A stretch of 38,755 nt of DNA from an uncultured Burkholderiales bacterium (lineage in GTDB: Bacteria; Pseudomonadota; Gammaproteobacteria; Burkholderiales; Burkholderiaceae_C). Under the pieces are notes generated by a model. The model searched no databases. It was not told where the DNA came from and saw only the letters and a list, made by a program, of their open reading frames with translations. This document shows positions 1-38,755 of this stretch, in pieces (positions within the stretch are counted from its first letter, which is position 1; the number at the start of each line of letters is the position of its first letter). The position numbers were made by a program, and so were the translations under genes. The stretch is from NCBI GenBank assembly GCA_903831655.1, contig CAIKYO010000053.1, positions 1-38,755 on the forward strand, given 5' to 3'.

Positions 1-2
1 GA

Positions 3-965
3 AATTGGACCCTTTTGTCTGCTTGTTTTTGGGCTCTGGCAAGTGCTGCTCAAGCAGGAACGCCTTTGTTTGTTTTGAATTCCTTGGATGCAAACATCAG
101 TGTGATTGATCCTCAATCTTTGGAAGTTGTCAAAACCATTCCCACGGGCAAAGAGCCCCATCACTTGTACCTGACGCCGGATGAAAAAAGCATGATCGTG
201 GCCAATGCCGGTGGCGATTCACTCACCTTCATCGATCCCAAAACGGCCCAAGTCCAGCGTGTGGTTAAAGGGACATTGGATCCGTATCAATTGAGATTTT
301 CCCCAGACATGAAGTGGTTTGTGACCGTGGGTAACCGACTCAATCATGTGGACATCTACCGCTGGGATGGAGAGAATTTGAGTTTGGTCAAACGCATTGC
401 CTCTGACAAGACACCCAGTCACTTGTGGATCGACTCCAAGAGCACAACGGTTTATGCGACCATGCAAGACAGCGATGAATTGATCGCCATCGATTTGGCC
501 ACTCAAACGCTCAAGTGGCGCGTCAAAACAGGATCCACACCTGCGGATGTCTTTGGAACCTCGGATGACAAAAAGCTCTTGGTGGGGCTCACTGGAGGTC
601 ATGAGGTTCAAGTCTTTGATGTGAGCCAAGGGCCGGCCAAGCTCACTGGGTCGATTGCGACAGGGCTTGGAGCGCATGCCTTTAGAGCTTTGGGTGATGG
701 GTCGCATGTCTTGGTGAGCAACCGAGTTGCCAACACGGTGAGCGAGATTGATTTGAACACGCTCACCGTCACCAACACCTTCAAAGCACCTGGAGGGCCT
801 GATTGCATGGAGGTCTCCAGCGATCAAAAAACGCTCTACATTTCATCGCGGTGGATCAAAAAAATGTCCATCGTTGACATGAGCACTGGTAAATTGATCA
901 AGCAAGTGAGTGTGGGGCGCTCGCCCCATGGCATTTGGACCTTGGACCACGCCAAACGGTTTTGA
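3..965 (+). CDS. YncE/YVTN-type beta-propeller repeat protein, 5' end truncated by window start
   Basis: Repeats such as 'LFVLNSLDANISVIDPQSLEVVKTIPTGKEPHHLYLTPDEK' and 'ISVIDP/MSIVDMSTGKLIKQVSVGRSPHG'; frame is open to the window edge with signal-peptide-like sequence at the start. Confidence 0.85.
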   Translation, partial: NWTLLSACFWALASAAQAGTPLFVLNSLDANISVIDPQSLEVVKTIPTGKEPHHLYLTPDEKSMIVANAGGDSLTFIDPKTAQVQRVVKGTLDPYQLRFSPDMKWFVTVGNRLNHVDIYRWDGENLSLVKRIASDKTPSHLWIDSKSTTVYATMQDSDELIAIDLATQTLKWRVKTGSTPADVFGTSDDKKLLVGLTGGHEVQVFDVSQGPAKLTGSIATGLGAHAFRALGDGSHVLVSNRVANTVSEIDLNTLTVTNTFKAPGGPDCMEVSSDQKTLYISSRWIKKMSIVDMSTGKLIKQVSVGRSPHGIWTLDHAKRF

Positions 966-970
966 GTCTT

Positions 971-1798
971 ATGCGCGCATTCTCTCTTTTGTTGTTCTTG
1001 AGTGCATGCAGTTGGCTCTGTCTGGGTGCACAGAGCCTGACTCCACCATCCAAGGAAGGCGTGACTCAAGCTTGCTCTCAGCCCTTGTACTTGACCTTTG
1101 ACACGGGGCACATGGGAGTGGCTCAGGGGATTGCTCAGGTGCTTCGAGAGGAGGGCGTGAGGGTCACTTTTTTTGTGGCCGATGAACCCACCCAAGAAGG
1201 AGACGGGACCTTGGGAGAGTCGTGGAAGGGGTGGTGGCAAGAGCGCGCAAGAGAGGGTCATGAGTTTGCCTCTCACACCGATCATCATGTGTATTGGCTC
1301 CAAGACATGCCCACTCCAAACGGGACCATGCGCTTCAAAGTTCGTGCCAGCGCAGGTCCCGATCAAGGCCGTGTGCGTGTCCTCACAGGGCAAGAATATT
1401 GCAACGCGGTTCAAGGCGCTCGCACTCGAATTGAATCCATCACGGGTAAAGCGGCTTTGCCCTTGTTTCGTGCACCAGGTGGTAAAACCTCTCCTGCTCT
1501 CTTGGCCCAAGCGCAGTCTTGTGGCTATCTGCATGTGGGCTGGAGTGATGCAGGTTTTTTGGGCGACGAGTTGCCCAGCGAGAAATTCTCTAACGCTCTT
1601 TTGTTAAGCAAAGCGCTTGCGCATATTCGCTCGGGTGATATTTTGATGGCCCACTTGGGGATATGGTCCAGGCACGATCCTTGGGCGCCTGCTGACTTAA
1701 AGCCTCTCATTGAGGGATTGAAAGCCAAGGGGTTTTGCTTTCGTACGCTCTCCGAGCATCCCTTTTATCGGTCGTGGATTGAAAAACACCCCGCTTAA
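971..1798 (+). CDS. NodB/polysaccharide deacetylase family protein, putative lipoprotein
   Basis: ATG at 971 gives MRAFSLLLFLSAC (lipobox LSAC); NodB-like motifs 'YLTFDTGH', 'SHTDHH', 'FRAPGGKTSP'. Confidence 0.8.
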   Translation: MRAFSLLLFLSACSWLCLGAQSLTPPSKEGVTQACSQPLYLTFDTGHMGVAQGIAQVLREEGVRVTFFVADEPTQEGDGTLGESWKGWWQERAREGHEFASHTDHHVYWLQDMPTPNGTMRFKVRASAGPDQGRVRVLTGQEYCNAVQGARTRIESITGKAALPLFRAPGGKTSPALLAQAQSCGYLHVGWSDAGFLGDELPSEKFSNALLLSKALAHIRSGDILMAHLGIWSRHDPWAPADLKPLIEGLKAKGFCFRTLSEHPFYRSWIEKHPA

Positions 1799-1933
1799 AG
1801 GGCCCTTGATGATCGCTTTGCCACACGTCTTGCTGGGAAACGGTAAGATGATTTCATTGTCAGCGAGGATTCAAGTGAGTTTGAAGCCCTTAAGTTCTTG
1901 GCAAGCCTTGGTCAATAGATAGAGAAGTCGCAC

Positions 1934-2896
1934 ATGTTCGAAGCTTGGCTTGATTTTTATGCACGCGCCTCTGATGCCTTGCTCGAAGGCGTGGTGCAGC
2001 CGATGCTCTTTACCTTGCATTTGGGGGGCTGGGTTGAAGACGCTTACTCGGTTTGCGATGGTTTGGTTATGGGTATCTTGCAACTCCTCCTCATGGTGGC
2101 TCTTTTTACGCCGTTGGAGCGCTTTTGGCCTGCCGAGAAGGAGCAAGACCGCTCTCAGGTTTTGGTTGATGTGATCTACACGCTGATTCACAGATTGGGT
2201 CTATTTAGATTGGTCTTTTTTTTGATCTTCAATTGGCCTATCGATTATTTGTGGGGTCACTTGCGTGTTTTGGGCGTCCCAACACTGCAACTCGATGATT
2301 GGGTGCCTGGGGCGAACGAGCATCCAGTGCTTGGTTTTTTGTTTTATTTGGTCGTTTTTGATTTTGTTGGCTATTGGCTTCACCGCGCTCAGCATCAGTG
2401 GAATTGGTGGTGGTCGCTTCACTCGCTTCATCACTCCCAGCAAAGCATGACTTATTGGAGTGACAGCAGAAATCATTTGCTAGATGATGCAATCATGGGA
2501 CTCTTGGGTGTGGTTTTGGCTCAATGCTTTGGCATGCCCCCCTCTCAATTTGTGGTTTTAATTGCCTTGACTCAAATCTCTCAAAGTTTTCAGCACGCCA
2601 ACGTTCGCCTGAGCCTAGGCCCATGGTTAGAGAGGGTGTGGGTGAGTCCTCGCTTTCACCGATATCACCACAGCGTTGGGGGCGGTCATGAGTTTGAGAG
2701 TGGTGTGCTTGGCGGGCACAACTTTGGGGTGCTTTTGCCTTGGTGGGACATCTGTTTTGGCACTGCTAATTTTGAAGACCGCTTTGATCCAACGGGAATT
2801 CGAGACCAAGTGGAGGGTGGTGTTCAGTACGGCCGTGGTTTTTGGTCACAACAAGCCCTGGGTCTGAAGCGGATGGTGCAGGCATTGCGAAAATAG
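1934..2896 (+). CDS. Sterol desaturase / fatty acid hydroxylase family membrane protein
   Basis: Histidine clusters 'HRAQHQWNWWWSLHSLHHSQQ' and 'RFHRYHHS', multiple TM segments. Confidence 0.85.
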   Translation: MFEAWLDFYARASDALLEGVVQPMLFTLHLGGWVEDAYSVCDGLVMGILQLLLMVALFTPLERFWPAEKEQDRSQVLVDVIYTLIHRLGLFRLVFFLIFNWPIDYLWGHLRVLGVPTLQLDDWVPGANEHPVLGFLFYLVVFDFVGYWLHRAQHQWNWWWSLHSLHHSQQSMTYWSDSRNHLLDDAIMGLLGVVLAQCFGMPPSQFVVLIALTQISQSFQHANVRLSLGPWLERVWVSPRFHRYHHSVGGGHEFESGVLGGHNFGVLLPWWDICFGTANFEDRFDPTGIRDQVEGGVQYGRGFWSQQALGLKRMVQALRK

Positions 2897-3049
2897 CCAG
2901 ACCTTGGGACAAAAGCCAACAGGCCTCTGGGCTGGGGAGGAGCGGGTCCAGACCTGGTGTGGTGTCATTTGAGTGCTTTTCGTGCGAAATTTGCGCTGGG
3001 GCTTAAAATAGTAGTCTGATACTTTTTTTACCCAACATTTAGGCCTTTT

Positions 3050-4342
3050 GTGTCTGTACCGCCCAACCCCAATCCCTCCCCACAGCCCCAGAGTTCTCTT
3101 GAGACTCAGCCAGAGCCAAAACTTCGCGATTTGTTCTCCAATGGCATCTTCATGCGCTACTGGTCTTCCAGAGTTGCAGCAGGCATTGCCTCTCAAATGT
3201 TCGAGGTTGCACTGGCTTGGCAAATGTACCAACTTACATCGAGCGCTTGGGACTTGGGATTGGTGGGTCTTTATCAATTCTTACCTGCGTTGGCTTTGAC
3301 TTTGGTGGCTGGGCATGTGGCCGATCGATTTCCCCGAGAGAAAATCATATTGCTCACTTGGATCTGTCAAGGTCTCGTGGTTTTACTGGTTTTGGTTGCA
3401 TTGCAAGAGGGCTTTTTAACTCGATCGCTCCTCTTGGGTGTTTCATTGGCTTTGGGTGTGTTCAGGGCTTTTCAAAGCACCGCTCAACAGGCCTTGCTAC
3501 CGAGTTTGGTTGATCACGATATTTTGCCCAGAGCGACTGCGCTCAACTCCATGGGCTACCAAGCCAGCGTGATGGCGGGGCCAGCGATGGGTGGATTGTT
3601 GTTTGCCATCAATGCATCCACGGTTTACTCCGCATGTTTTGTCCTTTATTTGTTGTCTGGCTTTTGGCTTTGGGGCTTAAAGAGCAAACCACTGGCTCAT
3701 GCCAATGAACCCGTGACGATTGAGTCTGTGTTGGCTGGGGTGGTCTTTGTTTGGAAGAAGAAAACCATTTTGGGCTCAATGTCATTGGACTTGTTTGCGG
3801 TTCTCTTAGGGGGTGCCACTGCACTTTTACCCATCTACGCAAAAGACATCTTGCACACAGGCGCTTGGGGTTTGGGGCTGCTGCGTGCTTCCCCTGCTGT
3901 GGGTGCCCTGATCATGTCTTTGTGCTTAGCGCATTGGCCACTGACTCACAAAGTGGGACAAAAACTTCTTCTGGCCGTGGGTGTATTTGGTTTGTCGATC
4001 ATCATTTTTGGACTCTCGCATGTCTTTTGGATTTCAATGATCGCTTTGATGGTGAGCGGAGCAGCGGACATGGTGAGTGTGGTGATTCGTCTGACCTTGG
4101 TGCAGATGGATACACCAGAGAGCATGAGGGGGCGTGTTTCTGCCGTCAATTCTGTCTTCATTGGTGCGAGCAATGAGTTGGGTGAATTTGAATCAGGTGC
4201 AACTGCCGCTTGGTTCGGGAGTGTGGAGTCGGTGATCATTGGTGGTTTGGGCACCATGTTGGTGGCAGTGATGTGGCGCTTTTTATTCAAAGAGCTCTAC
4301 CAGCGCGATCAGTTGCGAAATGACCCCGCGCCAAGCGCCTGA
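3050..4342 (+). CDS. MFS transporter (EntS-like family)
   Basis: 12-TM-like profile; 'GHVADRFPREKIILLT' loop motif; 'MRGRVSAVNSVFIGASNELGEFESG' typical of EntS-like MFS; GTG start. Confidence 0.85.
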   Translation: MSVPPNPNPSPQPQSSLETQPEPKLRDLFSNGIFMRYWSSRVAAGIASQMFEVALAWQMYQLTSSAWDLGLVGLYQFLPALALTLVAGHVADRFPREKIILLTWICQGLVVLLVLVALQEGFLTRSLLLGVSLALGVFRAFQSTAQQALLPSLVDHDILPRATALNSMGYQASVMAGPAMGGLLFAINASTVYSACFVLYLLSGFWLWGLKSKPLAHANEPVTIESVLAGVVFVWKKKTILGSMSLDLFAVLLGGATALLPIYAKDILHTGAWGLGLLRASPAVGALIMSLCLAHWPLTHKVGQKLLLAVGVFGLSIIIFGLSHVFWISMIALMVSGAADMVSVVIRLTLVQMDTPESMRGRVSAVNSVFIGASNELGEFESGATAAWFGSVESVIIGGLGTMLVAVMWRFLFKELYQRDQLRNDPAPSA

Positions 4343-4361
4343 TGCACATGGACCCAAGGCT

Positions 4362-5189
4362 CTAAGAAGCCCAAATCCTCGGTTGGGTCGTGGGCATGTG
4401 CCACCACGACTCACGCCACAATTTCCAAATGCGTTTTAACAAGTTGAGATTGGCCTCAACGTCTTTGCTGAGCACGCGCACCACGATCACTTGAGGGTTG
4501 GGGGAGGTAACGCCCGCCAAGAGTTCACTGTGAAGGGGTTCCATGGCCAACTTGGCCAAGTCTATGTGACGCGAGACCAATTGCACATCAAAGGGCGAGC
4601 CTTGCGCCATGACCAGGGTTCCCATGCATTTTTTACCCGCCAGACCCAGTGGGCTTTGAAGGAGTCGCTCATCGCTGGCATGAATGCTGGCTTTGTCTAG
4701 CCATGTTTGATGGATCTCAAAGTGTTGTGAGAAAACACCCTGTGTAAATGGCAAGTTCGCACCCGGCAATCCAAGTTGAGTCACATCCCAGGCCAACATC
4801 TGTGCTTGAGGCTCGAGTGTGAAATGCATGTGGTTCAGGGCGTGGCAGCGGTTGTAGGCGATGCTCTCCAAAGGCAACCACTCCAGTCTGGCGTGTTGCC
4901 CAACATGGGCCCTCATGCTTTGAGTTGCCAGCAAATCCTCAGACCCATAAAAGCGCGTTGCACCGGGAGTGGTCACCAGTGCATGACTGTGTTGGCCCAA
5001 CTCAAGTTCAATTTGTAAGGTGTCTCCCCCCACCAGTCCGCTTGGGGGGTGCACCAGCACGTTGTGACAAACGCTGGGGTCCTCGGGGTAGAGGCTTTTG
5101 AGAATTCGAAGCGGACCCTCGTGCGAGTCCCTCACCACCGTTTTAGGGGCTTGGAACTCGTACTTGAGGTTCAGTTTGGCCAGCCACAC
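4362..5189 (-). CDS. ureD: Urease accessory protein UreD
   Basis: 'HNVLVHPPSGLVGGDTLQIELELGQHSHALVTTPGATRFYGSE' and 'LEWLPLESIAYN' are characteristic of UreD; GTG start, 10 nt after the channel gene. Confidence 0.85.
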   Translation of the reverse strand: MWLAKLNLKYEFQAPKTVVRDSHEGPLRILKSLYPEDPSVCHNVLVHPPSGLVGGDTLQIELELGQHSHALVTTPGATRFYGSEDLLATQSMRAHVGQHARLEWLPLESIAYNRCHALNHMHFTLEPQAQMLAWDVTQLGLPGANLPFTQGVFSQHFEIHQTWLDKASIHASDERLLQSPLGLAGKKCMGTLVMAQGSPFDVQLVSRHIDLAKLAMEPLHSELLAGVTSPNPQVIVVRVLSKDVEANLNLLKRIWKLWRESWWHMPTTQPRIWAS

Positions 5190-5199
5190 AGATCAAATT

Positions 5200-6945
5200 T
5201 CAAGTCGGTGCTGTGGGTGTTGGAGGGGGCGTTGCAGAGTGAGGGGCCTCTTGTTGTAAAGACGCGGCATGCATTTGCGCCTCATGAGTTGCCGTTTGAG
5301 CCGCGAGCTCTTTGGGATTGGCGTCGTGGAGCAAATTCCAAAGTGCAAACTCGGTTTGGGTCAACCTGTCTTGAGCTCGGGCAATGGCCTCGAATTTCTC
5401 GCGGTCAGTCAATATGCCCAGTTGTCGAATTTGAGAAACAAGCCCTTTGTAGTGCTCCACTGCAATTTCGGGCAGCTCAGCAATTCGGTTGAGCGACATG
5501 TGAGCATGAGCCTCATCTCGTGTGTTTTGCTCCTCAATGGCGCGGTCCAAGAGACGCTCAATTTCATGTTCGCTCAGGTGCAAACGCTTGGCTTCACGTT
5601 TGATTTTTTCACTGTCCTCTTCCGAAATATTTCCAGCAGCCAAGATTTTGAACAACTCGTCTTTGAGCTCCTCTCGCTCAATGACCAATTGATCGCTGAA
5701 GGCAGAGGACAAAAGGGCTGCAGGGATGGCAAAAATACCAATGCCAATCAAGGCCAAGATGATGGTCATGAAGCGGCCTGCTGGCGTCATGGGGGTGATG
5801 TCACCGTAGCCCACAGAGGCCAGCGTGATCACAGCCCAATACACCGCTTGAGGAATGTTCTCGAACTTGTCGGGCTGCGCATCGTGTTCAAACAAGTAAC
5901 CTAGCGATGCGGTGAGCACCACCAAGAGCATCATCACAAAGCCAGCTGCCGCCATGACAGGCCATTCCCTGGCAATCACTTTGGAGAGAGTTGCTGTGGC
6001 ACCGGTGTAGCGTGTGAGTTTTAAGAGCCTGAGTAGCCTGAAGACTCGCAAAAAGCGCAGATCAAACAAGTGGTGCAAGAACACTTCCAAGAAGAAGGGG
6101 ACCACCGCCAAAAAGTCGATCACAGAAGATGTGTTCTTGGCTTGCTTGAGTCTTCCAATGATCCAGTGTTGGTATTGGGGCTCTTCCACACAACAATACA
6201 TGCGCATCACGTACTCAAGTGTGAAGATGGTCACAGCCACCGTGTCGAGCAGGATGAACTCAAGGTTCAAGATGTAGTGAATGCCTTGAACCGATTCCAA
6301 AATCACAGCGATCACGGAGATCACCACCCACACCACGATGAAGCTGTCAAAGAGGTCGTGCAACTCGCCACCAAAGTCGGAGGGAAAGACCAGGGCATGG
6401 ACCTTTTGTCTAAAGGTGCGGCCACGGTTGACTTCGATAAAGGTTTTGATGGCAGGAATCAACACCCTAAAGAGTTTGAGCATCCTGAGCAATCTGAGGA
6501 ATCGCAGCACACGCAAGTCAATGGGGATGAACGCCTGAAAGTAAAAGGGCGCCACCGCAAAGAAGTCAATCAATGCAAAGGGACTGAAGATGTAGCGCAA
6601 GCGAGGGAGCTTTTTGGTCGAAAACTCCTCGTCCTCGGGGGCCAAATAAAAGCGCAGGAAATACTCAACTGTGAAGACGATGACGGAGAACACGTCAAAA
6701 ATGTGGAAGTATCCCTTGTTGGGCTCAAATACAGCGGGAACGTGCTCAAAGAGCATGGCAAAGAGGTTGGCCAAAATCAAAAGGCCAATCCAATTTTCAA
6801 CTTCCTTGTGGTAATTGGTTTCGTACTTGGGGTTCAACAACCAGTTGTACAGAAACTTTCTAACCCCCAGGCCTGAGGGGATAACTTCTTCGTGAACATG
6901 GGTTTTGCCGCGAAGCAAAGCGCGCATTTGATCGACTGAGTCCAT
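5200..6945 (-). CDS. Voltage-gated K+ channel-like protein with two tandem voltage-sensor domains and one pore domain
   Basis: Two S1-S4 modules (S2 'FTVEYFLRFY' and 'FTLEYVMRMY', S4 'DLRVLRFLRLLRMLKLFR' and 'DLRFLRVFRLLRLLKLTR'), then S5-P-S6 with filter 'TLASVGYGD'; coiled-coil-like C-terminus. Confidence 0.9.
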   Translation of the reverse strand: MDSVDQMRALLRGKTHVHEEVIPSGLGVRKFLYNWLLNPKYETNYHKEVENWIGLLILANLFAMLFEHVPAVFEPNKGYFHIFDVFSVIVFTVEYFLRFYLAPEDEEFSTKKLPRLRYIFSPFALIDFFAVAPFYFQAFIPIDLRVLRFLRLLRMLKLFRVLIPAIKTFIEVNRGRTFRQKVHALVFPSDFGGELHDLFDSFIVVWVVISVIAVILESVQGIHYILNLEFILLDTVAVTIFTLEYVMRMYCCVEEPQYQHWIIGRLKQAKNTSSVIDFLAVVPFFLEVFLHHLFDLRFLRVFRLLRLLKLTRYTGATATLSKVIAREWPVMAAAGFVMMLLVVLTASLGYLFEHDAQPDKFENIPQAVYWAVITLASVGYGDITPMTPAGRFMTIILALIGIGIFAIPAALLSSAFSDQLVIEREELKDELFKILAAGNISEEDSEKIKREAKRLHLSEHEIERLLDRAIEEQNTRDEAHAHMSLNRIAELPEIAVEHYKGLVSQIRQLGILTDREKFEAIARAQDRLTQTEFALWNLLHDANPKELAAQTATHEAQMHAASLQQEAPHSATPPPTPTAPT

Positions 6946-6956
6946 GGTGTGTTTCC

Positions 6957-7694
6957 TTAGAATTCGATGTCAGCAACGTGAATGGGGTATGAGCCCTTGT
7001 CACAAATGGTCACGCTGATTTGAAGTTTTTGTTCAATGGAGTCACTCTCTTGCAAGTCCTCGAGAAAGGTGGGCGTTGGAGAGCCGGGAGGAGTGGGGCT
7101 GATTTTGTTGAAAACCATGGCGCCAGCCAAATTGATGTCTGAGGGGTCACACTTGTTGGCAAAGGTCAAAGGCCCGTTGGTAAAGGGGTTGTAGAGTTTG
7201 ACCAAAGGTCCATTCTCAGTGGTAAGGGCTTTTAAACATCCGCCCCAAGTCTTTGCCGTGCTGGCAGGTGCTGCTGCGGGGGCCTCTGATTTTGCATTTT
7301 CTGCAGGTGCTTCTGCGCTGGGTTGAGCAGCAGCTTGTGTGGCCATCGCACTGGATTTGTCCGCCACCACCTCGCTCTCGCCTTCTCCCAGCGCTTTCTC
7401 AGAGTTCAAAGCCTGGGGTTCCTCTGTCTTGGGAGGTGGCATGAGGGTGTTGGGGCCACCACAGGCCGCAACTTCAAAATCGGTGTCCATTCTTTTGGCG
7501 GAGGCTTGGGTGAACCAATTGGCAAAGGCCTCACCATTTTCTTTTGAGATCTCCGTTTTCATGCCCTCTTCGTAAGAGAGCACTCCCACGTAGGCTGTGC
7601 CCACGATCACCAAGACGATGGAGCATAAAAACAAAAAATCCGAAAAAAAGAAAGTTTTCGAATTTTTGGGGTTGCTGTTGTTTGGGTTATCCAT
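6957..7694 (-). CDS. Hypothetical single-pass membrane protein with Ala/Glu/Pro-rich linker and Cys-containing C-terminal domain
   Basis: One hydrophobic segment 'FFFSDFLFLCSIVLVIVGTAYVGVL', low-complexity linker, four Cys in the C-terminal part; 11 nt upstream of the channel gene on the same strand. Confidence 0.7.
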   Translation of the reverse strand: MDNPNNSNPKNSKTFFFSDFLFLCSIVLVIVGTAYVGVLSYEEGMKTEISKENGEAFANWFTQASAKRMDTDFEVAACGGPNTLMPPPKTEEPQALNSEKALGEGESEVVADKSSAMATQAAAQPSAEAPAENAKSEAPAAAPASTAKTWGGCLKALTTENGPLVKLYNPFTNGPLTFANKCDPSDINLAGAMVFNKISPTPPGSPTPTFLEDLQESDSIEQKLQISVTICDKGSYPIHVADIEF

Positions 7695-7978
7695 GTGTAT
7701 TCCAAATGGGCAAAGGTGAGGAGGTCCTGGACTGATTCAATGAAGAACAGGTTCGACAAGGAAAGGTGAGCAACAAAGAGACGGCCGACCGATGGCCCCT
7801 CAAAAATCAAAGACCGATTCTATGGAAAAAAACCGCTTTTCCATCAAAAATGTAAGATTAAGTGTCTTATTTTGACCTTCAGGTCTCGTAAAACCAGTAA
7901 CGCTCTTAATTGCGTTGCAGCTCGTGGTTCAATGGCAGAGAACAAATCGAGAACAACATTGAGAGGAGTCGCTCTTGA

Positions 7979-8746
7979 TCAATGGTTTTGAGATCCGCGG
8001 TGTGCCCAAGCGGTGGTGTGATTTTCCACGAAGCTAAAGAGTTCGTACATGACCATTGCCATGGCACCCACCACCACCAAGCCTGCAAAGGCCAAACCCA
8101 TTTGCATGGCAGAGCCAGCCGAGATGAGCAAGTAGCCAATGCCCTCATTGGCAGCGGTCATCTCAGACACGGTGGTGCCTACAAAAGCCAAGGTGATGGC
8201 CACCTTCAATGAGGCAAAGAAGTAGGGCATTGAGCGGGGTAGACCGACTTTGATCAGCACGTCCCACCTTTTGGCGCCAAGCACTCTGAGCACATCTTCC
8301 AGTTCGGGCTCGAGGGTGGCAAGACCGGTGGCGATGTTGACGGTGATGGGGAAGAAGCTGATCAAAAAAGCGGTCAAAATGGCCGGTCCAATTCCAATGC
8401 CAAACCACACAACCAAGATAGGAACAAATGCAGCTTTTGGCAATGCATTGAAGGCCGTCATGAGGGGGTAAGCTGCGGCATAAGCCAAGCGTGAGCTTCC
8501 AATCACAAAGCCCAACAGCACGCCCACCACGATGGCAATGCCAAATCCAGCCATGGTGACCCAAAAGGTCCTCCAAGCATGAGCGGCAATGACCCCTTTG
8601 AACTCAATGAGTTGAGAGAGGATGCGAAGGGGGCTGGGAAAGATGAATTCAGAGACATCAAACGCAGAGCAAACCAATTGCCACAGCAAAATGGTGGCAA
8701 TCAATAGGATCCAGGGAGAGCTTTGCTCGAGTTTCTTGGAATTCAT
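7979..8746 (-). CDS. ABC transporter permease (SsuC/TauC/ThiX-type)
   Basis: BPD_transp_1-like 'NALPKAAFVPILVVWFGIGIGPAILTAFLISFFPITVNIATGL'. Confidence 0.9.
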   Translation of the reverse strand: MNSKKLEQSSPWILLIATILLWQLVCSAFDVSEFIFPSPLRILSQLIEFKGVIAAHAWRTFWVTMAGFGIAIVVGVLLGFVIGSSRLAYAAAYPLMTAFNALPKAAFVPILVVWFGIGIGPAILTAFLISFFPITVNIATGLATLEPELEDVLRVLGAKRWDVLIKVGLPRSMPYFFASLKVAITLAFVGTTVSEMTAANEGIGYLLISAGSAMQMGLAFAGLVVVGAMAMVMYELFSFVENHTTAWAHRGSQNH

Positions 8747-8778
8747 GGTTCGTGTAGGTGCAGTTTGTTTTTTTGAGT

Positions 8779-9603
8779 TCAGGTGGTCAAGGGGGTATTG
8801 GAGCGAATGGCACCAATGTGACCCCTGAGCTCATGAACAATGTCAGCGAATTCGGGCGTATAGGTGAGTTCCAAATCTCTGGGTCTGGGCAACTCAATTT
8901 CCCGCCTGACGATGAAACGTCCTGGGCTCTTGGACATCACGTATACGGTATCAGCTAAAAACACGGACTCTCTTAAGTCGTGGGTGACCAAAATCACGTT
9001 AAAACGTTGTTCGGTCCACAAGTCCCTCAAAATGCACCACAACTCCTCTCGGGTGAATGCATCCAAAGCTCCAAAGGGCTCGTCTAACAAAAGCATTTTG
9101 GGCTCGTGAATCAGGGCTCTACAAATGCTGGCCCTTTGTTGCATGCCGCCCGAGAGTTGCCAAGGGTACTTTCTCTCGTAGCCTGCCAAGCCCACGCGCT
9201 TTAAGAGTTCACAGGCACGGTGCTCGTATTCTGCTTTTTTCTCTTTGAATTGCTCTCTGTAGGGCTCGACAATCTCAAGGGGCAAGAGCACATTGTCAAG
9301 GGTGGTTCTCCAAGGCAAAAGGGAAGGCGCTTGAAAGGCCATGCCTGAGATCTTCAGAGGTCCAGTGACCTCCTTGCCCTCCACCTTGATCACACCTTTT
9401 GAGGGACGTCTAAGGCCCGTGGTGAGTTTCATGAAAGTGGATTTTCCGCAACCCGAAGGTCCCACCAAGGCGATGAACTCGCCAGATTTGACCTCCAAAT
9501 TGATGGCCTCAACGGCAAACTGTTGCTGGGCCAGCAGTTCTTCGTTGTAGGCCAGCCATACGTCCTGGAACGATACGAAGCTATCCTGAGGGGATGAGCT
9601 CAT
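8779..9603 (-). CDS. ABC transporter ATP-binding protein (SsuB/TauB-type)
   Basis: Walker A 'GPSGCGKST', signature 'LSGGMQQR', Walker B 'MLLLDEPFGALD'; start ATG at 9603 overlaps the SBP stop (ATGA). Confidence 0.93.
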   Translation of the reverse strand: MSSSPQDSFVSFQDVWLAYNEELLAQQQFAVEAINLEVKSGEFIALVGPSGCGKSTFMKLTTGLRRPSKGVIKVEGKEVTGPLKISGMAFQAPSLLPWRTTLDNVLLPLEIVEPYREQFKEKKAEYEHRACELLKRVGLAGYERKYPWQLSGGMQQRASICRALIHEPKMLLLDEPFGALDAFTREELWCILRDLWTEQRFNVILVTHDLRESVFLADTVYVMSKSPGRFIVRREIELPRPRDLELTYTPEFADIVHELRGHIGAIRSNTPLTT

Positions 9604-10634
9604 TTGAGTTTGGGTAAAACGTTGAGTTCTTTGGCGCTTGGGAGGTACGCAGGTGTCCAAACGGCATCAGGGTTGACACGGGTTTTGGTCGCAAAGGCGT
9701 CAGACACTTGGCTGGCCATCAGGCTCAAACGAGGCATGTTGACTTGGCCAAACCCCTCAGCGTGTGCGTCAGGTGAGTTGATCACGGTGTTCAGTGCCAA
9801 CTGCAAACGGCGAACTTCAAGGGGAACATTGATGATGCCATCACGTGCTTTGACGGTTTCAATGGCTTTTTCTTGGTTTGCAAAAATGTCTTTCATACCC
9901 AGGGCAAAGGCTCTGAGAAAAGCCTTGGCAGCAGCGGGATTTTCTTTCAAGAACTTGGGTGACGCGATGATGGCGTTGCCGTAGAGTTTCACGCCATAGT
10001 CGGGGTACTGGAGCACCACAACGTCGTCGGCTTTGACGCCACGCGCTTCAATGTTCAAGAGTGAGGTGAATGTGAATCCAGTGATCGCATCCAAGTCGCC
10101 TTTGACCAACATGGTCTCACGCAATGTGGGATCCATGGCCGTCCAAGTCACGTCGGTGATGTTATTGGCTTTGGCAAACAGGGGGAAGGCTCTGCGGCCA
10201 GCATCAAAGACTGGCGCTCCGAGTTTTTTGCCGATGAGGTCAGAAGGTTTTTTGATGCCAGACTTTTTAAGCGCCATGACCGATGCAGGCGTGTTGTTGT
10301 AGACCATCATGATGGCCACTGGTTTGTTGGGGGCGTCGGGATTGTTGGCGTGGAACTCCATGAGTGAGGCCAAGTCAGCAAAACCCATGTCGTAAGAGCC
10401 AGAAGCCACGCGGGTCACGGTTCCGCCTGAGCCGTTTCCGGTGTCCACGGTCACGTCCAACTTCTCGCTCTTGAAGTAGCCCTTTGATTCAGGAACTAAA
10501 AACAAGGCTGCAGGGCCTTCAAATCTCCAGTCGAGTTGGAATTTAACGGGTGTGTTTTGAGCCATTGATGCCGCACCGGTCATCGTGAGGGCAAGTGCCA
10601 AGGTGGCTCTTAGTTTTGAAAAATGCAATTTCAT
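9600..10634 (-). CDS. NMT1/THI5-like ABC transporter substrate-binding protein
   Basis: 'VKFQLDWRFEGPAALFLVPESKGYFKSEKLDVTVDTGNGSGGTVTRVASGSYDMGFADLASL'; signal peptide; ATG at 10634 with GGAG upstream. Confidence 0.9.
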   Translation of the reverse strand: MKLHFSKLRATLALALTMTGAASMAQNTPVKFQLDWRFEGPAALFLVPESKGYFKSEKLDVTVDTGNGSGGTVTRVASGSYDMGFADLASLMEFHANNPDAPNKPVAIMMVYNNTPASVMALKKSGIKKPSDLIGKKLGAPVFDAGRRAFPLFAKANNITDVTWTAMDPTLRETMLVKGDLDAITGFTFTSLLNIEARGVKADDVVVLQYPDYGVKLYGNAIIASPKFLKENPAAAKAFLRAFALGMKDIFANQEKAIETVKARDGIINVPLEVRRLQLALNTVINSPDAHAEGFGQVNMPRLSLMASQVSDAFATKTRVNPDAVWTPAYLPSAKELNVLPKLK

Positions 10635-10667
10635 GACTGACTCCAAAGTTTTTTAATTAAACATCTC

Positions 10668-10684
10668 AAGCAATTTCGGTGCCC
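10668..10684 (-). promoter_or_regulatory. Sigma-54 (-24/-12) promoter before the NMT1-type ABC operon
   Basis: Minus-strand GGGCACC-GAAA-TTGCTT with exact GG-N10-GC spacing; predicted +1 about 10658, start codon 10634. Confidence 0.75.
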
Positions 10685-10801
10685 AATGGTGACGTACAAG
10701 CAAGGCTCATTGATTCAAAGTGGTGCATTGGGAAGTCCAATGCAGCTTTTGTGTCCTAGCCTTTGAACTGAAGAATCCAAAACGGTGCGTTGATTTTGGA
10801 T

Positions 10802-10818
10802 TGATCCAGTTTGGTGCC
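10802..10818. promoter_or_regulatory. NtrC-like site upstream of the sigma-54 promoter
   Basis: TGATCCA-GTT-TGGTGCC, 11/14 arm matches to remembered NtrC consensus TGCACYA-N3-TRGTGCA; about -150. Confidence 0.4.
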
Positions 10819-10874
10819 ATTTCCAGTTTAGCGCAATACTGGGGAGAGATTTTGCACTAAATTTGGAAGCTTTT

Positions 10875-12218
10875 TTAGTTTCTGAGCTTGGGGTTGCTCA
10901 TTAAGTCGTAAAGTGTTCTGGCAACCACCTGGGTTGCTTTGAGCAAATCACTGAGCAGGAGTCGTTCATCGGCCCGTTTGGCCCGAGATTCAAGGACGGT
11001 CCTTGGGCCTGCCCCATAGATCACACCGGGCACGCTTTGTTCTGCGTACAGGCGCACATCGGTGTACAGGGGTGTACCAACCGCAGGGATCGTTTCACCA
11101 AAAATGGCGTGAGCGTGTTTTTGCAGTCCTTCGATCAGGGGAGCTTGGGCCGCTTGGGGCTTCATGGACTCGGCCAAAAGCATGCGTTTGATCTCTACTT
11201 TGATGGGCTCTTGGTTGGGGTGCAACGCGTTGAAGTGCTCAATGGCTTGTTGAATGGTTGCGCGAATGGACTGCTCAACCGCACTTGAGTTTTCCTCCGG
11301 AATCATGCGTCGATCGAGTTTGAAGCTCACTCTCCCGGGCACCACATTCGTGTTGGTGCCCCCTTGAATGGTCCCCACATTGAGATAGGGGTGTTTGATA
11401 CCTGCAATCTCAGAGGAGATGGCTTTGTAATCCTCGTTCAAGGCGTACAAAGCGTTTAGAACATGTGTGGTGGCTTGAAGTGCATCAGAGCCCGATTGCG
11501 GAATGGCCGCGTGTGCCATCTTGCCTTGAAGGGTCACCTCCATTTGTAAGCAACCGTTGTGAGCGGTCACGACTTCGTAGCTAAAGCCGGCGGCTAACAT
11601 CAAGTTGGGCTTTGTGAGTTGGTGTTTGAGTAGCCATCCAGGTCCAAGTTCCCCCCCAAACTCTTCGTCATAGGTGAAGTGCAACTCGACTTGCCCCAAG
11701 GGAGGGGGAGACGAGCTTTGTCCGCTAGAAGTGGCGAGTGTCTCACTCAAATGCTTCAAGGCTCTTAGCGCAAAGGTAAATGTGGAAAAATCAGATTTGC
11801 TCACTGCACTGGCTTTGCCGTATAAGTAGCCCTCTTCGATTTGTGCGCCATAGGGGTCGTGTTCCCACCCCTCGCCAGGTGGGACGACGTCCCCATGAGC
11901 GTTCATCGCCAGTGTGATGCCCCAGGGGGATTTCAGCTGAAGTGCATCTAGGGATTGGGGACCTTGGGAGCTGAAACCTTGGCGAACAATCAAATTGGTG
12001 ATGGATTCAAGTCCTGCAGCTTTGACCACTTCATTTGGAACGGGGTGATGTTCAGCAGAAAATCCCATGTCCTTGAGCATCAAAGCCGTTTGCTCAGCAT
12101 GAGGCGCATTTTTGCCAGGAGGTGTGTCCGTGGGTATTCTCACCAAAGCTTGCAAAAATTTCACCTGTTCTTCAAAGTGATTTTGAACCCATTGGTCCAA
12201 TTGTTCGTAAGGAGTCAT
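10875..12218 (-). CDS. M20-family metallohydrolase (ArgE/DapE-like), physiological substrate unknown
   Basis: 'MNAHGDVVPPGEGWEHDPYGAQIEEGYLYGK', 'TYDEEFGGELGPGWLL', 'GKMAHAAIPQSGSDAL'; 8 nt downstream of the allantoate amidohydrolase fusion gene. Confidence 0.85.
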   Translation of the reverse strand: MTPYEQLDQWVQNHFEEQVKFLQALVRIPTDTPPGKNAPHAEQTALMLKDMGFSAEHHPVPNEVVKAAGLESITNLIVRQGFSSQGPQSLDALQLKSPWGITLAMNAHGDVVPPGEGWEHDPYGAQIEEGYLYGKASAVSKSDFSTFTFALRALKHLSETLATSSGQSSSPPPLGQVELHFTYDEEFGGELGPGWLLKHQLTKPNLMLAAGFSYEVVTAHNGCLQMEVTLQGKMAHAAIPQSGSDALQATTHVLNALYALNEDYKAISSEIAGIKHPYLNVGTIQGGTNTNVVPGRVSFKLDRRMIPEENSSAVEQSIRATIQQAIEHFNALHPNQEPIKVEIKRMLLAESMKPQAAQAPLIEGLQKHAHAIFGETIPAVGTPLYTDVRLYAEQSVPGVIYGAGPRTVLESRAKRADERLLLSDLLKATQVVARTLYDLMSNPKLRN

Positions 12219-12226
12219 GACGTGGT

Positions 12227-14038
12227 CTAAGAAAGGTTAAGGGACTGGTGTTGGGCAAGGTCTAGTGAATGAAGGCTCAAGAGGAGCGCTTCAAAGGCGA
12301 GTTGCATGTCATCCGTCGTGGTGGACTCTAGGGGGTTGTGACTGATGCCTGCATTTTGGCCTCTAACAAAGAGCATGGCTTGAGGCAAGATGTCATGAAT
12401 CTTCATGGCGTCATGACCCGCGCCGCTTGGGAGCTCTACCACCTTCAGGCCCAAGGCTTGGATTGCCTGTTTCCAATGTGTCATCAGGGCCTTGGAGCTG
12501 GGAGCCGCACTCACACTCAAGTTTTCTATTAATTCCAATTGAACACCCCTGCGTTCACAGATGAGTTCAGCTTGTCTGAGCACATCCGAGCACAGCGCAT
12601 CTCTTTGCTCATTGTTGGGTGCTCTCATATCAAGGCTTAAATTCACACGACCGGGTACCACATTGATGGAGCCATTGGGAACTTCAAAAATGCCCATGGT
12701 CGCCACACTGTCAGCATCTTGTGCAGCTCTGGCTTCCATGAAAAGCGCCAACTCGGCTGCCGCGCAAGCCGCATCCTTTCGAGTCTTCATGGGCGTGGTT
12801 CCTGAATGAGAGGCCATGCCTTTGATCGAGCCTACAAAACGCTTGGAGCCATTGATTGACGTTACAAGTCCCAGGGGGGCATTCAACGCATTGAGCACAG
12901 GGCCTTGTTCGATGTGAACTTCCAAAAAACCTATGTATTGCTTGGGATCACGCTGGATGGAGGAAATTTGAGATGGATCCAAGCCAACTTGGCGCATGGC
13001 TTGCTCCAAAGTAACACCATGTGCGTCGCTTTGTTCGAGCCACTTGGGGTTGAATTGACCTGTTAACGCGCTGGAGGCCAAAAAAGTGGCTGGAAAGCGT
13101 TGTCCTTCTTCCTCAGCAAATGCCACTACCTCAATGTTGTATCCAAGGCGAATTTGTTTCTCTTTTAAATTTTTGACTGCGGCGATGGCACAAAAAATAC
13201 CGAGCCGTCCATCGTATTTGCCACCATTTCTGACCGTATCGTAGTGCGAACCCATGAGCAATGTTTTTGCAGCATCTGCTGAATGTGGCTTGGCAAGGTA
13301 CAGGCCAACCACATTACCTACGGCGTCTTGACTCACCTGGTCAAAACCAGTCTCTCTCATCAGCGCCTCAAGGTGGGCTGCGCACTGGCGGTGGGCTGGG
13401 GTGAGATAAGTCACGGTCAAGACAGGGGGATTTGAGACCTCATCTTCGCTATATTGAGCCAATTCTTCGTGCCAGTCCCAGATCATCTCGCCAATCACTG
13501 GGGAGGTATTCATTTTTTCATTCAAACGAATTTCAGCAATGCGGTGAATGTTTCGAATGGCCTCGGCCATCTCAAAATCCCGGGGGTTGGCCAATCTCCG
13601 CTCCAGCGTTTGAATGATCTCGGTTCGCGTGAGTCCCAATCCTCTTGGACCACGAACTGCCAAAATGAAGCCAAAGCTAAATCGGGATTTGTAGGCTTGA
13701 TTCAAACGCGTCAGAGCAGCGTACTCCTCTTGTGTGCAAAAGGCCAGGCCAGCCTTTCGCTGTTCATTTTGAGAATCAAGAGTCAAAGTCGGATCAATTT
13801 GAGCTTTTCCGGTCAACTCGGGGTGCGCATTGATCAAATCCAATTTTTGCGCTTCGCTGGATCGCTCAAGCACCTCCACCAAGGCCATCTTGAAAGCGTG
13901 GATGCTGGCGAATGGCCTTTGCTGAAGTGCGGCCAACACGATCCAGTCCGAATGTTCATATAAACCTGACAAGCCCGTTGGGCCAGTAAGGAGATGTTCA
14001 GGGCTTGATCGATTGAGGTCTTCGAGTGTGAGTGACAT
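12227..14038 (-). CDS. Bifunctional OHCU decarboxylase (UraD) / allantoate amidohydrolase (AllC) fusion
   Basis: N-terminal 'NAHPELTGKAQIDPTLTLDSQNEQRKAGL...LNQAYKSRFSFGFILAVRG' (OHCU decarboxylase); C-terminal 'MGSHYDTVRNGGKYDGRLGI...EEEGQRFPATFLASSALTGQ...FLEVHIEQGPVL' (AllC/M20). Confidence 0.92.
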   Translation of the reverse strand: MSLTLEDLNRSSPEHLLTGPTGLSGLYEHSDWIVLAALQQRPFASIHAFKMALVEVLERSSEAQKLDLINAHPELTGKAQIDPTLTLDSQNEQRKAGLAFCTQEEYAALTRLNQAYKSRFSFGFILAVRGPRGLGLTRTEIIQTLERRLANPRDFEMAEAIRNIHRIAEIRLNEKMNTSPVIGEMIWDWHEELAQYSEDEVSNPPVLTVTYLTPAHRQCAAHLEALMRETGFDQVSQDAVGNVVGLYLAKPHSADAAKTLLMGSHYDTVRNGGKYDGRLGIFCAIAAVKNLKEKQIRLGYNIEVVAFAEEEGQRFPATFLASSALTGQFNPKWLEQSDAHGVTLEQAMRQVGLDPSQISSIQRDPKQYIGFLEVHIEQGPVLNALNAPLGLVTSINGSKRFVGSIKGMASHSGTTPMKTRKDAACAAAELALFMEARAAQDADSVATMGIFEVPNGSINVVPGRVNLSLDMRAPNNEQRDALCSDVLRQAELICERRGVQLELIENLSVSAAPSSKALMTHWKQAIQALGLKVVELPSGAGHDAMKIHDILPQAMLFVRGQNAGISHNPLESTTTDDMQLAFEALLLSLHSLDLAQHQSLNLS

Positions 14039-14066
14039 TGATGAGCTGTTAAGTTGAGGTGGAGGA

Positions 14067-15002
14067 TTAGGCCATCGGATGATGAGCTCTCCAATGGTTG
14101 GCAATATCGATTCTCTTGCAAACCCAAACTCGATCGAATTGGGCAATGTGGTCAAGGAATTTTTGCAGCGCAACAATGCGCCCTGGCCGACCCAAGAGCC
14201 TGCAATGCATGCCCACGCTCATCATTTTAGGGGACTCCTCACCTTCGGCATACAAGGCGTCGAAAGAGTCTCTGAGGTAGATGAAGAAGTCTTGCGCTTG
14301 AGAAAACCCTTGAGGAAGCGAAAACCTCATGTCGTTGCAATCCAATGTGTAGGGGACGATCAAATGGGGTTGGGTTTTTCCATGGGAGTCCTTGACCTGC
14401 ATCCAAAAGGGCAAATCATCTCCATAGTAGTCGCTGTCATAAGCAACCCCACCTTGGTCGAGCAAGAGTCTTCGGGTGTTGGGGCTGTCTCTGCCTGTGT
14501 ACCACCCAATCTGGTTTGATTGGGTGATCGCTTGGATGCCTTCAAGGCCAAGTCGAATGTGTTCCTTTTCCTCTTGTTCAGGCATGTTTTGATAATGCAC
14601 CCATCTGTAGGAGTGGCAAGCGATTTCGTGCCCGAGTTCCACCAAGGCGTGAGCCAGTTCGGGGTGTCGTTGCAAAGCCATGGTGACGCCAAAAACGGTC
14701 AATGGGAGTGAGCGTTTTTCAAACTCCTTCAAAATACGCCAAACTCCTACCCTGGAGCCGTATTCATAAATGCTCTCCATGCTCAAGTGGCGGTCGGGAT
14801 AAGAGGCAGGGTTGAACATCTCTGACAAAAATTGTTCACTTCCCTCGTCACCATGCAGCACCGAGTTTTCGCCACCCTCCTCATAATTGAGCACAAATTG
14901 AACAGCTATTTTGGCTCGATTGGGCCAATTTGCATGAGGAGGTTGTTTGGCGTACCCCACCAAATCTCTGGGGTAGGAGAGGGTGCTGTCGTAGGTTTTC
15001 AT
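14067..15002 (-). CDS. puuE: Allantoinase PuuE (NodB-fold)
   Basis: 'YPRDLVGYAKQPPHANWPNRAKIAVQFVLNYEEGGENSVLHGDEGSEQFLSE' and 'GHEIACHSYRWVHYQNMPEQEEKEHI'; ATG at 15002. Confidence 0.93.
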   Translation of the reverse strand: MKTYDSTLSYPRDLVGYAKQPPHANWPNRAKIAVQFVLNYEEGGENSVLHGDEGSEQFLSEMFNPASYPDRHLSMESIYEYGSRVGVWRILKEFEKRSLPLTVFGVTMALQRHPELAHALVELGHEIACHSYRWVHYQNMPEQEEKEHIRLGLEGIQAITQSNQIGWYTGRDSPNTRRLLLDQGGVAYDSDYYGDDLPFWMQVKDSHGKTQPHLIVPYTLDCNDMRFSLPQGFSQAQDFFIYLRDSFDALYAEGEESPKMMSVGMHCRLLGRPGRIVALQKFLDHIAQFDRVWVCKRIDIANHWRAHHPMA

Positions 15003-15182
15003 AGAGGAATGAAGCGTTACTTTTTTGGCAGTTAATGTGTTTTTTGGGTGATTTGTGTTCGATGTTAACTGAGAGCTTGGAGCATTAGAGCAAAAAATAA
15101 ACCTAAAATGAAGTCCATCAACTGTGCTCTTGGCTTTTTGGGTCAAGAGTTTTAAGATCAACACTCACAAGGGATCCTTTTT

Positions 15183-15533
15183 ATGGGACTTAGCACGCAC
15201 GTTTTGGATACCATGAATGGGCGCCCCGCTTCTGGCATGAAGGTTACCCTTTTTGAGTTGATCAATGGGCAATATGAGTTGCTGCAAGAGCATGTTCTCA
15301 ATGCAGACGGCAGGGTGCAAGGCGGATTGATTGACAACGACCACTTAAAGCAGGGCCAATACCGGCTCACTTTTGAGGTCGCCAGTTATTTCAAGGCTTT
15401 AGAGGTTGACCTGCCTGAGCCCAATTTTTTGAGCCTCGTTAACTTGGATTTTGGTGTTGCCAATCCGAAAGAGCATTATCATGTGCCTTTGCTGGTGAGT
15501 CCTTGGAGTTATTCCACTTACCGAGGCTCCTAA
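15183..15533 (+). CDS. uraH: 5-hydroxyisourate hydrolase (transthyretin-like)
   Basis: 'LSTHVLDTMNGRPASGMKV' N-terminus and C-terminal 'YSTYRGS' hallmark. Confidence 0.95.
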   Translation: MGLSTHVLDTMNGRPASGMKVTLFELINGQYELLQEHVLNADGRVQGGLIDNDHLKQGQYRLTFEVASYFKALEVDLPEPNFLSLVNLDFGVANPKEHYHVPLLVSPWSYSTYRGS

Positions 15534-15603
15534 TAGGTCACATGAAAATTAGTTTTTTGTCGTTGGCTTTATTTTTTTAATTGAACTTTTATTTGTACCG
15601 ATC

Positions 15604-17085
15604 ATGACCCAAGTTACCAACACTGTTCGCTTTGTTTTGGACTCTCAAATCGTAGAGGTCAAGGGCGAGCGTAGAACCACCACTGTTTTGGATTATCTGC
15701 GTGAGGAGTTGCGCAAAACAGGGACCAAAGAGGGATGTGCCGAGGGCGATTGTGGAGCCTGTGTGGTGCTGGTGGGTGAGCTGAATGCGCAAGGTACCGG
15801 CGTCGATTACGTACCCGTCAATAGCTGTATCCAGCTCCTACCTACATTAGACGGTAAAGCTTTGAAGACGGTTGAGAGTTTGACCCATGCAGATGGACGC
15901 ATGCATCCTGTCCAAGAGGCAATGGTTGCTTGCCATGGTTCTCAGTGCGGATTTTGCACGCCAGGCATCGTGATGAGCTTGGTTCACATGGTCCAAAAAA
16001 ATCAATCTCCATCACGAATTGAAATCACTGACGCATTGAGCGGAAACTTGTGTCGTTGCACCGGCTACAAGCCCATCATTGATGCCGCTCAGTTGGCTTG
16101 TCAGTCCAAAGATCGGTTGAGTTTCGATGACGCAAAGGATGTTGAATTGCTCAAAGAGATTCGTCGCTCTGAGCATCCCACCATGAGTTTGGAGGGAGAG
16201 GTGATCGTGCAACCGGTGGTCAGGACTCGCAAAGGCAATGAGTTCGTGTCCCCAGCTACCTTGATGGAAGTGGCCCACTACATGGTGGAGCACCCTCAGG
16301 CCACCTTGTTGGCTGGAAGTTCAGAGATTGGACTTCAAGTCAATAAAGAGTTCAAACGCCCAGATCACATCGTCTATTTGGGCAATGTCAAGGAATTGAG
16401 GGGCATCTCGGACACACCGACTGCTTGGCGCATTGGAGCCATGGAGTCAATTGAATCCGTTAAAGATTATTTTGCACGATCTTTGCCTGATTTCTCTGAA
16501 GTGTTGCGACGCTTTGGGTCGCCCCCAATTCGCGCCACTGCAACACTTGCCGGAAACATTGCCAATGGTTCTCCGATCGGAGACAGCATGCCTTGCTTGA
16601 TGGCTTTGTCTGCTCAATTGGTGCTCAGACATGGAAAAGAGACCAGACGTGTGAGGTTGGATGAGTTTTATGTGGGCCAGAAAAAGACGGTCCTCAAGGG
16701 GGGTGAATTCATCGAAGCCATTGAGATTCCAAAATTAAAGCCCGCTCAGCACTTCAAAGCTCACAAGGTCAGTAAGCGCTTTGAGCAAGATATATCAGCG
16801 ACTTGTGCAGCTCTTAGTTTTGAGTTGATTGAAGGTCGAATCAAAAATGCCAAATTGGCTTACAACGGTTTGGCTCCCTCTCCATGTCGAGCTCCAAAAA
16901 TTGAGAGTGTCCTAGAGGGACGCTTGGTGGGTGAGATCTCAGCTGATGAAATCGATCAAGCTATAGCAAACAGTTTCGTTGCACGTGATGGTTTGCGCGC
17001 AACTTGGAAATACCGTTCTTTGGTCGCAAGAAATTTGGTGATCAAATTCATTGACTCCGTAAAAGTAGAGGAGAGCGCAGTATGA
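15604..17085 (+). CDS. xdhA: Xanthine dehydrogenase small subunit (2Fe-2S + FAD)
   Basis: 'GCAEGDCGACVVLVG', 'CGFCTPGIVMSL', 'LSGNLCRCTGYKPI', FAD domain 'LLAGSSEIGLQVNKEF'. Confidence 0.95.
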   Translation: MTQVTNTVRFVLDSQIVEVKGERRTTTVLDYLREELRKTGTKEGCAEGDCGACVVLVGELNAQGTGVDYVPVNSCIQLLPTLDGKALKTVESLTHADGRMHPVQEAMVACHGSQCGFCTPGIVMSLVHMVQKNQSPSRIEITDALSGNLCRCTGYKPIIDAAQLACQSKDRLSFDDAKDVELLKEIRRSEHPTMSLEGEVIVQPVVRTRKGNEFVSPATLMEVAHYMVEHPQATLLAGSSEIGLQVNKEFKRPDHIVYLGNVKELRGISDTPTAWRIGAMESIESVKDYFARSLPDFSEVLRRFGSPPIRATATLAGNIANGSPIGDSMPCLMALSAQLVLRHGKETRRVRLDEFYVGQKKTVLKGGEFIEAIEIPKLKPAQHFKAHKVSKRFEQDISATCAALSFELIEGRIKNAKLAYNGLAPSPCRAPKIESVLEGRLVGEISADEIDQAIANSFVARDGLRATWKYRSLVARNLVIKFIDSVKVEESAV

Positions 17086-19424
17086 ATGCACCTGAAAAAA
17101 TCAAAGAGTTGATTGGCGCCAATGAGCTGGGCCGCGAATTGATCCATGAATCCGCACATTTGCATGTGACAGGTCAAGCTGTCTACACCGATGATGTGCC
17201 CGAAGTGGCTGGAACACTCTATGCGGCGCTGGTTTTGTCTCCAGTGGCTCATGGAGAGTTGATTGGCCTGGGTGTCGACAAGGAAGCTTTGTTGAAAGCC
17301 CATGGCGTGGTGGCCGTGTACACCGCGCACGATATTCCTGGTGAAAACAATTGTGGTCCCATTGTTCACGACGACCCCTTTTTAGCGGACGGTAAAGTTG
17401 AGTTTTTAGGCCAACCCGTCGCCGTTGTCGTTGCAAGAGAGATGCTTTATGCACGCGAGGCGGCCAAAGGCGCCAAAGTGTTGGTCAAAGAGTTGCCTGC
17501 AATTTTGACCATTGAAGATGCCATGGCGCAAAGTTCCTTCATCATGCCCTCTAAAGGCATCACCAGAGGTGAACCCGATCAAGCCATTAAAAATGCCCCG
17601 CATCAATTGAGTGGTCGAACCTATTGCGGCCAACAAGAGCAGTTCTACCTCGAAGGTCAAATTACCTATGCGGTCCCTAAAGAGGACGGGCAGTTGACCC
17701 TTTACGTGTCTACCCAACACCCTGACGGCAATCAGCGAGAGGCTGCTTCGGCCTTGAATTTATCCACCCATGATGTGGAGGTGATTTGCAGGCGTTTGGG
17801 CGGTGGTTTTGGTGGCAAGGAGGGCAATGCGAGCATTTTCAGTCAGAGTGCTGCATTGGCTGCATTCAAGCTTAAAAGGCCCGTGAAACTGCGCGCTTGC
17901 CGTGACGATGACATGACCATCACTGGCAAGAGACATGACTTTAGAGCCGATTACGAAGTGGGTTATGACGATGAGGGACGTATCCTTGGAGTCGATATTC
18001 AACTGTATTCAAGATGTGGCTACAGCACCGATTACTCAGGTCCAGTAAACGACCGCGCTTTGCTGCACATCGACAATTGTTACTATTTGCCTCACTTGAA
18101 AGTGATCACGTACCGTTGTAAGACGAACATGCAAAGTGCGACGGCTTTCAGGGGCTTTGGTGGTCCTCAAGGCATGTTCGCCATTGAGACGGTGATTGAA
18201 GAAATTGCCCAGCGATTGGGTAAAGATCCTTTGGAAGTTCGTTTGTTGAATTTGTACAAAGATCCTGCCCAATCTGGTGACCCACAGAGCATGACCACTC
18301 AGTACGGTCAGCCCATTGAGGACTGGGTTTGCGATGAGTTGATGCATCAACTTCGCGCGCAGGCCAAGTACGATGAGCGCCGTTTGGAAGTTCAGTCATT
18401 CAACGAAAAGCACACGCATCGCAAGCGTGGTTTTTCTCTGGTGCCTTTGAAGTTTGGTATCAGCTTTACCGCCACCATGCTCAATCAGGGCGGAGCGCTT
18501 TTGAATATCTACCAAGATGGCTCGGTGAGTGTGAACCACGGTGGTGTTGAAATGGGACAGGGTCTGAACACCAAAATGGCGCAGGTGGCTGCCGATGGCT
18601 TGGGTATCTCAGTAGAGAAAATTCGAGTCACTGCAACAGACACGCAAAAAGTTCCCAACGCCTCAGCAACCGCTGCCTCCAGTGGTGCAGACATCAATGG
18701 TGCGGCGATCAACAATGCTTGCCAACAAATGCGTGCTCGCTTGAGTGTGGTGGCCGCAAACATGATGGGAGCTAAACCAGAGCAAATTAAATTCTCTCAA
18801 GACAAAGCTTGGGCTGGTGAGCAAAGTGTGGCCTGGAAAGATTTGATCTTGCAAGCTTGGCTTGACCGTGTGGGTCTGTCGGTGTCTGGTTTTTACATGA
18901 CCCCCGACATTGCCTACGATTTCCAAACCTTAAAGGGTCGTGCGTTTTATTATTTTTGCTACGGTGCTGCTGTAAGCGAGGTGGAAATTGATACCTTAAC
19001 GGGCGAGTGGTGGCTCAAAGGCGTGGACATATTGCATGACGCAGGGCGTAGCATCAATCCCGCAATTGACAAAGGACAAATCGAGGGTGGGTATGTTCAA
19101 GGCATGGGATGGCTCACCATGGAGGAGTGCATCTGGAGTCCCAAAGGCAAGTTACTGACCCATGGGCCTAGTACCTATAAGATTCCCGTTGCTGGAGATA
19201 TTCCAGAGCACTTCAATGTCGCCCTCTTTGATGGATCCAATGTCAAGCCCACACCCTTTAACAGCAAAGCAGTGGGAGAGCCTCCTTTGATGTTGGCGTT
19301 GTCGACGTACTTTGCCATTCGTGATGCGGTGAGTGCAACTCAGTCTCACCGCGTGCCTTTGCAAATGAGTGCTCCTGCCACACCAGAGCGCATTTTGATG
19401 TCCGTCGAAAGCTTGAAGGCTTAA
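17082..19424 (+). CDS. xdhB: Xanthine dehydrogenase molybdopterin-binding subunit
   Basis: 'RRLGGGFGGKEGNASIFSQSAALAA', 'TAFRGFGGPQGMFAIE', 'VGEPPLMLALSTYFAIRDAV'; ATGA overlap with xdhA. Confidence 0.95.
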   Translation: MNAPEKIKELIGANELGRELIHESAHLHVTGQAVYTDDVPEVAGTLYAALVLSPVAHGELIGLGVDKEALLKAHGVVAVYTAHDIPGENNCGPIVHDDPFLADGKVEFLGQPVAVVVAREMLYAREAAKGAKVLVKELPAILTIEDAMAQSSFIMPSKGITRGEPDQAIKNAPHQLSGRTYCGQQEQFYLEGQITYAVPKEDGQLTLYVSTQHPDGNQREAASALNLSTHDVEVICRRLGGGFGGKEGNASIFSQSAALAAFKLKRPVKLRACRDDDMTITGKRHDFRADYEVGYDDEGRILGVDIQLYSRCGYSTDYSGPVNDRALLHIDNCYYLPHLKVITYRCKTNMQSATAFRGFGGPQGMFAIETVIEEIAQRLGKDPLEVRLLNLYKDPAQSGDPQSMTTQYGQPIEDWVCDELMHQLRAQAKYDERRLEVQSFNEKHTHRKRGFSLVPLKFGISFTATMLNQGGALLNIYQDGSVSVNHGGVEMGQGLNTKMAQVAADGLGISVEKIRVTATDTQKVPNASATAASSGADINGAAINNACQQMRARLSVVAANMMGAKPEQIKFSQDKAWAGEQSVAWKDLILQAWLDRVGLSVSGFYMTPDIAYDFQTLKGRAFYYFCYGAAVSEVEIDTLTGEWWLKGVDILHDAGRSINPAIDKGQIEGGYVQGMGWLTMEECIWSPKGKLLTHGPSTYKIPVAGDIPEHFNVALFDGSNVKPTPFNSKAVGEPPLMLALSTYFAIRDAVSATQSHRVPLQMSAPATPERILMSVESLKA

Positions 19425-19462
19425 GAGCCTCAACTCTTTAGTCTTAACAAGGGTTCAAAACG

Positions 19463-20308
19463 GTGGCCAGACACAGGCAATCATTGTTCGATGCGCTGAG
19501 TCAGGGTCACCATGCGGTGCTGGTGTCGGTCCAACAAGTACAGGGCTCAGCTCCTCGCGATGAGGGTGCTTGGATGGCCGTTATCGATGATTCTCGATTG
19601 ATCAACACTTTGGGTGGTGGTCAATTGGAGTATCAAGCCATAGAGGAGGCGCAATCTATTTTGAGCTTGTTGCAGTCTTCAAAGCATTTTCAGCCCACCA
19701 CCAAGCGCTATCCTCTAGGCCCTTCCTTGGGACAATGTTGTGGGGGTGTTGTACATTTGACTTACAGCGTCATCGCTCCCTCTGATTTAGCGCAACTCCA
19801 AATTCAGCTTGCTCAAGCGGAGCCGGAATTGGCGCTTTTTGGTGCGGGTCATGTGGGCAAAGCTTTGGTTGAAGTGATGTCGCAACTGCCTTGGCAAGTG
19901 ACGTGGATCGATTCTAGAGATCATATATTTCCAGCAAGTGTGCCTCAGGGCGTCAAAGTCGAGCACTCTGAGCCCGTTGCCTTTGCGGTGGACCATTTGC
20001 CTGAACACACGCATGTGCTCATCATGAGCTTTAGCCATGCCGAGGATTTGGATATCGTGGCCCGCTGCTTGCTTAGGAGCAGGAGTGGTTTTCAATTCTC
20101 TAGCATTGGTCTCATCGGAAGTGAGACCAAGTGGGCCACCTTCCAGCACCGCTTGCTGGAGCGTGGATTTACCCAAGAGGAGTTGAACCAGGTGCGTTGT
20201 CCCATCGGGCTGCCAGGCATTGAGGGCAAGGAGCCCGAGGTCATTGCTGTGTCAGTCGTGGCGCAGTTGCTTATGGATGAGAGTCGGGCTTTGGGTGCCG
20301 TGGCTTAG
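19463..20308 (+). CDS. xdhC: Xanthine dehydrogenase accessory protein XdhC
   Basis: 'VSVQQVQGSAPRDEGAWMAV', 'TLGGGQLEYQAIEEAQ', 'ALFGAGHVGKALVEV', 'IGLPGIEGKEPEVIAVSVVAQLL'; GTG start. Confidence 0.92.
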   Translation: MARHRQSLFDALSQGHHAVLVSVQQVQGSAPRDEGAWMAVIDDSRLINTLGGGQLEYQAIEEAQSILSLLQSSKHFQPTTKRYPLGPSLGQCCGGVVHLTYSVIAPSDLAQLQIQLAQAEPELALFGAGHVGKALVEVMSQLPWQVTWIDSRDHIFPASVPQGVKVEHSEPVAFAVDHLPEHTHVLIMSFSHAEDLDIVARCLLRSRSGFQFSSIGLIGSETKWATFQHRLLERGFTQEELNQVRCPIGLPGIEGKEPEVIAVSVVAQLLMDESRALGAVA

Positions 20309-20336
20309 GCTCAAATTTTTCTAGGACAGGAGTGTT

Positions 20337-21563
20337 ATGAATATTGATCCCTACTACTTGGAGTGGGCGAATTTGTTGTTGCGATGGGTGCACGTAATCA
20401 CCGCCATTGCTTGGATTGGGTCGTCTTTTTATTTTGTTTTTCTGGACAACAACTTGGAAAAACCAACCTCTCCAGATTTGCTTGAAAAGGGGGTTGATGG
20501 GGCCATGTGGGCAGTGCATGGAGGGGGCTTTTACAACCCTCAAAAATACATGGTGGCGCCGCCCAAAATACACACCAAGCTGCATTGGTTTTTTTGGGAA
20601 AGCTACTCTTCTTGGATGAGCGGCTTTGCGCTTTTTACTTTGCTGTATTTGCTCAATGCAAAGACCTTTTTGATCGACCCCTCCATCATGGTTTGGACTG
20701 AGGGGCAGGCGGTCACATTGGCGTTGGCATTTTTGCTTGTTTTCTGGCTCATTTACCACCGAGTTTGCCAAGTTTTTGGATTCAAAGACAAGGGTGAATG
20801 GGTGGTGGGCGGCATCATGCTGGTGGTGATCACCGTTGCCTCTTGGTTGGCTTGTCATTGGTTTGCAGGCCGTGCAGCATTTTTGTTGATGGGAGCCATG
20901 ATCGCTACCACCATGACTGCAAATGTGTTTTTTGTGATCATTCCTGGTCAACGCAAAGTGGTGAGCTCCATGACCACTTCGGTGAAATTGCCACCTGAAC
21001 AATTGGCCATCTATGGCAAGCAAGGTAAGCAAAGAAGTGTTCATAACACCTATTTCACCTTGCCTGTGATATTTGCAATGCTCAGCAACCACTACAGTTT
21101 TCTCTACACCCACCCTGAGCGTTGGATTATTTTGGTGCTCATGATGTTGGCAGGCGCACTGATTCGTCAATTCTTTGTTCAACGACATGCCTACCACGCA
21201 GGCAGAGCAAAAAATCCACTGCCTTATGCGTTGATGGGGGTGCTTGTGATTGCTGGTGTCGTGGCTTACATGAAGCCCGAGCCAACTCAAACCTCCTCTG
21301 ATCAAGTTTCAACTGAAAAAGTCACTTACTCAGAGGTCCAAAAAATCTTCGAGTCCAGATGTTATGCCTGCCATGGAGCTCAAGTGCAAATGAAAAATTT
21401 GCGTTTTGATTCACCAGCTGAAGTTCAAAAGAATGCAGCGAACATGTATCAACAAGCGGTTGTGTTGGGTCAAATGCCCATGAACAACGCAACGGGCATT
21501 ACGGCTCAAGAGAGACAAACCATCAAGAGATGGTTTGAGTCAGGCGCACCCACTACGCCTTGA
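20337..21563 (+). CDS. puuD: Membrane urate oxidase/hydroxylase PuuD with C-terminal cytochrome c motif
   Basis: 'WANLLLRWVHVITAIAWIGSSFYFVFLDNNL', multi-TM; C-terminal 'ESRCYACHGAQVQMKNLRFDSP' (CxxCH). Confidence 0.92.
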   Translation: MNIDPYYLEWANLLLRWVHVITAIAWIGSSFYFVFLDNNLEKPTSPDLLEKGVDGAMWAVHGGGFYNPQKYMVAPPKIHTKLHWFFWESYSSWMSGFALFTLLYLLNAKTFLIDPSIMVWTEGQAVTLALAFLLVFWLIYHRVCQVFGFKDKGEWVVGGIMLVVITVASWLACHWFAGRAAFLLMGAMIATTMTANVFFVIIPGQRKVVSSMTTSVKLPPEQLAIYGKQGKQRSVHNTYFTLPVIFAMLSNHYSFLYTHPERWIILVLMMLAGALIRQFFVQRHAYHAGRAKNPLPYALMGVLVIAGVVAYMKPEPTQTSSDQVSTEKVTYSEVQKIFESRCYACHGAQVQMKNLRFDSPAEVQKNAANMYQQAVVLGQMPMNNATGITAQERQTIKRWFESGAPTTP

Positions 21564-21568
21564 GTCTC

Positions 21569-22975
21569 TCAAACGGACGAGGCCAACGTTTTGGCAAGTG
21601 AGTTGTGTTGCGAAATGAGTTTTGGCAGTTCGATAGTTTTCAACTCACCCTTTTCGACTATCACACGTCCATTGACGATGGTGTAGTCGGCGTTTTGACT
21701 TGAGCACAAGAGCAAAGCACCGATGGGGTCGTGAATGGCCCCACCTGCCATGCCCACAGTGTCGGTCCTGAACATGGCGATGTCGGCGCAAAAACCTTTC
21801 TCAATTTGCCCGACATCACTCCTACCCAGCGTTTTCGCCCCCCCCTTGGTGGCAAGCGCTAGCGCTTGCCTAGGGGTCATCTCTGAGGGTCCTGCATTGC
21901 AACCAAAGGGTTCAAGCGCTTTGGATACGCGAGCCAAGAGCATGGCTTGACGCGCCTCATTCAGAATGTGGGCAGAATCGTTGCTCGCGCTTCCATCAAC
22001 TCCCAAGCCGACATTGACGCCTTGATCGATCAGTTTTCTGAGTGGCAATATGCCACTGGACAAACGCATGTTGCTGCATGGACAGTGGGCAATGGAGGTT
22101 TTGGTTTTTGCAAACAAAGCCATGCCGGGCTCGTCAATTTTCACGCAATGGGCATGCCAGACATCTGCACCTACCCAATCGAGTTGTTCTACATACTGAG
22201 TCGGTGTGCAATTGAATTTTTCCAGTGTGTAGGCAATGTCGTGATCGTTCTCAGCCAAGTGGGTGTGCATCCTGGCGCCAAAAGCCCGCGCAAGCTTGGC
22301 CGATTCCTTCATCAACTCTTGGCTCACCGTAAAGGGAGAGCAAGGAGCGACTGAGACGTGCAACATGGAGCCGTGACTGGGGTCGTGCCACGTTTCTAGT
22401 AGCCTTTGGGTTTCTTTTAGGATGTCTGCCTCCCTTTCAACCACTTTATCTGGAGGTAGACCACCGGCGGATTGCCCCACACTCATGCTGCCGCGTGTGG
22501 CTGTGAAGCGCATACCAATCATTTGAGCCGCTTCAATGCTGTTTTCTAAATTGACGCCATTGGGATAAATGTACAAGTGATCGCTGCTGGTGGTGCAGCC
22601 ACTCAAGAGCAATTCCGCCATGGCCAATTGTCCTGAGACTTTGACCATCTCGGGCGTGAGGTGAGCCCAAATGGGATAGAGTCCTTTGAGCCAGCTAAAG
22701 AGTTCGGAATTTTGAACACTTGGAATGGCCCTTGTCAACGACTGCACCATGTGGTGGTGACAGTTCACCATACCGGGGATGACAACGTGGTTCTTGGCAT
22801 CAATGATTTGATCTGCAGTACCGAGCCAATGTGCCTTGACGCGTTCAAAAGCCTCTTGAGTGAAGACCTCTTTGATGAGACCGTTTTCAATCAAAATGGA
22901 ACCGTTTTGAATTTCTTGTTCAGCATTGTTTTGCGTGCTGATCATCTGCGCTTGGTGAATCAAAAGTAAACTCAT
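21569..22975 (-). CDS. Amidohydrolase of the 8-oxoguanine deaminase / guanine deaminase type
   Basis: 'PGMVNCHHHMVQSLTRAIP', 'RGSMSVGQSAGGLPPDKVVE', 'HLAEND', 'VGLGVDGSASNDSAHILNEAR'. Confidence 0.85.
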   Translation of the reverse strand: MSLLLIHQAQMISTQNNAEQEIQNGSILIENGLIKEVFTQEAFERVKAHWLGTADQIIDAKNHVVIPGMVNCHHHMVQSLTRAIPSVQNSELFSWLKGLYPIWAHLTPEMVKVSGQLAMAELLLSGCTTSSDHLYIYPNGVNLENSIEAAQMIGMRFTATRGSMSVGQSAGGLPPDKVVEREADILKETQRLLETWHDPSHGSMLHVSVAPCSPFTVSQELMKESAKLARAFGARMHTHLAENDHDIAYTLEKFNCTPTQYVEQLDWVGADVWHAHCVKIDEPGMALFAKTKTSIAHCPCSNMRLSSGILPLRKLIDQGVNVGLGVDGSASNDSAHILNEARQAMLLARVSKALEPFGCNAGPSEMTPRQALALATKGGAKTLGRSDVGQIEKGFCADIAMFRTDTVGMAGGAIHDPIGALLLCSSQNADYTIVNGRVIVEKGELKTIELPKLISQHNSLAKTLASSV

Positions 22976-23009
22976 AACGGCCTAAAGGGTAGTGGAGTGA
23001 GAATGTGCT

Positions 23010-23038
23010 AATCTACAGACAAGCACATTGAGTGTCAA
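23010..23038 (-). promoter_or_regulatory. Sigma-70 promoter for the 8-oxoguanine deaminase-type gene
   Basis: Minus-strand TTGACA (23038-23033), 17-nt spacer, TAGATT (23015-23010), 34 nt between the -10 and the start codon at 22975. Confidence 0.7.
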
Positions 23039-23122
23039 AGTATAGACAAGCTTTTACACTTTTTGGCGTGCTTGGATTCGTGAACCTTTTACCCTTCAAT
23101 CTCCTTAAAAAATACAAGACAC

Positions 23123-24412
23123 ATGATTGAGCCAGTTGATTTTTTGAAAAAGATGTTCAGCGTGGCTGTCGATCGGGCTCTTCCTCAAACCCATTTGGCC
23201 AATTTTTTACCTTCACCACCTAACGGTAAAACCGTGGTGATCGGCGCCGGCAAAGCCAGTGCAGCCATGGCTTTGGCACTTCAAGAGCATTGGCCGCAAA
23301 GTGCGGACTTATCAGGGTTGGTGGTGACACGCTATGGGCATGTGCCTGGTCTGAGTTTGAATCAATCCTCTCGCATTGAGATCATGCAAGCCTCTCATCC
23401 CGTACCCGATGAGATGAGTGTGTTGGCTGCACAAAGAATCTTAAAAATGTTAGAGGGTCTCTCGGATCAAGATTTGGTGATCGCGTTGATCTCGGGTGGA
23501 GGCTCCTCATTGTTGACTCTACCTTGCGAGGGTTTGACGCTAGAGGAAAAGCAAAAAATAAATCAAAGCTTGCTCAACTGCGGTGCATCGATTGATCAAA
23601 TCAATTGTGTGAGAAAACACCTCTCCAAAGTCAAGGGAGGCCGGTTGGCGCAGGCCGCTAGCCCAGCGCGGGTCGTCACGATTTGCATCAGCGATGTTCC
23701 AGGAGATGATCCTCAAACCATTGCCAGTGGACCTTCATTGGCCGATACCAGTACATGCGCTCAAGCCTTGGCGATCATCGATCAATTTCAAATCGAAATT
23801 CCTCCAAGTGTCAAAGAGCGATTGCAATCTGGGCAATTGGAAACCCCCAAAAATATGCCTCTGGGTGCGAGCTCAGATGTTCGCATGATGGCATCGGCAT
23901 CGGATTCTTTGCGAGCTGCGGCTCAATGGGCAAAGAGTCAAGGTGTTGAGCCCTATGTTTTGGGAGATGACTTTGAAGGTGAGTCCCGTGCTGTCGCATT
24001 GTTTCATGCAAGTTTGGCAAAGGGTGTGATAAAGGGTTTGGGGGGATTTAAAACACCCTGTGTGCTCTTGAGTGGGGGAGAGACAACGGTCACTTTGAGT
24101 GGTACTCCAAAAGTCAAAGGTCAAGGAGGGCGTTCCAGCGAGTTTTGTCTCTCATTGGCGCAAGCCCTGGATGGATGTGCTGATGTTTGGGGCCTCAGTG
24201 CCGATACCGATGGGATCGATGGAGTGAGCGAGAGTGCTGGGGCAATCGTGACCCCCACAACCCTCATTCGCGCAAGCGCCTTGGGCTTGGATATCAAGGA
24301 TCATTTGGCCCGTCACAATTCTTTTGACTTCTTTGAGCGTTTAGGAGATCTGGTGACCACCGGTCCCACGTTCACAAACGTCAACGATTTCAGAGCACTT
24401 TTGATTTTGTAA
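23123..24412 (+). CDS. Glycerate 2-kinase / MOFRL family (formerly hydroxypyruvate reductase TtuD)
   Basis: 'VVIGAGKASAAMALALQEHW', 'LISGGGSSLLTLPCEGLTLEEKQ', 'SADTDGIDGVSESAGAIV'. Confidence 0.9.
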   Translation: MIEPVDFLKKMFSVAVDRALPQTHLANFLPSPPNGKTVVIGAGKASAAMALALQEHWPQSADLSGLVVTRYGHVPGLSLNQSSRIEIMQASHPVPDEMSVLAAQRILKMLEGLSDQDLVIALISGGGSSLLTLPCEGLTLEEKQKINQSLLNCGASIDQINCVRKHLSKVKGGRLAQAASPARVVTICISDVPGDDPQTIASGPSLADTSTCAQALAIIDQFQIEIPPSVKERLQSGQLETPKNMPLGASSDVRMMASASDSLRAAAQWAKSQGVEPYVLGDDFEGESRAVALFHASLAKGVIKGLGGFKTPCVLLSGGETTVTLSGTPKVKGQGGRSSEFCLSLAQALDGCADVWGLSADTDGIDGVSESAGAIVTPTTLIRASALGLDIKDHLARHNSFDFFERLGDLVTTGPTFTNVNDFRALLIL

Positions 24413-24425
24413 GAGGGCTTCATTT

Positions 24426-24463
24426 TGGTGCACTGCAAAGCTTTAACCCCCCGGCTTGGTGCA
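24426..24463. promoter_or_regulatory. Two NtrC-like TGGTGCA half-sites
   Basis: TGGTGCA at 24426-24432 and 24457-24463, 31 bp apart, about -149 and -118 from the predicted +1. Confidence 0.45.
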
Positions 24464-24551
24464 AAAAAAAGAGACTCAAAATCAAAACGGTCAATTTTGA
24501 TCATTTCTTGGCATATAGTATCTGCTAAAGCCCTTGCATGAGCCCGTAAAG

Positions 24552-24567
24552 TGGCACCAAGATTGCA
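24552..24567 (+). promoter_or_regulatory. Sigma-54 (-24/-12) promoter before the BMP-type purine ABC operon
   Basis: TGGCACC-AAGA-TTGCA with exact GG-N10-GC spacing; predicted +1 about 24578, start codon 24608. Confidence 0.78.
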
Positions 24568-24607
24568 TTAACCTAGTATTGAAGAATTCACACAGGCGTA
24601 TTTACAA

Positions 24608-26140
24608 ATGACCGCACGATTGGAGCTAACGTCGATTACCAAGCGTTACCCCTCTGTCATTGCCAATGATGGCATTTCTTTGAAAGTCGAGCCTGGGCAA
24701 ATTCACGCTGTTTTAGGTGAAAACGGTGCTGGTAAATCAACCCTGATGAAAATCATTTACGGGGCTGTCACGCCTGATGAGGGCCGCATGGCCTTGAATG
24801 GCCAAGAGGTTCACATCAAAAATCCTGCTCAAGCCCGCGCTTTAGGGGTGAGCATGGTGTTTCAGCATTTCAGCTTGTTTGAGAACTTCACGGTCGCCCA
24901 AAACGTTTGGCTTGGATTGGATCAGTCCTTGGATTTGAAGGCCGTGACGAGTTTGATCCATGAAAAAGCCGCTGCCTACGGTCTGGATATTGAGCCCTCT
25001 CGGGTGGTGCACTCCTTGAGTGTCGGTGAAATGCAAAGGGTGGAGATCATCAGAGCATTGCTCACCAATCCACAGTTGTTGATTTTGGATGAGCCCACGT
25101 CTGTTTTGACCCCTCAAGCTGTGGACAAGCTGTTTGAAGTGCTTCAAAAGATCGCCTCTGAAGGCTGCAGCATCTTGTACATCAGTCACAAATTAGATGA
25201 GATCCGGCAATTGTGTTCTGCCTGCACCGTGCTCAGGGCTGGGCGGGTCACAGGTTTTTGCAATCCTCAATTCGAGAGCAACGACTCTTTGAGTCGTTTG
25301 ATGATTGGGGCAGAAGTTCCCACCTTGGTTAAAACTCAAAATACAAGTGGTCTTTTGGCGCTCAAAGTCTCCGACCTATCCTTGCCAAGTACCGAGCCTT
25401 TCGGGGTTGATTTGTCCCACATTGATTTGAGTTTGCACGCTGGTGAAGTGGTGGGCATTGCGGGCGTATCGGGAAACGGGCAGGGCGAGTTTTTGCAAGC
25501 GCTCTCAGGTGAGGATCGTCGTGCGCCCTCAACATCCATCTCCATTTTCAATGCCTCAGTGGGAGCACTTGACCCCAACGCGCGTCGTGATTTGGGGCTT
25601 CATTTTGTGGCTGAGGATCGTTTGAACAGAGGTGTCGTGGCTCAAATGAGTCTGGAAGACAACATGCTCCTGACCAGACGGGAAAGTGTTGGGAGCAACT
25701 GGCTGGGTTGGATTGACAAAGGGCGCCTCAGGGAACAGACCCAAGAGATCATTCGCCGCTTTAACGTGAAGGCGCCGGGTGCCCAAGCGCGTGCGAGTTC
25801 TTTGTCCGGCGGAAATTTACAAAAATACATTGTGGGTCGTGAAATCGACGCGAACCCCAAGGTTTTAATCGTCTCTCAGCCCACTTGGGGTGTGGATGTG
25901 GGCTCATCGATGCAAATTCGCAGTGAGATCATGGCCTTGAAAAACAAAGGTTGTGCGGTCTTGGTGGTCAGTGAAGATCTTGATGAGCTCTTTGAGATGT
26001 GTGACCGTTTGTATGTGATGGCCAAAGGGCGTCTATCCTCGAGCTTGGATCAATCTCAAATGGAGCGTTCAAGGGTGGGTGTTTGGATGAGTGGACTCTG
26101 GGAGGGCAATGATGCAGTGGCGTCTACAAGCGAGGGCTGA
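24608..26140 (+). CDS. ABC transporter ATP-binding protein, duplicated NBD (nucleoside/purine BMP-type system)
   Basis: Walker A 'GENGAGKSTLMKIIYG', 'LSVGEMQRVEIIRALL...LLILDEPTSVLTPQ', second NBD 'LSGGNLQKYIVGREI'. Confidence 0.92.
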   Translation: MTARLELTSITKRYPSVIANDGISLKVEPGQIHAVLGENGAGKSTLMKIIYGAVTPDEGRMALNGQEVHIKNPAQARALGVSMVFQHFSLFENFTVAQNVWLGLDQSLDLKAVTSLIHEKAAAYGLDIEPSRVVHSLSVGEMQRVEIIRALLTNPQLLILDEPTSVLTPQAVDKLFEVLQKIASEGCSILYISHKLDEIRQLCSACTVLRAGRVTGFCNPQFESNDSLSRLMIGAEVPTLVKTQNTSGLLALKVSDLSLPSTEPFGVDLSHIDLSLHAGEVVGIAGVSGNGQGEFLQALSGEDRRAPSTSISIFNASVGALDPNARRDLGLHFVAEDRLNRGVVAQMSLEDNMLLTRRESVGSNWLGWIDKGRLREQTQEIIRRFNVKAPGAQARASSLSGGNLQKYIVGREIDANPKVLIVSQPTWGVDVGSSMQIRSEIMALKNKGCAVLVVSEDLDELFEMCDRLYVMAKGRLSSSLDQSQMERSRVGVWMSGLWEGNDAVASTSEG

Positions 26141-27215
26141 GCCATCCACATTTTGGCAAGTGGGATCGGTCGTTTTGGCACTTCTCTTTACGGTTGTGTT
26201 GGGCGTGATCATGTTTGGGGCGCTGGGAAAGGACCCTGTTCAAGCCTTGTTGGTCTTTTTTTGGGAACCCATCAAGTCCTCTTATGCCTTAGGTGAATTG
26301 TTCGTCAAAGCCACTCCACTGCTTTTGATCGCTTTGGGTTTGGGCATTTGTTTCAAGGCCAATGTGTGGAACATTGGCGCAGAGGGTCAGTACGTGATGG
26401 GTGCAATCTTTGCGTCCGGCGTTGCCTTGCAAGCAAGTCCCGAGACTTCGTCATGGATTGTGGTTTTGATATTGCTTGCTGGCACATTGGGCGGCATGCT
26501 TTGGGCAGCAATCGTTGCATGGCTATACGATCGTTTTAATGCCAATGAGATCTTGGTGAGTTTGATGATGGTCTATGTGGCCATCATGGTGCTCAGTTAT
26601 TTGGTCTACGGTCCTTGGAAGGATCCCCATGGTTACAACTTTCCTCAGTCAAAATCCTTTGAGGCGGTAACCCATGTTCCACGTTTAATGTCGGGTTCCC
26701 GGTTGAGCATTGGAACCTTGATTGCTTTGGTTTTGGCGGGTCTGACTTGGGTGTTTTTGAACCGCACCCAGGCCGGCTTTTCGTTGCGAGTGAGTGGAAT
26801 GGCACCCATGGCGGCTAGGCTGAGCGGAATGTCTGCGAAAGCCAACTTGTATTTTGCGCTCCTGTGTTCGGGTGCATTAGCAGGTTTGGCTGGCGCTTTG
26901 GAAGTCAGTGGTCCCATTGGGCAATTGACGCCTTATGTGCCCAGTGGGTATGGTTTTGCAGCCATTATTGTGGTGTTTGTGGGGCGCATGAATCCTTTGG
27001 GGATTGTTTTGTCTTCTTTGCTCATGAGCATGTTCTACATTGGGGGGGAGTTGGCTCAATCTCGACTTGGATTGCCAAAGTCACTTACAGGTGTGTTCCA
27101 AGGACTCCTTCTCTTTTCCTTGCTCACTTGCGACACCTTGATCATGTACCGAATAGAAGGCCCTGGCATTTTTAAGCGCAAAGTTCCTCTTGGCGTCGGT
27201 GTTTCAAAATCATAA
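26109..27215 (+). CDS. ABC transporter permease (nucleoside/BMP-type)
   Basis: 'GLGICFKANVWNIGAEGQYVMGAI', 'GLAGALEVSGPIGQL'; ATG 26109 with GGAGGG RBS; 32-nt overlap with the ATPase gene. Confidence 0.9.
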   Translation: MMQWRLQARAEPSTFWQVGSVVLALLFTVVLGVIMFGALGKDPVQALLVFFWEPIKSSYALGELFVKATPLLLIALGLGICFKANVWNIGAEGQYVMGAIFASGVALQASPETSSWIVVLILLAGTLGGMLWAAIVAWLYDRFNANEILVSLMMVYVAIMVLSYLVYGPWKDPHGYNFPQSKSFEAVTHVPRLMSGSRLSIGTLIALVLAGLTWVFLNRTQAGFSLRVSGMAPMAARLSGMSAKANLYFALLCSGALAGLAGALEVSGPIGQLTPYVPSGYGFAAIIVVFVGRMNPLGIVLSSLLMSMFYIGGELAQSRLGLPKSLTGVFQGLLLFSLLTCDTLIMYRIEGPGIFKRKVPLGVGVSKS

Positions 27216-27228
27216 AAATCGATAGAAC

Positions 27229-28152
27229 ATGGATCTCTACGCATTACTCATCGCTGCCACATTGAACGCAGGAACCGTTTTGGCCTTGGCTGCCTTGGGT
27301 TTGTTGATCAATGAAAAAGCTGGTGTACTTAATTTAGGTGCCGAGGGCATGATGCTTTGCTCGGCAGTTGCTGGGTTCATTTGTGTCGTGCACACGGGTC
27401 ACCAAGTTTTTGGATTCGCGGCTGGTATGTTGGTCGGTGCGTTAATGGCTGGCCTTTTTGGAGCATTGGTGATTGGTTTGAACGCCAATCAGTATGCAAC
27501 GGGCTTGGCTTTGAGTTTGCTGGGATCTGGGCTCTCTGCCTTTGTCGGAGTACCCTATGTTCAGGCCAAATTGCCCAGCAGCAATGGGTTTTCAGTTCCT
27601 CTACTGGATCAAATTCCTTTCATTGGCCCAGCCCTCTTTCAGCACCACCCCTTGGTCTACATCACCATCGCTTTGGCCGCATTGATTGCTTACGTTTTTC
27701 AAAAGACACGCTTTGGGTTGGTCTTGTTGTCTGTTGGAGACTCACCTTCCTCAGCCCATGCCCTTGGGTATCCAGTGCGCTGGATCCGTTGGTGGGCCGT
27801 CGTCGCCGGGGGTGCATTGTGTGGTTTATCAGGCGCTTATTTATCTTTGGTCTACACACCCTTGTGGGTCGAGGGGATGGTAGCGGGTAAGGGATGGATT
27901 GCACTGGCGCTCACAACCTTTGCAACTTGGAGGCCTGGGCGCGTTTTATTGGGTGCCTATTTATTTGGAGGCGTCACGATGCTACAGTATCAACTGCAAG
28001 CTTTGGGACTCGAGGTGCCAAGTCAATTCTTGACGGTCATGCCTTATTTGGCAACGATTCTTGTTTTGGTCTTGATCTCTAGTAACCCCAGATGGATCCG
28101 TTTGAATCGTCCCGCTTCCATTGGACAACCGTTTTTTCCCAACTCTCATTGA
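27229..28152 (+). CDS. ABC transporter permease (nucleoside/BMP-type)
   Basis: 'LGLLINEKAGVLNLGAEGMMLCSAVAGF', 'GGALCGLSGAYLSLVYTPLWVEGMVAGKGWIALAL'. Confidence 0.92.
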   Translation: MDLYALLIAATLNAGTVLALAALGLLINEKAGVLNLGAEGMMLCSAVAGFICVVHTGHQVFGFAAGMLVGALMAGLFGALVIGLNANQYATGLALSLLGSGLSAFVGVPYVQAKLPSSNGFSVPLLDQIPFIGPALFQHHPLVYITIALAALIAYVFQKTRFGLVLLSVGDSPSSAHALGYPVRWIRWWAVVAGGALCGLSGAYLSLVYTPLWVEGMVAGKGWIALALTTFATWRPGRVLLGAYLFGGVTMLQYQLQALGLEVPSQFLTVMPYLATILVLVLISSNPRWIRLNRPASIGQPFFPNSH

Positions 28153-28200
28153 GAGTTTATTTTCTCAACCTAACTTACTTCACTTTAAAGGAAATTGATC

Positions 28201-29340
28201 ATGACCTTGAAATCAAAACGCACATGGCTTCGACTTGGCGCGTTGACGGCCATCTCTTTGGCGTTGCTCACCGCTTGCGGTAAAAAAGAAGAGGCACCCG
28301 CCAAAACTGAGGCTGCCAAGGCTGAGCCTTTGAAGATTGCTTTTGCCTACATTGGTCCCGTCGGTGACGGTGGATGGACCTTTGCCCATGACAATGGTCG
28401 CAAAGCACTCGAAGCTGCGATGGGTGACAAGATCAAGACCACCTTTGTGGAGAACGTGCCCGAGTCTGCAGATGCAGAGCGCGTGATGAAGGACTTGGCA
28501 TCACAAGGCAACAAGTTAATTTTCGGTACCACCTTTGGCTACATGGATCCTATGCTCAAAGTGGCTCAAGACTTCAAAGATGTGAAGTTTGAGCACGCCA
28601 CAGGTTACAAGACCAGTGAGAATTTGCGCACCTATGACAGCCGCACTTATGAGGGTGCCTACATGGCCGGTATCGTTGCCGGTTCAATGACCAAATCCAA
28701 TACCTTGGGTATTGTTGGCTCTGTGCCAATTCCTGAGGTGATCCGAAACATCAATAGCTTTACCATGGGTGCACAGTCAGTCAATCCCAAGGTCAAAACA
28801 AAAGTGGTGTGGGTCAATGAGTGGTTCAATCCACCCAAAGAAACAGAGGCTGCCACCTCTTTGATCAATGGTGGTGCTGATATTTTGTTCCAAAACACAG
28901 ACTCTCCTGCTGTGCTTAAAACTGCAGAAGAAAAAGGCAAGCGTGCCTTTGGTTGGGACTCAGACATGACAGCCTATGGTCCTAAGGCTCATTTGGCTTC
29001 AGCTGTGATCAATTGGGGTCCATACTACATCAAAGCGACCCAAGACTACATGGCTGGCACATGGACCGGTGGAAGCAGTTCATGGTGGGGTGTCAAAGAG
29101 GGCGCCATTGATTTGGTCTCTATTGCATCCGATGTGCCTGACGCTGCTAAAGCCAAAGTTGATGAAGTCAAAAAAGGCTTGAAAGACGGTACCTTCTCCA
29201 TTTGGAAAGGCCCAATCGTTGACAACCAAGGTAAAACCATTTTGGCCAAAGATGAGGTGGCAGATGATAAATTCTTGGGTGGCGTTCACTTCTATGTAAA
29301 AGGTGTTGAGGGCAAAGTTCCAGGCGACGACAAGAAGTAA
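28201..29340 (+). CDS. BMP family ABC transporter substrate-binding lipoprotein
   Basis: Lipobox 'LLTACGKKEE'; 'IAFAYIGPVGDGGWTFAHDNGRKALEAAMG', 'ILFQNTDSPAVLKTAEEKGKRAFGWDSDM'. Confidence 0.93.
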   Translation: MTLKSKRTWLRLGALTAISLALLTACGKKEEAPAKTEAAKAEPLKIAFAYIGPVGDGGWTFAHDNGRKALEAAMGDKIKTTFVENVPESADAERVMKDLASQGNKLIFGTTFGYMDPMLKVAQDFKDVKFEHATGYKTSENLRTYDSRTYEGAYMAGIVAGSMTKSNTLGIVGSVPIPEVIRNINSFTMGAQSVNPKVKTKVVWVNEWFNPPKETEAATSLINGGADILFQNTDSPAVLKTAEEKGKRAFGWDSDMTAYGPKAHLASAVINWGPYYIKATQDYMAGTWTGGSSSWWGVKEGAIDLVSIASDVPDAAKAKVDEVKKGLKDGTFSIWKGPIVDNQGKTILAKDEVADDKFLGGVHFYVKGVEGKVPGDDKK

Positions 29341-29358
29341 CTCACGCGCACCTGTTAC

Positions 29359-29386
29359 AACAAGGTGTACTGAGATTCACCTTGTT
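29359..29386 (+). other. Inverted repeat AACAAGGTG-N10-CACCTTGTT downstream of the BMP SBP gene
   Basis: Perfect 9-bp arms read directly. Confidence 0.7.
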
Positions 29387-29401
29387 TGTGCAACCGCAGT
29401 C

Positions 29402-29442
29402 AAGCCCACGCCATGCAGAAATGCGGGTCGTGGGCTTTTTTT
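29402..29442 (+). terminator. Rho-independent terminator after the purine ABC operon
   Basis: AAGCCCACG...CGTGGGCTT 9-bp stem followed by a T-run. Confidence 0.9.
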
Positions 29443-29519
29443 ATATCAACTGCCACAAGAGATGAGTGTTGAGATTGCATAATAGAGCTACGAATTATTT
29501 TGATCAGGAAGTTTGATTC

Positions 29520-30563
29520 ATGAATGTGTCCTCTCCCCAATCTTTGAGCACTCGGCTTGAGACCCTATTGCGAGGCATGCCAAAAACCGAATTGCACATT
29601 CACATCGAGGGGTCCTTGGAGCCTGAACTCATCTTTGCTTTGGCCAAGAGAAATCAAGTCTCTTTGCCATTTCCCAGTGTCGAGTCGCTCAGGGCTGCCT
29701 ATGACTTCAAAGACTTACAAAGCTTTTTAGATATTTACTACGCCGGTGCTAGCGTGCTCCTCCAAGAAGAGGACTTCTATGACATGACCTTGGCTTATCT
29801 CAAAAGAGCTCACAGTGAAGGGGTGGTGTATGCTGAAATATTCTTCGATCCTCAAACGCATACCCATCGTGGTGTGTCGATGTCGACTGTGATCGCAGGG
29901 ATTGATCGCGCTTGTGTTGATGCAAAAGCCACACTGGGTATTGAGTCAGCTTTGATCCTTTGCTTTTTGAGACACTTGGACGAAGATGACGCTTTGAAAA
30001 CTCTTGAAGAGGCCCTTCCTTATAAGGACCGATTGATCGGTGTTGGATTGGATTCAAGTGAGCTTGGACATCCTCCGGAAAAATTTGCCAGAGTCTTTCT
30101 AAAGGCTCGTTCTTTGGGTTTGAGAGCCGTTGCCCATGCAGGTGAGGAGGGCCCTCCTGCCTACATTTGGGGGGCGCTCAATGCGTTGGGGGCAGAGCGC
30201 ATTGATCACGGAGTGCAGTGCATCCAAGACGAGCAACTCTTGGCTCATCTTAAGCAGACCCGTGTGCCGTTGACCGTTTGCCCATTGTCCAATGTTAAAT
30301 TGTGCGTTTATGAAAACTTATCTCAACACCCCATGAAAAAGCTCTTGGACATGGGGCTGTGCGTCATGGTCAACTCAGACGATCCAGCCTATTTCGGTGG
30401 CTACATCAATGACAACTACATTGAGCTCTTCAAGGCTTTGGAGCTGGATGAGGAAGATGCCATTGCTTTGGCTGCGTGTTCGATTGAGGCAGCATTTGTG
30501 CCCCAGTCAAAGAAGGATCTGTGGATGGGCCAGCTTCACGCATTTCATCAAAGTTTGACTTGA
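29520..30563 (+). CDS. Adenosine deaminase family; adenine deaminase subtype likely
   Basis: 'PKTELHIHIEGSLEPELIFALAKRN', 'VGLDSSELGHPPEKFARVF', 'AHAGEEGPPAYIWGALN', 'VNSDDPAYFGGYINDNY' resembles the P. aeruginosa PA0148-type adenine deaminase as recalled. Confidence 0.9.
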   Translation: MNVSSPQSLSTRLETLLRGMPKTELHIHIEGSLEPELIFALAKRNQVSLPFPSVESLRAAYDFKDLQSFLDIYYAGASVLLQEEDFYDMTLAYLKRAHSEGVVYAEIFFDPQTHTHRGVSMSTVIAGIDRACVDAKATLGIESALILCFLRHLDEDDALKTLEEALPYKDRLIGVGLDSSELGHPPEKFARVFLKARSLGLRAVAHAGEEGPPAYIWGALNALGAERIDHGVQCIQDEQLLAHLKQTRVPLTVCPLSNVKLCVYENLSQHPMKKLLDMGLCVMVNSDDPAYFGGYINDNYIELFKALELDEEDAIALAACSIEAAFVPQSKKDLWMGQLHAFHQSLT

Positions 30564-30584
30564 ATGATTTAAGTTAAGTGCTTC

Positions 30585-31805
30585 ATGTCAAATCAACGTG
30601 TCATTGTCGGTGCGGGAATTGGAGGTTTGGGTGCAGCCATTGCCTTGGGGCTAAAGGGGCAGAGCACTGCACTTTTTGAGCGAAGTCCCTTGCATTCAGA
30701 GTTGGGTGCAGGTATTCAGTTGGGACCCAATGCGCTCAGGAGATTACAAGCGTGGGGTTTGATGTCTGAGTTGAAGCGTTATGCGGCAAGCCCAAAGTTC
30801 ATTGAGGTTTTTGACTGGAGTCAAACGAAACCCTTGGCTCGAATGTCACTTGGAGATGATTTCAAGGCGAGATACGGTCTACCTTATTTGAGCATTCACC
30901 GAGCTGATTTGCATGCCGTGCTGTTGGCTCGTTTGCAAGCTGTGGGGCAAACTGAGGTGCGATTGGACTCGCAGCTTGTGTCCCTTGAGCAAAACAATTC
31001 CTCGGATTTGGTGCTGCAATTCAAAAGATCTTCTACTGGTGAATCTCTCCCACAGGTTCAGCCAGAAGCTTTGTTTGCTTGTGATGGCGTCTTTAGTTCA
31101 GTTCGACAAGCGATTTGGCCCCATCGAGTTCTAAAAAATACGGGTCATATCGCATACCGTGCCATGGTCCCACAGCACATGTTGCCTCTCAATTTAAGAA
31201 GTGAGAGTGTTCAAGTTTGGATGGGGCCAGGTGTGCATTGGGTGCAATATCCGGTGAGGGGCGGCGAGTGGCTCAATGTGGTGGTGTTGATGCAGGCAAC
31301 ACATCTCAATGTCGATAGACCACAAAGCCAAGCTGAATGGCAAGCTTCTAGAGATCCGCAACACATTCAAGCTGACTTTGCTCGCGCTTTGTTTCGTGCA
31401 AGCCCCGTCTTGCACGAGATGACCCGTGTGGTGGGCTCTTGGGGTGCGTGGCAGTTGTGGGAAACGGATCCCCTTCGTGGTCCTCACCAAATGGTGCAAG
31501 AGCGTATTGCGCTATTGGGGGACGCTGCTCACCCCATGCTTCCCTATTTGGCTCAAGCTGGTGCCATGGCAATTGAAGATGCGCAGTCTTTGTCTGAGTG
31601 TATGAGTGAGCAAGGTCGAAGCATCGCATTTCGCTTGGATCACTTTGCTCGGTTGCGCTGGCTTAGGAACTCACGTGTTCAAGCCAGAGCTCGCTTGCAA
31701 GCCAAGATCTACCATGCGCCAGGTGTGCTGGGTTGGGCTAGAAATTTCTCACTCAAGACCTTGGGTGAGCGCATCATGCAAATGCCTTGGATCCACGCAG
31801 GGTGA
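30585..31805 (+). CDS. FAD-dependent monooxygenase (salicylate hydroxylase/UbiH-type)
   Basis: 'VIVGAGIGGLGAAIALGLKG' Rossmann motif and 'ALLGDAAHPMLPYLAQAGAMAIEDAQSL' GD motif. Confidence 0.88.
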   Translation: MSNQRVIVGAGIGGLGAAIALGLKGQSTALFERSPLHSELGAGIQLGPNALRRLQAWGLMSELKRYAASPKFIEVFDWSQTKPLARMSLGDDFKARYGLPYLSIHRADLHAVLLARLQAVGQTEVRLDSQLVSLEQNNSSDLVLQFKRSSTGESLPQVQPEALFACDGVFSSVRQAIWPHRVLKNTGHIAYRAMVPQHMLPLNLRSESVQVWMGPGVHWVQYPVRGGEWLNVVVLMQATHLNVDRPQSQAEWQASRDPQHIQADFARALFRASPVLHEMTRVVGSWGAWQLWETDPLRGPHQMVQERIALLGDAAHPMLPYLAQAGAMAIEDAQSLSECMSEQGRSIAFRLDHFARLRWLRNSRVQARARLQAKIYHAPGVLGWARNFSLKTLGERIMQMPWIHAG

Positions 31806-31807
31806 AC

Positions 31808-32128
31808 TCAGAGGGACAACTGCCCAAGCCCTTTTCGTTGTCTGGCCTTGAGGCAACCATCGCTGTTGATGGAGAAGGACTGACAAGGGGTCGGGCGAAA
31901 CTCATAGATGGCGCAGTGAACTTTGACTCCCAATTGGCCTTGTAGAGCTGAGCAACGGGGGTTGTGGTGATCGGTGCCTCTCATGCGATAAAGTCCATGC
32001 CCAATGGGCTCTCCCATGGAGTCTGGCGTTTTGCCCCCATTGGATTCCAATTCAGATTCGTCAAAATCAACTCGAAAATTGGCACAACACGCGCCACAAC
32101 TTTGACAATCAAAGGTGAGTTCAGTCAT
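31808..32128 (-). CDS. YkgJ family cysteine-cluster protein
   Basis: 'FDCQSCGACCANFRVDF', 'CSALQGQLGVKVHCAIYEFRPTPCQSF'; 8-nt overlap with argF. Confidence 0.88.
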   Translation of the reverse strand: MTELTFDCQSCGACCANFRVDFDESELESNGGKTPDSMGEPIGHGLYRMRGTDHHNPRCSALQGQLGVKVHCAIYEFRPTPCQSFSINSDGCLKARQRKGLGQLSL

Positions 32129-33062
32129 CAAAGGGTTGCTCACCAAGTAGCAAATATTCCATCAAAGCCTTTTGAACATGCATGCGGTTTTCGGCTTCGT
32201 CCCAAACAACCGATTGAGGTCCATCAATGACCCCAGCGCTCACCTCCTCTCCTCGGTGAGCGGGCAAGCAGTGCATGAACAATGCCTCAGGTTTTGCCTG
32301 GGCCATCATTTCTTCATTGACGCACCAATTGGCAAAAGCGGTTTGTCTTTGTTGATTCTCCGCCTCATAGCCCATGCTGGTCCAAACATCTGTTGTCACC
32401 AAGTCTGCACCCATACAGGCTTGGTGGGGATCAGCAAAGATCTCACAGCTTTGTTTGGAGCTCAGTGCCACGATATCTGGATTGATTTCGTAGCCGGAGG
32501 GTGTGCTCACGTGAATTTTAAAATTCAAGAGTTGAGCAGCTTGTAACCAACTGTTTGCCATGTTGTTACCATCCCCAACCCATGCAACCACTTTGTCCTT
32601 GAAGCATTCCAATGCGCTGCCCCCTTGGCCTCTGTGCTCATACAGGGTGAATAAATCCGCAAAGATTTGGCAGGGGTGAAACTCATTGGTGAGGCCATTG
32701 ATGACGGGTACTCGCGAGTGAGCTGCAAAACGCTCCAAACGATCTTGTCCAAAGGTTCTGATCATGACCAAATCAACCATGCGGCTGATCACGCGTGCAC
32801 TGTCCTCAATGGGCTCACTGCGGCTCATTTGTGAGTCACCTGCCGTCAAGTTAACCACAGAGCCACCCATTTGGTACATGCCAGCCTCAAAACTCACGCG
32901 TGTGCGGGTCGAGGCTTTCTCGAAAATTAGCGCCAAGGTGCGATCCACCAAAGGTTGGTGCTTTTGGTAAGTTTTGAACTTGTGCTTGATGAAGGCAGCT
33001 CTCTTAAAGAGATACTCGTACTCACCCAGGCTCAGATCTGAAAATTGGAGGTAATGTTTCAT
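32121..33062 (-). CDS. argF: Ornithine carbamoyltransferase
   Basis: 'FEKASTRTRVSFEAGMYQMGG', 'GLTNEFHPCQIFADLFT', 'FMHCLPAHRGEEVSAGVIDG'. Confidence 0.96.
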   Translation of the reverse strand: MKHYLQFSDLSLGEYEYLFKRAAFIKHKFKTYQKHQPLVDRTLALIFEKASTRTRVSFEAGMYQMGGSVVNLTAGDSQMSRSEPIEDSARVISRMVDLVMIRTFGQDRLERFAAHSRVPVINGLTNEFHPCQIFADLFTLYEHRGQGGSALECFKDKVVAWVGDGNNMANSWLQAAQLLNFKIHVSTPSGYEINPDIVALSSKQSCEIFADPHQACMGADLVTTDVWTSMGYEAENQQRQTAFANWCVNEEMMAQAKPEALFMHCLPAHRGEEVSAGVIDGPQSVVWDEAENRMHVQKALMEYLLLGEQPFDD

Positions 33063-34261
33063 TGCGAAGTCGCTAAAAATTCTTGAACCACGGGGGTCAG
33101 TCTGGCTACTATTTCATCGCACTCTTGGCGAGTGATGATGAGCGCTGGCACCAAGCGAATGACCGAGTCTGCTGTGACCGAGAGCAGCAATCCAGCTTCC
33201 AGCGCTTTTTGCATGATGACCGAGCAAGGACGGTTGAGTTCGATGCCGATCATCAAACCCTTGCCCCTGACTTCTTTGAAGCCCTCAAGAGGTGAGAGCG
33301 CTTTGTGCAACTGGGCTTGCAAATACTCACCCATTTCTTGAGCGTTCTCAAGCAAGTGATCCTCTTTCATGATCCGCATGGTCTCAATGCCCGCTCTCAT
33401 GGCCAAAGGGTTACCTCCAAAGGTTGATCCATGGTTACCAGGGCCAAAGATGTGAGCTGCTTTTGGACCCGCCACCACCGCACCAATGGGCACACCTGAG
33501 CCCAGTCCCTTGGCCAAGGGCATAACATCGGGTTGAATGCCCGCCCATTGGTGGGCAAACCATTTGCCTGTTCTGCCCATGCCGCACTGAACCTCATCGA
33601 TCATAAAGAGCCAATCGCGCTCATCGCACAAGGCTCGCACGTCGCGCAAATAATCGAGTTGCATCTCGTGAATGCCACCCTCACCTTGGATGGCCTCCAA
33701 GAAAACAGCCACCACATTGGGGTTGTTTTGGGTCGCCGCTTTTAGACTGTCCAAATCGTTGATGGGTACTCGGATAAAGCCCTCCACCATGGGGCCAAAG
33801 CCAGTTTGAATTTTTGTGTTCCCAGTTGCAGAGAGCGTTGCAATGGATCGGCCATGAAAGGCTTTTTCATAGACCACAATCTCGGGGCGCTCAATGCCTT
33901 TGTCGTGACCAAATTTTCTTGCAAGCTTGAGGGCTGCCTCATTGGCCTCTAAGCCCGTTGAGCAAAAAAAGACGTTCTCCATGCCCGATGCTTGTACCAA
34001 CAGGTCGGCCAACGTTTCTTGGCCAGGGACATGGTAGTAATTGCAGCTGTGAATCATCAATGAGATTTGTTCTTGCAAGGCCGGTACGAGTTTTGGATGT
34101 GCATGCCCCAAAGTGTTGACGGCAATGCCAGCCAAACCATCGAGGTACTTCTTGCCCTCTGTATCCCAAACCCACAGCCCTTGACCGTGAGAGACCCTCA
34201 TGGGCAATCTGCCATAGGTGTTCATGACGTGTGTGGGGGGTGTCGTCGGTGTGGCGGTCAT
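33059..34261 (-). CDS. argD: Acetylornithine aminotransferase
   Basis: 'DTEGKKYLDGLAGIAVNTLGHAHPKL', 'FIDEVQCGMGRTGKWFAHQ', 'GNHGSTFGGNPLA'; ATGA overlap with argF. Confidence 0.95.
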   Translation of the reverse strand: MTATPTTPPTHVMNTYGRLPMRVSHGQGLWVWDTEGKKYLDGLAGIAVNTLGHAHPKLVPALQEQISLMIHSCNYYHVPGQETLADLLVQASGMENVFFCSTGLEANEAALKLARKFGHDKGIERPEIVVYEKAFHGRSIATLSATGNTKIQTGFGPMVEGFIRVPINDLDSLKAATQNNPNVVAVFLEAIQGEGGIHEMQLDYLRDVRALCDERDWLFMIDEVQCGMGRTGKWFAHQWAGIQPDVMPLAKGLGSGVPIGAVVAGPKAAHIFGPGNHGSTFGGNPLAMRAGIETMRIMKEDHLLENAQEMGEYLQAQLHKALSPLEGFKEVRGKGLMIGIELNRPCSVIMQKALEAGLLLSVTADSVIRLVPALIITRQECDEIVARLTPVVQEFLATSQ

Positions 34262-34590
34262 CTTGATACTTTGGGTTGAGAGTGTTGAAAGAGCAAGGCA
34301 AGGGATCGATTCGCCCCGAGTCGGTCAAGGAACTTCAGGTGCTCAATTTTGGTGAACATCTGCCTTGAATGCTTGAACAAAGAACAATCCACTATTTTAA
34401 GGGGCAGCGCGCTTTTAGTGAAACGTCTCTAATTACAATGCATTTGAAAAAAAAGCCTGAACATTTACAAAACCGTTGTGTACAAATTCCTATGCTCTGG
34501 ATACAATTTGATTGTGCACTGCAATATCGGGACTTGTGTTTCATGGCCCTTTGAGTGTTGCTTTTTAGAATCAATTTTTGTTTTTTGCAA

Positions 34591-34938
34591 ATGACTTCTC
34601 CAGACCACCAAGAATTTCTGATCGTAGGCGTGACCTCAGCAGGTAAAACATTCCGTCCCAGCGATTGGGCGGAGCGCTTGGCGGGTGTGATGAGTTCCTT
34701 TCGTCCAGGCGGTCCTCGCCCTGGTAGTCACCTCAGTTACTCTCCTTGGTGTGTGCCCAACACATTCAAGGGTTTCAAATGCGTGGTGGTCAATACTCGC
34801 TTGAAATCAGCAGAGCCCATGGCTTGGGACTTTGTCATGAATTTTGCCAGGGACAATGATCTGTTCGTGAGCGAATCCAGTTTGTTGCCGGAAGTCTTCC
34901 CTCCCGTGTCTCACCCCAAAGTACCCGCTCACATTTGA
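34591..34938 (+). CDS. DUF3579-like small conserved protein
   Basis: 'FLIVGVTSAGKTFRPSDWAERLAGVMSSFRPG...YSPWCVPNTFKGFKCVVVN'. Confidence 0.75.
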   Translation: MTSPDHQEFLIVGVTSAGKTFRPSDWAERLAGVMSSFRPGGPRPGSHLSYSPWCVPNTFKGFKCVVVNTRLKSAEPMAWDFVMNFARDNDLFVSESSLLPEVFPPVSHPKVPAHI

Positions 34939-35011
34939 GTTGAGGGGTCTTTTTTGCCTGCTTTCAGGCCTTTGATGTCGTTTTGGGCTGCTCTGATAGA
35001 GGATGGCCCAC

Positions 35012-35046
35012 AAAAAAGCCGCTGATGAAGCGGCTTTTTGTTTTTT
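35012..35046. terminator. Bidirectional intrinsic terminator between the DUF3579-like gene (+) and rpsT (-)
   Basis: AAAAAAGCCGCT-GATGA-AGCGGCTTTTT, stem with T-run readable from either strand. Confidence 0.85.
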
Positions 35047-35124
35047 GCTTTTCTTTGCTGACAGCGCACCCTCTCAAACGGCAGTCTGATGAATCAGACC
35101 GGGCGAGGTGCGACCTAAAATGAA

Positions 35125-35430
35125 TTAGGCTGCGAGGGCCAAGGCTTTGACCTTGGTTGAGAGACGGCTCTTGTCACGAGCAGCCTTGTTTTTGTGAAAG
35201 ATGCCTTTGTCAGCAATGGTGTCAACCACAGCTTGCATGGTGGCAAACAATTCACTGGCTTTAGTTTTATCTCCCGCTAAAACGGCTTTTTCAACGTTTT
35301 TAACGGCAGTGCGGTATTTGGAGCGCAAAGATGTGTTGGCTGCATTGAGCTTGACGTCTTGACGCGCGCGCTTGCGGCCTGAGGCCAGGCGCGGGTTCTT
35401 TTTCTTGGGTTTAGCAGATGCCATGGGCAA
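35125..35430 (-). CDS. rpsT: 30S ribosomal protein S20
   Basis: '[48 protein letters not shown]' and '[22 protein letters not shown]'. Confidence 0.95.
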
Positions 35431-35526
35431 GGTTCCTTAAATTGTGTCTGTGGATGATGTCAGCAAAGCCCAACATTATAGCAAATTGATTTCTTAAGGC
35501 TGTCTTGTGGGCGCTACACTTGGGGC

Positions 35527-37098
35527 GTGAGTTTATTCAAATCCGCCTCCACTGTTTCCCTCTTGACCTTGCTCTCTCGCATCTGCGGCATGCTTAGAGA
35601 GCTCTTGGTGGCTTCTATTTTTGGTGCTTCTGTCCTCACAGACGCCTTCAATGTTGCATTTCGAATCCCCAACTTGTTTCGCCGCCTTTTTGCTGAAGGA
35701 GCCTTCAGCCAGGCCTTTGTCCCGGTTTTGTCCTCGACTTTGGCCAGCGAAGGTGAGGAGAAAACCCATCTTTTGATCGCTCAAGTGGCCACCATCATGG
35801 TCTGGGTTTTGGTTGGGGTGAGCGCACTGGGTGTTTTGGCCTCCCCCCTCTTGGTTTGGATCATGGCCAGTGGACTCGAGCAGCAACCCCAGGGCATGCA
35901 AGCTGCCATTGTCATGACGCGCTGGATGTTTCCCTACATAGGCTTCATGTCCTTGGTGGCTTTGGCCGCTGGAATTTTGAACACTTGGAGGCGATTTGCT
36001 GTCCCCGCAGCAACGCCTGTGCTCTTAAACCTTTGCATGATCGCCTCAGCTTGGTTTTTGACCCCTTGGATTGAATCCTTGGGATACCCGGGCATTTATG
36101 CCTTGGCGCTGGGTGTGATGTTGGGCGGCGTGCTGCAACTTTGGGTGCAAGTGGCTGCCCTTAAAAAGCGGGGTCTTTGGCCCTCCATTGGACTGGGGTG
36201 GGGTACATTCCAGCAGGCATTGCACGCACCCGGTCCCCAAAAGATCTTGCACCTCATGGTCCCCTCGCTTTTGGGTGTGAGCGTGGCCCAACTCTCCCTT
36301 TTGATCAACACCCAAATTGCCTCCCACATGGTCACGGGTAGTGTGAGCTGGCTCAATTACGCAGACCGTTTGATGGAGTTCCCAACGGCCATGCTTGGCG
36401 TAGCGTTGAGTGTGGTGCTCACCCCTCAACTCGCCAAAGCCAAGAGCTCCAACGACACGCTCGCCTACTCCTCTTTGTTGGATTGGGGTTTGAGGTGGGT
36501 GTTTGTCTTGAGTTGCCCGGCGGCTTTGGCCTTGTTGCTGTTCTCAACGCCCATGGTCTGCATGCTCTACAACTATGGTCGTTTCAGTCCCCTCGATGTT
36601 GAGCAGACACAAATCGCCTTGATGGGTTACGGCGTTGGACTCATGGGCTTGGTGGCCATCAAAGTCTTGGCGCCGGGTTTTTATGCCCAGCAAGACACCA
36701 AGACCCCCGTCAAAATAGCGATCGTCGTCTTGGTGCTTACCCAGCTCATGAACTTCCTTTGGGTTCCACTTTTTGCTCACGCTGGATTGGCTTTGTCGAT
36801 TGGCTTGGGGGCCATGTTCAATGCCCTTTGCCTGTGGTATTACCTTAAAAAGTCAGGCTCCTACCGGCCGCAGATGGGTTGGTCGGTCTTGTTTTTCCAA
36901 GTGCTTGGTGCGGGCAGTTTGATGGGCATCTTTTTGTATTGGGCCAATGCCCATTGGGATTGGATTGGCATGAGATCAGAGCCCCTTTTGCGTGTCACCC
37001 TGGCGCTGGGTGTCATGGGCTTGAGTGTTGTGATTTATTTGGTTACATTGTGGCTCATGGGTCTGCGCTTTAAGCGTTTCATCAACCCCCATCTTTGA
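35527..37098 (+). CDS. murJ: Lipid II flippase MurJ (MviN)
   Basis: 'LLSRICGMLRELLVASIFGASVLTDAFNVAFRIPNLFRRLFAEGAFSQAFVPVL'; GTG start. Confidence 0.96.
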   Translation: MSLFKSASTVSLLTLLSRICGMLRELLVASIFGASVLTDAFNVAFRIPNLFRRLFAEGAFSQAFVPVLSSTLASEGEEKTHLLIAQVATIMVWVLVGVSALGVLASPLLVWIMASGLEQQPQGMQAAIVMTRWMFPYIGFMSLVALAAGILNTWRRFAVPAATPVLLNLCMIASAWFLTPWIESLGYPGIYALALGVMLGGVLQLWVQVAALKKRGLWPSIGLGWGTFQQALHAPGPQKILHLMVPSLLGVSVAQLSLLINTQIASHMVTGSVSWLNYADRLMEFPTAMLGVALSVVLTPQLAKAKSSNDTLAYSSLLDWGLRWVFVLSCPAALALLLFSTPMVCMLYNYGRFSPLDVEQTQIALMGYGVGLMGLVAIKVLAPGFYAQQDTKTPVKIAIVVLVLTQLMNFLWVPLFAHAGLALSIGLGAMFNALCLWYYLKKSGSYRPQMGWSVLFFQVLGAGSLMGIFLYWANAHWDWIGMRSEPLLRVTLALGVMGLSVVIYLVTLWLMGLRFKRFINPHL

Positions 37099-37157
37099 AG
37101 TCAAAGGCCCCTTTGAGGGCTCCATGCTCTAAGACAACCCAAAACGGTGCGATTTAA

Positions 37158-37892
37158 ATGGACTTTAAGCTTGAAACACCCTCAGCACTGAGTTATTTTT
37201 CACAATTGGTGCAAAGTGATGATTCACTCCCGTTGCTTGAAGCTGCGGCCAGTTTGGGGCAAGATGAGTATGCCGATTTGGATGTCCAACAAGTTCTCAA
37301 TGAGGTCGATCAACTCATCTTCAGACTCAAGAGAAGGTTGCCCGCTGATGCGAGTGCCATGCACCGTTTGAGGGTGCTCAATAAACTCTTTTTTGATGAG
37401 TTGGGGTTTCGAGGCAACGTCAACCACTACTACGATCCTGATAACAGTTTCATCCATTGCGTGCTTAAGACGCGAAAAGGCATCCCGATCAGCTTGTCGG
37501 TCTTGTGGCTAGAGTTGGCGACAAGCCTGGGTTTAGATGCAACTGGCGTTAATTTTCCGGGGCACTTTTTGCTCAAAGTGATGTTGCCCTATCCACATGC
37601 AGGCCAAGTCATCATTGACCCTTTTACGGGCATGTCACTCTCCAAGGAGGCTCTTTTAGAGCGATTGAACTTGAGCCAGTTGCAGGAGTTTGAATTGAGC
37701 GGGCCCTCGGGCTCAGCACCGAGTGCTGAGGAGATGCTCAAGCATTTTTTGACCAGTGCCACTGATCGTCAAATTCTCACGCGCATGTTGGGCAATTTAG
37801 CAGATATTTACAGCAATCAAAGTGATGTTCCAAGGTTGCAACAAATCGAACAACGCTTGGCAGCCCTTACTCCCTATGCCCCAAAGGCTTAG
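37158..37892 (+). CDS. SirB1 / transglutaminase-like family protein
   Basis: '[63 protein letters not shown]'. Confidence 0.88.
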
Positions 37893-38755
37893 AGGACTCG
37901 AACCTGAGGTCCTGATGGTGTGTGAGGCACCACACGGCCAATTTCATAAACTTGCTCGCCCAACGATTCCAATGCCGCTTTGCAGCCTTGGGCATGTGCA
38001 GCATCAATCACCAGCGCCATTCCAATGCCATTGTTAAACGTTCGATTCATTTCAACTTCATCGAGTTGAGCGCTTTTTTGAATCCAGTCAAAGAGTTGGG
38101 TTTTGGGCCAAGCTGCTCTGTTCAATTCGATGCCCACTTGAGCGGGCAGCACTCTGGGTAAGTTCTCAATCAAGCCCCCTCCCGTGATGTGTGCCAACGC
38201 TTTAATCGGGTGGTGCTTGAGGACTTCAAGAACGGTTTTTACGTAAATGCGAGTGGGGGCCATCAAGGCGGTTTTGAACGCCATCCCGTCAAGCTCTGTG
38301 GGCAAGCTTTGACCCTCGTTTTTGAGGTGAGAGAGGAGCTTTCTAACCAATGAGAATCCGTTTGAATGGACGCCGCTTGAGGCAAGTCCCAAGACCACAT
38401 CTGAGGGCGCAATGTTTTGGCCTGTGAGTATTTTTGACTTCTCAACCACGCCTACCGCAAACCCAGCCAAGTCGTATTCGCCAGGAGGATACATGTCAGG
38501 CATCTCCGCTGTCTCCCCTCCAATGAGAGCACACGCGCTCAATTCGCAACCCTTGGCAATGCCCTCGATCACGGTGCTGGCGGTGTCAATGTCGAGCTTG
38601 CCGCAAGCAAAGTAGTCCAAGAAGTAAAGAGGCTCCGCGCCTTGAACCAAAATGTCGTTCACGCTCATTGCGACCAAATCAATGCCAACTCCAGCGTGCA
38701 TCTGCCACTCGATGGCCAATTTGAGCTTGGTGCCCACGCCGTCAGTGCCAGAGAC
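37889..38755 (-). CDS. purM: Phosphoribosylformylglycinamidine cyclo-ligase, 5' part cut by window end
   Basis: '[49 protein letters not shown]', '[28 protein letters not shown]'. Confidence 0.95.

Follow-up and report, generated by a model that had tools for sequence, protein, structure and literature searches.

A Burkholderiales potassium-channel gene encoding two voltage-sensor domains ahead of a single pore, and its linkage to a gene for a putative membrane-anchored partner

The window analysed here, a 38,755-nucleotide stretch of DNA from an uncultured freshwater Burkholderiales bacterium, carries on its minus strand a gene for a putative K+ channel of 581 amino acids (5200..6945). The open reading frame (ORF) begins with an ATG at 6945 and ends at 5200; an AGGA that resembles a ribosome-binding site, as read from the sequence, lies 8 nt 5' of this codon (6954..6957, minus strand). 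Directly upstream on the same strand, and separated from the channel gene by 11 nt, is acc (6957..7694), which encodes a 245-residue protein with a single transmembrane (TM) segment and a predicted periplasmic beta domain, and which is linked to the channel across relatives. The locus in the window comprises only acc and this channel, here termed VV1, and is followed by ureD. Both the linkage of acc to the channel and the channel-gene islands found in relatives are new findings, missed by the initial annotation of this DNA.

The channel polypeptide consists of two complete voltage-sensor domains (VSDs), one pore domain and a tail, all encoded on the minus strand. VSD1 spans residues 44-166 (6448..6816) and includes a conserved S4 charge ladder composed of R145, R148, R151, R154, K157 and R160 (6466..6513). 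A conserved linker (residues 167-195; 6361..6447), in which N173, R176, R179 and H183 are invariant, leads to VSD2 (residues 196-318; 5992..6360), whose own S4 ladder runs from R297 to R312. The pore domain (residues 319-424; 5674..5991) contains S5, the pore helix, the selectivity filter and the start of S6, and the remainder of the chain (residues 425-581; 5203..5673) forms the end of S6 and a C-terminal helical tail. The filter, TLASVGYGD, occupies residues 374-382 (5800..5826), as annotated initially; it is of the TVGYG type expected of K+ channels, sits in an S5-P-S6 arrangement, and is retained in nearly all two-sensor ORFs. The two sensors repeat one another closely. The S2 motifs FTVEYFLRFY (91-100) and FTLEYVMRMY (241-250) and the S3 motifs IDFFAVAPFYFQAF (126-139) and IDFLAVVPFFLEVF (276-289) are where the initial annotation placed them, and its count of 13 identities in 18 positions between D143-R160 and D295-R312 was reproduced by eye. 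Its repeat spacing of 150 residues is correct for S2 and S3, but the S4 segments are offset by 152, the result of a two-residue insertion between S3 and S4.

Several comparisons bear out the central claim of that annotation, namely that two VSDs precede one pore. The Pfam search that it called for returned two Ion_trans stretches and a single Ion_trans_2 match (residues 339-416, E = 4e-18). A local alignment of VSD1 with VSD2 scored 168, whereas 2000 shuffles gave a mean of 30.9 (sd 5.4, maximum 63; z = 25.5), and BLAST of the pair alone gave an E-value of 2e-11. In an AlphaFold2 model of the monomer, which was based on an alignment of 50 homologues, region 1 is predicted to form the four helices of a VSD (S1, 46-67; S2, 77-104; S3, 122-139; and a long S4, 144-172). 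A second set follows (193-217, 220-254, 272-290 and 296-311), and then S5 (315-351), the pore helix (364-380) and S6 (388-436). Both VSDs have pLDDT values of about 75-90. The values for the pore are about 50-65 (overall pTM, 0.54), which may be expected for a monomer model of a tetramer. Foldseek searches with the whole chain matched Kv channels at low TM-scores; thus, a profile search with VSD1 was used instead for fold assignment. This profile (49 sequences) matches VSDs of known structure, with the bacterial Nav channel 4bgn first (1.4e-8), followed by Kv4 and KCNQ2. Further, the order VSD1-VSD2-pore-tail is present in 111 ORFs among the fetched loci, a few of which overlap, such that this number is not one of independent genomes.

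From about residue 196 to 424, the protein is an ordinary six-TM Kv channel of the type represented by bacterial Kv channels of the KvAP kind and by KCNQ and Kv1-Kv4, having S1-S4 with a full charge ladder, S5-P-S6 and a GYG filter. Indeed, its best sequence matches in the PDB are KCNQ4 and KCNQ5, and these cover only residues 201-423 or so, i.e., VSD2 and the pore. It differs from the canonical channels in possessing an additional complete N-terminal VSD, hence ten TM segments rather than six, and two VSDs where Kv channels have one per pore domain. Judged by all the other sequence criteria applied, it is a voltage-gated K+ channel. Two-pore channels (TPCs) and the four-domain Nav and Cav channels also have more than one VSD per polypeptide, each VSD being followed by its own pore part. 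The present protein, by contrast, has two successive VSDs ahead of one pore domain, and only one pore stretch is found in place of the two VSD-pore repeats of a TPC. VSD1 is like the VSDs of Hv1 and the voltage-sensing phosphatases in that no pore directly follows it, but further along the chain come another VSD and a K+ pore, whereas an Hv1 chain has no pore domain at all; the position of the Hv1 S1 Asp is occupied by Asn. To our knowledge, channels carry one voltage sensor per pore domain. Phrase searches of the open-access literature, a method that cannot prove absence, found no description of a VSD-VSD-pore layout, in agreement with the initial statement that no characterised family has it.

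The features expected of a Kv sensor (Arg or Lys at each third residue of S4, a Glu in S2 and an Asp in S3) are found in both VSDs, invariant or almost invariant, across the 50 homologues. In VSD1, E94 and D127, the S2 and S3 acids noted at the outset as expected in a working sensor, are invariant in these sequences, as are R98, R151, R154, K157 and R160; F91, R145 and R148 are at least 90% conserved. The mean pairwise identity of VSD1 (0.66) is close to that of VSD2 (0.69), with the pore at 0.83 and the tail at 0.47. When the window is compared to one relative (L035), VSD1 has undergone no amino-acid changes (dN of 0 at a dS of 0.71), and dN/dS is 0.03-0.05 in the comparisons with two others (L036 and L037). 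These sequence data support a K+ channel with a genuine VSD-VSD-pore layout, in which strong purifying selection acts on VSD1 and has kept it a complete sensor. The two-sensor genes at L012:1366-3057, L030:1489-3168, L207 and L212 are broken by one in-frame stop that falls between domains or else by a frame break; acc is still upstream of them, and they are either pseudogenes or products of sequence errors.

The Acc protein has one hydrophobic peak. In its predicted structure, a helix (residues 17-65) containing the sole TM segment is joined by a disordered linker to a confidently modelled C-terminal beta domain that extends to residue 244. Four of its cysteines are invariant. No named family in Pfam or NCBIfam matches Acc at the curated cut-offs, and a fold search against the PDB returned no match at E <= 0.001. 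An acc homologue immediately precedes 96 of the 110 two-sensor genes with room for one (94 directly upstream, plus two whose open frame extends further upstream); besides the VV2 genes described below, nine two-sensor loci have no recognisable acc. Among 61 genomes of the genus, 48 have both acc and the channel and 11 have neither (Fisher p = 3e-10). The two exceptions are only apparent, as both are due to contig ends: in G012 the channel starts at the first base of its contig, and in G022 the contig terminates 92 nt past acc. G224 was the sole other genome of the order-wide draw with an acc match; this match is weak (5.6e-5), yet the gene is directly 5' of the two-sensor channel of that genome. 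The single-sensor relatives of the channel (L002, L029, L117 and L205), which are homologous in VSD2, pore and tail and have no VSD1, have no recognisable acc either. Like the KCNE and DPP proteins, Acc has a single TM segment, is tied to a Kv channel and has a domain predicted to reside outside the cytoplasm. Its tie to the channel is one of genetic linkage, and no relation to these proteins in sequence or fold was detected. We infer from its linkage and co-occurrence with the channel that Acc is probably an auxiliary subunit that would physically bind it. At one locus (L046:327-2936), a MotB gene identified by Pfam, preceded by an ORF that by eye is MotA-like, lies directly 5' of acc and the two-sensor channel.

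In the genomes sampled, the two-sensor channel is confined to Burkholderiales and mostly to one genus. In a first draw, 24 of 25 genomes of this genus, including that of the window, had matches at E 1e-40, the majority of them two-sensor; in a draw of 61 genomes, the acc-linked VV1 was found in 49. Full two-sensor matches outside the genus were limited to G1207, from the same family, and to G224 and G305, from another Burkholderiales family; the copy in G1122, also outside the genus, is frame-broken. The whole-genome survey covered Pseudomonadota, and its 369 class-level and 299 phylum-level genomes yielded no two-sensor match except in the genome of the window itself; the other matches at these levels start at profile position 140 or beyond, that is, from the linker or VSD2 onwards. 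Named contigs with matches include records of Limnohabitans, Polaromonas, Rhodoferax and Ramlibacter. In plasmid and viral collections, the matches to VSD1 were partial only.

In several relatives, acc and the channel head an island of ion-channel genes. The fullest version, present in G1266, G1257, G1129 and G009 (L272, L274, L276 and L277), begins with acc and VV1. Next come two six-TM Kv-like genes, KvB (filter TITSGYGN) and KvC (filter TI(I/V)SGWGN), and then a gene for a membrane protein, 190-224 residues long. The last two genes, the second of which begins 4 nt before the first one ends, encode a sodium channel of the NaChBac type with the filter TLESW and another two-sensor channel, termed VV2. 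In L272, these seven genes occupy positions 3777-11265. Other versions occur in G1264 and G1030 (L273 and L275), where acc and VV1 are joined by the two Kv genes and VV2 and ORF tiling listed no sodium channel, and in G1258 (L281), where the two Kv genes accompany acc and VV1. The island VV2 genes retain VSD1, with Glu instead of Arg as the first S4 residue, and are not accompanied by acc. Thus, acc tracks the VV1 branch and not VSD1 as such. Two VV2-type two-sensor genes adjoin at L280:2571-5806, 2 nt apart. The KvC filter (TIISGWGN at L272:7021-7977, and its counterparts in homologues) has a tryptophan where K+ channels usually carry Tyr or Phe; judged by this sequence, KvC may possibly be a silent or non-selective subunit. 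A weak TerB-like helical tail, below the Pfam cut-off (E = 0.007), is present at the C-terminus of one KvC (L045:5591-6547), and residues 435-475 or so of the window's channel resemble it by eye.

How might a channel of this kind work? We lean, with modest confidence, towards a voltage-gated K+ channel in which VSD1 is a second selected sensor that steers gating, probably with Acc as a subunit. VSD1 would be a complete extra sensor placed ahead of an ordinary bacterial Kv channel (VSD2, pore and helical tail). If assembled in the manner of Kv channels, the protein would be a tetramer with eight sensors, the four inner ones (VSD2) being wired to the pore via the S4-S5 linker and the four outer ones contributed by VSD1. 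VSD1 is most likely a voltage sensor in its own right, and its movement could be relayed through the conserved segment that joins S4 to the linker (P164, N173, R176 and R179), thereby shifting the voltage range or the steepness of gating. In the VV1 branch, the co-encoded, membrane-anchored periplasmic protein Acc would probably serve as the auxiliary subunit. A bolder version, which we advance tentatively, is that the outer four of the eight sensors are modulated by the periplasmic subunit, and that the sodium-channel-containing islands of relatives may constitute an electrical-signalling module.

The conservation of VSD1 does not speak for sensing alone, since the same conservation would also be expected if VSD1 had a docking or assembly role. 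VSD1 could have ceased to steer the pore and could instead anchor Acc or a neighbouring channel in the membrane. The tight linkage and co-occurrence of acc, its absence from around the single-sensor relatives, and the further channel genes that adjoin in many relatives all fit such a role. Still, a pure dock would need no invariant S2 Glu, S3 Asp or inner S4 charges, and the VV2 channels keep VSD1 where there is no Acc to hold. We consider docking unlikely, albeit worthy of serious consideration. Much less probable is the notion, also raised in the initial annotation, that VSD1 is a permeation pathway beside the K+ pore for protons or an omega current. In favour of this notion, isolated VSDs can conduct, as Hv1 does, and VSD1 lacks its own pore. 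We take the S1 Asp of Hv1 (D112 in the human protein) to be its proton filter; its counterpart in VSD1, aligned by the S1 Glu (E67) seven residues further on, is N60, an invariant Asn. Because of this residue and of an S4 ladder that runs from R145 to R160 without a gap, a proton or omega pathway looks unlikely. The idea that VSD1 is a functionless remnant or an assembly artefact deserves the least credence of all: the single-sensor relatives do manage without VSD1, and some two-sensor copies have in-frame stops or frame breaks, but the full-layout ORFs, together with the finding of this layout in genomes that are near-complete and consist of one or two contigs, rule out misassembly or a frameshift fusion, and decay is rejected because VSD1 is about as conserved as VSD2 and shows no replacements against L035 at the synonymous divergence given above.

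With two selected sensors arranged one after the other ahead of a single pore, this natural channel offers a test of whether a VSD without a pore can steer another sensor or a pore, a question that bears on how VSDs became modular. Acc, for its part, is a candidate for a bacterial equivalent of the Kv auxiliary subunits. Further, the islands, which combine up to four K+-channel-like genes with a NaChBac-type sodium channel, represent a concrete genetic system in which the bacterial use of voltage-gated channels can be addressed; the genera concerned include some, Limnohabitans among them, of which members have been cultured.

The origin of the second sensor was addressed with a tree of 58 VSD rows, 300 bootstrap trees and AU tests on the alternatives. 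The VSD1 sequences form one clade (100/99), and VSD2 and the single-sensor relatives form another (100/99; 299 of 300 bootstrap trees). This result points to an origin that is old and probably a single event. The initial annotation had proposed an intragenic VSD duplication, and the tree lends this proposal no backing: VSD1 is sister to the clade of VSD2 and single-sensor relatives in 21 of 300 bootstrap trees (AU p = 0.45), and the grouping is neither supported nor rejected. A recent duplication inside the channel lineage is disfavoured by the tree, which is compatible with an old duplication as well as with the fusion of channel genes. We regard it as an even question whether the layout arose when two adjacent Kv genes fused and the first pore was lost, a scenario that concerns origin rather than function. 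In its favour, tandem Kv genes adjoin the channel in many relatives, and the VSD1 profile gives about 90-117 bits with the sensors of other bacterial Kv channels and about 80 with the VSD2 of two-sensor channels. Yet the tree does not prefer a grouping of VSD1 with the neighbouring single-sensor channels to one with VSD2: the former occurs in 24 of 300 bootstrap trees and is likewise not rejected (AU p = 0.49). A first, quick tree had put VSD1 near KvB and KvC; this placement was dropped when a constrained search on a reduced set of sequences gave a better tree.
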